From the NCBI RefSeq assembly GCF_025995175.1, contig NZ_BAPV01000061.1:248001-312000 (forward strand): 64,000 bases of DNA, given 5' to 3'. Source of the DNA: Asaia krungthepensis NRIC 0535. GTDB taxonomy: Bacteria; Pseudomonadota; Alphaproteobacteria; Acetobacterales; Acetobacteraceae. The position numbers and the translations under genes are program-made. Below are positions 1 to 64,000 of the stretch, piece by piece (within the stretch, counting starts at the first letter, position 1; each line of letters starts with the position of its first letter). The notes below the pieces were generated by a model. The model had not been told where the DNA came from and did no database searches. It saw nothing but the letters and a program-made list of their open reading frames with translations.

Positions 1-1783
1 AATGCCAGTCCCAGTTGAAGTGCGGCAGGAAGGCGCTGGAGGCCGTCAGACTACCTGAGGCCGGATGACTGTAATATGTGCCCCAGCTATCCGCCAGCGC
101 GGCAGTCTGATCGAAGCTCGTCCCGCCATGGGTGGTTTGCGTGAGCGACTTGAACCCGCCCGTGAGGGTCATGTCCCGCATCAGGTGCCAGACATCCTGG
201 ATATAGAACTGGAACGTGTTGGTATTAAAGGAATCGGCAAACCAGGTCGTTGCCTGATAGGCATAGTAGTTGCTTTTCGAATTATGGGCTGCATCTGCGC
301 CATCCTCGTAAAGGCGCATCGGGTAATTGAAGCGGTCATTTTCGTACCACAACCCGGTCTGGATCGTGTGACGACGCAACTTGATATCGAAACTCTGCGT
401 CAGGCCGAGACGGCGCACATCGGGATGCCCTGCCTCATCGGCCATCAATGTGCCCGAGGAAGGCGAGATCAGGAACGGATTGGTCCCCTGATAGACGCCA
501 TTGGAGATATGACCGTAAGCCACGCTATGGGAGGTGACATTCGCGGCAAGGTCGAAATCTCCACGCAGGGCCGAGAGATAATTTCGCTGTTCCTGCGTTC
601 CGTCATAGGCGAAATCGCCGACCTCGTCATTGGTGATCCCGGCAGGCAGGCCCGGTGGGATGCCGCCATTTTGCGCATAATAGGCATATTCCTTGGCCTT
701 GGCGTAATCGGGCTTGAGATAGGTCGTGTTACGCCCAAGCAATCGCCACATATTCTTGGTGAGGCTCATGAAGTTATACTGGTCGAAATTCGAATAATCG
801 AAGATCGCGGTGATCTTTCCATGGCTGCCCACGGGCTGCACCAGCTTGAAATTGGCCTGGTGCTCCTGCTGGTCGCCAAAGCCTTTCCACAGATCCTGTG
901 CCGTGCGGGCATAGGAAGCGTAGAACTTCGTTCCCGTCGAATTGAGAATACCGCTATCGGCACGAGCGAAGGTTCGAAACAGGTCGAAACTGCCGAATGT
1001 CTGGCTGATACGGCCTCCTGCCTTGTCCTGCGGGTCGTCGGTCGTGAAGGTAATCGCGCCGCCCAGCGTCTGGGCTGAGGGCATTTCCACCGCTCCGGCA
1101 CCCTGTGTGAGCGTCATGGAACTGATGTTTTCCTGAATCGCCATCTGGTCTACGCCCAGCCCGTTCCAGTTATGGAAGCCCTGCCCACCCATCGGGATAC
1201 CGTCCATGGAGACGCCGAGCTGAGACTGGTTAAAGCCGCGGATATACAGCGTGTTCGCCAGCGTATCGAGCCCGAACGCGTCGTCAGAGGCGAAATTGGC
1301 CCCCGGTGTCGTCAGAGCCAGAATCTGCATCGGGCTTGTCCCGGCTGTGAAATGATCCATGGTCTGTCGCGTCACCATTTCTGTTGCCCCGTGCGAGGCA
1401 ATACGATGCGCCGAAATCACCATCGACTCAGGGGAATCCACGATATGCGCATTACCGCTCCGTGAATGGCGTGTGGTCGTGCCAGAATGCCGCGCCACGC
1501 CGACAGGGCCTTGTTGACGGATCGGCACTGAGCGCCCGGCGCGGTGCCGCCCTTTCGCCGCTCTGTGCGAGGCAGGAGCCGGGGCTTCGGCTGCAATCGC
1601 CGTTCCGCTTATTCCCGTCCCTGCAGGCGCCAGTCCGGCTGCCGTCAGGCCTGTGATCGCCAGACCCGCAATGCCCAACCCCACCGCTCCCATTCTGGTC
1701 ATGGCCATTCCCGTGAGGGACGTGGCACAGGCCAACCCCATACGTGACGCCGCGCAACGCCCCTCCCTTTTTGCACGAAGCAT
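1..1783 (-). CDS. TonB-dependent outer-membrane receptor (3' end beyond window)
   Basis: Outer-membrane gated channel that would take up a bulky substrate using TonB energy. Reading the minus strand from an ATG at 1783 gives an open frame that leaves the window, so about 594 N-terminal residues are visible. It has an unusually long, Ala/Gly-rich hydrophobic export signal (to about residue 65), then a His/Arg/Pro-rich linker, then a TonB-box-like segment SPESMVISAHR near residue 120. A plug domain follows (MQILALTTPGANF, then LYIRGFNQSQLG), and then the first barrel strands. It is clearly paralogous to the receptor at 42955-45438: the motifs PMQILALTTPGANF, AFGLDT, DKAGGR and SLTKNMW recur in both. 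It is divergent from a secreted GH32 fructosidase, so fructan or oligosaccharide uptake is possible, but the ligand is not shown by the sequence. Family call is sure; substrate is unknown. Confidence 0.93.
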   Translation of the reverse strand, partial: MLRAKREGRCAASRMGLACATSLTGMAMTRMGAVGLGIAGLAITGLTAAGLAPAGTGISGTAIAAEAPAPASHRAAKGRHRAGRSVPIRQQGPVGVARHSGTTTRHSRSGNAHIVDSPESMVISAHRIASHGATEMVTRQTMDHFTAGTSPMQILALTTPGANFASDDAFGLDTLANTLYIRGFNQSQLGVSMDGIPMGGQGFHNWNGLGVDQMAIQENISSMTLTQGAGAVEMPSAQTLGGAITFTTDDPQDKAGGRISQTFGSFDLFRTFARADSGILNSTGTKFYASYARTAQDLWKGFGDQQEHQANFKLVQPVGSHGKITAIFDYSNFDQYNFMSLTKNMWRLLGRNTTYLKPDYAKAKEYAYYAQNGGIPPGLPAGITNDEVGDFAYDGTQEQRNYLSALRGDFDLAANVTSHSVAYGHISNGVYQGTNPFLISPSSGTLMADEAGHPDVRRLGLTQSFDIKLRRHTIQTGLWYENDRFNYPMRLYEDGADAAHNSKSNYYAYQATTWFADSFNTNTFQFYIQDVWHLMRDMTLTGGFKSLTQTTHGGTSFDQTAALADSWGTYYSHPASGSLTASSAFLPHFNWDWH

Positions 1784-1830
1784 GATGAGGTTCCTTCCGC
1801 AATTGAGGTCACACGATCAAAGCCAGATGC

Positions 1831-1861
1831 TTTATCGTTGCAATAACGGTATGTGTGTCAA
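1831..1861 (-). promoter_or_regulatory. Candidate promoter of the first TBDR
   Basis: On the minus strand TTGACA (1856-1861) is followed after 19 bases by GATAAA (1831-1836), a sigma70-like pair with a long spacer. It lies about 50 bases upstream of the receptor start. Two direct copies of TAACGA lie just upstream at 1878-1883 and 1888-1893, exactly one helical turn apart, and may be an activator or repressor site. No other gene is seen in the 1784-2046 spacer. Confidence 0.3.
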
Positions 1862-2046
1862 ACTGTGAACGCAAGACTCGTTACATATCGTTATCGATCT
1901 CGCTGATTGAGCGTCCCGGAATGCCCCGTCAGTCACTTCTTGCTTTTCCTGCATGCAGCCCGCTGCCGGGTTTGGTGTCACGGCCGCCCTGACCTATGCT
2001 CCAAGCTTTGTATGAACTGCCTGCCGCATCAGACCAAAGGACTCCC

Positions 2047-3750
2047 ATGACCGAGCGCCCCGCCCTACCCGGATTGAGCCGCCGCCGGGCGCTTGCCTCT
2101 CTTGCCGCCACCGGGGGCGGGTTGATGGGCGCGGCTCTGGCGCAGGCGGCACCGGGCCCTCAATCCGCACCCAGGGCGCCGGAGGGAGAGAGGAAGAGCG
2201 AACCCAACGCGTCTCATCCCTCACCCGCCGATCAGCCGGGCGCAACATCGCGCCCCGTGATCCGCACGCAGAGCGATGCATTTTATCGCCCAACGATCCA
2301 TTTCTCGCCCGAGAGCGGTTTTCTGAACGATCCCAATGGGTTGATTTACGACAAGGGCATCTACCACCTTTATTATCAGTATGACCCCTTCTCTCCCTAT
2401 GCCGGTCATGTGCATTGGGGACATGCAACCAGCCAAGACATGCTTGTCTGGGAAGATCAGCCCATTGCGCTGAACGAGACAAAAGATGGCGAGGCCTTTA
2501 CAGGATGCGCCGTTCTGGATGGACATAACAGTTCGGGTCTGTTTCCCGAGGGCAAGGGGGGACTCGTTGCCCTCTATACGCGTGCGACACCCCAGAAGCA
2601 GACGCAGTTTCTCGCCATCAGTGAGGATGACGGCAGGACCTTCAGGGATATCCCCCGTAATCCGGTGCTCGACATCGGCAGCAACTCATTCCGCGATCCC
2701 AAGGTGTTCTTTCACACGCCAACCGGGCAATGGGTCATGGTGGTGGCAAAGGCGAGGCTGCATCAGATTGCCTTCTACGCCTCGATCGACTTGCAGCACT
2801 GGGTGCATCTGAGCGATTTCGGCCCCTCAGGTCTGTTCGGCGTGGATTATGAATGCCCGAACCTGATCGAGATCCCCGTCGAGGGGGGTGGATCACGCTG
2901 GGTGCTGTTCATCTCGGTCAATCCGGGCGGTCCGACGGGCGGGAGTATCACCCAGTATTTTGTAGGCAGTTTCGACGGCAGCCACTTCACCCCGGACGAC
3001 ACGGTGATCGGCCTGACAGATTTTGCGAAGGATGCCTATGCCCTGCAGGTCTACGAGAACATGCCGGGCAATCAGGCCGTTTCGATCGCCTGGCTGGGCA
3101 ACTGGCAATATTGTCAGGAACTCCCGACACAAAGCTGGCGCGGTTGCATGACACTGCCGCGCCTCATGACGCTTCGCCATGACTCATCGGGCTGGTTGCG
3201 CCTCGCCCAGGCGCCACGAGGGCTGGAAACCCTTCGTGAAGCTCCTCTCGCCTTTACCTGCAAAAGGCTCGCCGCCGGGGCGAGCGCCTCCGTGCAATTG
3301 CCGCTGGGCACTGCGCTCGAACTTGTCCTGAGCGCCACCGTCGACCAGATGACGCCGAACCTCCCCCTGGGCGACAAGGGGCGCACCGGGCGCTTCGTGA
3401 TCGTGTTCGGCAATGACATGGGGGAGAGCCTGACCATTGGCTTCGATGCGTTCAGCGGACAGCTCTGGATCGACCGCGCCGATCTGAACGGTTTCAAGCA
3501 GCCTTTCTTCACCGGGCAATTCTCGACGCCCCTCAACCCCGATGACCGGCATTTCGATGTGAGGCTCGTGCTCGATGCCTGCACGCTCGAGGTTTTCGCC
3601 AATGGCGGGCTCTCGGTCGGGACGGCGCTGGTTTTCCCCGCCAATCCGCTGAGTTTCCTCAAGCTCGAGGCAACCGGTGCCGGAGCCACGATCGACACGC
3701 TCGGCCTCTTTCGTCTTCGCAAGGCCATGGCGCGTCAGTCGGCTCTGTAA
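2047..3750 (+). CDS. Exported GH32 beta-fructosidase (levanase/invertase type)
   Basis: Hydrolyses terminal fructosyl linkages of levan, inulin or sucrose outside the cytoplasm. The protein has 567 residues. A twin-arginine signal (SRRRALASLAA, then a hydrophobic run ending LAQA) indicates Tat export. GH32 hallmarks are in the usual order: NDPNG with the nucleophile Asp95, RDP at 216-218 (transition-state stabiliser) and the EC motif with acid/base Glu269. A C-terminal beta-sandwich follows. I chose ATG 2047 because AAAGGA lies five bases upstream and because this start puts the Tat motif at the N-terminus; an upstream in-frame ATG at 1996 would bury it. It is divergent from the first TBDR, which suggests joint use of extracellular fructans. 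Exact substrate (levan, inulin or sucrose) cannot be fixed from motifs. Confidence 0.93.
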   Translation: MTERPALPGLSRRRALASLAATGGGLMGAALAQAAPGPQSAPRAPEGERKSEPNASHPSPADQPGATSRPVIRTQSDAFYRPTIHFSPESGFLNDPNGLIYDKGIYHLYYQYDPFSPYAGHVHWGHATSQDMLVWEDQPIALNETKDGEAFTGCAVLDGHNSSGLFPEGKGGLVALYTRATPQKQTQFLAISEDDGRTFRDIPRNPVLDIGSNSFRDPKVFFHTPTGQWVMVVAKARLHQIAFYASIDLQHWVHLSDFGPSGLFGVDYECPNLIEIPVEGGGSRWVLFISVNPGGPTGGSITQYFVGSFDGSHFTPDDTVIGLTDFAKDAYALQVYENMPGNQAVSIAWLGNWQYCQELPTQSWRGCMTLPRLMTLRHDSSGWLRLAQAPRGLETLREAPLAFTCKRLAAGASASVQLPLGTALELVLSATVDQMTPNLPLGDKGRTGRFVIVFGNDMGESLTIGFDAFSGQLWIDRADLNGFKQPFFTGQFSTPLNPDDRHFDVRLVLDACTLEVFANGGLSVGTALVFPANPLSFLKLEATGAGATIDTLGLFRLRKAMARQSAL

Positions 3751-3866
3751 GAACGCGGTAACCGGCCATCAGCCTTTGTTCCCTGTCGCCCTCATTCGAC
3801 GCTGCCCCGTCCTGCCGGGCTGTGTTAGTGCGGCACAGAAACCCTTGAGAGGAGTATCCTGCCCCG

Positions 3867-4301
3867 ATGTCTTTCACCACCTGCCTTCTCGTGATGCTTG
3901 GCGGCGCAATCGGCACGCTCGGCCGCTATCTGATGTCGGTTGCGACCGCTCCCTATAGTCGGGCCATGCCTTGGGGAACGATCATCGCCATCAACACACT
4001 CGGCTCGTTCGTGATCGGATTTTTCGGCACGCTGACGCTGACCCACGGCCGTTTCCCGGTCTCGGAGAACATGCGCCTTTTTGTGATGGTGGGCATTTGC
4101 GGTGGCTATACCACCTTCTCATCCTTCAGCCTGCAAACCCTGGATCTGCTGCGTGCCGATGCGCTGGGGCGCGCCCTGGCCAATATCCTGCTCTCCGCTG
4201 TGCTCTGCGTCGGTGCGGTATCAATTGGCCATCTCGCCGCATCGAAGCTCAATGCCGCTGCATTCCAGATTGCCCAGAATGAGACTGAGGAAGACGCCTG
4301 A
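3867..4301 (+). CDS. crcB: Fluoride channel CrcB/FluC
   Basis: Small inner-membrane protein that exports fluoride as a dual-topology dimer. The 144-residue length and four hydrophobic segments fit the family. Diagnostic motifs are visible: GGAIGTLGRY near the N-terminus, the pore-lining NTLGSFVIGFF around residues 46-56, and GGYTTFSSFS, which carries the Thr/Ser and Phe residues of the fluoride path and Na+ site. GAGAGGAG stands 12 bases before the ATG, a rather long spacing. No fluoride riboswitch was recognised in the 116-base leader. It stands alone, convergent with the PLP enzyme gene. Confidence 0.92.
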   Translation: MSFTTCLLVMLGGAIGTLGRYLMSVATAPYSRAMPWGTIIAINTLGSFVIGFFGTLTLTHGRFPVSENMRLFVMVGICGGYTTFSSFSLQTLDLLRADALGRALANILLSAVLCVGAVSIGHLAASKLNAAAFQIAQNETEEDA

Positions 4302-4340
4302 GGCCTGAACCGACATCGCCGGTCAGCCCCAGTCCGGCAT

Positions 4341-5798
4341 TCAGGCGGAGAGCGCCTCAAAGCGCGCCGTCTGCTCGTCGCAGCGATAGAAATCCGCCAT
4401 CGGATAGGGCTGGCGCGCCAGAGCGGTCACCGCGTCGATCACGCGATCGACCTTCTCATCGCTCATGAGCACGCTGAAATTGAGGCGTGTCCAGCCCGGC
4501 TTGTCGATTTCATGGCCAGACAGAATGGCACGACGCAGGATATCCGAAGCGGGGGCATCGATTGACAGCAGACGATGGGCGTAGGGCCCCGCACAGGCGC
4601 AACCGCCGCGCGCCTGAATGCCGTAACAATCGGACAAGAGACGCGTGAAAAGCTGCTGGTGAATATGGCCGCCACGCTGGGAATCCCTGATACGCATCGA
4701 GAAAATCGGCAGCGCCTGCATGGCGGGGGACGCGCCGATCAGGTCGATTTCCGGGACCTTGCTCCACGCGGCATGGGCACGCTCACGCAGGGCAGCATGG
4801 CGGGCATCCATGAAATCCTGCCCGATTGCTTCCTTCACAAGGAAGGCGAGGGCTGCGCGGATGTCGCCCACCACATTGGGGGTACCTGCCTCCTCACGAT
4901 CGCTTACTCGGTCGGAATAATCATGTCCCCAGGGAGAGACAAAGCGTACAGTCCCTCCACCCGGCAGGCTGGGGCGCGTGATCGCGACAGCCTCATCGCG
5001 AACGATCATCACGCCTGAGGCACCCGGTCCGCCCAGGAACTTGTGAGGTGAAATCACTACGGCATCCTTCTGCGCCGCTGTGCCCGCCGCCATATCGATG
5101 GCCAGATACGGCCCACCCCCGGCATAGTCCCATACAGAGCGCGCCCCATAGGCATTCAGCAGGCGTGTCACCGCGTCGACATCGGTCAGTATCCCCGTGA
5201 CATTCGACGCCGCAGAAAAAGCCCCCACAACCAGCCGGTCCCGCCCCGCCGCGGATAGCACGGACTCCAGTACAGCCAGATCGGGACCGCCCTGCTGACC
5301 TTCCTCGATCTCGACGATCTCGGCTCCACTCTCGCGCCATGGCAGGATGTTGGAATGATGCTCATAGGGGCCGATGATCACGAGGGGGTTACGCCCCTCT
5401 GCCACGCTTTGGGCAACCCCCATGAGGCTCACGAGACGATTGATCCCTGCCGTAGCGCCTGACCCGGTGAAGACCACGCTATACCCCGCAGGAGCCTTGC
5501 AAAGCCGGGCGATCTGGCCACGGGCTGCAGTGCGCAGGCGCGTCATCATGCGCCCGCAATAGGAAGCCTGCGTGTGACTATTGGCGTAATAGGGCAGCAC
5601 CTGGGTGAGCATGAAATTCTCGACCTGGAGCAGCGCGCGCCCGGAGGCGACATAGTCGGCATAGAGCAGCGGGTGATCGCCGAACGGCCCTGGAACTGCC
5701 ACACCCTCACCGATCACCCCTTTGCGGAGCGCTTCGATACCGCCAGCGCCACTCAGCGTACGGGCGAAATCGTCAAGGCAGGTATCGGGATCGAACAT
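4341..5798 (-). CDS. Class V PLP-dependent aminotransferase / cysteine-desulfurase-like enzyme
   Basis: A 485-residue fold-type I PLP enzyme of the selenocysteine lyase/cysteine desulfurase group. SGATAGINRL near 112-121 is the cofactor phosphate loop. PYEHHSN at about 144-150 matches the family His region. The likely PLP lysine is Lys253 in SPHKFLGGPG. A late loop RGGCACAGPYAHRLL carries cysteines in the place where desulfurases keep the persulfide cysteine, though this GGCxCAG pattern is also common in class V enzymes of unknown substrate. At 485 residues it is longer than IscS/SufS (about 400). It is divergent, across 108 bases, from a DecR-like regulator that in E. coli responds to cysteine, so a role in cysteine sulfur handling is a fair inference. 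Substrate unproven. Confidence 0.8.
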   Translation of the reverse strand: MFDPDTCLDDFARTLSGAGGIEALRKGVIGEGVAVPGPFGDHPLLYADYVASGRALLQVENFMLTQVLPYYANSHTQASYCGRMMTRLRTAARGQIARLCKAPAGYSVVFTGSGATAGINRLVSLMGVAQSVAEGRNPLVIIGPYEHHSNILPWRESGAEIVEIEEGQQGGPDLAVLESVLSAAGRDRLVVGAFSAASNVTGILTDVDAVTRLLNAYGARSVWDYAGGGPYLAIDMAAGTAAQKDAVVISPHKFLGGPGASGVMIVRDEAVAITRPSLPGGGTVRFVSPWGHDYSDRVSDREEAGTPNVVGDIRAALAFLVKEAIGQDFMDARHAALRERAHAAWSKVPEIDLIGASPAMQALPIFSMRIRDSQRGGHIHQQLFTRLLSDCYGIQARGGCACAGPYAHRLLSIDAPASDILRRAILSGHEIDKPGWTRLNFSVLMSDEKVDRVIDAVTALARQPYPMADFYRCDEQTARFEALSA

Positions 5799-5906
5799 CG
5801 GGGCAGCTCCAGAATGGGGTCCCCCACGATAGAGCGATCAAACCGGAGAAACCTTCCCTATTAACACCGTGATTGCGCCTATCTTTCTATCAAATGATCT
5901 GTTTTT

Positions 5907-6365
5907 ATGAGTTTCATGGATCATATCGACAAGGCACTCCTACGCGCCCTTCAACAGAACGCATCGCTTTCGCAGCGCGATCTCGCCGAGAAGATCGGCC
6001 TTTCGCAGAACGCCTGCTGGCGCAGACTGCATGCCCTGCGGAGTGCCGGCGTGATCGAGGGGGAGACAATAAGACTGTCACAAGAGGCCGTGGGATTAGG
6101 GGTCACGGTCTTCGTGATGGTGCGGACGCGGTTCCATTCCCGCGAATGGCTCAGCCAGTTCCGGGAGGCCGTACTCTCCATTCCCCATATCGTCGATTTC
6201 CATCGTCTGGCGGGGGATTACGACTATATGCTGAAGATCGTCGCCAGGGACATGAATGCTTTCGATGGCATTTATCAGACCCTGATCAGCAAGGTCGAAC
6301 TGGACACGGTGACCTCCTATCTTTCGATGGAGGCCATCGCGAACAACCGGGACATGCCTGTCTAG
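5907..6365 (+). CDS. Lrp/AsnC-family regulator, DecR (YbaO)-like
   Basis: DNA-binding regulator of 152 residues, a normal Lrp/AsnC length. An N-terminal winged helix-turn-helix (residues about 4-50, LSQRDLAEKIGLSQNACWRRL) is followed by a RAM/AsnC ligand-binding domain (about 70-145). The segment FHSREW, then RLAGDYDYMLKI and LSMEAI, resembles from memory the E. coli cysteine-responsive DecR (HSSEW, RMAGEYDYLMRV, FAMEQI) more than it does Lrp itself. It is divergent from the class V PLP enzyme and probably controls it. Shine-Dalgarno is weak; ATG 5907 and 5916 are both possible starts. Confidence 0.85.
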   Translation: MSFMDHIDKALLRALQQNASLSQRDLAEKIGLSQNACWRRLHALRSAGVIEGETIRLSQEAVGLGVTVFVMVRTRFHSREWLSQFREAVLSIPHIVDFHRLAGDYDYMLKIVARDMNAFDGIYQTLISKVELDTVTSYLSMEAIANNRDMPV

Positions 6366-6371
6366 ACGACT

Positions 6372-6397
6372 GGGAAGCCGGGGTTCTCCGGCTCCCC
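6372..6397. terminator. Bidirectional hairpin between convergent genes
   Basis: GGGAAGCCGG and CCGGCTCCCC pair with one bulged A around a short loop, in the 39-base gap between the regulator and glgX stops. There is no T tract, so it may act as a shared weak terminator or 3' stabiliser. Confidence 0.45.
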
Positions 6398-6404
6398 GAT
6401 GCGA

Positions 6405-8537
6405 TCAGTTTCCGGCTGGCTTGGTGATCAGTTCAAAGAGCAGAACCGACCGGCCTGTCACAGTGTAGACCTGCTCCTGCGCAAACTGCTCTTCTTCCAG
6501 TGCCGCACCGTCATCGGGGCGGTTGGTATCGAGCAGAAGCTTCCATTCCTCCCCTTCGGCCTTGGGCAGGGTGAACTCGACAACATCGTGCCAGCTGTTG
6601 AAAATGAGCAGCAGCGTCGCATCGGCGCCACGACGCATGATACCGCTCGGCTGTGCGCGGCCATCGAGCATGAGCCCGAAGCACTGGGCCAGCGACCATT
6701 CATCCTGCTGCATCACCCCACCTGAGGCGCTGATCCAGCTCAGTTCCTTGACGTCGAGCTCCGGATTGAAAGCCTCGGTCAGAAAACGGGCGCGGCGCAG
6801 GATCGGGAAACGACGACGCAGGGCAAGAAGACGGGTCGTGAACTTGGAGAGCCGCGCTCCCTCCTCACTGATGCTCCAATTGACCCATGAAATGTCGTTG
6901 TTCTGGCAATAGGCGTTGTTATTGCCCCCCTGGGTGCGACCGAACTCGTCGCCCGCCAGAATCATCGGCGTTCCCTGCGAGAAAATCAGCGTCGAGAGCA
7001 TGTTGCGGCACTGGCGCCAGCGAACCGCGTTGATCTCCTCATCATCGGTAGGCCCCTCCACACCGTAATTGCAGGAGCGATTGTCCGAGGTGCCGTCCTT
7101 ATTGTCCTCGCCATTCGCCTCATTGTGCTTCTCGTTGTAAGAGACCGTATCCCACAGGGTGAAGCCGTCATGGGCCGTGAGGAAGTTCACGCTGGCCCAG
7201 GCCTGACGACCGGAATGGTTGAACATGTCCGGACTGCCGAGCAGGCGGGGCGCCAGAGCATCGGCCTTGGCCTCGCCACGCCAGAAATCGCGCGTCGTAT
7301 CACGGTATTTGTCGTTCCACTCTGCCCAGCCAGGGGGGAAATGACCGACCTGATAGCCGCCGGGTCCAATATCCCAGGGTTCTGCAATCATCTTGAGATG
7401 GGTGAGAGTAGGGTCCTGCTGGCAGACGCGCAGGAACCCGGACTCACTGTCAAATCCATCGAGTTCGCGGGCCAGGATAGTGCCGAGATCAAAGCGGAAC
7501 CCATCGACGCCGATTTCATTCGCCCAGTAACGCAGACTGTCGACAACAAACTGTATAGGCCCGGTCTTTGTCAGGTTAAACGTGTTCCCTGTACCAGTAT
7601 CATTAATATAGAATCTCTTATTGTCCGGCATCAGCCTGTAATAGGTCGCGTTATCCAGCCCCTTGAAGGACAGGGTCGGGCCCAGCTCGTTGCCTTCAGC
7701 CGTGTGATTATAGACAACGTCCATGATCACCTCGATGCCCGCCTCGTGATAGGCACTGACCATCCGGCGCACCTCGGAGAGCGCATCGTCCTGATCTGCG
7801 GCATAGCGCGTATCGGGGGCGAAGAAGCCGATGGTGTTGTAGCCCCAGTAATTGGTGAGACCCTTGTCGACAAGATACTCGTCCGCGACGAAGCTCTGGA
7901 TCGGCAGCAACTCGATGGTGGTCACCCCAAGCGACTTCAGATGCTCGATGACATGACGATTGGCGAGCCCCGCATATGTGCCGCGCAGACGCCTTGGAAC
8001 ACGAGGATGGTTGAGCGTGTAGCCCCTGACATGGGTCTCATAGACTACCGTTTCCGACCACGGTGTCCCGAGCGGCTGCAGATGCTGGGCTGCGGGGTCG
8101 GTGATCACGCATTTGGGCATGAAGGGCGCGCTATCGCGCTCATCGAAGCTCAGATCCTTGTCCGCGTGGCCGAGCTGGTAGCCAAAGAGGGCCGGGTTCC
8201 ACTCGATCTCACCAAAATGCTCACGGGCATAGGGGTCGAGCAGGAGCTTGTTGGGGTTGAAGCGATGTCCCTCATCGGGGGTGTAGGGACCGTGGACACG
8301 GTAGCCATAAAGCTGGCCGGGGCGCAGGTCCGGCACCCATCCATGGAACACCTGGTCGGTGTATTCCGGCAGCCGGATCCGGTCGGTCTCGCGCTCACCA
8401 TTCTGGTCGAACAGACAGATCTCGACCGCCTCGGCATTGGCGGAGAAAACGGCGAAATTGACGCCCGTTCCATCATACACGGCACCCCGTCCGGCAGGGC
8501 TTCCTTCCTTCAGGCGTTTAGCAAAAGAATCACTCAT
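6405..8537 (-). CDS. glgX: Glycogen debranching enzyme GlgX (isoamylase family)
   Basis: Cleaves alpha-1,6 branches of glycogen after phosphorylase trimming. The 710 residues are normal for GlgX/TreX. The N-terminal CBM48 (residues about 15-110) precedes a GH13 barrel. The catalytic residues are visible: nucleophile Asp350 in VDGFRFDLGT, acid/base Glu386 in MIAEPWD and Asp457 in LTAHDGFT. The YNHTAEGNELGP segment is typical of isoamylase-type debranching enzymes. It is transcribed away from glgA across a 201-base promoter region containing repeats. Together with TreY and TreZ it would feed linear maltodextrin into trehalose synthesis. Confidence 0.96.
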   Translation of the reverse strand: MSDSFAKRLKEGSPAGRGAVYDGTGVNFAVFSANAEAVEICLFDQNGERETDRIRLPEYTDQVFHGWVPDLRPGQLYGYRVHGPYTPDEGHRFNPNKLLLDPYAREHFGEIEWNPALFGYQLGHADKDLSFDERDSAPFMPKCVITDPAAQHLQPLGTPWSETVVYETHVRGYTLNHPRVPRRLRGTYAGLANRHVIEHLKSLGVTTIELLPIQSFVADEYLVDKGLTNYWGYNTIGFFAPDTRYAADQDDALSEVRRMVSAYHEAGIEVIMDVVYNHTAEGNELGPTLSFKGLDNATYYRLMPDNKRFYINDTGTGNTFNLTKTGPIQFVVDSLRYWANEIGVDGFRFDLGTILARELDGFDSESGFLRVCQQDPTLTHLKMIAEPWDIGPGGYQVGHFPPGWAEWNDKYRDTTRDFWRGEAKADALAPRLLGSPDMFNHSGRQAWASVNFLTAHDGFTLWDTVSYNEKHNEANGEDNKDGTSDNRSCNYGVEGPTDDEEINAVRWRQCRNMLSTLIFSQGTPMILAGDEFGRTQGGNNNAYCQNNDISWVNWSISEEGARLSKFTTRLLALRRRFPILRRARFLTEAFNPELDVKELSWISASGGVMQQDEWSLAQCFGLMLDGRAQPSGIMRRGADATLLLIFNSWHDVVEFTLPKAEGEEWKLLLDTNRPDDGAALEEEQFAQEQVYTVTGRSVLLFELITKPAGN

Positions 8538-8618
8538 CGTTTTCTTTCCATCCTGACCCGTTAGACCGGCAATTTTCCCGTCTGCACCCGGGTTCGGGGC
8601 CCTAACGCCGCGGCGGGG

Positions 8619-8708
8619 GAAAAAGCGGATAACATAAACGCGAGCGGATAACGATTTAAGGTGCGCGACGTTTCATAAGTATTAGCATCATAAATGCGCC
8701 GCTTTTTC
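8619..8708. repeat. Inverted repeat GAAAAAGCGG / CCGCTTTTTC in the glgX-glgA spacer
   Basis: GAAAAAGCGG (8619-8628) is the exact reverse complement of CCGCTTTTTC (8699-8708), with 70 bases between. The pair brackets the direct repeats described separately and the glgA leader. It could be a looping operator pair or a long-range stem in the leader RNA. Confidence 0.5.
8624..8652 (+). promoter_or_regulatory. Tandem operator-like direct repeat AGCGGATAAC
   Basis: AGCGGATAAC occurs at 8624-8633 and again at 8643-8652, a 19-base period. The second copy in context (GAGCGGATAACGATT) differs by one base from the right half of the E. coli lac operator, so a LacI-family repressor is one possibility. 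It sits in the divergent promoter region of glgX and glgA and could control both. Confidence 0.4.
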
Positions 8709-8738
8709 TTGAATCCCCGCCCCCGAACGAGGCTCCCC

Positions 8739-10382
8739 ATGCCGTCAAACCAGATCGTTGCGATTCCGACAGATCTGCAACTGCTCTCCGTCTCCGCCGA
8801 GATGTTCCCGTTCGTGAAAACAGGCGGGCTTGGCGATGTCGCGGCGTCGCTCCCGACGGCCTTGCGGCATCATGGCGTGAGAACACGCACATTGCTGCCT
8901 GGCTATCGCGCCGTGATGGCCGCGCTGACCCAGCGCGTCGAAGCCTATGTCTTCAACGACGTACTGGGTTACCGCGCGGTGGTGTGGGAAGGCACAGCTC
9001 ACGGGCAGCATCTTTACGCCATCGAGGTGCCCGAGCTCTACGACCGTGCCGGCGGCCCTTACCTCGGTCCTGACGGACGCGACTGGCCTGACAACGACAT
9101 GCGCTTTGCGGTGCTGTCACGGGTTGCTGCCAGCATTGCCCAGGGGTGCATACCGGGCTGGTGCCCCGATGTGGTGATGACCCATGACTGGCAGGCGGGA
9201 CTGGTGGCGGCCTATCTCCGTTATGACAACCAGCCTGCCCCACCCGTAGCCCATGTCATCCATAACATGGCCTTCCAGGGTCTCTTCCCGCGCGAGCTCC
9301 TGCCTCGGATCGGGCTTCCCGATCATGCCTTCGACATGAACGGCGTCGAGTTTTACGGTCAGGTCGGGTATCTCAAGGCCGGTCTGCAGATCGCGGATCG
9401 TCTGATCACCGTGTCCCCCACCTATGCCGAAGAAATCCAGACAGCCGAAAACGGTATGGGGCTGGAGGGCCTTCTCAGCTCACGCGCTGCCAATTTGCAT
9501 GGGATCCTCAATGGTATCGATCTGCACGACTGGAACTCCCTGACCGATCCGGCAGTGATCTTTCCCTATGCAATCGGGGATATTGCCGGACGCCGTGCCA
9601 ACAAGCGCGTTTTTCAGGCTGAATTCGGCCTGCCGCAGGACCCCAACGCTCTCCTGCTAGGCATCGTGAGTCGCTTGACCCGCCAGAAGGGTGTCGACAT
9701 TCTGGCAGAGATCGCCCCACGACTGTTCAAGGAGAATATCCAGCTTGCGGTCGTCGGTGTGGGTGACAACGATATCATGCAGTCCTTCCGTGCCCTGCAA
9801 CTTGCCTATCCCCGGAATCTCGTCTGCCATCTCCGTTATGACGAGGTGCTGGGTCATCGTCTGCATTCCGCGGTAGATGCCTCGCTCATTCCGTCGCGTT
9901 TCGAGCCTTGCGGCCTGACACAGCTTCACGCCTTGCGTTATGGCTCCGTGCCGATCGCGGCACGCGTAGGCGGACTGACCGATACCATCGTCGATGCCAA
10001 TGCTGCCGCCATCGAGGAAGGCGTGGCCAATGGCATTCTGTTCTCCCCGACTCAGGGCGATGCCCTGTTTCGGGCGATCAGACACGCGAAGAGACTGTTC
10101 CGCCAGAAATCCGTATGGGCACGGTTGCAGCGTAACGGGTCGCTTCATGATGTCTCATGGCATGGAAAGGCAGCGCATTACGCCCGGCTTCTGCTGGAGA
10201 TGACGGGTCGCGCGCCGGTGCGCATCGTGGGTGACGGCGATATCGCGCCGCGTCTCAGCGATATAGGCCAGCCTCATGCGCCCGGGACGGTATTCACTCG
10301 CACAGCCAGAATGCCTCAAAGCCGCCCACGCAATCCGGGGCTGGGACGCACCGACCTGCCCCGCTTCGGTACCAATTCCTGA
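8739..10382 (+). CDS. glgA: Glycogen synthase GlgA (ADP-glucose, GT5)
   Basis: Extends alpha-1,4-glucan from ADP-glucose. The N-terminal ADP-glucose motif KTGGLGDV begins at Lys27. The C-terminal GT-B half shows RLTRQKGVDI and the EPCGLTQLHALRYGSVPI donor-site motif. I chose ATG 8739 because GAGG lies six bases upstream and the GT5 fold then begins normally; an in-frame ATG at 8694 would add 15 basic residues. With 547 residues it is longer than the usual 480 or so, owing to a C-terminal tail of about 50 Pro/Arg-rich residues with no known motif. It is the first gene of glgA-glgB-treZ-treY. glgC and glgP are not in this window. Confidence 0.95.
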   Translation: MPSNQIVAIPTDLQLLSVSAEMFPFVKTGGLGDVAASLPTALRHHGVRTRTLLPGYRAVMAALTQRVEAYVFNDVLGYRAVVWEGTAHGQHLYAIEVPELYDRAGGPYLGPDGRDWPDNDMRFAVLSRVAASIAQGCIPGWCPDVVMTHDWQAGLVAAYLRYDNQPAPPVAHVIHNMAFQGLFPRELLPRIGLPDHAFDMNGVEFYGQVGYLKAGLQIADRLITVSPTYAEEIQTAENGMGLEGLLSSRAANLHGILNGIDLHDWNSLTDPAVIFPYAIGDIAGRRANKRVFQAEFGLPQDPNALLLGIVSRLTRQKGVDILAEIAPRLFKENIQLAVVGVGDNDIMQSFRALQLAYPRNLVCHLRYDEVLGHRLHSAVDASLIPSRFEPCGLTQLHALRYGSVPIAARVGGLTDTIVDANAAAIEEGVANGILFSPTQGDALFRAIRHAKRLFRQKSVWARLQRNGSLHDVSWHGKAAHYARLLLEMTGRAPVRIVGDGDIAPRLSDIGQPHAPGTVFTRTARMPQSRPRNPGLGRTDLPRFGTNS

Positions 10383-10417
10383 TCTGCCCCCCATCCTGAG
10401 GCGAGACCCCGTCCCCC

Positions 10418-12649
10418 ATGACCGACACTGAAACGTTGCCGCCTGCCGTCAAGACCATCAAGCCCCAGGAACAAGCCCTTATCGACGAGATTGTCGAAGG
10501 TCGCGCCCATGATCCCTTTTCCTATCTCGGCCGCCATCGTGAGGGGCGCGGGACGGTCGTCAGAGTATTCTACCCCGACGCAGTCGAGGTGTGTCTGGTT
10601 GCCGAGCGAAAGAACAAGGCGCCCCTCGAGAAGAAGATGGACCGCATCGACGATCGTGGTATCTACACGGCGTCGATCACCGCGACGTCGCCGCGTTACA
10701 GCCTGCGTATTCTCTGGGCGGATGGCTGGCAGGAAACGCATGACCCCTACAGCTTCGGAACACTGATCGGCGATCTCGATCTTTACCTCTTCTCCGAGGG
10801 GAATCATCGCGACGTCGACAAGATTATGGGGGCCCATATCTGCGAGGTCGATGGAATTTCCGGTGTGAGGTTTAGCGTATGGGCGCCCAATGCTCATCGC
10901 GTATCGGTCATTGGCGACTTCAATATCTGGGACGGGCGGCGCCATGGCATGCGCCTGCGTCACAGCGCAGGGATCTGGGAGCTCTTCGTGCCCGGTATCG
11001 GTTCCGGTGAACGATACAAGTTCGAGATCATGGCACCGGGCGGAGTCATCCTGCCCGCCAAGGCCGACCCCTATGCACGCTATGCGGAACTACCTCCCGC
11101 CACAGCGTCGATCGTCGCGCCGCCGCTCGAGCATGACTGGCACGATCATGAATGGATGGCCCGGCGTGGCGAACGCCAGGCGCTTGGAGCACCTGTCTCG
11201 ATCTACGAGCTGCATGTCCCCTCATGGCAACGTATCAACAGTCCAACCGGCTATGTAAGCTGGAACGATCTGGGCGACAGGCTCATCCCTTACGTGACTG
11301 AGCTTGGCTTCACGCATATCGAGCTCATGCCGATCACGGAATATCCTTTTTCGGGGTCGTGGGGCTATCAGCCGCTCAGCATGTATGCCCCGACATCGCG
11401 CCATGGCACGCCTGCCGAATTTGCCCATTTCGTTGACCGGTGTCATCAGGCCGGACTTGGCGTGATCATGGACTGGGTGCCAGCGCACTTCCCTGCCGAT
11501 GCCCATGGTCTGGCCATGTTCGATGGCACGCATCTTTATGAGCATTCCAACCCCAAGGAAGGGTATCATCAGGACTGGCACACACTGATCTATAATTTCG
11601 GTCGGACGGAAGTGCGCAATTTCCTGACCGGTAGCGCGCTGTACTGGCTGCGCAATTTCCATATCGACGGATTACGTGTCGATGCGGTCGCGTCGATGCT
11701 TTATCGCGACTACAGCCGCAAGGACGGTGAATGGTGCCCCAATATCTATGGTGGCCGCGAAAATCTCGAGGCCGTCAGTTTCATGCGCGAACTTTCGGGC
11801 ATCATTCGTGACTACTGCCACGATGCCGCGCTGATTGCCGAGGAATCCACAGCCTGGCCGGGCGTCACGTCTCCGTCGGAAGTCGGTGGGCTGGGATTCC
11901 GGTTCAAATGGAACATGGGCTGGATGCATGACACGCTGCGCTACATGCAGCACGACCCCCTCTGGCGGCGCTATCATGGGTCCGACATCACCTTCGGGAT
12001 GATCTACGCTTATACCGAGCATTTCATCCTTCCGCTCTCCCATGACGAGGTGGTGCATGGGAAGGGTTCGCTGTTATCGCGCATGCCGGGCGATGACTGG
12101 CGCCGACATGCCAATCTCAGGGCCTATTACGCCCTTATGTGGGCCTATCCCGGCAAGAAGCTGCTTTTCATGGGAGGTGAGTTCGCCCAATGGGAGGAAT
12201 GGCACAATGATCGCGAGCTTGCCTGGCATCGTCTGAATGACCCGCTCGGGCGCGGTATGCATGACACGGTGCAGGCGCTCAACGCGATCTACCGCAATGA
12301 GCCAGCGCTCTCCGCGCATGACTATCAGCATGACGGGTTCCGCTGGGTCATTGCCGATGATACTGAAAACACGGTGTTCGCCTGGCTTCGCCAGGCACCC
12401 GACGCGGCACCCGTTCTTGTGGTCTGCAATATGACCCCCGTGGTGCACCATGACTACCGCATTGGCGTCCCGTTCGGGGGCGAATGGGTCGAGGCCATCA
12501 ATACGGATCGCAGGGAACTTGGCGGGTCTGGCGTGACCCGTGAGGAACCCCGTCATGCCGATCAAGAATCAGCGCATGGTATGGAACATTCGCTCGTTCT
12601 GACACTTCCTCCTCTCGCCGTGCTGTATCTCGTCCCGAGACGCGGCTGA
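10418..12649 (+). CDS. glgB: 1,4-alpha-glucan branching enzyme GlgB
   Basis: Introduces alpha-1,6 branches into glycogen. Full length at 743 residues, with the N1 domain and CBM48 (about 25-230) ahead of the GH13 barrel. Catalytic residues are Asp422 in GLRVDAVASM, Glu475 in LIAEEST and Asp543 in LSHDEVVHGKG. It starts 35 bases after glgA with a GAGGCGAG ribosome site, so the two are cotranscribed. A stretch near the C-terminus (VTREEPRHADQESAHG) looks like a small non-conserved insert between the last beta strands. Confidence 0.97.
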   Translation: MTDTETLPPAVKTIKPQEQALIDEIVEGRAHDPFSYLGRHREGRGTVVRVFYPDAVEVCLVAERKNKAPLEKKMDRIDDRGIYTASITATSPRYSLRILWADGWQETHDPYSFGTLIGDLDLYLFSEGNHRDVDKIMGAHICEVDGISGVRFSVWAPNAHRVSVIGDFNIWDGRRHGMRLRHSAGIWELFVPGIGSGERYKFEIMAPGGVILPAKADPYARYAELPPATASIVAPPLEHDWHDHEWMARRGERQALGAPVSIYELHVPSWQRINSPTGYVSWNDLGDRLIPYVTELGFTHIELMPITEYPFSGSWGYQPLSMYAPTSRHGTPAEFAHFVDRCHQAGLGVIMDWVPAHFPADAHGLAMFDGTHLYEHSNPKEGYHQDWHTLIYNFGRTEVRNFLTGSALYWLRNFHIDGLRVDAVASMLYRDYSRKDGEWCPNIYGGRENLEAVSFMRELSGIIRDYCHDAALIAEESTAWPGVTSPSEVGGLGFRFKWNMGWMHDTLRYMQHDPLWRRYHGSDITFGMIYAYTEHFILPLSHDEVVHGKGSLLSRMPGDDWRRHANLRAYYALMWAYPGKKLLFMGGEFAQWEEWHNDRELAWHRLNDPLGRGMHDTVQALNAIYRNEPALSAHDYQHDGFRWVIADDTENTVFAWLRQAPDAAPVLVVCNMTPVVHHDYRIGVPFGGEWVEAINTDRRELGGSGVTREEPRHADQESAHGMEHSLVLTLPPLAVLYLVPRRG

Positions 12650-12672
12650 ACATCCCCCGACAGGAGGCACCG

Positions 12673-14436
12673 TTGCAGAAAGCGTATCTTTATCAGACCC
12701 GTTTCGGTGCCACTCCCCAGAGCGACGGGACGATCCGTTTTGCGCTCTGGGCTCCCTCCTGCCAGACGGTCAGCCTCGAAATCGAGGATGCCCCGCCCCG
12801 CCCCATGACCCGCGACGCGGAAGGGGTCTTCACGCTGACAGCAGACTGCGCCTTCGGGGCACGCTACCGCTTCAGAATCTCCGAGGCACAGGCCGTTCCC
12901 GACCCGGCGAGCCGCAGTCAGCCTGAAGGCGTCCACGGTCCGAGCGTGGTGACCGATCCGACCTCCTATGAATGGCATTGCCGTCGATGGCAGGGTCGCC
13001 CATGGGAAGAAGCTGTGATCTATGAGCTTCATGCAGGATTGCTCGGCGGTTTCGATGGGGTCCGTGAGCGCCTGGATGAGCTGTCAGCTCTCGGTATCAC
13101 CGCCATCGAGATCATGCCGGTCAACAGTTTCGGCGGAACGCGTAACTGGGGTTATGACGGCGTCCTTCCCTATGCTCCGACACAGGCCTATGGCGATCCC
13201 GACGCGCTGAAACACCTTATCGATGCTGCCCATGCCAAAGGCATGATGGTCATCCTGGACGTGGTCTATAATCATTTCGGGCCCGACGGGAATTTCCTCC
13301 ATGACTATGCCGAGGATTTCTTCGACCACGAAAATAATTCCACCTGGGGCACCGGCATTGCTTTTGCCCGTCCCCAGGTCGCGGATTTCTTCATTGATAA
13401 TGTTCTCTACTGGCTCATGGAATTCCGCTTCGATGGCGTTCGCATCGATGCTGCTTCAGCCATCACCGATCACGCATGGTTCGGCAAGCTGCGCGAGCGC
13501 GTAGTCGCGACTGTGGAACCGGGTCGCCATGTGCATCTGATTCTCGAGAACGAAAACAACGATGCAGAGCTCCTACGCGACGGTTTCACCGCGCAATGGA
13601 ATGATGACGGGCACAATGTCCTGCACGTCATGCTGACCGGAGAAACCGAGGGCTATTACGAGATGTTCGCCGAAAACCCCACAGCCACCCTCGCAAGGGT
13701 GCTGCATGAGGGTTTTGCCTATCAGGGCGAGATCAATCCTTATTCAGGCAAGAAGCGCGGCATGCCAAGCGGCGATCTGCCCGCTTCGAAATTCATCCTC
13801 TTCCTGCAGAACCATGATCAGACAGGCAACCGCGCGCTGGGCGAGCGCCTCATTTCGCTGGCCTCTCCAGAAGCACTGCACGCAGCCTACGCCCTTCTGC
13901 TGCTCAGTCCCATGACTCCGATGCTGTTCATGGGCGAGGAATGGGGCTGCACGACACCCTTCCTGTTTTTCTGCGATTTCCACGACGAACTCGCCAATGC
14001 CGTGAGAGAGGGAAGGCGCAAGGAATTTGCGAAGTTCTCGGCATTTCAGGATCCCGAAAAGCGCAAGACCATCCCTGACCCGAATGCCCTTTCCACCTTC
14101 GACGATTCCCGCCCGGACCGCGAGGCGCGAGCCACAATCGAGGGACGCATCTGGCTGGACCGAACGCGCAGTCTCCTGTCCCTGCGCAAACGCCATCTTA
14201 TTCCGCGTCTGCCCGAGGCCCATAGCCTGGACGCAACGATCATTGGAGACAAGTCCGTGCTCGCGCGCTGGAAGCTGACTGACGGTTCCATCCTGTCGAT
14301 CGCGATCAATCTCTCCGATCACGAAACATGCCGGATCACCGAGCCCGCAACTCTGCTCTATAGCTCGGCCGTGCGCAGGACGGTAGAGGAACTGCCACCG
14401 GGCAGTCTCGTGGCCGGACTGGAGTTGAACGCATGA
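12673..14436 (+). CDS. treZ: Maltooligosyltrehalose trehalohydrolase TreZ
   Basis: Releases trehalose from maltooligosyltrehalose made by TreY. The start codon is TTG, supported by a perfect AGGAGG five bases upstream; no ATG or GTG lies nearby. The 587 residues are normal. The N-terminal beta-domain (about 1-100) is followed by a GH13_10 barrel with nucleophile Asp259 in GVRIDAAS, acid Glu292 in LENENN, and NHDQTGNRALGER. GEEWGCTTPFLFFCDF is typical of TreZ. It lies 23 bases after glgB and overlaps treY by four bases, which shows tight coupling of glycogen turnover to trehalose formation. Confidence 0.96.
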   Translation: MQKAYLYQTRFGATPQSDGTIRFALWAPSCQTVSLEIEDAPPRPMTRDAEGVFTLTADCAFGARYRFRISEAQAVPDPASRSQPEGVHGPSVVTDPTSYEWHCRRWQGRPWEEAVIYELHAGLLGGFDGVRERLDELSALGITAIEIMPVNSFGGTRNWGYDGVLPYAPTQAYGDPDALKHLIDAAHAKGMMVILDVVYNHFGPDGNFLHDYAEDFFDHENNSTWGTGIAFARPQVADFFIDNVLYWLMEFRFDGVRIDAASAITDHAWFGKLRERVVATVEPGRHVHLILENENNDAELLRDGFTAQWNDDGHNVLHVMLTGETEGYYEMFAENPTATLARVLHEGFAYQGEINPYSGKKRGMPSGDLPASKFILFLQNHDQTGNRALGERLISLASPEALHAAYALLLLSPMTPMLFMGEEWGCTTPFLFFCDFHDELANAVREGRRKEFAKFSAFQDPEKRKTIPDPNALSTFDDSRPDREARATIEGRIWLDRTRSLLSLRKRHLIPRLPEAHSLDATIIGDKSVLARWKLTDGSILSIAINLSDHETCRITEPATLLYSSAVRRTVEELPPGSLVAGLELNA

Positions 14437-17069
14437 CCCCCCTGCCCCTGACAGCCACACTGCGCCTGCAGTTTCATCGTGAATTCACCTTCGATGATGC
14501 CCTCCCGCTGATTCCCTATTTTCGCAAACTGGGCATCAGTCATATTTACGCCTCTCCGCTTCTCGCCTCCACACCGGGCTCGATGCACGGTTATGACACG
14601 GTGGATTGCCAGCTGATCGACCCGGATCGGGGCGGGATAGAGGGGCTGAGACGTCTGGTCTCGTCTCTCCGTGAGGAGGGAATGGGGCTGATTCTGGATA
14701 TTGTCCCTAATCATATGGGGCTAGGCGCCGATAATCGCTGGTGGATGGATGTGCTGCGCCATGGGCAAAAGAGTGCCTACGCGCAGCATTTCGACATTGA
14801 CTGGACGCCCTCCGAGCCGAGCCTCCATGGAAGGGTCCTCCTTCCTTTTCTAGGAGCCCCACTGGCTGACATCCTCACCTCTGGTGACCTCAAGGTGGAT
14901 TTCGATTCCGCCAGCAATACGGCGCAGCTTACCTATGGTGAGCAGCGCTACCCGCTCTCGCCTGAGAGCGAAGCCCGCCTTCTGGCAGATATCCGCGCAC
15001 CGTCCGGGCAGGTTCTGTATCCCGGCTTCCTCAACTCCGAACCCGGCAAGGCACTGCTTTCCCGCCTGACGACCCTCCTCGACCCACATTCCAAATCCGG
15101 TCGCGCCCGGATGAGCGCGCTACTGGACGAGCAGCACTACCGACTGGCATGGTGGCGTGTCGCGGGCGATCTGATCAACTGGCGTCGCTTCTTCGACGTC
15201 ACATCGCTCGTCGCCCTGCGTATGGACCGTCGGGACGTGTTCGATGACGCGCACAGGCTTGTCTTCGAGCTTTATCGGGAGGGGCTGATCGATGGTCTGC
15301 GTGTCGACCACGTAGATGGCCTAGCACGTCCAGCCGAATACTGCTCGAGACTGCGAGCGCGGCTGGATGCGCTTCAGCGTGAGCGCCCAACAGAACTGCG
15401 AGGCCAGGCGCCGTTCTTCATCGAGAAGATCCTGCAGAAAAACGAGATCCTCCCTCTTGAATGGCCGGTGACCGGGACAACGGGTTACGATTTCCTCGAA
15501 CAGGTCGATCTGCTCCTCCACGATCCGAAGGGAGAGGAGCCGATCACGGCGCTCTGGTCGGAGATAGGCAGTGCGGATTTCGAGACTGTGGAACATGTGG
15601 CCAGACATGAAAAGCTGGATACCTCTTTCACAGGCGAATTCGCGGCCCTGACGGCGTTGCTTGTGCAGGAGTTCCCGCAAGGTCGTGATCTGACACGGCA
15701 GGCGATCGGCTCGGCTCTACGCGCTCTTCTGACGGTCTTCCCTGTCTATCGCAGCTACTTTGCTGATGGGGGTGACTCAGGAGCTGATTTCAGGGCTATC
15801 GACCGCGCACGTCATGAAGCCGCGCAGATCCTGCCGCCTTGGCAGCACGAGGTTCTGGATCAAATCTGTCAGTATTTGGCGGATGCACGCATTGATACCA
15901 CCGAGCGTCAGGAAATTCTCGAGCGGTTCGAACATCTGACTGCCCCCCTGACCGCCAAAGCAGGGGAGGACACAGCGTTCTATCGCTATGCCCGTCTGCT
16001 GTCGCGAAACGATGTCGGTTGTAGCCCGGCACGCTTCGCCGCACCTGCCAGCGCCTTTCATGCCATGAACAAGGAGCGTCTGTCCCACCATCCGCTGGCA
16101 CTCCTGACCACAGCGACCCATGACCACAAACGCGGCGAGGACGGACGCACCAGATTGATGGTCCTGAGTGAGGCCGACGCGCGCTGGCCCGATACGGCCC
16201 GATCCTGGGCGCAGCAGACGGAAAGCGACCTCGAGAAAACGTCTCATGGCCCCTCTCCTGTCGCCGCAGATCGCTATTTCATCTTTCAGACGCTGATTTC
16301 GTCATGGCCCCTTCATGAAAGCGAATGGTCCGCTTATCCGGAACGTCTGGATGACTATCTGACCAAGGCATTGCGCGAGGCCGGGGAACGCACGAGCTGG
16401 TCAAACCCGGATGAAGCCTATGAAGAAGCCTGTCTGAGTTTCGCCCGTTCATGTGCGAGCGGCGCTTTCAAACCGACCATCGCGGCTTATCTGGCCAAAA
16501 TCGGTCCTGCCGCTGCGCTCAACAGCCTGTCACAGGCTTTGCTGCGCATGACCAGTCCGGGGGTTCCCGATCTTTATCAGGGTCGGGAGTGCTGGGATTT
16601 CAGTCTGGTCGATCCGGATAACAGACGCCCCGTCGATTATCCGGCTCACGAGGCCATGCTTGCGCAGGCCATAGTTTTTGATGAAGCCTGTGCAAACTGG
16701 AAGGACGGGCGGGTCAAACAAGCGCTCGTCGAGACCGTTCTGACGGACAGGATGGACAGGCCTGCGCTTTACGAGAGCAGCGTCTACCTCCCCCTCATCC
16801 CGGAAGGACCCTTGGCAGAGCACTTCGTGGCGTTCGAGCGAGAAAGCCCTGTCGGCGCCTGTCTGGTCATCGCTCCACGTCTGACTTTGTCGCTGTCACC
16901 CGATGAAGGCCTGCGTGTATCGCATGCGGCCCTGCGGGAGACGACCATTCCTGCCAAGGGCAGTTGGAGGAGCCTACTGCACGACGATTTTTATCATGAG
17001 GGAGGCCCGCTTTCTCTAGGATATCTGATAGGACGTGCGCCATTGGATTTCCTGATCCGCAGGGCCTGA
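14433..17069 (+). CDS. treY: Maltooligosyltrehalose synthase TreY
   Basis: Intramolecular transglucosidase that turns the reducing end of maltodextrin into an alpha,alpha-1,1-trehalosyl unit. The ATGA overlap with treZ implies translational coupling. The 878 residues are close to known TreY enzymes. TATLRLQFHREFTFDDA opens the GH13_26 domain, YASPLLASTPGSMHGYD follows, and the nucleophile is probably Asp292 in GLRVDHVDGL. TATHDHKRGEDGRTR and TSPGVPDLYQGREC are strongly diagnostic. It is the last gene of the operon and is followed by a stem-loop terminator. Confidence 0.97.
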   Translation: MTPLPLTATLRLQFHREFTFDDALPLIPYFRKLGISHIYASPLLASTPGSMHGYDTVDCQLIDPDRGGIEGLRRLVSSLREEGMGLILDIVPNHMGLGADNRWWMDVLRHGQKSAYAQHFDIDWTPSEPSLHGRVLLPFLGAPLADILTSGDLKVDFDSASNTAQLTYGEQRYPLSPESEARLLADIRAPSGQVLYPGFLNSEPGKALLSRLTTLLDPHSKSGRARMSALLDEQHYRLAWWRVAGDLINWRRFFDVTSLVALRMDRRDVFDDAHRLVFELYREGLIDGLRVDHVDGLARPAEYCSRLRARLDALQRERPTELRGQAPFFIEKILQKNEILPLEWPVTGTTGYDFLEQVDLLLHDPKGEEPITALWSEIGSADFETVEHVARHEKLDTSFTGEFAALTALLVQEFPQGRDLTRQAIGSALRALLTVFPVYRSYFADGGDSGADFRAIDRARHEAAQILPPWQHEVLDQICQYLADARIDTTERQEILERFEHLTAPLTAKAGEDTAFYRYARLLSRNDVGCSPARFAAPASAFHAMNKERLSHHPLALLTTATHDHKRGEDGRTRLMVLSEADARWPDTARSWAQQTESDLEKTSHGPSPVAADRYFIFQTLISSWPLHESEWSAYPERLDDYLTKALREAGERTSWSNPDEAYEEACLSFARSCASGAFKPTIAAYLAKIGPAAALNSLSQALLRMTSPGVPDLYQGRECWDFSLVDPDNRRPVDYPAHEAMLAQAIVFDEACANWKDGRVKQALVETVLTDRMDRPALYESSVYLPLIPEGPLAEHFVAFERESPVGACLVIAPRLTLSLSPDEGLRVSHAALRETTIPAKGSWRSLLHDDFYHEGGPLSLGYLIGRAPLDFLIRRA

Positions 17070-17105
17070 GCGCCCTTCCCGGAGCAAGCACGTTATTGAA
17101 AACGG

Positions 17106-17140
17106 ACGCCGTATCCTGGCCGGGATACGGCGTTCTTTCT
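17106..17140 (+). terminator. Rho-independent-type terminator after treY
   Basis: ACGCCGTATCC (17106-17116) and GGATACGGCGT (17123-17133) form a perfect 11-bp stem with a six-base loop, followed by TCTTTCT. It lies 37 bases after the treY stop and separates the glycogen/trehalose operon from the glycosyltransferase operon. Confidence 0.8.
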
Positions 17141-17287
17141 GGGCCTCCCCTGAGTCCGAGACTCTCCCGTCGATAGCAGATCGTCTCTTTCAGGACACAA
17201 CCTGTCCCCTGCGCTACGAGCGCAGTTTTCAGCGAGAAACCTGTTCTCTCCCGAAAACGTTACATCGCCCCACAGGCGAGGTGACAC

Positions 17288-18712
17288 GTGCATATCCTCC
17301 ATATTGCCCTTGGCGGCTGTCTCCGCGCTCCACCCGTTATCTACGGCATCACACCCGATACAGGCGGCCATATTGCGTATGTGCTCGAGGCCGCCCTGGC
17401 ACAGGCCAGGCGCCCTGATGTCACTCATGTCACAATCGTTACGAGACGTTTTCGTAATGAATCTCTTGGGTCTATCCATGATCAGGCGGTCGAACCTGTT
17501 ACGGACAAGGTCACGATCCTCCGTATCGGCCCCCAGGATGCCCCCTACCGCGAAAAAGACGAGGCCCTTTCAGATTTGCCGGGGCTCGCTGTCGCGCTTC
17601 ATGCCTGCGCCACCCTCCCGGATAGACAATTCGATGTCATCCACACTCATTTCTCCGATGCAGCTGCGCTCGGCCTGGATCTTGGTCGGGCGCTCAACCT
17701 CCCTGTCATTTACACACCTCATGCGCTGGGTATCGACAAACTGGATGCTGGAGGCACTGACTGCCCTGCCCTGCGTGAGCGCATCCGCCGTGAACGCACG
17801 GCCATTGCCTCCTCGGACGGTATCATCGTCTCGACGCGGGATGAGGCCTACAAGCAGATCCCGCGTTACGGGGTTCCTTCCGGGCTCGGAAGCCTGCGGC
17901 TGATCACACCCGGGGTCCCTACTCTTGCCTCCGCTGAGGCATCACAGGGAAGAGCCTTTCTGGCCGAGCATCTGGCAGAGCCTGATCGCCCGATCATCCT
18001 CGCCATCGCGCGCGCTGTGCGCAAAAAGAACCTCGCTCATCTTGCACGCAGTTACGCGCAAAGTCCGGACCTGCAGGAAAGAGCCAATCTGGTCATACTC
18101 AGCGGACAGCACGAGGGCCTCCAGCCCGGCACTGAGGAACATGAGGTGGTGACCGAACTGAAGCAGATCAGGGCTTCAGGGGGTCTCGATCATTGCTTCG
18201 CTCTTCCGCCTTCCCATCGCGCGGCGGATGTGGCGGGACTTTATCGTCTTGCCGCCCAGGGGCGCGGCGTTTTTGTCAACCCTGCGCTTCACGAGCCGTT
18301 CGGATTGACCCTTCTTGAGGCCGCGTCGGTAGGGCTGCCTGTCATCGCAACCAATCGCGGGGGACCCGTCGACATCATCCGGTCGATTGGCCATGGGCTT
18401 CTGGTTTCACCCGATTCCCTTACCGATCTCTCCCAGGCGCTCCGCCATTTGCTCGGCACGCCTGCGCTCTGGCGGAAATTTGCCGATGCAGCCAATGACT
18501 CCTCCCCCGCTCTGGGTTGGCAAGAATATGCAGCTCATTCAGTGTCCTTCTATCGCCAACTTATCGAAAGCCGACACAGGCCGGAATATAGTTCCGGATC
18601 CGGAGCAAATCTGGAGTTGATCTCCACTGCACGGGGCATCCCTTCATCGCAAATGGGCATGACACCGGTCATCGTGCCCACCACCGACCGTCTGACGGAG
18701 GCGCGCGCATGA
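17288..18712 (+). CDS. GT4 glycosyltransferase, sucrose-phosphate-synthase-like
   Basis: GT-B retaining glycosyltransferase of 474 residues. PDTGGHIAYVLE near residues 23-34 matches the DTGGQ/HxxYVLE signature of the sucrose synthase, sucrose-phosphate synthase and mannosylfructose-phosphate synthase subgroup. The C-terminal half shows ARAVRKKNL and NPALHEPFGLTLLEAASVGLP, the E-x7-E nucleotide-sugar site. A GTG start is used, with GAGGTG four bases upstream. The last 50 or so residues are Ser/Thr/Pro-rich and unremarkable. It is the first of four genes joined by ATGA overlaps. A phosphatase partner, usual for sucrose-phosphate-type pathways, is absent. Donor and acceptor are not identifiable from sequence alone. 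Confidence 0.85.
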   Translation: MHILHIALGGCLRAPPVIYGITPDTGGHIAYVLEAALAQARRPDVTHVTIVTRRFRNESLGSIHDQAVEPVTDKVTILRIGPQDAPYREKDEALSDLPGLAVALHACATLPDRQFDVIHTHFSDAAALGLDLGRALNLPVIYTPHALGIDKLDAGGTDCPALRERIRRERTAIASSDGIIVSTRDEAYKQIPRYGVPSGLGSLRLITPGVPTLASAEASQGRAFLAEHLAEPDRPIILAIARAVRKKNLAHLARSYAQSPDLQERANLVILSGQHEGLQPGTEEHEVVTELKQIRASGGLDHCFALPPSHRAADVAGLYRLAAQGRGVFVNPALHEPFGLTLLEAASVGLPVIATNRGGPVDIIRSIGHGLLVSPDSLTDLSQALRHLLGTPALWRKFADAANDSSPALGWQEYAAHSVSFYRQLIESRHRPEYSSGSGANLELISTARGIPSSQMGMTPVIVPTTDRLTEARA

Positions 18713-19959
18713 ACCGTCCCATCGGCTACTTCGTGCACCATCAGGGTCGCGGCCATGCTGAGCGTTGCCTCGCCATAATCCACGCTCTGCCCGCCACACG
18801 GCCCGTGGTCATTTTTTGCGCGCGGCCCGATTTCTTCCCTGATCTGCCCGACCACGTCAGTATATGTGCCATCCCGTCCCTGTTCGAGGCACGCGGCGAT
18901 GAAGCTGCTAGCATGGCCGATCTGCCGACACCCAGAACCATGCATTGCGCCCCTGTGGGCTGGCCCGGTATCCGACAGGCCATGGGTGCGATCGCCCAGT
19001 GGTTTGCCCAGGCAGATCCTGCTCTGATGATCTGTGACGTATCCGCTGAGATCGCCCAGCTCAGCAGATTATGCAGCGTTCCCCACATCAAGATCGTGCA
19101 GCATGGCGACCGCGAGGATGAAGGACATCAGGCTGCCTATGACGGTGCTGTCGGTCTCCTCGCGCCGTTCTCGGAGCATCTGGCTCAACCGGAATGGAGC
19201 AGTGCGCGGCGCAAACAGATCTTCTTTGCTGGCGGCCTCGGCAAGTCGGATGTCCTGCCCGAAAAAGAAGTCGCCAGAAGACGTATTGGGGTCGATCCCG
19301 AGCGTGAGATGATTCTCGTCATGTCGGGCGGTGGCGGTTCGGGTTTCACACTCGCGCCGATAGCGGTGGGGGCACGGCACAGGCCAGACGCGCACTGGGT
19401 GACGATCGGGGCCATGGAGCATGACTGGCATGCAACGGGAACCGGCAACCTGACCATTCGCGGCTGGGTCGATAATGCCCCAGACTACATTGCGGCAGCG
19501 GATTGCATCATTGCGAGCACCGGGAATACGACCTGTCAGCAGATCCTGGCTGCCGGGAAGCCCTGGCTGGCTGTTCCGGAATGGCGCTATTTTGATGAGC
19601 AGCACCGTAAGGCCGAGTGTCTGGCGGCAGCGCGAATGGCGGTCACCCGGCCTCATCTCCCTGCCTCCGGCATGGCATGGACAACTGCGCTCGCCGAGAC
19701 CTATGCGACCCATGATCCGCAATTGCAGCGCGCCGCCATTGACGACCGGCCTGCGGAACGTGTGGCCCTCTGGATCGAGACGCTGATCAGCCGTCTCTGG
19801 GACCAGCATCACCCTGCATCTGCGCCCGATACGGCGCAGGCAGGCCTGACGTCCGAGACCGGCCATGCCTCTGCCCACCCCGGCGCCAGCGCCGACATTG
19901 TTGCCTCTCATCCTGACCCCGGCGCAGCACGAGGCGCCACGGAGACACATCCTTCATGA
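18709..19959 (+). CDS. MurG-like (GT28-type) glycosyltransferase
   Basis: A 416-residue GT-B enzyme. HHQGRGHAERCLAI at residues about 10-23 is the N-terminal GxGHxxR-type loop of MurG/UGT-like enzymes. MSGGGGSGFT near 205 and STGNTTCQQILAAGKPWLAVPE (Gly/Asn-rich with Gln-Gln) near 265 form the donor UDP-sugar site. The last 60 residues are an Ala/Pro/His-rich low-complexity tail with no family match. It overlaps the preceding gene by ATGA and the next one by ATGA. It is not MurG itself: no division/cell-wall neighbours and only weak likeness. Substrate unknown. Confidence 0.78.
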   Translation: MNRPIGYFVHHQGRGHAERCLAIIHALPATRPVVIFCARPDFFPDLPDHVSICAIPSLFEARGDEAASMADLPTPRTMHCAPVGWPGIRQAMGAIAQWFAQADPALMICDVSAEIAQLSRLCSVPHIKIVQHGDREDEGHQAAYDGAVGLLAPFSEHLAQPEWSSARRKQIFFAGGLGKSDVLPEKEVARRRIGVDPEREMILVMSGGGGSGFTLAPIAVGARHRPDAHWVTIGAMEHDWHATGTGNLTIRGWVDNAPDYIAAADCIIASTGNTTCQQILAAGKPWLAVPEWRYFDEQHRKAECLAAARMAVTRPHLPASGMAWTTALAETYATHDPQLQRAAIDDRPAERVALWIETLISRLWDQHHPASAPDTAQAGLTSETGHASAHPGASADIVASHPDPGAARGATETHPS

Positions 19960-20927
19960 GCACAATCTCGGTTCTGACCCTTGCAAAGGGTCGCGCCAGC
20001 CATCTGATCAACATGATGCATGGTTTGTCACGCCAGAGCGTTCGGCCGGATGAATTCATTGTGGCGGTCATGCAGGACGAACCCTATGTCAACCTGCCCG
20101 ACATGCCATTCCCGATGCGCCAGATCCTGATCAACCGTCAGGATCTCTGCCTCTCAGCCGCGCGCAATCAGGCTGCCGCTGCCGCCCAGGGAGAAGTTCT
20201 TGTCTTTCTGGATATCGACTGCATCCCCGCGCCCCATTGCCTGCGCGATTACCGGGATGCGCTCGAGACATGCAATGGTCTGCTGATGGGCGAGGTCATG
20301 TATCTGCCCGCAGGGGCGACAGAAGGCGACTGGAGCTACAGCTCATTCGAAGCCGTTTGCGCCCGGCACTCCGATCGCCGCGGTCCGCCTGCCTACGGAG
20401 TCGAGGCCTGCACGGATTACCGCTGCTTCTGGTCACTCAACTTCGCCATCACTGCCAGCAGCTTTCGTCAGTCCGGGGGCTTCGATGAGTCCTATACCGG
20501 CTATGGTGGAGAGGACACGGATTATGCCAAGGGCTTCACACTGAACGGAGGAGAACTCGCCTGGGTTAATGGGGCACGGGTGTATCATCAGCATCATGCG
20601 CATCACATGCCCCCCGTCCATCATCTCGAGAGCGTTGTGCGCAATGCGGAGCTCTTCGAGCGGAAATGGGGATATCGCACCATGGGCCACTGGCTGCATG
20701 CCTTCAAGCTCATGGGGCTTATCGACGATTCTGCCGGGCAGAAAATTCGCATCCTTCGCGCACCCGATGCAGCCGATCTCGCCCTGACCGGGCAGCAGAG
20801 CCATCAGCCCTATGCCAATACGGCCTCGGCAATCCGCCTGCTGGAGGAACGACGCAATAACGCTCCCGCTGCGGCAGAGGCACCATTTCCCGCAAATGAG
20901 CCGTCGCTTTCAGTGGCCGCAGAATGA
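19956..20927 (+). CDS. GT2-family glycosyltransferase with galactosyltransferase-type C-terminal region
   Basis: A 323-residue GT-A inverting glycosyltransferase. The fold begins at the N-terminus (ISVLTLAKGRASHL). LSAARNQAAAAAQGEVLVFLDIDC contains the metal-binding D-x-D, and FDESYTGYGGEDTDYAKGF is the galactosyltransferase-type acceptor/catalytic loop of chondroitin-polymerase-like enzymes. His-rich HQHHAHH near 210 could add a metal ligand. No transmembrane segment is visible, so it should be cytoplasmic or peripheral. It is the third gene of the four-gene overlapping set. Confidence 0.82.
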   Translation: MSTISVLTLAKGRASHLINMMHGLSRQSVRPDEFIVAVMQDEPYVNLPDMPFPMRQILINRQDLCLSAARNQAAAAAQGEVLVFLDIDCIPAPHCLRDYRDALETCNGLLMGEVMYLPAGATEGDWSYSSFEAVCARHSDRRGPPAYGVEACTDYRCFWSLNFAITASSFRQSGGFDESYTGYGGEDTDYAKGFTLNGGELAWVNGARVYHQHHAHHMPPVHHLESVVRNAELFERKWGYRTMGHWLHAFKLMGLIDDSAGQKIRILRAPDAADLALTGQQSHQPYANTASAIRLLEERRNNAPAAAEAPFPANEPSLSVAAE

Positions 20928-22057
20928 GGCCCGGCTTGCGGATCGCCCTCATTGCGCATCCGCGGCATCCAATCGCCCCGCCATTCAAGGGGGGGATGGA
21001 GGCGCACAGCTATCATCTCGCGAAAGGCTTGATGGCGCGCGGGCATGACGTCACGCTCTTTGCGGCCGGGGACAGCGCCTCATGTTTCGATATCGATCCT
21101 ATCATGCCAGTCCATTATGACCGCGACTACCCATGGGAAAATACCACGCCCCACCCAGACCTCTACACCATGCTCGATCATCATTTCGGCGCTGCGAAAC
21201 ATCGCATTTTCTCCGGGCGCTATGATGTCGTTCATAATAACTGCCTGCATCGGTTCATCATGCAGGAAGCGCATCGCACGAATATGCCGTGCGTGACTTC
21301 GCTTCACGTCCCCCCCTTCGAAGCGATCCATGGTGTTGTACGCGACACGCTTTGCGCCACTCATATCGCGACCGTCACCTCGGCACGACAGAACTGGTCC
21401 TGGTGGGGTGCTGCGCCGCCCCTTGAGAGCGTGGTGGTTCATAATGGTATCGACCTCGACCTCTGGCCCGCGCCCGACGACATACAGACCTTACCGCATG
21501 AAGAACACGCCCTGTGGTGCGGGCGTATCACGCGCAACAAGGGACCTCATCACGCGGTACAGGCCGCCAGAAAGGCCGGGTTAGGCCTTCGCCTTTACGG
21601 GTATCTGGAAGATCGCGACTATTTTGCCCAGGAAATCCAGCCCTGGCTGGACGAGCGCATTCTCTATGGCGGCGTGGCGGACGGAACCACGCTGTCGCGC
21701 GCCATGCGTCAGGCCCGACTGTTGTTCTTCACACCGTGCTGGGACGAACCCTTTGGCCTCGTCGCCGTCGAGGCTATGGCGAGCGGTCTGCCTATCGCCT
21801 GTTTCGATCAGGGCGCGGCTCGCGAGATCATCGGTGAAGAGGCTGGTCGTTATGCCCGCCCGAACGATGTAAACGCCTTGGCACAGGCGGCACATGATGC
21901 CATGCAGATCGGCCGCGATGTGCCACGCAAGCGCGTGGAGGCCTGTTTCAGCCAGGAGCGCATGATCGACGCTTATGAAGCGCTTTATGCGCGGGTCCGG
22001 GCGGCATCGGACCACCTCGCGCCTATGAGCCAGCCCTACGAAACGCTCATATTGTAA
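20924..22057 (+). CDS. GT4 glycosyltransferase
   Basis: A 377-residue GT-B retaining glycosyltransferase. PPFKGGMEAHSYHLAKGLMARGHDVTLFAAG (described here in part: GGMEAHSYHLAKGL) is the N-terminal acceptor loop, and WCGRITRNKGPH and CWDEPFGLVAVEAMASGLP (E-x7-E) are the donor-binding motifs. It is the last gene of the set and overlaps the preceding one by ATGA. Its 3' end overlaps by 22 bases a convergent small membrane-protein gene. Sugar donor unknown. The family call is firm. Confidence 0.85.
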   Translation: MRPGLRIALIAHPRHPIAPPFKGGMEAHSYHLAKGLMARGHDVTLFAAGDSASCFDIDPIMPVHYDRDYPWENTTPHPDLYTMLDHHFGAAKHRIFSGRYDVVHNNCLHRFIMQEAHRTNMPCVTSLHVPPFEAIHGVVRDTLCATHIATVTSARQNWSWWGAAPPLESVVVHNGIDLDLWPAPDDIQTLPHEEHALWCGRITRNKGPHHAVQAARKAGLGLRLYGYLEDRDYFAQEIQPWLDERILYGGVADGTTLSRAMRQARLLFFTPCWDEPFGLVAVEAMASGLPIACFDQGAAREIIGEEAGRYARPNDVNALAQAAHDAMQIGRDVPRKRVEACFSQERMIDAYEALYARVRAASDHLAPMSQPYETLIL

Positions 22058-22377
22058 ACGGCGTAAAGCGCCCAGAACAGGGTTCCGCCCAGCGCCCAGT
22101 AATTGGTGTGAAAATGGTCCTGCATATCGACGGAGGTTCCGGCGACGGCCCAGGCAAGACAGACATGGAACATCAGGACGCCCACAGCCATGGCAATCAT
22201 GCGATAGCGCAGGCGGCGCTGAGCCTGAGCTTCCTGCGCCTCGAGGGAGGTGGCGGCGATTTCTGCGCTCATTACTTCACTCCAACTGTACGGCACGTCA
22301 TCGACAGCTTCGATGAGGACGGCCCCTGGATCCTGCCTGGTATCCCGTCCCAGGTATTGGGTCCTGCGCGGGTTCAT
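22036..22377 (-). CDS. Small membrane protein of unknown function
   Basis: From ATG 22377 the frame gives 113 residues. It has an acidic N-terminal half with a coiled-coil-like Ala/Glu/Gln stretch (SLEAQEAQAQRRLRYR), then two hydrophobic segments at about 60-80 and 95-110, likely transmembrane. The frame remains open upstream to 22476, but the extra residues look random. No good ribosome site is visible, and its end overlaps the last glycosyltransferase gene by 22 bases in the opposite direction. I do not recognise a family. Plausible but unproven gene. Confidence 0.5.
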   Translation of the reverse strand: MNPRRTQYLGRDTRQDPGAVLIEAVDDVPYSWSEVMSAEIAATSLEAQEAQAQRRLRYRMIAMAVGVLMFHVCLAWAVAGTSVDMQDHFHTNYWALGGTLFWALYAVYNMSVS

Positions 22378-22594
22378 GATGGGAAAATGGTAGAAACTGA
22401 CCAGGAATGCAAAAAATTGTATGACCTCACAATGCATACAATGTGAGCGATGCATCCTGAGGCACAAAAACAGCAAAAACTAAGCAAGACAATTTTTTGG
22501 TCCCGACCAAACAATGTCGATCTCGTCCGATAACCCTCGGATTCAGCCCGATAAATTTCTCTCTTTTTCGTGATAACGAACGTGAAGTGTAGGG

Positions 22595-24001
22595 TTACAC
22601 GATATCTGAAAACCCGGCAGCGGGGCGATATTCGAGGACCGAACGCAGGTTCACCAATGAGTCGCGGAGCTGCTCCAGATCCGGCGCACTTCCCAGGGCA
22701 AGTCGAACCCCGGCGGGGGGATCGCCACTGACCGTGAAAACCGAACTGGGAACGAGTGCCAGTCCTTGCCGTCGGGCAAAAGCAACGAAATCCGCGCTGC
22801 TCCACCACTCGGGGAGGGAGAGCCAGACATGCGGACTTGGACCGGATTCTGGCAGACGCTCACCCATGATCTGACGCAGGATGTTGTGCCGCTGGACCAG
22901 TTCGTCCCTGATACTGCGCAGACATTGCTGCGCGAGACCCGTCTCTATCCAGCGGGACACGAGCGCGTCGAGTATACCTGCCTTGGCCTGACAGATTGCC
23001 CGTACGCCCGACATGATGCGCCGCGTCACATCCGCACCGGGCAGAACGATATAGGCAGTACGCAGGCCTGGACTGAGAACCTTGGAGAGCGTCGCCACAT
23101 AGATCACACGCGCCGGGTCGAGCATCGCAAGCGCCGGAGGGGGCGCTTTAAGGAGCAGACTATACGGGTCGTCTTCCACGATCTGCACCTGATGTCGTCG
23201 GGCGATGGCCAGCACCGCCTCACGACGGGCAAGGGACCATGTCGCGGTAGTGGGGTTTTGCAGAGTAGGCGTGCAATATAATACGCGCGGTCTGTGCCGG
23301 GCGCACAGCGCATCCAGAGCCTCGGGGATCATCCCCTCACTGTCCTGTTCCACCCCGAGCAGAACATAGCCGAATTGCGCCGCGAGCGATCTCATACCCG
23401 GATAGGTCAGGCGGTCGGTAATGACCGCCTCTCCCGGGCGCAGCAACGAGCTCATGATGGCAGAGAGCGCCACCTGTGCGCCGGGCACGATCAGGACGTC
23501 GCTCGCCCGTCTGCGCCCCAGCATGGGCGCAAGCCATTGCGCGCCCAGTTGCCGGTCCTGCTGCGTTCCTCCTGTCACACGATAGGACATCAGAGATTGC
23601 GCATCCTGATGGCGGAAAATCGCAGCAATCTCGCCCTGGATCATAGTCTGCAAGGACGGCTCTCTGGGAAGCGGAGGCGAGTTCATGGTCAGGTCGATGA
23701 CGCTTGCCTCGGTCTGGCGCCAGGAGCCGTCACCGGCATTGATCCTGACAAATGTTCCCCGACCGATCGTGGCATCGAGCAAGCCGCGCTTCTGTGCCTC
23801 CGCCATGGCGCGCGTGACCGTGCTGAGATTCGTGCCGAGCCTTGCCGCGATGATGCGTTGAGGCGGCAGTTTTTCTCCCTCCTGCAATGCGCCTTTGCGT
23901 ATGGAACGCGCGACAGCCTCCACGATCGCGAGATAAAGCGCGCCTGTATCTTTTCCAATCGCGGTTTTCCACTCATCCAGATAGGCGTTCTCCGCCATCA
24001 T
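22595..24001 (-). CDS. MocR/PdxR-type regulator (GntR winged helix fused to aminotransferase fold)
   Basis: A 468-residue two-domain regulator. The N-terminal GntR winged helix (about 15-90, EGEKLPPQRIIAARLGTNLSTVTRAM) is joined to a fold-type I aminotransferase domain. PLP-site motifs are present: PTLQNPT (248-252 region), DDPY and the Schiff-base lysine Lys307 in TLSKVLSPGLR. MocR proteins sense PLP-bound amino compounds and usually control an adjacent divergent gene. Here the divergent unit begins with a flavin monooxygenase 272 bases away, with an inverted repeat in between. I infer that it controls the organosulfur-like cluster. The effector is unknown. Confidence 0.88.
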   Translation of the reverse strand: MMAENAYLDEWKTAIGKDTGALYLAIVEAVARSIRKGALQEGEKLPPQRIIAARLGTNLSTVTRAMAEAQKRGLLDATIGRGTFVRINAGDGSWRQTEASVIDLTMNSPPLPREPSLQTMIQGEIAAIFRHQDAQSLMSYRVTGGTQQDRQLGAQWLAPMLGRRRASDVLIVPGAQVALSAIMSSLLRPGEAVITDRLTYPGMRSLAAQFGYVLLGVEQDSEGMIPEALDALCARHRPRVLYCTPTLQNPTTATWSLARREAVLAIARRHQVQIVEDDPYSLLLKAPPPALAMLDPARVIYVATLSKVLSPGLRTAYIVLPGADVTRRIMSGVRAICQAKAGILDALVSRWIETGLAQQCLRSIRDELVQRHNILRQIMGERLPESGPSPHVWLSLPEWWSSADFVAFARRQGLALVPSSVFTVSGDPPAGVRLALGSAPDLEQLRDSLVNLRSVLEYRPAAGFSDIV

Positions 24002-24132
24002 CTTGCGCCCCCGGCTCCGGACATATTGGCGTCCTCTGTAGCCTGTCTTGAGCGTAACGGAAAACGGTGCCGATTGAGGCCGACGATACGCTGCCCGGCA
24101 TGCGGTTCACGGAGCATAGCGAATTCATAAAA

Positions 24133-24149
24133 CACTATCATGTATAGTG
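24133..24149. promoter_or_regulatory. Inverted repeat CACTAT-N5-ATAGTG, candidate operator
   Basis: A perfect 6-bp inverted repeat with a five-base centre in the AT-rich divergent spacer (24002-24273) between the MocR-type regulator and the monooxygenase cluster. It lies 27 bases upstream of a TTGACA element, a good position for control by the adjacent regulator. MocR proteins often use direct repeats, so another regulator is also possible. Confidence 0.45.
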
Positions 24150-24175
24150 ATTATATATTTTAACGAGATTCATCG

Positions 24176-24205
24176 TTGACATGAGGCAGCATTATATTCT
24201 GTTAT
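24176..24205 (+). promoter_or_regulatory. Candidate sigma70-type promoter of the monooxygenase cluster
   Basis: TTGACA (24176-24181), an 18-base spacer and TGTTAT (24200-24205; four of six matches to TATAAT) lie about 70 bases before the first gene of the cluster, whose ATG is preceded by AGGAAGA. Confidence 0.45.
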
Positions 24206-24273
24206 TCTGCATCAATAACGTTTTGCTATCGTGAAATAGCCGGACGCCCTTATCTGACGCAGGAAGATCGGTC

Positions 24274-25467
24274 ATGGATTTCACAGATATATTTCGCGCT
24301 ATCTCTGAGTCAGCCGTGCTGCGCGACCGTGAGCGAGCACCTGCGAGCCAAGCCGTATCGGCGCTTGCCGAGGCAGGTTTCGGGCGTCTGCGGTTATCTG
24401 CCGATGACGGTGGCAAAGAGCTGAGTCTGACAGCGTTCTTCCGGTTGTTACGCGATCTTGCCAGCGCAGATTCCAACATCCCGCAGATCTTTCGCGCGCA
24501 TTTCGCCTTTGTCGAAACACTCCGCGCAGGCTTGCCCGACGCCGCGCGGTGGCGCGGTCTGATACGCGACAACCGGATTTTCGGTGCGGCCATGGCCGAG
24601 CGTGGCAACGAGACCAGCGTGACCACCGAGGTGACAGATGGACCGAACGGTCTCGTTCTGAACGGACGTAAATACTACTCTACCGGCACGCTTTATGCCG
24701 ACTGGATCATCGTCTGGGCCAGTCTGGCGGGCGACCGCGTCCGCGTACTGGTGCCTGCCGATGCACCGGGTGTGACACGCGTGGATGATTGGGACGGGTT
24801 CGGCCAGCGCCTGACGGGCAGTGGCACGACCCTCTTCGAGCAGGTCGCTATCGCCCCCACCCAGATCGTCGAGCGTGCCCCCGCCGACACGCCGCCCAGC
24901 CAGCCTTTTCTCGGCGCCTATTACCAGCAATTCCACAACACCACTCTGGCTGGCATCGCCCAGGCCGTGCTGCGTGATGCGCTGGCTTTCGTACGACCGC
25001 GCGAGCGTGTTTTCGGCGTGCCCGGCAAATCAGTGCAGAAACATGATCCCGTGGTGCAGGGCGTGGTAGGGCGTCTGTCCTCTCTCGCCTATTCGACTGC
25101 AGTGCTGGCCGATCAAGGCGCGCGCGCGCTTGAGGCCATCGAGCCGCTCTTCCTTGCAGGCCATCACGACGACGATGCCATCGAGCGCGCTCAGGAGGAG
25201 ATCTTCAAGGCGCAGCAGATCATCGCCCAGCAGACGCTCGAGGCGGCCACCCTTCTCTTCGAGGTCGGAGGGGCGTCGGCCACCTCCGAGACGCTGAGGC
25301 TCGACCGCCATTGGCGCAATGCCCGCACCCTCGCCTCTCATAATCCAGCAGCCCAACGCCAGCGCGAGCTTGGCGATGTTGCCCTGAACGGCACACGCCT
25401 ATGGACGCCCTATCGTGACGGGCTGCGTCGCCTCGCCGAGGCCAACCAACAGGGAGACGCCGCATGA
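24274..25467 (+). CDS. Acyl-CoA-dehydrogenase-fold flavin monooxygenase (DszC/SfnC-like)
   Basis: A 397-residue protein with the acyl-CoA dehydrogenase fold: an N-terminal helical domain, a middle beta domain (GRKYYSTGTLYADWIIVWA at about 130-148) and a C-terminal four-helix bundle. Members next to FMN monooxygenases (DszC, SfnC, and group D flavin monooxygenases generally) use reduced flavin to oxygenate sulfur or nitrogen compounds rather than dehydrogenating acyl-CoA. HxNPAAQRQRELG near the C-terminus is typical of this branch. AGGAAGA eight bases before the ATG supports the start. It overlaps the next gene by ATGA. A desulfonation or sulfone-oxidation role is inference from neighbours. 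Confidence 0.82.
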   Translation: MDFTDIFRAISESAVLRDRERAPASQAVSALAEAGFGRLRLSADDGGKELSLTAFFRLLRDLASADSNIPQIFRAHFAFVETLRAGLPDAARWRGLIRDNRIFGAAMAERGNETSVTTEVTDGPNGLVLNGRKYYSTGTLYADWIIVWASLAGDRVRVLVPADAPGVTRVDDWDGFGQRLTGSGTTLFEQVAIAPTQIVERAPADTPPSQPFLGAYYQQFHNTTLAGIAQAVLRDALAFVRPRERVFGVPGKSVQKHDPVVQGVVGRLSSLAYSTAVLADQGARALEAIEPLFLAGHHDDDAIERAQEEIFKAQQIIAQQTLEAATLLFEVGGASATSETLRLDRHWRNARTLASHNPAAQRQRELGDVALNGTRLWTPYRDGLRRLAEANQQGDAA

Positions 25468-26948
25468 CCCATTCCCCGCTCGCCCCCCGCAAGACCCTGC
25501 ACGTCAATCTGTTTGAAATGGCCTGTGTGAGCCATATCGTGCACGGCATGTGGCGCGAGGAGGGGAATAACCGCCAACGCTTCGGTGAAATGGCGTTCTG
25601 GCTCGACACGGCGCGCAAGGCCGAACAGGCCGGTATGGACGCGATCTTTCTTGCCGATGTGATCGGAATTTATGATCGTTTCGGCGGTCTGGACGCCTCG
25701 TTGCGTCTGGGGCTTCAGATCCCCAATCTCGATCCGCTCTCGCTCATCCCCGCCATGGCAGCCGTGACCACCACGCTCGGTTTTGCCGCCACATTTTCGA
25801 CCACCTATGAACCGCCCTTCGCTTTCGCGCGGCGCATGAGCACGCTCGATCTGCTGACCGAGGGACGGGTGGGATGGAATGTTGTCACCTCGTATCTGCC
25901 CAATGCCGCGCGCAATTTCGGCCTCGATGGCGAACTCGAGCATGACAGCCGCTATGACCGGGCGGATGAATATCTCGAAGTGCTCTACAAGCTCTGGGAA
26001 GGCAGCTGGGAAGACGATGCGGTCATCGAGGATCGCGAGGGTGACCGCTACGCCGATCCCGAGCGCGTGCGCCACATCCATCATGATGGCGATCATTTTC
26101 GCGTCGAAGGCCCCCATCTGGTTCAGCCTACACCGCAGCGCACCCCCGTGCTGTTTCAGGCGACCGGCTCGCCACGCGGCCTGAAAACCGCCGCCCGTCA
26201 TGCCGAGGCCGTTTTCATCGGCGGCAGGACGCAGGAGGAAGTGCGTCGTGCCATCGCCCGTACCCGCGAGGCAGCCGCCGCCCAGGGGCGTGACCCCGCC
26301 GAGCTGAAATTCTACGTGATGGCCGGGTTGATTGCCGGACATACCGAGGAAGAGGCCCAGGCCAAGCTCGCCCGTTATCGCGCGCTCTATTCCGTTGAGG
26401 GCGCTCTGGTTCATGCCCAGGCGGAGATCGATCTGCGCCAGTTCGATCCCTCGCTGACTCTGGGTGAGGCTCTCGCACAGAGCGGCCGCGCACTGGGCAA
26501 TATGGGCCGTCGCTTCGGTGCGGAGCAAACAATCGGTGCCGCCCTTGCCCAGATTGCCAGCTTCGATGAGGGGCGGTTTTTCCGGGCGGGTACGCCCGAG
26601 CAGATTGCGGATGACATCGAGACCTGGCTCGATGAGGACGGGATCGATGGCATCAATCTGCGCCAGTATCACAGCCACGAAACCCTCGATGACTATGCCA
26701 CACTGATCGCACCGGAACTGCGCCGTCGCGGCAGGCTTCCCCCTGCCCCTGTGCAGGGCGAGACACTGCGCCATCGGCTCACGGGACGCGACCGGTTGCC
26801 CGACACCCATCCCGCTGCCCTGTATCGCAGCGCCCCTGCGTCATGGCCCGGCCCTGCCGGGACCGGCCAGAACGCCCCCCTCCCCGCAACTGATTCAGCG
26901 TCAAGCGGTCGGCAACAGACCGTGCAGAAAGAAAGCGCCCTGCCATGA
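25464..26948 (+). CDS. FMN-dependent monooxygenase, NtaA/SnaA/DszA (DmoA) family
   Basis: A 494-residue bacterial-luciferase-like TIM barrel of the two-component group that needs FMNH2 from a separate reductase. [19 protein letters not shown] at the N-terminus, [22 protein letters not shown] and [20 protein letters not shown] are characteristic of the NtaA/DszA/DmoA branch, which cleaves C-S or C-N bonds in sulfones, dimethyl sulfide or nitrilotriacetate. The last 70 residues are Pro/Ala/Gly-rich and probably disordered. Overlaps of ATGA occur at both ends. Which sulfur compound is attacked cannot be read from motifs. Confidence 0.87.
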
Positions 26949-28198
26949 CCCGCCTGCCTTCCTTCGCGTCTTCCTTCGCCTCCCCGATCGCCCATGCTCC
27001 CGAAGGTGTCTCGTCCCTCGGCGGTTCTGCGGCCCTCTTGGCGCCGGAAAAGATCAACGTGCTCTGGTTCCTGCCAACCCATGGCGATAGCCGCTATCTC
27101 GGGACGAGCGAAGGTGGTCGCGCGGTCGACCTGCCCTATCTCCAGCAGATTGCGCGCGCGGCAGATTCGCTTGGCTATTACGGCGTCCTTCTGCCCACAG
27201 GGCGGAGCTGCGAGGATTCATGGGTGGTGGCGTCCTCGCTCATCACCTCGACGGGACGTCTGAAATTTCTCGTGGCCGTGCGCCCTGGGCTGCAATCCCC
27301 CACCCTGGCCGCGCGCATGACCTCGACGCTCGACCGGCTCTCGAACGGGCGTCTGCTGATCAATGTCGTGACCGGCGGCGATCCGCGCGAGAATGGCGGT
27401 GACGGGCTGTTTCATGACCACGCCACGCGCTATGCGATTACGGACGAGTTTCTCGACATTTATTCCCGCTTGCTGCGTGGCGAAACCGTCGAGCATGAAG
27501 GCCCCCATTTCCGTATCGCCGATGGACGCCTTCTCTTCCCGCCACATCAGGAAAACGGCCCTCCGCTCTATTTCGGTGGCTCTTCCGATGTCGGGATCGA
27601 TATCGCGGCACGGCGCGTGGACAAATATCTTACCTGGGGCGAGCCTCCCGCTCTCGTGCGTGAAAAGATCAGCCGCGTACGCGAGGCCGCCGCAAAGACC
27701 GGGCGCGAGGTGAGCTTTGGCATACGCTTTCATGTGATTGCGCGCGAGACCACTCAGGAGGCCTGGGCCGAGGCCGACCGGCTGATTTCCAAGCTCGACG
27801 ATGCCACCATTTCGGAAGCGCAATCCGTTTTCGCGCGGCTCGATTCCGTCGGGCAGGCCCGTATGAGTGCCCTGCATGGCGGCCGACGGGACAAGCTGGA
27901 AATCAGCCCCAACCTCTGGGCCGGTGTCGGGCTGGTACGCGGCGGTGCCGGCACGGCGCTGGTGGGAGACCCGGCCACCATTGCCGAGCGTATCGACGAA
28001 TATCGCAGCGCGGGATGCGACAGTTTCATCCTCTCAGGATATCCGCATCTGGAAGAAGCCTATCGCTTCGGCGAACTGGTGCTGCCACTTCTGCCGACAG
28101 CCCATCCGGTGCGGGCACAGAAGGCCAGCAGCAATATGGGACCGTTCGGCGAGACGATTGCAGGCAGCCATCGTCCCGGGCGGGTAGCGGCCTCATAA
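26945..28198 (+). CDS. SsuD-like FMNH2-dependent alkanesulfonate monooxygenase
   Basis: A luciferase-like TIM barrel of 417 residues that would release sulfite from sulfonates with FMNH2 and O2. The family shows [51 protein letters not shown] and KYLTWGEPP, all matching SsuD and its relatives (SfnG, MsuD). E. coli SsuD has 381 residues; the excess here is an N-terminal Ser/Pro-rich extension of about 35. The ATGA overlap with the preceding monooxygenase shows coupled expression. No ssuE-type flavin reductase or ssuABC transporter is nearby. Sulfonate specificity is probable, not proven. Confidence 0.87.
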
Positions 28199-29628
28199 TG
28201 TCCGACACGCTTCCTCATCATCCCGTCGCGATTATCGGCGGCGGCGCGACCGGCACCATGGTGGCGTTTCACCTGCTGCGCCAGCGTCCCGACCTCGGGG
28301 CAGGTGCGGTAGCGATCATCGAGCCGCGCGCGCAGCTTGGGGCGGGGCTGGCCTATGGCACACGCGATACGCAGCACCGCATCAATGTGCCCGCCGCGCG
28401 AATGAGCCTCGACACAGCCGTACCCGGCGATTTTCGTGCCTGGCTCGATCTCGATGCGCTTGCTGCGACAGATCCGGACGCCTTTCTGCCCTCGGGCGAT
28501 CTCTACCCGGCACGGGCGCAATTCGGTCAGTATCTGACCGCACGCATCGCGCCTTTTCTGGACGCAGGATGGCTCGTCCATCACCGTGACGCCGTGACGG
28601 GGGTGATGCGACATGACGGGAACTGGGTTCTCACCCTCAGCGACGGGGGAGGCCTGACCGCGTCCCATGTCGTGATCGCCCTCACCCATCCGGCCCCAGC
28701 CTTGCCCGCTGCCTTACGCCCTCTGGCACAGGAGGGACGCGTCGTGGCCAATCCCTGGCGAGACGACGCCCTGGCACGGATCGCAACGCAGGATCGCGTG
28801 GCGATTATCGGTACTGGGCTCACCATGGCCGATATTGTGGCGAGCCTTGAGGCCCGCGGCCATCAGGGGCCGATCCTTGCCGTTTCGCGACGCGGCCTGC
28901 GTCCACGTGCCCATGCCGCGGAGGCCTCGGCGCTTTCGGATATCCTGCATCTCGCATCCGCGCCCACGGCTCTGGGCCTGTTGCGCACTGTCAGAGCGGC
29001 TTTGCGCGACCATCCTGATCTTTCCTGGCACGAGATCATCGATGCGACACGCAAACAGGGCCGTAGATTGTGGACGGCGCTCGATCTTGCCGAGCGCAAA
29101 AGGCTCATCCGCCATTTGCGCCCCTTCTGGGATGTGCACCGCTTTCGCATCGCCCCGCAGATCGACGCGATCCTGACACGACGCCTCGACTCGAAGCGCC
29201 TGTCTATCCGGGCGGCGCGTGTCATCGAGGCAAAGGCAGGTCCTGAAGGGATCGCTTTAACGCTTCAGTTCCGTGGGGAAGCGCCTGAGACGCTCATTGT
29301 CGATCATGTGGTCAATACGACCGGTCCCGATCATGCAGGTATCATCCACAACACGCCGTTCCTGCGCGCTCTGGCAGAGCAAGGTCATATCGCCCCGGAC
29401 CCGACCGGTCTCGGGCTGCATACCGCCCCCGATCACCACGCCCTCTCCGCCAGAGAAACCGCTCAGGATACAGCGCCCCTGCTGATCGCCGGGCCGCTCT
29501 CGCGCGGGACGTTCGGGGAGTTGATGGGCCTGCCGGAAGTGACCGAGAACGCCCAATCCGTGGCGCGCCAGCTCGCCGCAGAACTGAACACCGCGCAACA
29601 GCGCGTTCCCGACGAGGTTCGATCATGA
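28198..29628 (+). CDS. FAD/NAD(P)-binding protein (YdhS/NAD_binding_9-like)
   Basis: A 476-residue flavoprotein with two Rossmann motifs: GGGATGTMVAFHL at about 10-22 for FAD and GTGLTMADIV near 205 for NAD(P). The PAARMSLDTAVPGDF and VNTTGPDH segments resemble the COG4529 group (YdhS and relatives), whose biochemistry is little known. ATG 28198 overlaps the preceding stop as TAATG; the frame is open further upstream but inside the preceding gene. In this position it could supply reduced flavin to the three monooxygenases, or modify their product. That role is inference. Confidence 0.8.
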   Translation: MSDTLPHHPVAIIGGGATGTMVAFHLLRQRPDLGAGAVAIIEPRAQLGAGLAYGTRDTQHRINVPAARMSLDTAVPGDFRAWLDLDALAATDPDAFLPSGDLYPARAQFGQYLTARIAPFLDAGWLVHHRDAVTGVMRHDGNWVLTLSDGGGLTASHVVIALTHPAPALPAALRPLAQEGRVVANPWRDDALARIATQDRVAIIGTGLTMADIVASLEARGHQGPILAVSRRGLRPRAHAAEASALSDILHLASAPTALGLLRTVRAALRDHPDLSWHEIIDATRKQGRRLWTALDLAERKRLIRHLRPFWDVHRFRIAPQIDAILTRRLDSKRLSIRAARVIEAKAGPEGIALTLQFRGEAPETLIVDHVVNTTGPDHAGIIHNTPFLRALAEQGHIAPDPTGLGLHTAPDHHALSARETAQDTAPLLIAGPLSRGTFGELMGLPEVTENAQSVARQLAAELNTAQQRVPDEVRS

Positions 29629-31112
29629 GCGCCCTGCCCCCGCATCCGCCCGAGCGCCCTGTCATCCGCTCTGCCGAGGATATTGCTGCCCTGGTCAATC
29701 GTGGTCCCTCTGGCAAGGGACATGCGAATATCATCGTCCTGCTCGCTCTTGGGGGCGTGTTCCTCGATGCCTACGACCTGACCACCCTCTCCTACGGCAT
29801 TGGCGATGTGCAAAAGCATTTCGGCCTGACGGGCTCGCAAACCGGGATGGTCGCCGCCGCCATGAGTGCCGGCACCATCGTGGGCAGCATCACGGGCGGT
29901 TGGCTGACCGACAGGATCGGACGCTATGCGGTGTTCATGGCCGATATGGCCTGCTTCGTGATCGCAGCCCTCGTGGCCGCTGCGGCCCCTACCGCCAGCA
30001 TCCTGATTCTGGCCCGCTTCGCCATGGGGTTCGGCGTGGGGATGGATCTGCCCGTCGCCATGGCGTTTCTCTCGGAATTCTCCAAGCTCACCGGCAAGGG
30101 CAGCAAGGCGGGGCGCGCCGCGGCCTGGTGCCCGACCTGGTATGCGGCCTCATCCGCGTGCTTCCTTCTGGTCTTTGCGCTGAATGCGGTGGTCCCGGCC
30201 AGCCATCCTGACTGGCTATGGCGCGCCTCGCTCGGCTTTGGCGCTGTACCGGCGTTGATCATCATTCTGGTACGCAGCCGCTATATGAGCGAATCCCCGC
30301 TCTGGATCGCGCGTCATGGCGATCTGGAAAAGGCCGCCGCCATCCTGCGCGTCACCCATGGGGTCGATCCGGTGCTTCATATCACCGTGGCTCCTGAACC
30401 CGAGGCCCCTCCAAGCCCCTTCTCCCTGCTCCGCAGGCCACTCCTGCCGCGCACGCTACTGATCATCGGCATGAAGCTGGTCAGTGCAACCTCCTATGCC
30501 GCGATTGCCTTTGGCGCCCCCAGTCTGCTCGCAACCATGCTACACATGAACCGGACCGAGGTGCTCAGTGTCTCGATCCTGCTCAATCTAGTCTTTGCCC
30601 TGACGGGTGGGTTGCTTGGCGTGCGCCTGACCCGGAGCTTCGGCTCGCGACCGATTACGCTGGCAGGGTACGCGATGCAGGTTGTAGGCATCGCCCTTCT
30701 GGCGGTCATCGGCACGCCACATTCTGTCGCCGGGATCTGGCTGGTCATGACCGGTTTTGCCCTGTTCCTGTTCGCGCAGGGCTTTGGCCCGGGATGCCAG
30801 CAGATGGTCTATCCAACCCTGAGCTACCCGACAGAACTGCGCGGGACGGGCATCGGGTTTACCAATTTCATCGCAGGGTTTGGCGGGACGCTGACCATGT
30901 GGGCGTTGCCGGGGCTCTATACGAGCCTTGGGACGCAGATCTTCTGGGTCATCCTGATTGCGCCTGTTTTTGGCATCGCTCTTCATCTTGTCCTGAGATG
31001 GGAAGTCTTCGGATACGACGCCGATGCCGATCCCGCCTTGCGCCGGGTGCGCGCCGAACCACGCAGTATGTCGGCCCCTGAACGGCTCTGCCCTTCCAAC
31101 CCCATGCGCTGA
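29625..31112 (+). CDS. MFS transporter (metabolite:H+ symporter type)
   Basis: A 495-residue major facilitator with about 12 hydrophobic segments. The loop 2-3 signature GGWLTDRIGRYAVF and the paired one on the second half, plus LPVAMAFLSEFSK after segment 4, place it near sugar-porter/AAHS-type symporters. It overlaps the FAD protein gene by ATGA. In the cluster it would carry the organosulfur substrate, or its desulfurated product, across the inner membrane, replacing the ABC importer usual for sulfonates. The Cys residues around 165-180 (AAAWCPTWYAASSACF) lie in a predicted segment. Substrate unknown. Confidence 0.85.
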   Translation: MSALPPHPPERPVIRSAEDIAALVNRGPSGKGHANIIVLLALGGVFLDAYDLTTLSYGIGDVQKHFGLTGSQTGMVAAAMSAGTIVGSITGGWLTDRIGRYAVFMADMACFVIAALVAAAAPTASILILARFAMGFGVGMDLPVAMAFLSEFSKLTGKGSKAGRAAAWCPTWYAASSACFLLVFALNAVVPASHPDWLWRASLGFGAVPALIIILVRSRYMSESPLWIARHGDLEKAAAILRVTHGVDPVLHITVAPEPEAPPSPFSLLRRPLLPRTLLIIGMKLVSATSYAAIAFGAPSLLATMLHMNRTEVLSVSILLNLVFALTGGLLGVRLTRSFGSRPITLAGYAMQVVGIALLAVIGTPHSVAGIWLVMTGFALFLFAQGFGPGCQQMVYPTLSYPTELRGTGIGFTNFIAGFGGTLTMWALPGLYTSLGTQIFWVILIAPVFGIALHLVLRWEVFGYDADADPALRRVRAEPRSMSAPERLCPSNPMR

Positions 31113-31114
31113 AC

Positions 31115-31146
31115 TTCCCGGGAAAAGGGCTCGCCCTGACCGGGAA
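31115..31146 (+). terminator. Hairpin after the MFS gene
   Basis: TTCCCGG (31115-31121) pairs with CCGGGAA (31140-31146), with an inner AGGG/CCCT stem. It begins two bases after the transporter stop. No T tract follows. It may be an attenuator between the transporter and the downstream TBDR rather than a full terminator. The rest of the 31113-31330 spacer shows nothing else. Confidence 0.35.
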
Positions 31147-31330
31147 CGGCCGATCTCCGCCCGTATTCAACGACCAAAAATGAGTGAATTCATGAAGAAC
31201 GATCCCATGCAGTCATTACACCCGTCCATGCGATGTCCATCCCCGCCCAAACACTCAAAACCGACTCACCGACCAGGCTTCTCCGCCCCTTTTCACGCGC
31301 TCACGACCCCATCTTCCGGATATCGACCCC

Positions 31331-33595
31331 ATGAAACATCGCCACCGATCTGACGTCGTCCTGCGCCCCCTGTCTCGCCCTGTGCCGGGCCTCGTCTCTG
31401 CGCGACGCCATCTTTCCAGCGCCTCCATTCTTGCCCTTCTGGCCGGGGGCGGCCTTGGGTCGGTCGCCCCGGCCTATGCCGCCACAAAGCCTGTAAACGA
31501 CACGGCACACACCCAAGTCGGAGCCCCCCGTACCGGTGCCGCGCATCCCAAACGCCCCTCGCATCTGGCAGGCAAGGCGGAATCCATCACCGTCTCACAG
31601 CGTCGCCTCTCCCCCGCTGCTGCCGCGGCACGTCAGCTCGATACGGTGCCGGGTGGAGTCTCGGTCATCAATTCGAAAGAGGTTTTGCGTAGCCGCAATC
31701 TGACCAATGCTGATCTGCTGGCCTTTCAGCCTGGCGTGTTCGCCCAGAGCTCCGGCGGCGGGGACGGGTTGCGTTTGTCCATCCGTGGCTCGGGCATCCA
31801 GACAGGCACGAATTATTTCCGCTCCGGTATTCTGCTGATGTTCGACGGATTGCCGGTCACCACCCCGGCAGGCACGCCCTATGAGCTTTTCGAGACGTTG
31901 GGCATTCAGTACACCGAGGTTCTGCGCGGAGCGAATGCCTTCGATTACGGTGGGTTGCAGCTTGGGGGTGCGATCAATTACGTGGCCCCGACGGGCTATA
32001 CGGCAGATCATTTCCAGGCGCGTGTCGAGGCGGGCAGCTTCAATTACAACAAGCAGCAGATCAGCTCCGGCGCCGTCATCGGCAAGTCCGATTATTATAT
32101 CAGCATCACCAAATCCTATCGCGGCGGCTATCAGGCCCAGACAGCCGCAAGCAGCTTCGGCGTGAACGCGAATTACGGCTATCGCTTCAACGACAATGTC
32201 TCGACGCGCCTTTTCTTCCGCTATCGCCAGACGCAGAACGGCTATCCGGGCTATCTGACCCGCGACCAGATCGAGACCAACCCGAAACAGGCTCAGGCGC
32301 TTTATGCCACGCTGCATGGTCATCGCATCCAGCCCGGCAGCAAATTCTATGGCGACATGACCACGATCCGGATCGATGACCGCTCCAAACTCGAACTCGG
32401 TTTCGATTATCAGGATGCGCCGATCGATATCCAGAATACGGCCACGGCCCAGCGCTGGGGCTACAAGACGGTCGCGGGCGTGCTGCGTTACAGTCGCGAT
32501 GACAGACTGTGGGGCCATAAGAGCGAGACGCTTTTCGGCATCGATACCTATACCGACCTGGAAGCCTGGCAGACCAATCGTTCACGCACCAATACCGGCA
32601 TTTATGCCAAAATCCCCTTCGGCACCGTTCTGCGCCACTCGAATTACGGCGGCACCGATAATTACTTTCATATCCGGAACAATTTTGAGCTCTTCCATAA
32701 TTTCTGGCTGACGGCGGCCGGTGCGCTCGATTTCGTGCAGCGTTCGACCGAAGTGACCTATCCCACGCAGAGCTCTGTCGGCACCTCGGGACTTGGCTTT
32801 ACGCCACGTGGCGGCTTTCGCTACGTGATTTCGCCCCATGTTTCGATTTACGGCAATGTCAGCCGCAGCTTCCAGCCGCCCAATGACTGGCAGCTTCTGT
32901 CAGGCGCGCTCTACACCTCCGGCCCGGCACAGGGACTCAATGCCTCGGGGGTGAAGCTCGATAACCAGACCGCCACGACCTATGAAGCCGGTACACGGGG
33001 AGAGTGGAAAAACAATCGCTGGAGCGTCTCCTATTACTATTCGGACGTACGCAACGAGTTGCTCTCGGTCATGACGCCCCTCTCCCAGCTTTACGGCGCG
33101 GCCACCTATTCCAATGCCAGCCCGACGACGCATCAGGGTGTCGAGGCCTCGCTGGAAACCGATCTCGTCAAATGGTCAGGTGGCAAGCTCGGCCTGCGCC
33201 AGTCCTATACCTGGCAGGATTTTCACTTCAAGCATGACGCGGTGTTCGGCCAGAATGCCCTGCCCGGCATCCCGGCCCATTTCTATCAGGGGGAAATACG
33301 GCTCGACCTGAAGAACGGGCTCTATGCCAATTTCAATACACAGGTCTCGTCCAAGGTCTCCGGCTCCTATGACGACACCTATTACGCGCCCTCCTACCAT
33401 ATCTTCAACACGACCATCGGATATGAATGGCCGCACAAGCATCGTCAGGTCTTCCTGTCTTTCAACAATCTCGCCAACACCCATTACGCCTCGATTGTCG
33501 TGCCGGGCTATATCGCCGCAGGCAAGCAACTCTCGGTGTTTCAGCCGGGCGACGGCTTTGGCGTCTTCGCCGGTGTCTCGGCGGGCTTTAACTGA
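31331..33595 (+). CDS. TonB-dependent receptor of the monooxygenase cluster
   Basis: Outer-membrane receptor of 754 residues. It has an export signal (SSASILALLAGGGLGSVAPAYA, split here by eye at about residue 51), a basic linker, the TonB-box-like ESITVSQRR at about residue 84, a plug (DTVPGGVSVINSKEV, LRLSIRGSGIQ, EVLRGANAFDYGG) and a 22-strand barrel ending in VSAGFN. The plug resembles siderophore-type receptors by general pattern only. It follows the MFS gene in the same direction after 218 bases and is probably part of the same function, outer-membrane entry of the cluster's substrate. The ligand cannot be deduced. Confidence 0.9.
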   Translation: MKHRHRSDVVLRPLSRPVPGLVSARRHLSSASILALLAGGGLGSVAPAYAATKPVNDTAHTQVGAPRTGAAHPKRPSHLAGKAESITVSQRRLSPAAAAARQLDTVPGGVSVINSKEVLRSRNLTNADLLAFQPGVFAQSSGGGDGLRLSIRGSGIQTGTNYFRSGILLMFDGLPVTTPAGTPYELFETLGIQYTEVLRGANAFDYGGLQLGGAINYVAPTGYTADHFQARVEAGSFNYNKQQISSGAVIGKSDYYISITKSYRGGYQAQTAASSFGVNANYGYRFNDNVSTRLFFRYRQTQNGYPGYLTRDQIETNPKQAQALYATLHGHRIQPGSKFYGDMTTIRIDDRSKLELGFDYQDAPIDIQNTATAQRWGYKTVAGVLRYSRDDRLWGHKSETLFGIDTYTDLEAWQTNRSRTNTGIYAKIPFGTVLRHSNYGGTDNYFHIRNNFELFHNFWLTAAGALDFVQRSTEVTYPTQSSVGTSGLGFTPRGGFRYVISPHVSIYGNVSRSFQPPNDWQLLSGALYTSGPAQGLNASGVKLDNQTATTYEAGTRGEWKNNRWSVSYYYSDVRNELLSVMTPLSQLYGAATYSNASPTTHQGVEASLETDLVKWSGGKLGLRQSYTWQDFHFKHDAVFGQNALPGIPAHFYQGEIRLDLKNGLYANFNTQVSSKVSGSYDDTYYAPSYHIFNTTIGYEWPHKHRQVFLSFNNLANTHYASIVVPGYIAAGKQLSVFQPGDGFGVFAGVSAGFN

Positions 33596-33626
33596 AACCC
33601 GTCTGTGAGAAAGGATGGAAGGCAAT

Positions 33627-34946
33627 TCAACCCATGTCCCAGGTCATCTCGACCTGGGATTCGTAGGTCCGGTTTTTGACCCAGCGCCTCGGTACCCAGA
33701 TGATCCCGGCCCCATCCCGCGACAGGGCTTCAGGCGGAAGATCGAGATCCGGCACCCCGTCATAAAAAATGTGCAGAAAAGCAATCATCGGTGTCCCGTC
33801 CCAGCTAGAACGGTATTCCGCACTCTGAATCCATATGGGCTCTCCGAGGAACTTGTCTCCCTCCCAGCTCAGGAGTGGAGATTCAGGCGGAACTTTTCCC
33901 GCCACCTCGTCCAGAACAAACCGACGTTCAGCCTCAGGGCTCATGAAGAAGGGTTCGATGACGCTATACGGCATGTCCGCAAGCTCGAAAAACTCTGGCC
34001 TTGCGTCGGGACGGGAGGAATACTCTCTCGCGCTTCCCGTATCTCTCGTTCGACAGAACCTTGCAATGTCACGCCCTGGAGGCGCCTCTTGATCGGAGGA
34101 TGAGGGTGCAGTGTACAGTGCACATTTCTCCCCACCACGAACGAAACGCAGCTTGTAAGGCGGATTGTCAGGCGTATGGGGCCAGACATCGATGATCGGA
34201 TTGACGAAAACGAGGAAGGAAGTGACATCTTCAGGCAGACAAGCGCGAACCGGATCCGGGAGATCAGATACCTGGTATTGACAGTAGAAAAGATAAGGTC
34301 CGCTCTTTTCTCCCCAGCGCCAATTTGGCCACGCCATCGTTTCCGGCATGAAGGGGGATCCGAAATAACGGCTCGACTTTTCGTTCTGAATGCCTGAGCT
34401 CCCTTCTTCCATGCTCTGGAACCGAGGAATATAGGCGTCGGCGGTAAGTTTCTGAGCGAGTAATGCGCCTAAGGCCTCACGGGCTTCGATGATTTTCGAC
34501 TCCAGATCGATTTTTCGCAGATCGATAACAGGAATACTCTTGCCAGTGAGATCCAGATAGGCCTGCGCGAGAAGAGGGTCCGCATCATTTATAATGACCA
34601 GCGCCGCAACGGTGGCGGGTTGCACTTGGAGATATGCGCTTATCTCCTCCATCGAGGCTCTGAGATTTGGGTAAGTGCGTGGCGGCAAAACCTCATTGGG
34701 CCCCCATAATTTCCCGGGCAGCGCCAGATCGCCGGCGCAGAGCCTGATAGACGTGTCCATCAGCCTGCGCTCGAGAGGAGACCGTACAGCAAGGTCGATA
34801 TCGAGTCCCTGCGCGACGATAAAGGCTTGCGCTTCGGGCCCTCTCACCACTCCGAACCTTCCATTCGGCAAGCCCCAGGAAAAGGGTTCACATGCCGACG
34901 CCAACGCGTTCAGGGGCGGCAGACGATCATAGCAGGGCAACGGCAT
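33627..34946 (-). CDS. DUF1963/YwqG-like protein
   Basis: A 439-residue soluble protein. The C-terminal two thirds match the DUF1963 pattern: YFGSPFMPETMAWPNW, YLFYCQYQVSDLP, FLVFV near 245-260, and the closing LHIFYDGVPDLDLPPEAL with a final Trp/Arg-rich strand. No enzymatic motif is visible and no signal peptide. I chose ATG 34946 because GGGAGA lies eight bases upstream; the frame is open to 35051 but the extra residues look random. Related proteins occur beside polymorphic toxin and immunity genes in some bacteria, but no toxin is seen here. Function unknown. Confidence 0.75.
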   Translation of the reverse strand: MPLPCYDRLPPLNALASACEPFSWGLPNGRFGVVRGPEAQAFIVAQGLDIDLAVRSPLERRLMDTSIRLCAGDLALPGKLWGPNEVLPPRTYPNLRASMEEISAYLQVQPATVAALVIINDADPLLAQAYLDLTGKSIPVIDLRKIDLESKIIEAREALGALLAQKLTADAYIPRFQSMEEGSSGIQNEKSSRYFGSPFMPETMAWPNWRWGEKSGPYLFYCQYQVSDLPDPVRACLPEDVTSFLVFVNPIIDVWPHTPDNPPYKLRFVRGGEKCALYTAPSSSDQEAPPGRDIARFCRTRDTGSAREYSSRPDARPEFFELADMPYSVIEPFFMSPEAERRFVLDEVAGKVPPESPLLSWEGDKFLGEPIWIQSAEYRSSWDGTPMIAFLHIFYDGVPDLDLPPEALSRDGAGIIWVPRRWVKNRTYESQVEMTWDMG

Positions 34947-35270
34947 AGGTTTATCTCCCGGTGCTTGCTCGCACCTTGTTTCACGCCAGCATTTCCTCGG
35001 CCCGTGCGAACAGGCAAGAGGCGTGGAAACCCTGTCACGTGATTGTGGCATTCCGCCCCCAAAATCCCATTGTCCGACAGAGAACCAGCCCGAGCAGGTC
35101 GGACATCAAAAAACAGAGCCAAGCCCCTGTTCTGCCCTTTCTTTCTGGAACATTTGTCGCGATCAAACGCTCTGGCCGGGCGAATTCATGGAACGGTCAC
35201 ACACCACCTTGCATGAATCCTTTATCGAGGCGCCGTACCCCGGCACTCTTCTGGAAAAAGGAGCAGGTCA
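34947..35270. other. Intergenic region without a recognised gene
   Basis: Spacer between the DUF1963 gene and the small 56-residue gene. Short frames exist on both strands, but none has a ribosome site or a protein-like sequence. It must hold the promoters of both divergent genes; no clear sigma70 pair was found. Confidence 0.5.
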
Positions 35271-35441
35271 ATGGAACTTCAGCTTCAGTATGACACGTCC
35301 AACGCCCCGTCCGATCGCTGGCGTCAGACGCTCGTCGCCGCCTGGCGCGAGCATCGTCTGGCCACGATTTCCTTTCAGTCGCGTCGCGGCGCGCTGATGT
35401 CTCTGGACGAAGAGACGCTGCGCGACGATGATCAGACCTGA
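35271..35441 (+). CDS. Small hypothetical protein, 56 residues
   Basis: A short frame with an excellent ribosome site (AAAAAGGAG, then seven bases, then ATG). The product begins MELQLQYDTS and ends RDDDQT. It is soluble, with Trp17 and Trp25, an Arg-rich middle (WREHRLATISFQSRRGALM) and an acidic tail. No cysteine, no signal peptide. A GC-rich hairpin begins right after the stop. I recognise no family. It lies divergent from the DUF1963 gene and upstream of the exported phosphoesterase. Confidence 0.62.
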   Translation: MELQLQYDTSNAPSDRWRQTLVAAWREHRLATISFQSRRGALMSLDEETLRDDDQT

Positions 35442-35468
35442 GCCCCAAGCGGCTCCTCCGCCTGGGGC
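35442..35468 (+). terminator. GC-rich stem-loop after the 56-residue gene
   Basis: GCCCCAAGCGG and CCGCCTGGGGC pair over 11 positions with one mismatch and a five-base loop, immediately after the stop codon. No T tract follows, so it may be an inefficient terminator. Confidence 0.5.
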
Positions 35469-35531
35469 CATGTGTCGCAGGCGAGAGGGGCTGCGGCTCC
35501 CCTTTCAGAACAGGTATTGTCGCCCCACACC

Positions 35532-37214
35532 ATGATTAGTCCGATACGCTCTCTTGCTGCTGCCCTTCTCACCCTGACCTGCCTCAGCCCGGCTGCCGTA
35601 ACACGTGCAGCGCCTGAACCGGTGAAAACACTTTCCGCATCAGACCTGCGGACGAAAACGCCCATCAAGCATGTGCTCGTGATCTTCGATGAGAATGTTT
35701 CGTTCGACCATTACTTCGCGACCTACCCTCAGGCGGCGAATCCGGAGGGAGAGCCGGTCTTCCTGCCGAAACTCGGAACACCCCCAGCCAATACCCTGCT
35801 GCGCTCCAATCTGCTGGTCACCAATCCAAATACCAACCCCGCCAATGGCGCAGACGCCTCCGTCCCGTTCCGGCTCGACCGGACTCAGGCGAGCACGGCG
35901 GACCAGAACCACGGCTATACGGCCGAGCAGATGGCCTATAATGGCGGCAAGGCCGATCTGTTCCCATTGCATACGGGCAGAGGGTCGCCCGGTGGCGTTG
36001 GCGCATTCGCCACGCGTGGTCAGGTCATGGGGTATTTCGATGGCAATACCGTCACGGCGCTCTGGCGTTATGCCCAGCGTTTCGCGATGAGCGACAATGC
36101 CTATACCGACACATACGGCCCTTCGACCCCGGGGGCGCTGGAAATCGTGTCTGGCCAGACCAACGGATTGCATATCACCGCCTCATCCCAGAAGCCCTCG
36201 ACGCGGCAGATCGTTTCTCCCTTCATTGGAGACGGTCAGGGCGGCATGACCATGATCAACGATATAGACCCCACAGGCGATGTCTGCTCGATCCCCGGTG
36301 AGCAGGTCTGGATGGAGGGGCGCAATATCGGAGACCTGCTGAACGCTAAGGGCGTGAGCTGGGGCGGTTTCATGGCCGGGTTCGACCTCTCGACCCATAA
36401 CCGCAATGGCACGACCGGATGCCAGCGCGCCACCTACTCAACCGTCGTTGCCCAGACCGTGGTGGATTATATCCCGCATCACAACTGGTTCCAGTACTAC
36501 CCCAGCACGTCGAACCCGAAACATCTTCGTCCGTCAGGTGTTGAAGCCATCGGTCAGACGCTCGGCGTGGATGGCAAGACAAAAGACCCGGCCAATCACC
36601 AATACGACCTCGAAGACTTCATGGCAGCCACACGGTCCGGCCATATGCCTGCCGTGTCCTTTCTGAAACTTCCCGCCTTCCAGGATGCTCATGCGGGCTA
36701 TTCCAACCCGCTCGACGAGCAGGAAGGCGTGGTACGGCTGGTCAATTTCGTCCAGTCGCGCCCGGAATGGAAGGATACCGCCATCATCATCGCCTATGAC
36801 GATTCGGATGGCTGGTACGACCATGCCTTCACACCGGTTCAGCATAGCTCGCATGACGCCTCCGCAGATCAGCTCGACGGGGCGGGGCAGTGCGGCAAGG
36901 CACCGGCCTCTGTCGGGCTCAGGGGCAAACCTGTCAATGGCCGTTGCGGACCGGGCACACGCACACCGCTTCTGGTTCTGTCCCCCTGGGCGAGGCAGAA
37001 CGCCATCGACCATACGCTCCTGACCCAGAGTTCCGTGCTGCGTTTCATCGAAAACAACTGGCTCGATGGCATGCGTCTTGGCGGAGGTTCTTTCGATCAG
37101 GATGCGCGTGACATGGACGGGCTGTTCGACTTCACCAGGACGCCCGATACGACGCCGCTCTATCTTGCACCCAAGGACGGGGCGGTTCTGCGTGAAGCGC
37201 CGAACGCTTTCTGA
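35532..37214 (+). CDS. Exported phosphoesterase (acid phosphatase AcpA / phospholipase C family)
   Basis: A 560-residue secreted hydrolase of phosphate esters. ATG 35532 gives a clean Sec signal (ISPIRSLAAALLTLTCLSP, cleaved after TRA); the GTG at 35472 would bury it. The phosphoesterase signature IKHVLVIFDENVSFDHYFATYP begins the mature domain, with Glu and Asn as metal/nucleophile region. DNAYTDTYGPSTPGALEIVSGQTNG and AIIIAYDDSDGWYDH near residue 440 provide further metal ligands. GPGTRTPLLVLSPWAR is shared with AcpA-type acid phosphatases. It lies 49 bases upstream of a di-heme peroxidase gene in the same direction. Phosphatase versus phospholipase cannot be settled from sequence. Confidence 0.9.
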   Translation: MISPIRSLAAALLTLTCLSPAAVTRAAPEPVKTLSASDLRTKTPIKHVLVIFDENVSFDHYFATYPQAANPEGEPVFLPKLGTPPANTLLRSNLLVTNPNTNPANGADASVPFRLDRTQASTADQNHGYTAEQMAYNGGKADLFPLHTGRGSPGGVGAFATRGQVMGYFDGNTVTALWRYAQRFAMSDNAYTDTYGPSTPGALEIVSGQTNGLHITASSQKPSTRQIVSPFIGDGQGGMTMINDIDPTGDVCSIPGEQVWMEGRNIGDLLNAKGVSWGGFMAGFDLSTHNRNGTTGCQRATYSTVVAQTVVDYIPHHNWFQYYPSTSNPKHLRPSGVEAIGQTLGVDGKTKDPANHQYDLEDFMAATRSGHMPAVSFLKLPAFQDAHAGYSNPLDEQEGVVRLVNFVQSRPEWKDTAIIIAYDDSDGWYDHAFTPVQHSSHDASADQLDGAGQCGKAPASVGLRGKPVNGRCGPGTRTPLLVLSPWARQNAIDHTLLTQSSVLRFIENNWLDGMRLGGGSFDQDARDMDGLFDFTRTPDTTPLYLAPKDGAVLREAPNAF

Positions 37215-37263
37215 ACACGCGCACCCCGCCCTGTCCCTGCTTTCTCGTGGCAACTCCCATCCC

Positions 37264-38544
37264 ATGAGCCGCCGGGTCATGGCGGTTCTCTTCCTCGGGC
37301 TCATGGGACCATCGGTCAGCCACGCCCAGGTTCATTCCTGTCAGGTCCGGATTGATGGCAGTAACCCCTGCCCGGTCAGACTGGTCCGGCCCGAAGAGGC
37401 ACCGCTTTCTGCCATGGCAATGCTGGGCAAGGCGCTTTTTTTCGATACCCAGCTCTCTGGGTCAGGCAGGCTGTCCTGTGCTTCCTGCCATGTCCCGGCC
37501 GCACATTATGCACCCGACACGGCGCTTGTTTTTGCTCAGGGGGGCCAGAACATGGACCGCTTCGGCGTACGGGCGGTTCCTTCGCTCACCTACAGGGAGC
37601 GCCAGCCTCCTTTCAGCGTGGGACCGGACAACGCCACCAGTGAAGCAGCGCCTCCTGCCCCACCGCCACCCGGCATTCGCAATGTCAAGTCCGCCAGCGA
37701 TACCGGGGCCTCTGCTCTGGCAATGGTGCCTCAGGGAGGCCTCTTCTGGGACGGCCGAGCCGACACGCTGCAAAGCCAGGCCGAAGGACCGCTTTTCGAC
37801 CCAAGGGAGATGGCGGCCACTCCGCATCTCGTTGCAGAGCGCCTTCGCCACGCGCCCTATAGCGCCAGTCTGTTTCGTCTGATCGGAGCCGGCGCCTCGG
37901 ACAAGATGCTGACAGCAGAGGCCTTGTTCGCTCTTGCGCGTTACCAGATCGAGGCGAAGGCTTTCCATCCCTATTCCAGCCACTATGACGACTGGCTGGA
38001 GGGAAAAGCGCGTCTCAGCCCGGAGGAAGCTGAGGGAATGGCGCTTTTCAACAATCCCTCGAAAGGCAATTGCGCCGCGTGTCATCTGAGTGGCGTGGAC
38101 GGCGAGGGTCGCCCCCCACTCTTCACAGACCATCAATATGAAGCGCTCGCCGCCCCTCGACAGAAACTTTCCCTGCCGGGGAGCCCCGATCTGGGGCTTT
38201 GCGCAGCAGGTAGGGCCGATATTGGCCATGATGCTGCCTATTGCGGCTTCTTCCGCACCCCGTCATTGCGCAATGCCGCCACCAGACATGTCTTTTTTCA
38301 TAACGGCGTCTTCACCTCGCTGCGTCAGGTGATGGATTTTTACGTCTTGCGCGATATCGAGCCTGAGCGCTTTTATCCACGGCGGGCAGATGGAACGCTG
38401 GCGCTTTACGATGATCTCCCGCCCCGCTACTGGGCGAATATCGACAAGACCGATGCTCCTTTCGGCCCCCGGCACTCTCCCGCTTTGACACCCGATGAGC
38501 GGGAGAAGATCATAGCATTTCTGGGTACCCTGACAGATCGATAA
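37264..38544 (+). CDS. Di-heme cytochrome c peroxidase / MauG-family protein
   Basis: Periplasmic di-heme protein of 426 residues that would reduce H2O2 or oxidise a partner. The Sec signal MSRRVMAVLFLGLMGPSVSHA precedes two heme c attachment sites, CASCH (72-76) and CAACH (270-274). The spacing matches bacterial CCP/MauG. FFRTPSLRNAATRHVFFHNGVF carries the distal-side residues common in the family. A Pro-rich insert APPAPPPPG lies near 130. ATG 37264 was chosen for the signal peptide. It follows the phosphoesterase gene after 49 bases, a likely operon. Confidence 0.9.
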   Translation: MSRRVMAVLFLGLMGPSVSHAQVHSCQVRIDGSNPCPVRLVRPEEAPLSAMAMLGKALFFDTQLSGSGRLSCASCHVPAAHYAPDTALVFAQGGQNMDRFGVRAVPSLTYRERQPPFSVGPDNATSEAAPPAPPPPGIRNVKSASDTGASALAMVPQGGLFWDGRADTLQSQAEGPLFDPREMAATPHLVAERLRHAPYSASLFRLIGAGASDKMLTAEALFALARYQIEAKAFHPYSSHYDDWLEGKARLSPEEAEGMALFNNPSKGNCAACHLSGVDGEGRPPLFTDHQYEALAAPRQKLSLPGSPDLGLCAAGRADIGHDAAYCGFFRTPSLRNAATRHVFFHNGVFTSLRQVMDFYVLRDIEPERFYPRRADGTLALYDDLPPRYWANIDKTDAPFGPRHSPALTPDEREKIIAFLGTLTDR

Positions 38545-38567
38545 GCCCTGTCAGACCAGGGGGCCCT

Positions 38568-38586
38568 CCCGGACCGACGATCCGGG
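38568..38586. terminator. Hairpin between convergent genes
   Basis: CCCGGA and TCCGGG pair around a seven-base loop, 24 bases after the peroxidase stop. No T tract follows. It lies between two convergent genes. Confidence 0.35.
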
Positions 38587-38671
38587 TATGTGGTGCGCTG
38601 TTGAGGGATATGGTCCACGTGACAGGCTTTCGCGAGACATAGCGACCAGCGCAAAGACCGGGAAGTGCTGA

Positions 38672-39415
38672 TCAGCCTCCTCTGCGTCGGGCTGTTCTGG
38701 GCACCTCGATGACGAGCCATAGTGTGAAGAGTACCAGACCGATCAGCCCGACACGCCATAGCGGGTCCGGATAAAGCACGAGAAACCGCAGTCCGCTAGC
38801 CCAGAGGAACAGCACGAAACCCGTTGCGACGATGACCGCAATCTGAGCAGGGCGCCAACCGCTCAAGGCCTCCGCAAGGGCGGGCAGACCCCGCCGGTGC
38901 AACAGCCAGAGTGCACAGACGAGAAACGCCGACCCGAAGAGGAAAAGCCCCCATGGAGAGAAATCCATCCCCTGATTGAAGCGCCCCGTATCCCCTGTTG
39001 CGATGAACGGACGCATCCAGAGGTAGGCGACGAGTTCGGCAAGATTGAGGACCAGAAACCAGTAAAGGGCAAAGAAGGATACCCGATGCGACGCCGCTCT
39101 CACCCGACAGAGGCACAGGGTAAGGACCACCACGAAAATGCAATGCATCGCCAAGGGCGCTGCACCGATAGCCGCCTCGGCGACATGTCCACGACCGTGA
39201 AACAAGGCATCATAAGGAACACCCTCGTCCCAGCCTTGCATTGTGATCAGGTTGCCCCAGACCACCGTCATAGGCGTGGAGGTATAGCCGAGGACCCAGG
39301 CCGTTGTGCTGTGAGCGAACTCGTGCAGAAGGATCATGAGAGCCTGCAGGATGAAATACCCGCCAATCATGAGCCCTCCAAAAAAGACAGATCTCAGGGC
39401 AGGTCGTGCAGGCAT
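38672..39415 (-). CDS. Polytopic membrane protein with HExxH motif (M50-like)
   Basis: A 247-residue membrane protein with about six hydrophobic segments. The first segment contains HEFAHSTTAW, an HExxH zinc motif (His31, Glu32, His35) placed inside the membrane as in site-2-type (M50) proteases. The second M50 hallmark (NxxPxxxLDG) is not evident, so a proteolytic role is uncertain. RRGLPALAEAL and the C-terminal Arg/Gly-rich end would face the cytoplasm. The gene is convergent with the peroxidase gene and stands alone. It could be a peptidase relative or a structural membrane protein. Confidence 0.7.
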   Translation of the reverse strand: MPARPALRSVFFGGLMIGGYFILQALMILLHEFAHSTTAWVLGYTSTPMTVVWGNLITMQGWDEGVPYDALFHGRGHVAEAAIGAAPLAMHCIFVVVLTLCLCRVRAASHRVSFFALYWFLVLNLAELVAYLWMRPFIATGDTGRFNQGMDFSPWGLFLFGSAFLVCALWLLHRRGLPALAEALSGWRPAQIAVIVATGFVLFLWASGLRFLVLYPDPLWRVGLIGLVLFTLWLVIEVPRTARRRGG

Positions 39416-39936
39416 GGGGCTCTCCTTGTCATGGGCCTCTCAGAACTCCGGCTGAATCACGCATGGTCTGTCGCTCCGGTTCCAGTGAAATCGGTCTATG
39501 GCACCGTCGATCTGCCTGAATCGCCCTCGATAAAAGGCGTCGTCAGTCACGACAGGCAGGGGCTTCGCTTATGATACTGACACGGCATCTTGCAGAGAAT
39601 TCTGCAGGGAATCGAGTGCGTATGCCCCCCTGAGGCCTTGATCACAGGCTGGGACCGTCAGGCATATCCTGTGTGGCGGCTTTCGACGCGTCGACCCGCG
39701 CCATGCCGCAGACTTGACGTGCCCTGCCTGACCTCTAGATTGATCCTTGCCTGAAAAGACAGCGATGCGGGTATGGTGATAACCTGCGGTCTCTCCGGAG
39801 ACAGTCACGCTTGAGCGACTGAACCCGCTCTTGGCCATGGCCGGACACAACGAGGATTGGCTTCGTTTGTGGTCGGTCGTCGCTGTCCGCATCGAGACCG
39901 GCTCGTGTCCGTTTGAACAACGGCAAAGGCACGACC
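39416..39936. other. 521-base region without a recognised gene
   Basis: Only short frames occur here. One plus-strand frame at 39431-39574 encodes 47 residues but has no ribosome site. No repeats, RNA gene or clear promoter were recognised. Confidence 0.4.
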
Positions 39937-40344
39937 ATGAAACTCAATCACATCAATCTCTACAGCCACGACACGGAAGCGGACCGCGCCATGTTCGAGC
40001 GCTATTTCGGCCTGCAGACGCTCGTTGTGCGGGGCTCAACAATGGCGATCCTTCAGGACGATGACGGTCTCGTGCTGATCGTGAACCATTTCAGCCGCAA
40101 GCTCGAGGGGTTCGCTTACCCGCAAGAGGCGGACATCCTGCACATCGGCTTCATCCGCGATACGCGCGAGGAGGTCGAGGCATTGCATGCACGCCTGTGT
40201 GACGATGGCTGGGAAGTAGAAGCGCCCTGTCAGACCCATGGCGCCTGGGCTTTCTATTTCCGGGCCCGAGGAGGCTATTTCGTGGAAGTCACAACCCGCA
40301 CGCCCGTCAGACCTCAGGAAGCCTACCGCGATGTCGTACGGTAG
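39937..40344 (+). CDS. VOC-superfamily (glyoxalase-fold) protein
   Basis: A 135-residue two-module beta-alpha-beta-beta-beta protein. MKLNHINLYS opens the fold; the family's metal-ligand places are occupied by His5, His51-type (LVLIVNHFS), His73-type (ILHIGF) and Glu (YFVEVTT). ATG 39937 with AAAGGC upstream gives the normal VOC start. It could be a dioxygenase, a fosfomycin/glyoxalase-type transferase or a binding protein; substrate is not evident. It is convergent with a second VOC gene. Confidence 0.78.
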   Translation: MKLNHINLYSHDTEADRAMFERYFGLQTLVVRGSTMAILQDDDGLVLIVNHFSRKLEGFAYPQEADILHIGFIRDTREEVEALHARLCDDGWEVEAPCQTHGAWAFYFRARGGYFVEVTTRTPVRPQEAYRDVVR

Positions 40345-40439
40345 ACGGCGAGCCCGTCGACAATACGATCCCACGACAGGCTGCTGAATCTGTCGAAACG
40401 CCGACACGGGCAGACCGTATGCCGGACAGGCGCAGCAAA

Positions 40440-40814
40440 CTATTCCGCCACGCGCGTCCGGGCAGTCAGCTTGTTGCCATCGGGATCACGCAGATAGGCG
40501 ACGAATATACCATTGGGGCGCAGGGTCGGCGGGCTCTCGACGCTGGCTCCCCCATGGGCAACGCCTGCCGTGTGCCAGGCCAGAACATGGTCAGCACTGA
40601 TGGCAGCGATGCCTATGGTGCCCCCATTCGCATAGGTGGCGGGTTTCCCATCGATCGGGGTTGTGATCATCAACCGACCGCCTTCATGCGTATAGATCAG
40701 ACGACCGCCTTCATCGATCCTGCCGGGACCGCCGCCCAATGCGGCAAATGTCGCGTCATAGAAACTTTTCGATTTTTCTAGGTCATTACTACCGAGCATG
40801 ACATGGGTGAACAT
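40440..40814 (-). CDS. VOC-superfamily (glyoxalase-fold) protein
   Basis: A 124-residue glyoxalase-fold protein. MFTHVMLGSNDLEKSKSFYDA is the usual opening, and AYLRDPDGNKLTART is the closing strand with the conserved DPDGN turn. ATG 40814 is preceded by GGGAGAGGA at six bases, a strong ribosome site, so the long open frame reaching 41114 is not coding upstream. It is convergent with the other VOC gene after 95 bases; the two are only distantly alike. Substrate unknown. Confidence 0.82.
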   Translation of the reverse strand: MFTHVMLGSNDLEKSKSFYDATFAALGGGPGRIDEGGRLIYTHEGGRLMITTPIDGKPATYANGGTIGIAAISADHVLAWHTAGVAHGGASVESPPTLRPNGIFVAYLRDPDGNKLTARTRVAE

Positions 40815-41765
40815 GGGTTTCCTCTCCCGGTGAAACGCGTATCGAGCCCGCATGATCTGGGCCCTTGCCAAACGAACCTGACCTTCTGCCGCTGAGGCCT
40901 CTGCAAGAGCCAATGCGCTCCTAGACAGAAGAGGCAATCCGCAAAGATACTTATCACGTTCGAGAACGCGTAGGGCGGAAGGATATTTTTTCCTTTCTGA
41001 AAAAGGGAAGTGCGCCAGACAAACTCGCCAGTATCGATGGTCTACCCCTCCCTGGTAGCTCCCACGAGGGTTTTCCCAGTTGGTCCCTCTCTGCCACCTG
41101 GTTCTCTCATCCATGCATTTGCGGCGTAAAAGCTGGGCCGAAAAAGTGACAGGCTGACCGATACTGTGTTGCGCGCTCTCCCCTAAGGAAGTCCCGACAG
41201 CTCCGCTGTCGCAAGCATGTGTCTGAAGCTGAGAAGGCCCCGGCTCACGCTGAGTCCGGGAAATCGACCGACGCTATTCCCTCCGGGCGCGGGTCTGCAC
41301 GCCGACCGGGCATCCCTCCGGAACCGTCAGGACCATGTTTCCAGGTAACGGGGGATGCCAGATGACGCAGTCATCGAACCTCTACGGGCGGGGATAGAGA
41401 GGCGGGCAAAAAAGATGATTCACCGAGGCGCATGATAGCCATCCATACCTGCCTCAGACTTTTTCTAGGGCAATCGCATTCTTCACTACGCCGCTCACCG
41501 ACATGGCGGCGGAGGCCTGATCTCGTGGACTTTCGAGAAGGTGCGACGATCACGGTGTCTCTTCAGGCAGGCCTCGCTCTGTCAAATGAGGCGGTACCTG
41601 TGACCCATAAAGGCATGACCGCAGGGTCGACATTCATCCTTCGGCTGGTGCGACGGATCGGGCTATGCGAATGATGCGGTTCTCGAGAGGTATGGACACC
41701 TTCCATGCTCCACCCTCTCCGCGAACGACCTTTCCTGCTCAGGACGAAGAGGAGCCGCAGCGATC
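40815..41765. other. 0.95 kb region without a convincing gene
   Basis: No frame on either strand has both a ribosome site and protein-like sequence. A hairpin CGACAGC-TCC-GCTGTCG lies at 41195-41211. On the minus strand, two short frames at about 41290-41395 and 41371-41553 look faintly protein-like and could be remnants of a decayed gene. No cobalamin riboswitch was recognised upstream of cbiD. Confidence 0.4.
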
Positions 41766-42836
41766 ATGACGCCGAACACGGCCCTTCGTCGCGGCTGGAC
41801 AACGGGAAGTTGCGCCACGGCGGCGGCCAAGGCAGCATGGATCCTTCTCCGGACCGGGGATTACCCGGACCCCGTGAACATTACGTTGCCGGGGGGAAAA
41901 AGCGCCGCGTTTGCCGTGAACGGCGCCAGTCGCACGGGTGACACAGCCTGGGCGAGCGTGATCAAGGACGCTGGTGACGACCCCGATGTCACCCATGGCG
42001 CGCTCATCAGCGCCACAATCGAGTCAGCGCCAACCGGTGCTGGTATCGTCTTCCGCGCCGGGCCGGGCGTGGGGACAATCACCCGGCCCGGCCTGCCATT
42101 GCCGCCGGGAGAACCGGCCATCAATCCCGTGCCGAGAGACATGATCCGCAGGGCATTGACAGAAATCACGCCAGCGGGCGCCGATGCCATTGTCACGATC
42201 TCGATTGCCGACGGTGAAAACCTCGCCGAAAAGACGCTGAATGCCCGGCTCGGCATTATCGGCGGCCTCTCGGTACTTGGCACGACCGGGGTCGTCATCC
42301 CCTATTCCTGCTCGGCCTGGATCCATTCCATTCATCGGGGCATCGATGTTGCACGCGCACTGGGTCTGCCCCATCTCGCCGCCAGTACGGGCTCGACATC
42401 CGAGAATGCGGTTCAGGCGCTCTATGAACTGCCCGAAACCGCGCTGATCGATATGGGCGATTTTGCCGGGGGCACGCTCAAATATCTGCATCGTCACTCT
42501 GTGCCGCGGCTGACAATCGCCGGGGGTATCGCCAAAATGACCAAGCTGGCTCAGGGCCATCTCGACCTGCATTCCAGCCGAAGCCTTGCCGATCCTCTCG
42601 CCCTTTTGACCTTGGCCGCCCCCCTTTCACTTTCTCCCGGCCAGATAGAGAGCCTGCGCCATACCTCGAGCATCGCCGAGGCTTTCAGCGCCCTTCAGGA
42701 CCCACGGTTAGGGACACTTATCGCGCAAGCCGCCGCGGCAACGGCCCGACGCACCCTTAACGCACCCGGCTGCGCGCTCGATGTGGTGGTGTTTGACAGA
42801 CAGGGCAAATTGGTCGGACGGAGCGGCCTCTCCTGA
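41766..42836 (+). CDS. cbiD: Cobalt-precorrin-5B C1-methyltransferase CbiD
   Basis: Methylates C1 of cobalt-precorrin-5B in corrin ring synthesis with S-adenosylmethionine. The 356-residue length is normal. LRRGWTTGSCATAAAKAA is the strict CbiD opening (RxGxTTGTCAAAAAKAA type). VPRDMI, SIADGENLAEKTLNARLGIIGGLSVLGTTG and STGSTSENAVQALY are also conserved. GAGGAG lies about a dozen bases before the ATG. No other cobalamin gene is in the window, so either the rest of the pathway is elsewhere or this is an outlier. It is followed by a TBDR gene after 118 bases. Confidence 0.95.
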   Translation: MTPNTALRRGWTTGSCATAAAKAAWILLRTGDYPDPVNITLPGGKSAAFAVNGASRTGDTAWASVIKDAGDDPDVTHGALISATIESAPTGAGIVFRAGPGVGTITRPGLPLPPGEPAINPVPRDMIRRALTEITPAGADAIVTISIADGENLAEKTLNARLGIIGGLSVLGTTGVVIPYSCSAWIHSIHRGIDVARALGLPHLAASTGSTSENAVQALYELPETALIDMGDFAGGTLKYLHRHSVPRLTIAGGIAKMTKLAQGHLDLHSSRSLADPLALLTLAAPLSLSPGQIESLRHTSSIAEAFSALQDPRLGTLIAQAAAATARRTLNAPGCALDVVVFDRQGKLVGRSGLS

Positions 42837-42864
42837 TCAACAGATCACCCCTCAAAAAATAGTA

Positions 42865-42930
42865 TGTTTTGAAAACAAACCGTAACGAATAACAATTGAC
42901 TCATCTATAATATGAAAATTACATCTATAA
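42865..42930 (+). promoter_or_regulatory. Repeat-rich promoter region upstream of the third TBDR
   Basis: This AT-rich spacer holds a perfect palindrome TGTTTTGAAAACA (42865-42877), the decamer TAACGAATAA (42883-42892), TTGACT (42896-42901), and a nine-base direct repeat CATCTATAA (42902-42910 and 42922-42930). It lies 25 to 90 bases before the receptor start and probably binds a regulator. Confidence 0.45.
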
Positions 42931-42954
42931 CTTCTTGGGATGAAGGATAGATGC

Positions 42955-45438
42955 ATGGGAATGAGAGAGTTTATCGAGAACTACGGAATTTCTCGATCTA
43001 CGGTGGCATTCTCCCTCTTGCTGGTCATCTCTACCACAACTTATAGACCCGCTTTCGCAGCGACCCATTCCCATTACCGCGAGAAAGCGCCCCACTCCGA
43101 GGGCGTCACACACCATACGAGTGCGCCGAAACCGACCGCCAGAACCATGAAGCCTGGCAGGGAGGCCATTTCTGTCAGTGGGAAACGACTGCGAACCCAT
43201 GCGGCTGAAGTCGCCATAAGCCGCAACGTCATGAACCGTTTCGTACCCGGCACGAACCCCATGCAGATTCTGGCGCTCACCACACCCGGTGCCAATTTCA
43301 CATCTTCCGATGCCTTCGGCCTCGATACCGCAGCCAACACTTTTTACGTGCGCGGTTTCACCCAGACCCAAATTGGCGCAACGCTCGACGGTATTCCCTT
43401 GGGGACGCAGGGCTTTACCAACCAGAATGGCGTCTCCATCACCCAGGCCATGATCCAGGATGATCTGGCAGGCATGACCATCTCGCAGGGAGCCGGTTCA
43501 CTCGATACGTTCTCTGCCCAGCTTCTGGGGGCGGCCATGACCTATACCTCGTCGGACCCGACGGACAAGGCTGGAGGGAGATTGAGCCAGAGCTTTGGCA
43601 GTTATAATGCCTTTCGGACCTATGCCCGCGCGGATAGCGGGGTACTGAACCCGAGCGGCACGAAATTCTATACGTCCTTCGCGCGCACAGAGAACAAGCT
43701 GTGGAAGGGCGAAGGCTATCAGCGCGAGTTACAGGCCGATGCCAAGCTGGTTCAGCCGATTGGCAGCACGGGCAAGATCACCGGCTTTTTCGGCTATGGG
43801 AATTTTACCCAGGCCAATTATCTGTCCCTGACTAAAAACATGTGGGAGCGCCTTGGACGGGACACCACCTATCTCAAACCCGATTACGAAAAAGCCAAGC
43901 TCTGGGCCTATTACGCGCAATTCACCTCGAAGGTACCACCGGGTTATGAGGGGATCCTGTCCAATAGTGAGGTCGGGAATTATGCGTGGGATGGCTCGCA
44001 GATCCAGCGCAGCTATCTCTCTTCGGTCAATGGCCATTTCGACCTTACCCCGCTTCTGCATTCCGACACGGTGGCCTATGGCAACGTCTCGAGCGGCGTC
44101 TATGGGGGCACCAACAACTTCGTGACCTCACCCAGCTATGGCGTGCCCATGCTGCTGGCAGATGGCAGCGTCAGCGGTGTGCCCATGGCCCTGCAACGAG
44201 CGCATGCTGGGATGCAACGTGTTGGCTTCACGCAGAAATTTTCCTATGAAGCCCCGCATCGCAATCTGGTCGAGGGCGGGTTGTGGTACGAGAACAACCG
44301 CTGGATCTACAATGCGCGCCTTTATGAAGACACACCGACTGCCGCGCATAACATGATGTCCGATCTCAAAAAGGGTACGGGCGCGACCTGGTTCGAAGAT
44401 ACCTATAACTCGAACAGCTTCCAGTTCTTCCTTCAGGATCGCTGGACGATCATCAAAGGGATGACCCTCCTGGCAGGGTTCAAATCCCTCACCCAGACCA
44501 CCCATGGCGGTACCAAGAACGACTTTACCCAACAGCTCAAATCCGAGGGCTGGAACACCTATTATCGACGCCCGGCGCGCGGTTCACTGACGGCCTCGGG
44601 CGCGTTCCTGCCGCATTTCAGTTTCGACTACCATTTTCTCGAACATCACGAGGTCTATTGGGATATCGCAGAAAACCTGCGCGCCTATGACTACTACTCG
44701 CAGGTTGCGTCAGGCACTGCCTGGGGGGGACTTGGCAATGCCTCACAGCCGGCCCAGCAGGTTTTCGATGCGAACAAGAAAATCCTCAAGCCGGAACGCA
44801 CCTGGAATTATGTGGTCGGCTATCGCTATGACGATGCCCTGTTCACCGGCACTCTCGATTATTATCACACAGATTATTATAACCGCCTTGCTTCCATCAC
44901 CGAAGGAACAGCCAATAACACCCGCAACGCCTATATGAATGTCGGGCGTGAAACCATGGATGGGGTGGATGTTCTGGGTGCCATACGCCCAATCAGGGGA
45001 CTGGAGATTACGAACAGCTTCAGCTGGAACGATGCGCGCTATCAGGGGACGGGCATCAATTACGGCGGCCGCCTCTACAGCCTCAAGGGCAAGCGGCAGG
45101 TGTATTACCCGGCCTATATGTACAAGGCGAACCTTGCCTATAGCTGGCGCAGCACGATATTCAATTTCAACGTGAACTATATCAGCGCACGCCCCATGAC
45201 CTTCCTGAACGATATCAGCATTCCGCCCTACTGGCTGGCCAATATGACGCTCGCTCATGATTTCGGGCGCATTGGCTTCGCCGATCATCTCAAGGCGAGT
45301 TTTGGCGTGACCAATCTGTTCGACAAGAACTACATTGGCGGGGTGTACGGTGCGGCTTCTGTATCCGGTGATAATAACAGCAATCTCTTTGTTGCCTCAC
45401 CCCGTCAGTTCATCGGCACGATCGGGGCCCAGTTCTGA
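42955..45438 (+). CDS. TonB-dependent receptor, paralogue of the first TBDR
   Basis: An 827-residue outer-membrane receptor. The start ATG 42955 has AAGGA eight bases upstream; ATG 42940 and 42961 are also possible. The signal (STVAFSLLLVISTTTY, ending in AFA) is followed by a His/Thr/Lys-rich linker and the TonB-box-like EAISVSGKR near residue 70. The plug has MQILALTTPGANF and FYVRGFTQTQIG; the barrel closes with FIGTIGAQF, ending in Phe as usual. It shares many segments with the receptor at 1-1783, so the two are duplicates with diverged loops. It follows cbiD by 118 bases, but a corrinoid ligand is only one option, as its paralogue sits next to a fructosidase. Confidence 0.92.
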   Translation: MGMREFIENYGISRSTVAFSLLLVISTTTYRPAFAATHSHYREKAPHSEGVTHHTSAPKPTARTMKPGREAISVSGKRLRTHAAEVAISRNVMNRFVPGTNPMQILALTTPGANFTSSDAFGLDTAANTFYVRGFTQTQIGATLDGIPLGTQGFTNQNGVSITQAMIQDDLAGMTISQGAGSLDTFSAQLLGAAMTYTSSDPTDKAGGRLSQSFGSYNAFRTYARADSGVLNPSGTKFYTSFARTENKLWKGEGYQRELQADAKLVQPIGSTGKITGFFGYGNFTQANYLSLTKNMWERLGRDTTYLKPDYEKAKLWAYYAQFTSKVPPGYEGILSNSEVGNYAWDGSQIQRSYLSSVNGHFDLTPLLHSDTVAYGNVSSGVYGGTNNFVTSPSYGVPMLLADGSVSGVPMALQRAHAGMQRVGFTQKFSYEAPHRNLVEGGLWYENNRWIYNARLYEDTPTAAHNMMSDLKKGTGATWFEDTYNSNSFQFFLQDRWTIIKGMTLLAGFKSLTQTTHGGTKNDFTQQLKSEGWNTYYRRPARGSLTASGAFLPHFSFDYHFLEHHEVYWDIAENLRAYDYYSQVASGTAWGGLGNASQPAQQVFDANKKILKPERTWNYVVGYRYDDALFTGTLDYYHTDYYNRLASITEGTANNTRNAYMNVGRETMDGVDVLGAIRPIRGLEITNSFSWNDARYQGTGINYGGRLYSLKGKRQVYYPAYMYKANLAYSWRSTIFNFNVNYISARPMTFLNDISIPPYWLANMTLAHDFGRIGFADHLKASFGVTNLFDKNYIGGVYGAASVSGDNNSNLFVASPRQFIGTIGAQF

Positions 45439-45444
45439 GCCCCG
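45423..45444. terminator. Hairpin overlapping the third TBDR stop codon
   Basis: CGGGGC (45423-45428) and GCCCCG (45439-45444) pair around a ten-base loop that contains the TGA stop. It lies between two convergent genes and could end both transcripts; no T tract. Confidence 0.35.
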
Positions 45445-45453
45445 TCGCCTCAT

Positions 45454-46476
45454 TCAGAATTCGAGCAGGATCTTCATGGCCTGGCGCCGGTCAGAAGCGA
45501 GATCGAAAGCCGCGCTGGCCTGATCGAGCGCGAAACGATGGGTCACCAGCGCCGAAAGATCGGCCTTGCCGCTATCGATCAGGGTGACCGCCAGCGCAAA
45601 TTCCTCCTTGAAACGAAACGAGCCTGTCCATGTCAGCTCGCCTGTGACGATACGGCTTTGAGGCAGGGTCACATCGTCCCCCAGACCAAGCTGGACGATC
45701 GTCCCGCAGGGCTGCATCAGCGCCAGTCCACTGCGCAGGGCCTGCTCGTTGCCCGAACACTCGATCAACACATCGATCGACCCGGCCAGTTCAGTGAGCG
45801 CCTGCGGGGCAACGCGCCCGTTGATGACCCGATCCGCGCCTAGTTGCCGGACCACTGCAAGCGGCTCGTCCAGAATATCCGTCACGATCACCTCGCACGC
45901 GCCATTCAGCCGTGCAGCGAGCGCCACGAGTGCGCCTATGGGCCCCGCCCCGGTGACGAGGACGCGTTTGCCCATCAACGCTCCCGCGCGGCTGACGGCG
46001 TGCAGCGCCACAGCAAAGGGCTCGGACAGGGCGAGTTCGGCCGGGGTTCTATGTTCCGCCCTGACGCATTGCCGCGCCTTGCAGACCAGATCCCGACGGA
46101 AGGCCCCGTCAATATGCGGGTTGCGCATCGCACTGCCGTAGAAACGCATATCCGTGCAGTGGTTGCTGCGCCCGGCGAGACATTGGCGACAATGCTGACA
46201 GGGCAGCCCCGGATTGACAGCGACGAGATCCCCAATCTCAAGCCCTGTGACATCCGGTGCCTTGTCCGCAATACGTCCGGCGATTTCATGGCCGAGGATC
46301 ATGGGATGTTTCAATCTGACGGCGCCAAAACCGCCATGGTGATAATAATGCAGATCCGACCCGCAAATGCCTCCTGCCTCGACGCGCACAAGCACCTCAC
46401 CCTGTGTCAGTGACGGGACAGGACGGGTTTCGACCTGAAGTTCATGCGGGGCATGGATGACGAGGGCCTCGGTCAT
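45454..46476 (-). CDS. idnD: Zinc-dependent dehydrogenase, L-idonate 5-dehydrogenase-like
   Basis: Medium-chain dehydrogenase of 340 residues that would interconvert L-idonate and 5-ketogluconate, or oxidise a related polyol. Catalytic zinc ligands are Cys38 (GGICGSDLHYY), His63 and Glu64 (LGHE). The structural zinc cysteines are Cys93, 96, 99 and 107. The Rossmann motif VTGAGPIGALVA lies at about 174-185, with an Asp at the end of beta-2 (VTDILDEP) favouring NAD. SDLHYYHHGGFG matches IdnD better than sorbitol dehydrogenase. It lies 41 bases after an MFS gene in the same direction, as in idonate utilisation loci. The symbol is by likeness; substrate untested. Confidence 0.82.
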   Translation of the reverse strand: MTEALVIHAPHELQVETRPVPSLTQGEVLVRVEAGGICGSDLHYYHHGGFGAVRLKHPMILGHEIAGRIADKAPDVTGLEIGDLVAVNPGLPCQHCRQCLAGRSNHCTDMRFYGSAMRNPHIDGAFRRDLVCKARQCVRAEHRTPAELALSEPFAVALHAVSRAGALMGKRVLVTGAGPIGALVALAARLNGACEVIVTDILDEPLAVVRQLGADRVINGRVAPQALTELAGSIDVLIECSGNEQALRSGLALMQPCGTIVQLGLGDDVTLPQSRIVTGELTWTGSFRFKEEFALAVTLIDSGKADLSALVTHRFALDQASAAFDLASDRRQAMKILLEF

Positions 46477-46517
46477 GGGAAGATCCTTTGCAATCGAAAG
46501 TCAGAGGGTGGGAATTT

Positions 46518-47798
46518 TCAGGTGGAAGGCGCTGCTGCCTCGGGCACTGCAATCCGCTCGACCGGTCCCATGAGGAACAGATAGGACAGGGCGCCCACGA
46601 TGCAGAGCAACCCTGCAATGCCGAGCGGCAGGACGAACGATCCATGGGTCAGGGTCAGCATTGCCCCTGTGAACGTGCTGATGCCGATTCCTGCCAGATT
46701 GGCTGCACCATTCTGCAAGGCACCGATTAAAGCGACATTGGACGCCGAAGGAGCGACCTCGCCGGGCAGAGTCCAGATATTGGCCGCTGTGAAGGCAAGC
46801 GCTGCATAGGATATCCCCATCAGCACGAGAGCAGTGAAGGAACTCGCAACCAGAGGTGCGAACGCAATGACACAGGAGACAAGCATGCCCCCCACCAGGC
46901 AGGTCTTGCGCGCGCGTGTGGCGCTCCACCCACGGCGGAGCAGGGCATCGGACACCGCACCGCCGATCCATCCGAAGGGAATGGCGAAAAGCGCGGGAAA
47001 GAGCCCGTAAAGCCGTACATCCTCAAGCGTGAAGTGCCGCGCCTTGATGAGAAAGGTAGGGAACCAGGTAATGAAGAAATAGATCGCGAAATTGAGGCAG
47101 AAGAAACCGATCATCATGCCCCATATCGTGCGCTGACGCAGGAGAAACCCGAGCGAAACTGCGGAAGAGGGTCCCTTGGCGCCACCGCCTTGCTCCTGTT
47201 CCAGAAGCGCGACCTGGGCCGGTGTAACACGAGCATGGTCCTTCGGATCGCGATACAGGACCAGCCAGACAGCGACCCAGACGAAACCGAGCAGCCCCGT
47301 CCAGATGAAGGACTGGCGCCAGCCGACAACGGCGACGAGCCACGCGACCAGAGGCAGCGCCAGCGCCGACCCCACCCGGGACCCACTATCGAAGATGCTG
47401 CTGGCAAATCCTCTCTCGCGGCGCGGGAACCAGTTGAACACCACCTTGGCAAAACCGGGCAACGCGCCTGCCTCTCCCACACCCAACATCAGCCGGGCCG
47501 CCAGCAGGCTCGGCAACCCGGTGATAAAGGCGCTCGCGGCCGTAAAGACCGACCACCAGAGCACGGAGCCCGCGAGACAACGCCGCACGCCGAAGCGATC
47601 GATCATCCATCCGACCGGCACCTGCATGAGCGCGTAGGTCCAGAAGAATGCGCTCAACCCCAGCCCGATCTCAAAGGAAGAAAGATGCAGTTCGGCCTCG
47701 ATCTTCGGTACGGCAATGGCGAGATTGGATCGGTCCAGAAAATTGATGATGTTGGCGACGAAGCAGAGCGCAATCATCTGCCAGCGCAGAGGACTCAT
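46518..47798 (-). CDS. MFS transporter, anion:cation symporter (ACS) type
   Basis: A 426-residue major facilitator. NFLDRSNLAIAVPKI in the first segment and GWMIDRFGVRRCL between segments 2 and 3 are hallmarks of the ACS family (galactonate, glucarate and similar sugar acids). GVGEAGALPGFAKVVFNWFPRRERG is strongly conserved in that family. ATG 47798 was chosen for a GGGGGA site nine bases upstream; ATG 47807 or 47852 would add 3 or 18 residues. It is probably cotranscribed with the downstream idonate-type dehydrogenase, so a sugar acid such as idonate or ketogluconate is the likely cargo. Confidence 0.87.
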   Translation of the reverse strand: MSPLRWQMIALCFVANIINFLDRSNLAIAVPKIEAELHLSSFEIGLGLSAFFWTYALMQVPVGWMIDRFGVRRCLAGSVLWWSVFTAASAFITGLPSLLAARLMLGVGEAGALPGFAKVVFNWFPRRERGFASSIFDSGSRVGSALALPLVAWLVAVVGWRQSFIWTGLLGFVWVAVWLVLYRDPKDHARVTPAQVALLEQEQGGGAKGPSSAVSLGFLLRQRTIWGMMIGFFCLNFAIYFFITWFPTFLIKARHFTLEDVRLYGLFPALFAIPFGWIGGAVSDALLRRGWSATRARKTCLVGGMLVSCVIAFAPLVASSFTALVLMGISYAALAFTAANIWTLPGEVAPSASNVALIGALQNGAANLAGIGISTFTGAMLTLTHGSFVLPLGIAGLLCIVGALSYLFLMGPVERIAVPEAAAPST

Positions 47799-48139
47799 GG
47801 GCGGCATTCCCCCAAGCGGGAGGCCCCTCCTCAAGCCTGCGCCATTCAGCATGAATGGCGAATACCAGACGAGGGAGGACCCGCCCCGATGGATCTTGAT
47901 CTGCGGGTGAGCCTAGAGGAACATTACCGCCCCGTCATCTTTCGAGATGTCACGGCTGCGTGACCCCGCCCAGATCACGCGTGCGGTCAATTCGAATAGC
48001 CAGCTGACGGCATACTCGTCTGCTCACCTCTGGGGAGACCTGCCGTCATCCTCCTCCAGTGGAAAGTCGCGCACTGGGATACGGCGCGCTGCCCCCTTGA
48101 TCGACGCAAGCAGACAATCCCGCAGAAACCATTCCGGTC
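47799..48139. other. 341-base spacer between the MFS gene and the fourth TBDR
   Basis: Contains a doubtful 39-residue frame on the minus strand (48024-48143, listed separately). A plus-strand 24-residue frame at 47889-47963 has a good GGGAGGA site but is too short to trust. No terminator or promoter was recognised. Confidence 0.4.
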
Positions 48140-48143
48140 TCAC
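48024..48143 (-). CDS. Possible 39-residue protein coupled to the fourth TBDR
   Basis: A GTG overlaps the receptor's stop codon as GTGA and opens a frame of 39 residues with plausible composition (starts MRPEWFLRDCLLASIK, ends DDGRSPQR). It is basic then acidic, without membrane segment. No separate ribosome site is seen, so it would rely on translational coupling. No family recognised; may be chance. Confidence 0.22.
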   Translation of the reverse strand: MRPEWFLRDCLLASIKGAARRIPVRDFPLEEDDGRSPQR

Positions 48144-50551
48144 TCAAAGCTGGCGGACACCGTCGCTATGGCCGTGAAGCCGCTGCCGACAGCATAATTC
48201 GGCTGCGATCCGACCAGGGTCTTGCCCCCCAGCCCCTTGATTTTGGTGGCCGCCGTCGGGGTGAAGCCCGTCACGGAGGAAAGATAATGCACGTCACCCA
48301 GATTCATCAGGCTGAGCATCGCCTTGGGCCTGACCCTGCCAAAGCGCGGCAGATAACGGCCGATCGATGCATCGGCGGTGAAGTAGGCCGGAATGCCCTG
48401 ATCATTCATGAGCGTCGAATATTGCGAGTCAGAATAGCGGAAATTGAAATTACCGAATGTCGTACCGTCATCGAAAGTCAGACCGAGCGATCCCAGAAAC
48501 TTGGGTGATGCGACTTCCTGCTTGCCCTTCGTGGGAAGCACATCGCCCATATAGGCGACGTTATTCCCAATGCTCGTATGCATGTACTGCCCGGAGGCAT
48601 AGCCGCTGAAATGGTGCCATGGACGGGTAGAAAGTTCCGCCTGCACACCCATCGCGGATTCCCCTCCTGCATCAATCGGCTGGGAGGTCAGGATGCTGGT
48701 GCCCGGAATATAGGAAACCGAACTGATCTGGTGATGGGTCAGATTGTAATTGAAGCCCGACACCGTCAGCATGACCGGCCCATAATGGCGAAAGCCTATC
48801 TCCTCGCCGATCATGTATTCCGGCGTGAAATTGGCCAAAGGCTGCGTGACCGGCACGGGCGTAGTGAAGGTGTAGACCGGCACCTGCGCCTGGAAGGAAG
48901 AGGGCGCGCGATAACCCGTCGTCCCATTCACGTAGACCTGATTATCCGGGTCGATCTGATAGCTGATCAGAAGCTGGGGCGCCGGAATGAACATGTTCTT
49001 CACAGATTTATACGGCGTCGACCCCGGCAGATCCTCGGTGAACTGACGCGAAATCATGTTCGCCCGCAATCCGGCATCGATGGTCAGGCGATCATGAAAA
49101 AGCTTAATCTGATCCTCGAGCCCGAGTGCGTTGAGCTGCTGAAACCCATTGATGTCATATTGGGTGATCGGCTTGCCGCCTACGGTCAGGTAGCCGTTAT
49201 TCTGCGTATATTGTCCGAGTGCATTGACCGGATAGTGGTTCTGATACTCGGTATGCACGGCATAGGAATACCAGTACGATAATTTCAAGGTATTGATACC
49301 GCGCTTCCATGCCGCGATCATGTTCAGACCGCTGGATGTCTGCACCCAGGGATGGATCGAAATCGCCGTGACAGAACCTGCTTGCGGGGTATACCCGTCC
49401 AGGACAGCGTATTTCTGTGTGCCGCGATACCCGTTGGTGATCGGAATATTGGCCCCGTAATTATTGGGCCCGTAGGTTTCCACCGCATAGGGCTGCGCAT
49501 CGAGTGACCATCCGCTGCCAAGGTCGAAATGGTTCTTGATCGTACCGACCACGGCGTTGGTCGCCTTGGTGTTGAGCTTGTAGTACAGCGTGTCGCCCGG
49601 TGTGTACTGGCCGTGGGTATTATAGCTGGTGCCATACTGGTGCCATTGCGCCAGACTGGGGTAGAGCCACTCAGTCTGGTTCGCATAATTATAGCCAAAG
49701 ATGAGCTCGGAACTGCTTCTGGCGGTCCAGTGCTTCATGAGCGCCGCATCAAGATGCCAGCGATAAAGGCTTCCCGGCCCGCGCCAGAGATTACCGCTAG
49801 AATAGGAGCCGGAGACGAATCCCGTTACCCCGCTATGGCCAAGTTCTCCGGTATCGACGCGTACGAACTCCTTGTTGGTGCTGTGCGTGCCACCCGAACC
49901 TTCGGCATAGAGCGCGAAATGCTCCCCCGGGTGACGCAGGCTCATGGTCATCTGGGCACCATCAGCATTATAGGTGGGCGCCGTCAGATCCGAAGAGCCC
50001 TGGCTCACGGCCACATTCGCCAGATCCTCATTATCCACCATCGCCGAGGTATAGGCGCTGTAGGTGAACGGATCGGCCAGAGGCATGCCTTCATAGATCA
50101 TGCCGATCTGCGTCTGGTCCAGACCACGAATATGCACGGTTTCCGAGCTTGTGCTAAGCGGCCCCTCGTTATTCCCCTGGACACCAGGCAGGCTCGATAC
50201 GAGCACTCCGGGATTCACCAGAGGCGATTGCTTGGCGATATATTCCTGCGTCACCATCGAGACAGACCGTGCCACGGTCTGCCGCGCCATCAGCCCGCCC
50301 CCGAGAACGGCACGGTGGCCCGAGACACTCACATTCTCGTCTTTCCCCGCGACGGCTCCTGCGTGGGGTCGCGGTTTTTTCCTGGCTCCCGATTGAAGTG
50401 CGCCTCCCGCTCGAGGCGCATTCGTGCTCGCTGCGTTGTGGGGGTGGGGACGATGAGAAGCGGCCGCAAGCCCGGGTGAAATGGCAATGGCGCTGACAAG
50501 CGCGCTACAGGCGAGAAGGAGCGCCGAGCGAGAGGAAATATGACGCAGCAT
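48140..50551 (-). CDS. TonB-dependent receptor
   Basis: An 803-residue outer-membrane receptor. ATG 50551 gives a clear export signal (SALLLACSALVSAIAISPGLAAA). A basic, His/Pro/Arg-rich linker leads to the TonB-box-like ENVSVSGHR near residue 72. The plug holds NPGVLVSSLPGVQGNN, VHIRGLDQTQIGMIYEGMP and VAVSQGSSD; the barrel follows. The last residues are TVSASFE, so the usual terminal aromatic is followed by one Glu, which is odd for barrel assembly. It differs clearly from the receptors at 1-1783 and 42955-45438. It is upstream of, and in line with, the MFS/idonate dehydrogenase pair, but 341 bases away. Ligand unknown. Confidence 0.92.
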   Translation of the reverse strand: MLRHISSRSALLLACSALVSAIAISPGLAAASHRPHPHNAASTNAPRAGGALQSGARKKPRPHAGAVAGKDENVSVSGHRAVLGGGLMARQTVARSVSMVTQEYIAKQSPLVNPGVLVSSLPGVQGNNEGPLSTSSETVHIRGLDQTQIGMIYEGMPLADPFTYSAYTSAMVDNEDLANVAVSQGSSDLTAPTYNADGAQMTMSLRHPGEHFALYAEGSGGTHSTNKEFVRVDTGELGHSGVTGFVSGSYSSGNLWRGPGSLYRWHLDAALMKHWTARSSSELIFGYNYANQTEWLYPSLAQWHQYGTSYNTHGQYTPGDTLYYKLNTKATNAVVGTIKNHFDLGSGWSLDAQPYAVETYGPNNYGANIPITNGYRGTQKYAVLDGYTPQAGSVTAISIHPWVQTSSGLNMIAAWKRGINTLKLSYWYSYAVHTEYQNHYPVNALGQYTQNNGYLTVGGKPITQYDINGFQQLNALGLEDQIKLFHDRLTIDAGLRANMISRQFTEDLPGSTPYKSVKNMFIPAPQLLISYQIDPDNQVYVNGTTGYRAPSSFQAQVPVYTFTTPVPVTQPLANFTPEYMIGEEIGFRHYGPVMLTVSGFNYNLTHHQISSVSYIPGTSILTSQPIDAGGESAMGVQAELSTRPWHHFSGYASGQYMHTSIGNNVAYMGDVLPTKGKQEVASPKFLGSLGLTFDDGTTFGNFNFRYSDSQYSTLMNDQGIPAYFTADASIGRYLPRFGRVRPKAMLSLMNLGDVHYLSSVTGFTPTAATKIKGLGGKTLVGSQPNYAVGSGFTAIATVSASFE

Positions 50552-50636
50552 GACCCTGATCCGACTGGTTGGCCGCATGCGTGTCGTTACGCATCCGATA
50601 TCGGCGCGCACTCTGTCGGAGGGGTTTCATTGTATC

Positions 50637-50675
50637 AAACTATAGTTTTATGACACATTCAGGTCTTATTCGTTA
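50637..50675 (-). promoter_or_regulatory. Palindrome and TAACGAATAA decamer upstream of the fourth TBDR
   Basis: A perfect 12-base palindrome AAACTATAGTTT (50637-50648) lies 86 bases upstream of the receptor start. On the minus strand the decamer TAACGAATAA (50666-50675) lies just upstream of it. The same decamer precedes the third TBDR. Likely regulator-binding region. Confidence 0.4.
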
Positions 50676-50722
50676 ATATTGCATCGTCATGAAATAATAT
50701 TGACAATTATATTGCCGGTATA

Positions 50723-50743
50723 GCCCCACCCAGGGGGCGGGGC
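50723..50743 (-). terminator. Hairpin after the small lipoprotein gene
   Basis: GCCCCACCC (50723-50731) and GGGCGGGGC (50735-50743) form a nine-pair stem with one wobble on the minus strand and a three-base loop, 30 bases after the stop of the small gene. A moderately T-rich sequence follows on that strand. Confidence 0.42.
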
Positions 50744-50772
50744 GACAGAGAGGCCGGTACCCGGCCCCGTTA

Positions 50773-50916
50773 TCAGTTGCAGGTATGCAGGACCGATTTG
50801 GCGCTCGTGACCTGATAGGACGATGCCGTGGGATCATTCGGGCAAGCCGCATGATCGATGCCATTGCAGGCCGTCAGGACAAGGGCACCTGTAAGAATTG
50901 CGATGATTTTAGCCAT
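50773..50916 (-). CDS. Small putative lipoprotein, 47 residues
   Basis: ATG 50916 opens a 47-residue frame beginning MAKIIAILTGALVLTACNG. The short basic start, hydrophobic core and LTAC lipobox are those of a lipoprotein signal, so the mature product would be a lipid-anchored peptide of about 31 residues starting at Cys17. It contains two further cysteines (Cys25 and Cys46) that could form a disulfide. A hairpin follows. Ribosome site is weak (GGATC). It is reminiscent of entericidin-type small lipoproteins in size and layout but not clearly in sequence. It is too short for ordinary gene callers. Confidence 0.6.
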   Translation of the reverse strand: MAKIIAILTGALVLTACNGIDHAACPNDPTASSYQVTSAKSVLHTCN

Positions 50917-50994
50917 GGTCGATCCGTTCAGTGTTACAGACCATCAACGCATCAGCCGGGGGATCGTGTCAATCTGGCCTCTCGCACAGGCAAA

Positions 50995-52155
50995 TCAATC
51001 CCTGGCGAGCGCGCCCGCTTCCTGCCCCGTGGCTCGAGCGAGGGCACCGCGGACCAGAAGTTCCGGCCTGATACCGGCGCAACTCAATCGGCCCCCGGTG
51101 AACAAACCCGTCGCTCCCGTGATACCCGGAGCAGAGAGCGGCAGACCGCGCAGGCTGCGCACCGCGAGAAAGGCAAAGCACTCTGCTTCGACCATATCGC
51201 CATCCCATCCCAACGCCTCGACCGGCTTCACAGCACCGGGCACAGCATGGGCAAGAGCCGTCATCAGCGCTGGATTGTGACGCCCGCCGCCACACACAAA
51301 CCAGGCCCGTGGTGGCTCCGGAAGCTGCGTCTGCGCAATCGCCTTCACCGTGAAAGCCACAAGCGTTGCCGCACCGTCCTCCGGGGAAAGCAGGGATATC
51401 CTGTCAAGCGACCCAGCAAATTCCTGACGGTCGAGCGATTTCGGCGGCAGGCGTGAGAAGAAGGGATGATCGAGCAGGACGCTGAGTACTCTCTCATCGA
51501 GTTTTCCCGCGCGGGCCAGCGCCCCGTCGCGATCGCAGGCAATCCCGGTATGCCGAAACGCCCAGTCATCAAGCAGGGCATTTCCCGGCCCGGTGTCACC
51601 GGCCAGTATGGCCCCATCACGTCCAACAAAGGTGATGTTCGCCACGCCGCCGATATTGAGGATGGCGACCGGTCCTGCCTCCCCAGCCAGACAGGCGGCA
51701 TGATACCAGGGCGCTAATGGCGCACCCTCCCCCCCATGAGCCACATCGTCACGCCTGAAATCATGGATGACCGGCAAACCGGTTTCGCGCGACAGGAGGG
51801 ATGCATCGCCGATCTGCCAGGTCCTGCCCCGGTCTGGTGCGTGATAGAGAGTCTGGCCATGAAACCCGATCAGATCGGCCTCACCCTCGCGTGTGAGGAT
51901 CTGGCGCACTGCCTCGACATGCAGGGCTGTCAGTTCCTGCTCGGCCGCGAGAAGATCGGGCTCATCGCCTCTCAGCGTTGCAGCCCGGTCGAACAGGGCA
52001 TAGACGTCGCGGCGCAGCGATGCCGGATAAGGCAGGCTCAGCGAGGCGCCACGCCGCAGGACCTCGACCCCGTCTGTCTCGATCAGGGCGGCATCCACGC
52101 CATCGAGCGACGTGCCGCTCATCATGCCGATGGTACGATAAACGAAGCCGCTCAC
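50995..52155 (-). CDS. anmK: Anhydro-N-acetylmuramic acid kinase AnmK
   Basis: Converts 1,6-anhydro-MurNAc and ATP into MurNAc-6-phosphate in cell-wall recycling. The 386-residue length fits. IGMMSGTSLDGVDAAL opens the ATPase fold (GTSxDG phosphate loop). IGFHGQTLYHAP, ILNIGGVANIT and GDTGPGNALLDDW are the conserved catalytic and sugar-binding blocks, the last with the catalytic Asp. The ATGA overlap with murQ shows coupled translation; murQ would use the product at once. Last gene of the minus-strand operon. Confidence 0.95.
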   Translation of the reverse strand: MSGFVYRTIGMMSGTSLDGVDAALIETDGVEVLRRGASLSLPYPASLRRDVYALFDRAATLRGDEPDLLAAEQELTALHVEAVRQILTREGEADLIGFHGQTLYHAPDRGRTWQIGDASLLSRETGLPVIHDFRRDDVAHGGEGAPLAPWYHAACLAGEAGPVAILNIGGVANITFVGRDGAILAGDTGPGNALLDDWAFRHTGIACDRDGALARAGKLDERVLSVLLDHPFFSRLPPKSLDRQEFAGSLDRISLLSPEDGAATLVAFTVKAIAQTQLPEPPRAWFVCGGGRHNPALMTALAHAVPGAVKPVEALGWDGDMVEAECFAFLAVRSLRGLPLSAPGITGATGLFTGGRLSCAGIRPELLVRGALARATGQEAGALARD

Positions 52156-53069
52156 CCGATACCCCCGGCAGTGCGGGATTTCAGAACGATGTGAAGATCG
52201 CCCCGGGCGGCCTCAAGCGCCTGTTCGGCCTGGTCGAGGCTCATGCCGTGACGCAGCAGGACGGCGCGTTTGACGTTGCCTCCTGCCTGCTTCAGGGCGG
52301 CGCCAATTTCCTCATCGCTGCCCCCGGCCAGACGGCGCACCATGCCAATCGCCCGCCGCGCCAGCTTGGCATTGGTGACGCGCATATCGACCATCAGCCC
52401 CTGATACACATGCCCCAACCGAATCATCAGCGTGGTCGAGAGCAGATTAAGAGCCGCCTTCTGCGCCGTGCCCGCCTTGAGTCGCGTCGAACCTGCAACC
52501 GCCTCAGACCCGGTCGGGAGGGTGATCCCGCATTCTGCCTCGCGCAGAAGACGGGCCTCGGGGACGCAACTGATCCCGATTGTCAGTGCTCCCGCTGCGC
52601 GACCGGCACTCAGGGCAGCGCAAGTATAAGGAGTATTGCCACTCGCCGCGATGCCGAAGACAACATCATGGGGTCCGACATGATGAGCCGCCATTTCAGC
52701 CCGGGCCGTTGCCTCGTCGTCTTCCGCGCCTTCGGCTGCCTGTGAAACGGCGCCGCTCCCCCCTGCGAGGAGCATCACCAGACGTTCCGCGGGCCAGCCA
52801 TAGGTGGGGGTGAGTTCCACGCCGTCCTGCATGCCTACACGTCCTGCCGTTCCGGCACCGACATAAAACAGCCGCCCCCCGTCGCGCAGTCTGGGAAGCG
52901 CAGCCTCTACGGCAACTTCCAGAGACGGCACAGCCGCGCGCACCAGGGCGGTTGCCGCCATTTGGGCCTCAGCCAGAGCATCGAGAATGGTTGCGGTCGG
53001 CCATAGCTCGATCGACGCATAGCGCGGATCGGGATGCTCGGTCTGAAGAACAGGGGACGTTTCAGTCAC
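52152..53069 (-). CDS. murQ: N-acetylmuramic acid 6-phosphate etherase MurQ
   Basis: Cleaves the D-lactyl ether of MurNAc-6-phosphate to give GlcNAc-6-phosphate. The 305 residues form one SIS domain plus a C-terminal UBA-like helix set. LFYVGAGTAGRVGMQDGVEL, TPTYGWP, GIAASGNTPY and STRLKAGTAQKAALNLLST are diagnostic. It overlaps the upstream transporter gene by eight bases and anmK by four. The three genes form a recycling operon. Confidence 0.96.
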   Translation of the reverse strand: MTETSPVLQTEHPDPRYASIELWPTATILDALAEAQMAATALVRAAVPSLEVAVEAALPRLRDGGRLFYVGAGTAGRVGMQDGVELTPTYGWPAERLVMLLAGGSGAVSQAAEGAEDDEATARAEMAAHHVGPHDVVFGIAASGNTPYTCAALSAGRAAGALTIGISCVPEARLLREAECGITLPTGSEAVAGSTRLKAGTAQKAALNLLSTTLMIRLGHVYQGLMVDMRVTNAKLARRAIGMVRRLAGGSDEEIGAALKQAGGNVKRAVLLRHGMSLDQAEQALEAARGDLHIVLKSRTAGGIG

Positions 53070-54603
53070 GGCGCGACTCCGGGCGGGATGAGGGTTGGGA
53101 TATGAGGTGGGCTGTGCCCGGCGCCTGGGTGATCAGTCGGGCAAGCCCGGCAGCGCCAAGATGGATGAGGATACCCAGAGGCACCAGCCATGAAAAGGCA
53201 ATAGCCGGGCCGCCAAGCTGCCCGACGATCAATACCAGAGCCATGACGCCGAGCGAGACGACAAATCCCGTCATGACCGCACGCGTTCCCAGCCCGGGCA
53301 GAAAGAGCGCCGAGAGAAACGCCCCGAGCGTCGGGCCATATGACCAACCGGCCACGGTCAGCCCCAGGATCACGGCAGATTTGCTGCCCATGGTGAACAA
53401 TGCCGCACCCAGCAGAAGGACCCCGCCCCAGAAGAGGGTCATGAAGCGTGGGGCTGACAGCGGGCCGGGTCGATATCCCAGCGCCCTCATGCCGCGCTCG
53501 ACCAGTTCTCTGGGTACCGCACCGAAATCCGTCAGGCTGGCGCCCGCCATGGCGTTGAGCGTTGAGGAGAGCGAGCCCATTGTGGCGCTCAACACGCCGG
53601 CAATCAGAAGACCGGCAATCCCGGCAGGCAGGCTCTCGATCATGAAATGCGGGAAGAGCGCATCGGGCGACGCAAGACCCTGCGCGGCAAGACTTTGTCC
53701 GGCCCGGGAAACCCAGAGCTGCACACCAAGCAGCGAAAGCAACCCGAACAACACGGCCACCACGACAGCACTGCCAATCAGAGCCATACGCGCGGCGGTC
53801 AGACTGCGCGCGGCAAGCACGCGCTGCACCATGAGCTGGTCGGTTCCGTGGGAGGCGAGAGAGAGGATTGCCCCGCCGATCAGTGCTGCGCCCATCGTGA
53901 AAGGATCGCTCAGCCAGTTAGCCGATGTGGTGGGGTGGAAAAGGCGCAGCAGCCCTGCCTGCGCCGCGCCATGCCATCCCGCGCCGGTCAGTGTCGGGGC
54001 CAGAAATGCCACGCAGAAAACCGCACCGAAACCGTAAACGCCAAGCTGTATTGCGTCAGACCATACAACAGCCCGTAATCCGCCAAGAGTGGTGTAAGCA
54101 AGGGTGAAGACAAGAATCATCCCAAGCACTGTCCAGCGCCCCAGCGGCAGACCGGACTGCGCCAGCAGCCAGACAATGGGCAAGGCCCCGGCGAGCAACC
54201 GGATACTCTCGGCAAGGAACCTCGTGATCAGGAAAGCCCCCGAAGCCAGCCTCTGCATGGGCGCGCCATAGCGCGCGCCGAGCAACGCATAGGCGCTGGT
54301 CATGGTGCCTGACGCGTATCGTGGCAAAAACCAGAGTGCGACCGCGCTGCGGCCTATGGCATATCCACCTGCCACACCGAGAAAGACCAGCCCTTGCGTG
54401 TAACCGATACCGGGGATGCTGATGAAAGTCAGGGTCGAGGTTTCAGTCGCGACCAGCGACAGGCACAAGGCCCACCAGGGCAGATCGTGATGCGCAGACA
54501 GAAAATCGCTCGCTGAACTGCCCGGGGCACGGCTGACGCGCCAGATCAGCAGGGACAACCCCATGAAATAGAGCAGGATGACTAGACTATCGAGCGGATG
54601 CAT
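53062..54603 (-). CDS. Sodium:solute symporter, probable muropeptide-sugar carrier
   Basis: A 513-residue SSS-family symporter with about 13 hydrophobic segments. LYFMGLSLLIWRVSRAPGSSASDFLSA opens the fold, and LVATETSTLTFISIPGIGYTQGL is the Na+-site segment. ATG 54603 gives the normal start; a GTG at 54651 would add 16 residues. It is the first gene of the operon with murQ and anmK, so it probably imports anhydro-MurNAc, MurNAc or a related amino sugar. It is not AmpG, which is an MFS protein, nor the PTS carrier MurP. Related SSS carriers transport sialic acid in other bacteria, hence a sugar-acid-type cargo is reasonable. Confidence 0.85.
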   Translation of the reverse strand: MHPLDSLVILLYFMGLSLLIWRVSRAPGSSASDFLSAHHDLPWWALCLSLVATETSTLTFISIPGIGYTQGLVFLGVAGGYAIGRSAVALWFLPRYASGTMTSAYALLGARYGAPMQRLASGAFLITRFLAESIRLLAGALPIVWLLAQSGLPLGRWTVLGMILVFTLAYTTLGGLRAVVWSDAIQLGVYGFGAVFCVAFLAPTLTGAGWHGAAQAGLLRLFHPTTSANWLSDPFTMGAALIGGAILSLASHGTDQLMVQRVLAARSLTAARMALIGSAVVVAVLFGLLSLLGVQLWVSRAGQSLAAQGLASPDALFPHFMIESLPAGIAGLLIAGVLSATMGSLSSTLNAMAGASLTDFGAVPRELVERGMRALGYRPGPLSAPRFMTLFWGGVLLLGAALFTMGSKSAVILGLTVAGWSYGPTLGAFLSALFLPGLGTRAVMTGFVVSLGVMALVLIVGQLGGPAIAFSWLVPLGILIHLGAAGLARLITQAPGTAHLISQPSSRPESRRD

Positions 54604-54651
54604 GGCGTGTGACCCGGAGAAAACGAGGCGCTGTAAGGGCCATGATGCCAC

Positions 54652-55421
54652 GCTACCGCTTCAGCGCAAGACGCCTCCCGCGCCCGCTCTCATTTCTCGA
54701 GGGAAACGATCATGTCAACGGGCTTTTTCAGATCGACCGACGAAGCCCATAAGGTGGTGTTTCGCGGATCGGTCACATCGATGATCAGTTCTTTCCTCAG
54801 ACCCAAGGACCGTTCGTCCCGCCATAACTTTGAGCCAATGGCCTCTGATCGTTTCCTCCTCATCGACGAGAGGAGAATGAAATTCTGCCACGAAGACGTG
54901 GCCGCGACGCGCGGGCATTCAGAAACCGGCCTGCCGCCTGACGATGTCGGCCTGGGTCCAGACTGACGGACCCGCGGTAATTCGCTTGACATCGCGCAGG
55001 CCACCCTAGCCCACAGCAGCGTGATGAGAGTGCCCGATGCCTGAAATCGCCCCCGACACAGATTGAGTAGAGGAGGTTTTCCGGCAGCATAAAACGCCTT
55101 GATGCGTCTTCGAGGCTTTGCACCATCATGCCGTCCACCTGATGGCGAGCCCAAGGCACAAACCTGGACACCTGGACGAAGGACATGTGTTGCCGAGCCG
55201 TCGGCTCATGCACGGGCCCGCCCGTTCCCTACAGATGCGCCCTTCCCGGCCAGCTCATCATCGCTCCGGGCCTAACAGACGGGACCGCCCTGCAGCTTCT
55301 CTCGAAGCGCCATGCCTATGACGTTGTATCTGCCCGGGATGCCCGGCTGTGAACGTTCCGAGTGTGGAGAATGATATCATATGGCTTATCCGCCCCCCTG
55401 TCCGATGAATTGAGAAATCCA
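54652..55421. other. 0.77 kb region without a clear gene; possible decayed gene
   Basis: Minus-strand frames at 54690-55154 and 54860-55213 contain protein-like stretches (for example ELIIDVTDPRNTTLWASS near 54730-54790) that change frame, and a plus-strand frame at 54712-54966 is also open. This could be a frameshifted remnant on the minus strand, but I recognise no family and codon use is not decisive. Confidence 0.3.
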
Positions 55422-56381
55422 TCAGAGAATGGTCTGCACAGAGAGGGGAAAAGGATTGAATACCGACCATCCTGTCTTCTGGACAAGACGCTCGAGCGCC
55501 AACGTGCCGAGCAGCGAATTACCCTGGCTGTTCAGACCCGGCGACCAGACCGCCACCGAGGCCAGACCCGGCGCAATCGCCAGAATACCGCCGCCCACGC
55601 CCGACTTGCCCGGCAGACCGACGCGTATGGCAAAGGCGCCTGAACCATCATAATGGCCGCACATCATCATCAGCGCCATGATCGTGCGGGCATCGGGTAC
55701 GCTTGTGATCATGCGACCGGAACGCAGATCGACGCCACCCGTCATGAGATAGCCGCCAATCCCGGCCAGCTGACGACAGGACATGGTGAGCGCACATTGA
55801 TGGAAATAGAGATCGAGCGTGTCCTCGATCGGATTTCTGATATTGCCGAAGGTCCGCATGTAATTGGCAAGGGCGGCGTTGCGAAACCCTGTATCGCGCT
55901 CCTGGGCTGCCATGTTCTCATCAATATGCAGCCCCTCCGGATTGCCCGATTGCGAGAGGGCAAAATCGAGTAGCGCCTGACGCGCACCGAGCCGCCCCAG
56001 ACGCGAAACCAGAATATCGGAAATGACGATAGCCCCGGCATTGATGAACGGGTTACGCGGAATGCCATGCTCGCTCTCGAGCTGGACGATGGAGTTGAAC
56101 GCGCTGCCCGATGGCTCCTGACGCACCCGGCTCCATAATTCACTTCCCTCCAGAGTGAGTGCCAGGGTCAGGCCGAACACCTTGGACAGGCTCTGGATCG
56201 AGAAGGCTTCGTCGGCATCGCCCGCCACATAGGCCTGCCCGCTCGCATCGATCACAGCCATGCCGAATTTGCCCGGATCGACACAGGCGAGCGGCGGGAT
56301 GTAATCCGCCACATGACCACGTTCGGTGATCCTCTGCATTTCATGCACGATTTCGGCAATGATGCTGTCGAGATCGGCCAT
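55422..56381 (-). CDS. glsA: Glutaminase GlsA
   Basis: Hydrolyses glutamine to glutamate and ammonia; often linked to acid tolerance. The 319 residues are normal. The serine-beta-lactamase-like catalytic pair is Ser64 and Lys67 in [45 protein letters not shown] and [12 protein letters not shown] are signature blocks. ATG 56381 has GGGAG nine bases upstream; the frame is open to 56519 but the extra residues look random. It is divergent from mntR across 252 bases. Confidence 0.96.
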
Positions 56382-56633
56382 CGCCTTGTTCTCCCATGCT
56401 GCAATGCTGCTCAAGCCCCGAGGAAAGCAGCGAGTCAGATTGACCGATACCGGGCCCGGTCTACGACGCCCCATGACATGCCGCGCGCTGGCACACAATC
56501 TCGGGCACTGGCATGCCATGAAGCCCTGAGAGAGTCATCGACCGGACGATCGATCCTGACGGGTCATGTTTGCGCTATCACACCAGGGGCCACAGCGGTT
56601 GAGATCGGGCCGCTAATCTGCGATGAACCTTTC

Positions 56634-57140
56634 ATGACGGATGACAAGACAGGATCAGACGGGAAAGCCCAGCCCCAACCGGGCCCGGGCGACATAACCC
56701 TGCCCGATATCGACATGCAGTCGGAGGGGTTCCGCCTCAACCGCGAAGCCCGTCGCAACGCGCTGATCGAGGATTACGTCGAGTTGATCGCCGATCTTCT
56801 GGCCGAAGGATACGAGGCCCGTCAGGTCGATATTGCAACCCGTCTTGGCGTCTCGCAGCCGACCGTCGCCAAAATGCTCACCCGGCTTTCAACTGAGGGC
56901 TATGTGCATCGCCGACCCTATCGAGGCGTGTTCCTGACCGAGAAGGGGCAGGAAGTCGCCAATCAGGCGAAAAATCGTCACCAGATCGTCGAGAGTTTCC
57001 TGCGTGCCCTCGGGATCAGTGAAGAGACAGTGCGTGTCGATGCAGAAGGTATCGAGCACTATGTGAGTGACGAGACGCTGGATGCGTTCGATCGCGCTCT
57101 CGCAGCAGGGCTGACCGACCTCCTCAAACCGAACAACTGA
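56634..57140 (+). CDS. mntR: Manganese-responsive regulator MntR (DtxR family)
   Basis: Represses Mn2+ uptake genes when Mn2+ is abundant. 168 residues. An N-terminal Pro-rich tail (about 1-30) is followed by a winged helix-turn-helix (about 40-105, [21 protein letters not shown]) and the dimer/metal domain ([15 protein letters not shown] and [15 protein letters not shown]), which carries the His, Glu and Asp metal ligands in DtxR order. ATG 56634 was chosen because the frame upstream overlaps glsA on the other strand and looks random. mntH is 1.2 kb downstream in the same direction with one convergent gene between. Confidence 0.93.
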
Positions 57141-57155
57141 TCGCGAACTGCTCGA

Positions 57156-58010
57156 TTATTTGGACATGATGGGAGCCTCGTAGCGCGCCGCTCCGCAAAG
57201 CGATGCCCCATGATGGAGCAGGGTGTAAAGCCGCCCTGCCAGCCAGGCAAAGCGATCGACACGACGGGTCAGGTCGATGCCCTCATGAAACTGCAAGCCC
57301 GGCACCTCCCTGGTCAGATCGCCCGGTGATCGCATGGCCCATGCGAAATTGGCCCCGGTCTGGCGGACACTGGGATTACTCTGAGAATGACGCATGGCAA
57401 ACGGGGACACATAATCGAGGACCACGCAAAGCCTCGAGTCATGGTCATGGGCGTAGGAAACGAGAGCTCTTAGCAGCGCGATGATTTTCCGGGGCTCGAG
57501 ATACATGAAGACCCCTTCGGCGAAAAAGATGACAGGGCGCCCGGTTTCGTCCGGTAGATCTGCCATCCACGTCGTCAGGTCTGTCGCGTCACTGACAAGT
57601 TCGAGGCCACCGCTCGTCTGAAGGGCCACACGGCGGCGCAAGGCATGAATTTCAGGAAGCTCCACATCCACCCAACGGCAGCGACCGGCATTGTGCAATC
57701 GGGGGCGCCTGATATCGAGGCCAGAGCCGAAACTGATGCAGAGAGAGTTTGGGAAACGGTCGAGCCAGGCGGCAATCTGCTGGTCGAACCAGAGCGCGCG
57801 CAGGATGGTACCCCTCATCGATTTGCGATCTGCACGGAAACGCGCCGGATCGAAATCGAAACTCATGGCGATGGCCTCGGCGTTTGGGTCGCGAAAACCG
57901 AGATCGGGGTTATCACGCGGCGCAAGAACGCGCGCGGCCAGAGTGATGAGCATGGTCTCCGGAACACCGGTGAGACGGCGTATCACCGGGTCAGTCTCTC
58001 TGGCCGCCAT
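57156..58010 (-). CDS. SAM-dependent methyltransferase (LCMT / tetracenomycin O-methyltransferase type)
   Basis: A 284-residue class I methyltransferase of the PPM1/LCMT group (PF04072). Visible blocks are LCISFGSGLDIRRPRL at about 90-105, the SAM motif, with a Ser in place of a usual Gly; WVDVELPEIHALRR, the acidic second motif; DATDLTTWM; and VIFFAEGVFMYLEP, the post-motif. These enzymes methylate carboxyl or hydroxyl groups of small molecules or peptides; the substrate is not evident. It lies convergent with mntR and divergent from mntH, and has no clear functional link to manganese. Confidence 0.85.
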   Translation of the reverse strand: MAARETDPVIRRLTGVPETMLITLAARVLAPRDNPDLGFRDPNAEAIAMSFDFDPARFRADRKSMRGTILRALWFDQQIAAWLDRFPNSLCISFGSGLDIRRPRLHNAGRCRWVDVELPEIHALRRRVALQTSGGLELVSDATDLTTWMADLPDETGRPVIFFAEGVFMYLEPRKIIALLRALVSYAHDHDSRLCVVLDYVSPFAMRHSQSNPSVRQTGANFAWAMRSPGDLTREVPGLQFHEGIDLTRRVDRFAWLAGRLYTLLHHGASLCGAARYEAPIMSK

Positions 58011-58256
58011 GATGCGATACCCTCCTCAGGGGGCGAGCTGCGAAGCAGCGTGGTAATGTGCAATTCATTATTATTATCGTTTTTACCTTGTCTGCACAGG
58101 CTGATCGTGCTCGTTTGAGGCAGGCTGGGCAATCTAGCGCCGCCCTGCTTACCCCGCCTCCCCACGCTTTCTCCCTTCCTCGCCTCCCGCGACTCTGAGC
58201 ACGCTCAACTTCTGCCTCAAGAGGACGTTATCGGTCCGCAATCCTGCACGCCGAAG

Positions 58257-58277
58257 AATATAGTATATTGCATATCT
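58257..58277 (+). promoter_or_regulatory. Candidate operator of mntH
   Basis: AATATAGTATATT (58257-58269) is a perfect 13-base palindrome around a central G, and is followed by GCATATCT. It lies 35 to 48 bases before the mntH ATG in an AT-rich spacer, where MntR sites usually sit. It shares ATAG with the classical MntR box but not its full ATAGC-N4-GCTAT core. Confidence 0.4.
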
Positions 58278-58304
58278 CTAAGCATTAGGTTTGAGTATCA
58301 CCTT

Positions 58305-59708
58305 ATGTCCAGCCTGCCCCCTGCCCACCGAGCCCCTACCGAGGGGGCGCCCACCGAGCCTGCGCGAACCGGGCGAAGGCGACTGCTTCGCCACGTCGAT
58401 GAGGCAGGTTCCGGCACGCGCAGCTTGCCGGAGGTTTTTTCCTCCGTGCGGGTCGCGCCGGACCATGCCAGGTGGTTCCAGCGCTTTCTCGCTTACGTCG
58501 GGCCGGGCTACATGGTGGCCGTCGGGTATATGGACCCCGGAAACTGGGCGACGGATCTGCAAGGCGGCGCGCAGTTCGGCTACACGCTGCTTTCTGTCAT
58601 CATGATCTCGAACCTCATGGCGATCCTGCTTCAGGCCCTTGCGGCGCGTCTGGGCATTGTCACCGGCCGTGATCTGGCCCAGGCCTGTCGCGATCATTTC
58701 CCGCCTGCGGTCACGCTGATGCTCTGGCTGACCTGCGAGATCGCCATCATTGCCTGCGATCTGGCGGAGGTAATCGGCACGGCCGTGGCGCTTCAGCTTC
58801 TGTTTCACATACCGCTCCTTTTCGGGGCGCTGATCTCGGCCTTCGATGCGCTCATCGTGCTTTTTCTGATGAACCGGGGATTTCGGTATCTGGAAGCCTT
58901 CATTATCGCGCTGCTGACCATTATCGCGTTCTGCTTCTCCGTGCAGCTTGTGGCGGCGGCTCCGCCTTTCGGCGCCATGATGGCGGGATTCCTGCCACGC
59001 CCCGAAATCGTGACCAATCCGGCAATGCTCTACATCGCCATCGGCATCATTGGCGCGACCGTGATGCCGCATAATCTGTATCTGCATTCGTCCATCGTGC
59101 AGACACGGGCCTATCCGCGCACGGAACCCGGCAAACGAGAAGCCCTGCGCTGGGCGACATTGGACAGCACGATCGCCCTCATGCTTGCCCTGTTCATCAA
59201 TGCCGCGATTCTGATTGTATCGGCCGCGGCGTTTCACAACACGGGTCATCAGGACGTTGCCGAGATCGAGGACGCCTATCGTCTCCTGTCACCCATTCTG
59301 GGCATGGGGATCGCCTCGACGCTTTTTGCCGTGGCCCTTCTGGCGGCCGGGACAAACTCCACCGTGACCGGAACGCTGGCCGGGCAGATCGTCATGGAGG
59401 GCTTCCTGCATCTGACGCTACCGCATTGGGCAAGGCGCCTGATCACCCGCGGTCTGGCGATCCTGCCGGTCGTGGTTGTGACGGCCCTTTATGGCGATCA
59501 TGGGGTGGGGACATTACTGATCTTCAGTCAGGTCGTGCTCTCTCTGCAGCTCCCTTTTGCTGTCATTCCGCTGGTCATGTTCGTTGCCGATCGACGCAAG
59601 ATGGGGAGCTTCACCGTTCCCCCTGCGATGAAAGCGCTCTCCTGGAGCGTGGCGGGGATTATCCTGATGCTCAATTTCAAGCTGCTCTATGACACGATCA
59701 TGAGTTGA
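58305..59708 (+). CDS. mntH: Nramp-family Mn2+ transporter MntH
   Basis: Proton-coupled importer of Mn2+ (and Fe2+). 467 residues and about 11 membrane segments. Metal-binding motifs are Asp77-Pro-Gly-Asn80 in [12 protein letters not shown] (segment 1) and Met254-Pro-His256 in [12 protein letters not shown] (segment 6). A hydrophilic N-terminal extension of 60 residues is longer than in E. coli Mnt[26 protein letters not shown] is also typical. It follows mntR and precedes a TBDR with a putative MntR site. Confidence 0.96.
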
Positions 59709-59773
59709 GCCCCCGCATGCGGCATCAACCCACGCCAAACGACCGGCTGGCGGCCAGGAGAGCACGCATAAGC

Positions 59774-59833
59774 CAGCGCTGACCGTCCAATCACGTGTTG
59801 GCGGGCCAGCTTCACGGTGCTGTCAGCGCTGAC
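59774..59833. repeat. Two copies of CAGCGCTGAC, the second in a 12-base palindrome
   Basis: CAGCGCTGAC occurs at 59774-59783 and 59824-59833, 50 bases apart. The second is part of the perfect palindrome GTCAGCGCTGAC (59822-59833). They lie in the mntH to TBDR spacer (59709-59934), which otherwise shows no gene. Confidence 0.4.
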
Positions 59834-59934
59834 GAAAGGGACGGGTTACTGCCCGTCCGACTGCCTACAGAGCCCGGGCTCGCGCCCTTTCTTCCATGTT
59901 CTTCACCCCTCTCGTAGAAGGTTCAGACCCCGCG

Positions 59935-62301
59935 ATGCCAACATTCAGAAGTCAATATAGCAATTGCTATGATGATAAGTATTTGAGAATTAGTGCAGCA
60001 TTTACTCACTCGCTCTTTGCGTGTCGAAGCGCGCCGCTCATTGCCCTTACTTTCGCCTGCCTACTGCTCGCCGGTACGGCGCATGCCGCATCCGCCCCAG
60101 AACAGGCCCCAACCTCCGCCTATCCTGCGCGTACCGGGCAACCGAAGACTCATCGTAGAATGGTCGAAGCGACAACGCCCCACCTGCCCGCCACGCCCCC
60201 CGCACATAATAAAGCCAGCACACCCGGCACTCCGCCACCGAGCCTTGTGCGCCTGCCGCGCAAACAGGCCGGGACAATCGCCGAGACGATCAACGTCACC
60301 GCCCATATGGATCAAAGGCGCGGACGCATCGCGCCGGGGCTTGGTGCGGTATCCTACGGGATCGACCAGCGTCAGATCGAGGTGACACCCGGGGGGGAGA
60401 ATGCCGCCTTCAGTCAGATCCTGCTCCGCCTGCCTGGCGTTGTGATGGACAGTTACGGCGAGGTCCATGTCCGTGGCGAACATGGCGGGCTGACCTATCG
60501 CGTCAATGGCGTCCTTCTGCCTGAGGGACTCAATGGGTTCGGACAGGAGCTCGACAGTCGCATCATCCAGTCTGTCGATCTGCTCACGGGCACCCTGCCA
60601 GCCCAATTCGGGTTTCGTACGTCCGGCGTGATCGACGTGAAAACCAAGACTGGCGATACGCTCAGGAACAACCAGTTTTCGCTCTATGGCGGCAGCTACA
60701 ACACGTTCATTCCGTCTCTTCAGCTCGGCGGGTCCAAGGGGCGCTGGGATTATTTCGTCACGGCGTCCTATAACCGTAACGATCTCGGGATAGAGAACCC
60801 CACCAATTCCTTCCGGGCCGTGCATGATTTCACGCAGCAGGAAAAAGGGTTCGGCTATCTCGCGTATCAGATCGACGACGAAAGCCGGATCAGCCTGCTG
60901 ACCAGCGCCTCCTATGCCGATTTTCAGCTACCCAACACGACGGCTCTGCCAATCCTGTATCATTCATCCACTATCGCGCCGGATGATCCGAGTATCCAGT
61001 CCCGCCTCTTGCGTGACGGCCAGACCGAGCAGAATTACTACGCCGTACTCTCCTATCAGCGTAGCGGCGAAAAGCTCAACACGCAGGTTTCTCCCTATTT
61101 CCGGTACGGACGTATCGGGTACCGCAACGATCCGAACCGCGATCTCGCGTTCTCCGGCATTTCACAGCGCGAAGTGAACGACTTCACGACGGGCGGGCTC
61201 CAGATCGATAACTCATACGACATCGCCCCGCATCATGTGCTGCGTTTCGGGCTTCTCGGGCAATACACCTCCGAGAAACTCGATACCGATACGCTCGCCC
61301 TCCCGGTGGATGAGGCAGGTGCCCAGAGCTCGATCATCCCCCGGCGCATCATCGATCATGGAGGGAACTGGGCGGTCGAAGCCGGCGCCTATCTACAGGA
61401 CGAATATCGCATCACGCCCAAACTGACCTTCAATTACGGGCTGCGCTATGACCGTTTTGCATCGTCCTTCCATCAGGAGGGGCAGTTGAGCCCACGCGCG
61501 AACATGGTCTGGAAGGCCAGCCCCTCCACGACGGTGCATTTCGGCTATTCGCGCTATTTTGCACCACCCTCACCGCAATATATTTCTGATGCCACGCTGC
61601 GCAAATTTGCGGGAACGACCAATGCGCCCGAAACCATGCTGAACACACCCACGCGCGTCGAGAAATCGCATTATGTCGATGTCGGGATCCTCCAGCATGT
61701 CACGCGTGACTATCAGGTCACGCTCGATGCCTTTGGCAAATGGGCACGCGATCAGGGCGATCTGGGACAATTCGGTCGCGCCGTCATTCTGGCGCCGTTC
61801 AGCTATCGCACGGGGCGTGTCTATGGCGCAGAAATCGGCAATGCGTGGCGCCATGGCGGCTGGTCGGTCTATGGCAATTTCTCGTTCGTGAAAACATGGG
61901 CGAAGGACATCAACTCGGCGCAGTACCAGTTCGAGGTTGCTGAGCTCGATTATGTGCGCCGCCATGGCATCCAGCTCGATCACCAGGGGGAATTCACCTC
62001 GTCCGCCGGCGTTTCCTACAGCAACAAGCATGACATGGCCTATCTCGATTTCCTCTATGGCTACGGGTTGCGCAGTGGCTTTGCCAATCTTGAGAAGCAA
62101 CCCCCCTACGCCATATTCAATATCGGCTACGCGCATAGTTTCACGAAAGTCCCGTTTGGCCATTCGCTGAAATTACGGGCCGATGTGGTCAATCTGTTTG
62201 ACCATCGCTACCAGATCCGTGACGGAAGCGGGGTAGGCGTGACACAGGCGCAATACGGCCAGAGGCGCGGCACCCTCTTCTCGATTGTGAGCAGCTTCTG
62301 A
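59935..62301 (+). CDS. TonB-dependent receptor downstream of mntH, candidate Mn2+ receptor
   Basis: Outer-membrane receptor, 788 residues from ATG 59935. The start is uncertain: ATG 59896 is upstream, and TTG 59983 begins right after an AT-rich stretch with a regulator-like palindrome, so translation may begin there. The signal ends LTFACLLLAGTAHA. A long Pro/Thr-rich linker leads to the TonB-box-like ETINVTAHM at about residue 116. The plug has GGENAAFSQILLRLPGVV, VHVRGEHGGLTYRVNG and TSGVIDVKTKTGD; the barrel ends IVSSF. The position after mntR-mntH suggests manganese entry through the outer membrane, as proposed for MnoT of Bradyrhizobium. That function is inference. Confidence 0.88.
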   Translation: MPTFRSQYSNCYDDKYLRISAAFTHSLFACRSAPLIALTFACLLLAGTAHAASAPEQAPTSAYPARTGQPKTHRRMVEATTPHLPATPPAHNKASTPGTPPPSLVRLPRKQAGTIAETINVTAHMDQRRGRIAPGLGAVSYGIDQRQIEVTPGGENAAFSQILLRLPGVVMDSYGEVHVRGEHGGLTYRVNGVLLPEGLNGFGQELDSRIIQSVDLLTGTLPAQFGFRTSGVIDVKTKTGDTLRNNQFSLYGGSYNTFIPSLQLGGSKGRWDYFVTASYNRNDLGIENPTNSFRAVHDFTQQEKGFGYLAYQIDDESRISLLTSASYADFQLPNTTALPILYHSSTIAPDDPSIQSRLLRDGQTEQNYYAVLSYQRSGEKLNTQVSPYFRYGRIGYRNDPNRDLAFSGISQREVNDFTTGGLQIDNSYDIAPHHVLRFGLLGQYTSEKLDTDTLALPVDEAGAQSSIIPRRIIDHGGNWAVEAGAYLQDEYRITPKLTFNYGLRYDRFASSFHQEGQLSPRANMVWKASPSTTVHFGYSRYFAPPSPQYISDATLRKFAGTTNAPETMLNTPTRVEKSHYVDVGILQHVTRDYQVTLDAFGKWARDQGDLGQFGRAVILAPFSYRTGRVYGAEIGNAWRHGGWSVYGNFSFVKTWAKDINSAQYQFEVAELDYVRRHGIQLDHQGEFTSSAGVSYSNKHDMAYLDFLYGYGLRSGFANLEKQPPYAIFNIGYAHSFTKVPFGHSLKLRADVVNLFDHRYQIRDGSGVGVTQAQYGQRRGTLFSIVSSF
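59957..59970 (+). promoter_or_regulatory. Candidate MntR box ATAGC-N4-GCTAT
   Basis: ATAGCAATTGCTAT is a perfect 14-base palindrome in the AT-rich 5' region of the fifth TBDR. Its ATAGC-N4-GCTAT core and spacing are the same as in the E. coli mntH MntR site as I recall it (AAACATAGCAAAGGCTATGTTT in two parts: AAACATAGCAA and AGGCTATGTTT). With mntR and mntH adjacent, MntR repression of the TBDR is likely. Confidence 0.6.
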
Positions 62302-62395
62302 CACGCTTCACGCAGATATGACGAGCCGGTTTCATCGCTGGCAGGATTCCTGCGTTTATGATGGGTAGCCGCCCCTTTCACCGGAGACCCGCCTC

Positions 62396-64000
62396 ATGTC
62401 CGAACGCAAGACCGTCTACCGGCCCTATCATCATCCCGCCGGGGGCTGGGGGGCGGTCAAGGCCACGGCAAAGGCACTGCTCGAACAATCCGTCGTGACC
62501 AAGGGCTCCCGTGCACTTCTGGCCATGAACCAGCCGGGCGGCTTCAAATGCCCGAGTTGTGCCTTCCCGGACCCGACCCATCACAAAAAGATCGAATTCT
62601 GCGAGAATGGCGTGAAGGGCCTCGCGGTCGAGGCCACCAAGAGGCGCGTCACCCGGGAGTTCTTTGCCGAACACAGCGTGACGGCGCTTGCGGCCCAAAG
62701 CGATCACTGGCTGGAGGAGCAGGGCCGACTGACCGAGCCGATGCGCTACGATACGCAGACGGATCATTACGTTCCTTGCAGCTGGCAGGAAGCCTTCGCA
62801 CTGATCGGTACCCATCTGCGCGGGCTCGACTCTCCCGATCAGGCCGAGTTCTATACATCGGGGCGGACCTCGAACGAAGCGGCTTTCCTGTATTCCGTCT
62901 TCGTGCGCGCCTATGGCACGAATAATTTTCCCGATTGCTCGAATATGTGTCACGAGCCGACCAGCCGCGGCCTGCCCGGTGCCATCGGCATCGGCAAGGG
63001 CACGGTGGTGATGGATGATTTCGATCACGCCGAAGCTATTTTCATCGTCGGACAGAATACGGGCACCAACTCACCCCGCATGATGGGGCTGCTGGCCCAT
63101 GCCCGCAAGCGCAACGTGCCTATCGTCGTGGTCAATCCGATGCCTGAGCGCGCGCTCATCCGCTTCACCGAACCGCAGGACCCGGTGCAGATGGCAACGG
63201 GCGGCTCGACCGCCATCGCCACCGAGTTCGTCCATATCCGGATCGGTGGCGATCTTGCCTTCTTCAAGGGCATGATGAAATGCCTGTTCGAACGCGAGGC
63301 CAAGGGCGAAACCCTGCTGGATCACGATTTCATCGCAACGCACACCGAGGGATTTGCTGCGCTGCGCGATGAGGTGATGCGCCATGACTGGGCCGAAATC
63401 GAGCGCGTCTCGGGCATCGAGCGGGCGCAGATCGAGCGGGCCGCCGCCATCTACGCCCAGTCGCGCGCCACCATCATCTGCTTCGGGATGGGCATCACCC
63501 AGCATCAGCAGGGTGCTCGGATGATCCAGCAAATTGCCGCTTTCCTGATGCTGCGCGGCAATTTTGGCAAAAAGGGTGCAGGCATAGCGCCCATACGCGG
63601 GCATTCGAACGTGCAGGGCGACCGTACGGTGGGCATCGACGAGAAGCCGACCCAGGCCTATCTGGACCGGCTGCGCGACGTATTCGGTTTCGAACCCCCG
63701 CGCGCTCATGGCCACCACGCGGTGGACTCGGTCGAGGCCATGCTGGCCGGTACGGCGCGGGTCTTCATCGGCATGGGCGGCAATTTTGTCCATGCCATTC
63801 CTGATACGCCTCGTGGCTATGCGGCCATGCGCGGGCTGGATCTGACCGTAGGGATCGCGACGAAACTCAATCGCGGGCATATCGTCCATGGGCGCGACGC
63901 CCTGATCCTGCCGGTCATTGCGCGCTCCGAGATCGACCGTCAGGCCACGGGCGAGCAATTTGTGACTATCGAGGATGCGATGTCGAATGTCACTGCCTCG
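62396..64000 (+). CDS. Molybdopterin oxidoreductase, YdeP/FdhF-like alpha subunit (3' end beyond window)
   Basis: The frame from ATG 62396 (GGAG about ten bases upstream) stays open to the window edge, so 535 residues are visible. GGFKCPSCAFPDP at 49-60 with Cys69 could form a small iron-sulfur site. TSGRTSNEAAFLYSVFVRAYGTNNFPDCSNMCHEPTS carries the CxxxC/His near the molybdenum ligand place, and FIVGQNTGTNSPRM, VVVNPMPERALIRF and LMLRGNFGKKGAGIAPIRGHSNVQGDRT are the MGD-binding motifs of the FdhF/YdeP/CbbBc branch. Members include formate-dehydrogenase-like enzymes of acid resistance (YdeP). Natural substrate uncertain. Confidence 0.92.
   Translation, partial: MSERKTVYRPYHHPAGGWGAVKATAKALLEQSVVTKGSRALLAMNQPGGFKCPSCAFPDPTHHKKIEFCENGVKGLAVEATKRRVTREFFAEHSVTALAAQSDHWLEEQGRLTEPMRYDTQTDHYVPCSWQEAFALIGTHLRGLDSPDQAEFYTSGRTSNEAAFLYSVFVRAYGTNNFPDCSNMCHEPTSRGLPGAIGIGKGTVVMDDFDHAEAIFIVGQNTGTNSPRMMGLLAHARKRNVPIVVVNPMPERALIRFTEPQDPVQMATGGSTAIATEFVHIRIGGDLAFFKGMMKCLFEREAKGETLLDHDFIATHTEGFAALRDEVMRHDWAEIERVSGIERAQIERAAAIYAQSRATIICFGMGITQHQQGARMIQQIAAFLMLRGNFGKKGAGIAPIRGHSNVQGDRTVGIDEKPTQAYLDRLRDVFGFEPPRAHGHHAVDSVEAMLAGTARVFIGMGGNFVHAIPDTPRGYAAMRGLDLTVGIATKLNRGHIVHGRDALILPVIARSEIDRQATGEQFVTIEDAMSNVTAS

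Follow-up and report, generated by a model that had tools for sequence, protein, structure and literature searches.

In acetic acid bacteria, MntR appears to govern a receptor that is probably an outer-membrane manganese receptor, and in most species the switch appears to lie within the opening codons of the receptor's own gene. We examined a window of 64,000 nucleotides from Asaia krungthepensis NRIC 0535 (contig NZ_BAPV01000061.1, positions 248,001 to 312,000), in which mntR, mntH and a TonB-dependent receptor (TBDR) gene lie near one another (Table 1). We place at roughly 0.8 the probability that MntR controls a manganese-acquisition unit made up of mntH and the receptor, with an element before mntH (M2) and a box inside the receptor gene as its operators. 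To our knowledge, few outer-membrane manganese routes are known, and the comparison presented here points to a coherent manganese unit with an outer-membrane receptor in several acetic acid genera (Asaia, Gluconobacter, Acetobacter, Gluconacetobacter and others).

Table 1. Genes and candidate regulatory elements of the locus, in window coordinates
Feature	Position	Strand	Remarks
mntR, DtxR-family Mn-responsive regulator	56634..57140	+	NCBIfam MntR equivalog NF008273, 224.7 bits (cut-off 153)
LCM-like SAM-dependent methyltransferase	57156..58010	-	Pfam PF04072; between mntR and mntH
M2 element	58258..58275		ATATAGTATATTGCATAT, consensus ATATAGCATATTGCATAT; before mntH; conserved unit
mntH, Nramp-type Mn2+ importer	58305..59708	+	MntH NF001923, 639.8 bits (cut-off 430)
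TonB-dependent receptor gene	59935..62301	+	Pfam PF00593; 788 aa from preferred ATG 59935; alternative start TTG 59983
Promoter-like match TTCAGA-18-TATGAT	59944..59973	+	9/12 consensus, TG before second hexamer; consensus match only
MntR-type box	59957..59970		ATAGCAATTGCTAT; exact palindrome; with preceding T reads Y-S-N-C-Y in receptor frame

Genes of the locus

The original prediction placed mntR, mntH and a TBDR in one block. Profile matches bear out all three genes, but they are not contiguous, as the minus-strand methyltransferase gene separates mntR from mntH. A gene of the same kind occupies this position in three of the seven other named Asaia loci (L160, L191, L209), and it is not thought to be a member of the manganese unit. 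Over 138 alignment columns the regulator is 59% identical to its E. coli counterpart, a stretch of 13 residues is the same in both, residue for residue, and the PDB entry matching it best is an MntR (2h09). Near the locus, Rfam gave nothing credible (one chance-level match, E 0.56).

The third gene encodes a TonB-dependent receptor, with plug, beta-barrel and family match: the region from 59983 to 62301 matches TBDR models (PF00593, 85.5 bits, cut-off 27), and its AlphaFold model (mean pLDDT 78.8) matched TBDRs in Foldseek, PqqU and FyuA among them, all of these being generic matches. No close solved homolog of the receptor was found, and its manganese specificity consequently rests on regulation and neighbours, from which only we infer an outer-membrane manganese receptor function like that of MnoT.

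Conservation of the box and its tie to mntR

The box at the receptor gene is the exact palindrome that had been predicted, and it has the half-sites and spacing of an MntR box, as for a member of the MntR regulon; the same arrangement is seen in ATAGCAAAGGCTAT upstream of E. coli mntH and ATAGCACAGGCTAT upstream of mntS, which we take to be MntR sites (both regions were read by accession, a DNA-similarity search for E. coli mntH having found nothing). Across the 3.5 Mb genome the palindrome occurs exactly only this once; with as many as three mismatches allowed there is no genome-wide excess of the box (54 sites as compared to 95 for a reversed control pattern), and the two matches in the window at that tolerance, against 1.08 expected, are weak evidence alone. 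Such single-genome statistics are too weak to decide; the weight for the box comes from comparison.

The prediction had been staked beforehand on conservation of the palindrome at orthologous receptors, and on this point it held. Among the matches listed, 38 Acetobacteraceae genomes have a receptor match of at least 54% (a set in which copies on small fragments could be missed), and ATAGC-N4-GCTAT stands at the orthologous receptor in 34 of 34 that have mntR and in 0 of 4 that do not (Fisher p 1.4e-5, kinship not corrected for). Receptor-bearing genomes without mntR number only four among these matches, from two lineages; in a tree, three rows lacking both mntR and the box fall in two separate branches within the clade. 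(The tree left out L215, L222, L225 and L227, where the pattern is absent, and does not hold the rows of G061 and G126, with ESL0709 (L197) standing for G061.) When the 38 upstream regions were used to generate first-order Markov sequences, these reached the box with at most one mismatch in 49 of 3,800 cases (1.3%), as compared to 34 of the 38 real regions among the matches listed.

The box is likewise present in 51 of 52 named loci, whose species largely overlap with the 38-genome set. These 52 were counted out of 77 loci, the others being L214, which starts inside the gene, four distant loci of other groups (L196, L202, L204 and L200, the last almost without upstream DNA), and 20 loci at 39–43% identity. 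Within the genus, TAGCANNTGCTA occurs once in eight of nine genomes and twice in the window's own (the reversed control, two to seven times per genome), and in all nine one site sits at the receptor.

Further afield, of nine mntR loci from more divergent genomes (L122–L130), three have the core TAGC-N4-GCTA exactly upstream of mntR, in the form GTAGC-N4-GCTAC; four others have it there with one mismatch, which is weak evidence. In a Spartobacteria MAG, a relative at 57% and an mntR homolog are divergently arranged, and mntH follows some 2.6 kb downstream. Among the more distant relatives that do not belong to Acetobacteraceae, those whose upstream DNA can be read (L196, L202 and L204, one of them beside mntR) lack the box, as do the upstream regions of 26 paralogs at about 40% identity (0/26). 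Taken across genera, the comparison supports a conserved, putative MntR-type operator at the receptor gene, present only where mntR is.

Position of the operators and the receptor start

A near-operator palindrome had been read before mntH at 58257–58269 (AATATAGTATATT); this palindrome is present, but the conserved unit is M2 (58258–58275). At up to 3/18 mismatches, M2 lies upstream of mntH in 18 of 22 genomes with mntR and in 0 of 8 without (30 loci of 130 genomes with a match). In the named loci it lies before the receptor in 27 of 27 without adjacent mntH, 108–282 nt ahead of the box, and in 0 of 24 with adjacent mntH, and it thus seems to mark the promoter of the unit. M2 is built as GCA-N3-TGC as compared to GCA-N2-TGC in the canonical box, so that another protein might read it.

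The original prediction also held that the receptor must start at TTG 59983, whereas the comparison favours the upstream ATG, if short of proof. Of 51 named loci, 46 have the box in the receptor frame (out of frame in L187, L189, L191, L205 and L208), each of the 46 has an in-frame ATG or GTG 15–45 nt upstream, and the box-to-body spacings of these loci take 28 distinct values, every one a multiple of three. Given this conserved frame and the upstream start codons, the box probably lies inside the receptor coding sequence, which would begin at ATG 59935. Tyr codons within the box are TAT in 89 of 89 cases as compared to 57% in gene bodies, which indicates that the DNA letters are constrained. 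Third positions account for 509 of 1,920 differences in the 12 nt ahead of the box (no bias), for 669 of 1,811 in the 12 nt after it (slight bias) and for 87% in the body; with so little bias beside the box, coding around it is not proven. In G. oxydans, TTG is reported to start 29 of 973 genes having a 5'-UTR of at least 20 nt, and leaderless mRNAs almost always to start with ATG (PMC5756330).

In the promoter-like match of Table 1, the second hexamer and the right arm of the box overlap, which fits a start model with the box in the promoter. In that case MntR would regulate the receptor as in our main reading, but the right arm GCTAT would form an extended -10 (TGCTATgAT), with transcription from about 59980 and translation from TTG 59983 or a nearby codon. 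The scant third-position bias suits this arrangement, as do a signal peptide that, judged by eye, looks good when read from TTG 59983 and a first downstream start codon at +26 from the box, as for TTG 59983, in 6 of the 46 in-frame named loci. However, the distance to the first downstream start takes 13 different values, and 4 of the 46 loci have no such start, while the upstream in-frame codon is found in 46 of 46; the box keeps its frame even where a lineage has no start at +26, and in all 27 named loci without mntH upstream M2 offers a candidate promoter ahead of the ATG. We thus regard a box in the promoter as somewhat unlikely. It is very improbable that the palindrome lacks a regulatory role and is a repeat due to chance or coding: such a repeat would agree with the weak single-genome statistics and with a box in frame in most species, but not with its rarity in Markov sequences, with a codon choice in the box far from that of the gene, or with its absence, among the matches listed, where mntR is absent.

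Regulation, cargo and known systems

Under the main reading, MntR, when Mn2+ is sufficient, would bind M2 at the promoter of the unit (here before mntH, and before the receptor where mntH lies elsewhere) and also the canonical ATAGC-N4-GCTAT box where the receptor gene begins, in all likelihood a little way into the coding sequence, and with MntR on both elements the unit would be shut off. When manganese is scarce, MntR would be off the DNA, the receptor would bring Mn2+ or a manganese complex through the outer membrane, and manganese would then pass the inner membrane by way of MntH. The in-gene box may act as a roadblock or by overlap with an internal promoter, giving extra control of the receptor beyond that of mntH. 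From sequence we infer MntR binding to the box or M2, repression, co-transcription and the substrate of the receptor.

A Zur-type box is found in 24 of 26 paralogs at about 40% identity (three of which, L049–L051, are 5' pieces of split genes), and in none of the window's receptor group (0/38 within 3/15 mismatches, among the matches listed, and 0/52 named loci); the receptor of the window thus lacks the upstream box of a Zur-regulated zinc TBDR. A site with three mismatches to the MntR-type box before a paralog in the same genome (C4:270746) was considered as a second MntR box and rejected, as the paralogs hold their Zur-type box there. An MntR-controlled receptor could still carry another cargo, be it heme, a complex of iron or zinc, or a chelate produced during manganese stress. 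Its top NCBIfam match is a heme receptor model, far under the cut-off (57.8 vs 316.85 bits), and the Zur-type boxes on the nearest paralogs make zinc possible as the ancestral cargo; nevertheless, with no such boxes in the window's group, and with both its neighbourhood and its box linking that group to mntR and mntH, we consider another cargo unlikely. We would give slightly better than even odds to a wider proposal, in which one receptor family has split into a zinc branch with Zur boxes and a manganese branch with MntR boxes, the latter under two differently built operators, one of them in signal-peptide codons (Tyr-Ser-x-Cys-Tyr), so that the receptor would be shut off separately from mntH within one transcript. 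Sister receptors with a Zur-type or an MntR-type box in one genome offer a direct handle on metal choice in TBDRs, and an operator seemingly within coding sequence and missing together with its regulator makes a clean test system.

The MntR regulon of E. coli comprises mntH, mntS and mntP and is not known to include an outer-membrane receptor; the present locus resembles it in how the box is built, with like half-sites at like spacing, and in the helix-turn-helix stretch of MntR. The original prediction held that an MntR-controlled TBDR in an acetic acid bacterium would be new; it is not the first case of its kind, a paper of May 2026 having described one next to mntR-mntH in Stenotrophomonas maltophilia (PMC13217887). 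The module described there comprises mntR, mntH, mntP, a CQNC-type TBDR and pTFP, its expression responds to manganese and iron, and it resembles ours in that the TBDR adjoins mntR-mntH and has a predicted MntR box. It differs in that its box lies 75 bp upstream of the start, here at or inside the gene start, and in that it includes mntP, which was not found in the window's genome. Its TBDR has the CQNC plug motif (PMC13217887), which is absent from 31 of 31 aligned rows, the window's included; the window's protein has no Cys beyond its signal region. MnoT, assigned in the original prediction to Bradyrhizobium, is the TonB-dependent manganese receptor of Burkholderia, the Bradyrhizobium protein being MnoP (PMC9334652). 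In Burkholderia thailandensis, MnoT is reported to import manganese under manganese limitation, the role that the window's receptor would have, and it differs in partnering a secreted manganese-binding protein, TseM. Lastly, Caulobacter crescentus has the Zur-regulated zinc TBDRs ZnuK and ZnuL (PMC4176598); the paralogs at about 40% identity share the kind of box reported at znuK (GATGTTATATCATAACAAT), whereas the window's group is without the Zur-type box and has the MntR-type box.

The receptor palindrome and its probable regulator

The palindrome at the receptor gene, ATAGCAATTGCTAT, has no other exact copy in the genome, and it would not stand out on statistics from this genome alone. Its half-sites and 4-base spacer equal those of ATAGCAAAGGCTAT, immediately before mntH in E. 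coli K-12, and of ATAGCACAGGCTAT, before mntS, both of which we take to be MntR sites; the core and spacing of the enterobacterial MntR box, claimed in the original prediction, are matched exactly. Over 138 alignment columns the MntR proteins of Asaia and E. coli share 59% identity, and the 13 residues of their helix-turn-helix stretch do not differ.

Conservation upstream of orthologous receptors, the check proposed with that prediction, was found when receptor and MntR were each searched in 397 genomes of the family. Receptor matches of at least 54% were present in 38 genomes among the matches listed, broken copies counted in; the box (ATAGC-N4-GCTAT, one half-site mismatch allowed, in the 500 bp before the receptor match) occurred in all 34 with mntR (28 without mismatch, six with one) and, in the 500 bp scanned, in none of the four without it (G046, G136, G061 and G126). 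Fisher's test on these counts takes genomes as independent, though they are related. The tree, which did not include G126, a congener of G046, groups G046 with Asaia and Swaminathania; ESL0709 (standing for G061) sits in the other branch together with G136. Because the box-less rows fall in two branches, the sequences suggest that regulator and box were lost together on two separate occasions; such co-losses are a stronger argument than Fisher's test, and there are only two of them. The box is likewise present in 51 of 52 loci of the named set, another collection of largely the same species, with ESL0709 the single locus lacking it. Within the genus, TAGCANNTGCTA has one site at the receptor in 9/9 genomes and no further site in eight; the window's genome has one more, on a short contig, where an unrelated open frame ends. 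The reversed control gave 2–7 sites per genome.

Receptor and mntH are split into several frames in G126 (locus L149), where mntR is also missing, a pattern that fits decay of the whole manganese unit. The draft genomes G152 and G153 likewise have a receptor broken into several frames, possibly through assembly error.

Gene order and the element before mntH

Features of the proposed manganese locus and the own-genome paralog
Feature	Position	Strand	Remark
mntR	56634-57140	+	first gene of series
LCM-like methyltransferase	57156-58010	minus	between mntR and mntH
M2, window copy ATATAGTATATTGCATAT	58258-58275		before mntH
mntH	58305-59708	+	downstream of methyltransferase
TonB-dependent receptor (TBDR)	from 59935 or 59983 to 62301	+	after mntH
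Box	59957-59970		at or inside receptor gene start
FdhF/YdeP-type oxidoreductase	from 62396		after receptor
Receptor paralog (~40%)	C4:270854-273154		G000; L035, L045

The nearest named receptor relative is that of Asaia sp. W19 (93%), and relatives of this kind place the window in an Asaia genome. The methyltransferase also separates mntR from mntH in three of seven other named Asaia loci, and no match to it was present in the nearest locus (L158) or the remaining named loci examined. A search of the genome for the exporter gene mntP found none. Asaia and Swaminathania aside, 44 named loci were compared over 5 kb on the mntR side of the receptor; 13 have the order mntR(-) mntH(+) receptor(+) and four mntR(-) receptor(+). 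In L196, from a Spartobacteria MAG (MAG contigs can be misassigned), a 57% receptor relative adjoins a divergent mntR homolog (41%) and is followed in one cluster by ExbB- and ExbD-like ORFs, recognized by eye, and mntH (58%); the box is absent at this receptor locus. In L202 and L204, too, ExbB-like ORFs (by eye) come after the receptor.

A conserved sequence, ATATAGCATATTGCATAT (M2), lies before mntH. Across 30 mntH loci, of 130 genomes with a match, M2 (at most 3/18 mismatches) precedes mntH in 18 of the 22 mntR-bearing genomes and in none of the eight that lack mntR, the eight including G136, whose weak match to another protein was scored as none. Of the four mntR-bearing genomes without it there, G025 and G037 have mntH copies distant from mntR and carry M2 next to mntR, and G055 and G052 show GTAGC-N4-GCTAC in its place. 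Of the 51 box-bearing named loci, all 27 without mntH directly upstream of the receptor, four of which have divergent mntR there instead, carry M2 108–282 nt before the box, and none of the 24 with mntH directly upstream has M2 between mntH and box. Because M2 is present without an upstream mntH and absent with it, we read it as marking the putative start of a transcription unit; the receptor would be either part of the mntH operon or driven by its own M2 promoter. M2 may be read by MntR or by another protein.

The receptor start

The named loci favour an upstream start over TTG 59983, the start originally proposed. The box lies in the receptor reading frame in 46 of 51 (31/34 in the family genomes, 29 with an upstream ATG), and its distance to the conserved HVRG motif takes 28 distinct values among these 46, every one a multiple of three. 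All 46 have an in-frame ATG (41) or GTG (5) 15–45 nt upstream of the box with no intervening stop; in 25 its distance to the first box codon is exactly 15 nt. Downstream of the box, four of the 46 have no start codon, and in the others the first one falls at any of 13 distances. From sequence comparison we put at roughly 0.75 the probability that the receptor starts upstream and the box lies within the coding sequence, where it would encode Tyr-Ser-x-Cys-Tyr, with variants, inside a long signal peptide. A start at TTG 59983 or elsewhere after the box, leaving the box outside the coding sequence, seems unlikely; it would accommodate the five out-of-frame loci (one of them L191, Asaia prunellae, with its receptor in pieces), the little or no third-position bias in the bases beside the box, and a -10-like hexamer overlapping it. 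In G. oxydans, TTG is the start in 3% of mapped genes (PMC5756330).

Tyrosine codons in the box are TAT in 89 of 89 cases, versus 57% in gene bodies, and because of this the box letters appear to be held at the DNA level. Three Acetobacter loci (L192, L212, L234) lack the upstream in-frame ATG; at the place of the Asaia ATG, 21 nt ahead of the first box codon, they carry an in-frame GTG. A GTG also stands there in L193 and L198, which have an ATG further up as well.

Sister receptors, cargo and known systems

The next-best receptor matches, at ~40% identity, make up their own side of the tree (12 rows, 100/100). An MntR-type box is absent from all 26 tested; TGTTAT-N3-ATAACA (as TGTTATATTATAACA) is present in 22 within 2 mismatches and in 24 within 3, and in 0/38 of the window's group. 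Boxes of the same kind are predicted upstream of Caulobacter znuK and znuL, both repressed by Zur (PMC4176598, in part), and the Paracoccus Zur motif is similar (PMC5387054, in part). In the named set, some ~40% relatives have the Zur-type box and others lack it. The own-genome paralog, with TGTTATGTTATATCATACA ~100 bp upstream of the match, is a candidate zinc receptor; ORFs resembling (by eye) an ABC dipeptide/nickel-type transporter follow it on the opposite strand.

The predicted structure of the receptor (mean pLDDT 78.8; residues 1-122 poorly modelled) is of the usual TBDR kind, closest in fold to PqqU, PiuA, FptA, YncD and FyuA, and the fold search names no cargo. Manganese is the inferred cargo, judged by MntR, by mntH and by the difference from the Zur-box branch. 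The window's group is well supported as a branch of MntR-linked outer-membrane receptors. A 2006 paper reportedly treats alpha-proteobacterial iron and manganese regulons and is possibly relevant.

The novelty originally claimed would hold for acetic acid bacteria, for which a literature search, with subscription papers mostly outside its scope, found no report of an MntR-linked receptor system; it does not extend to MntR control of a TBDR as such, which is known from Stenotrophomonas maltophilia. MnoT, cited in the original prediction as from Bradyrhizobium, belongs to Burkholderia, and MnoP to Bradyrhizobium (PMC9334652). In S. maltophilia an MntR-controlled TBDR-pTFP locus adjoins mntR-mntH; the S. 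maltophilia receptor has a CQNC motif that the window's receptor lacks (PMC13217887, in part). An operator positioned within the receptor gene would be unusual among MntR-linked outer-membrane receptors.
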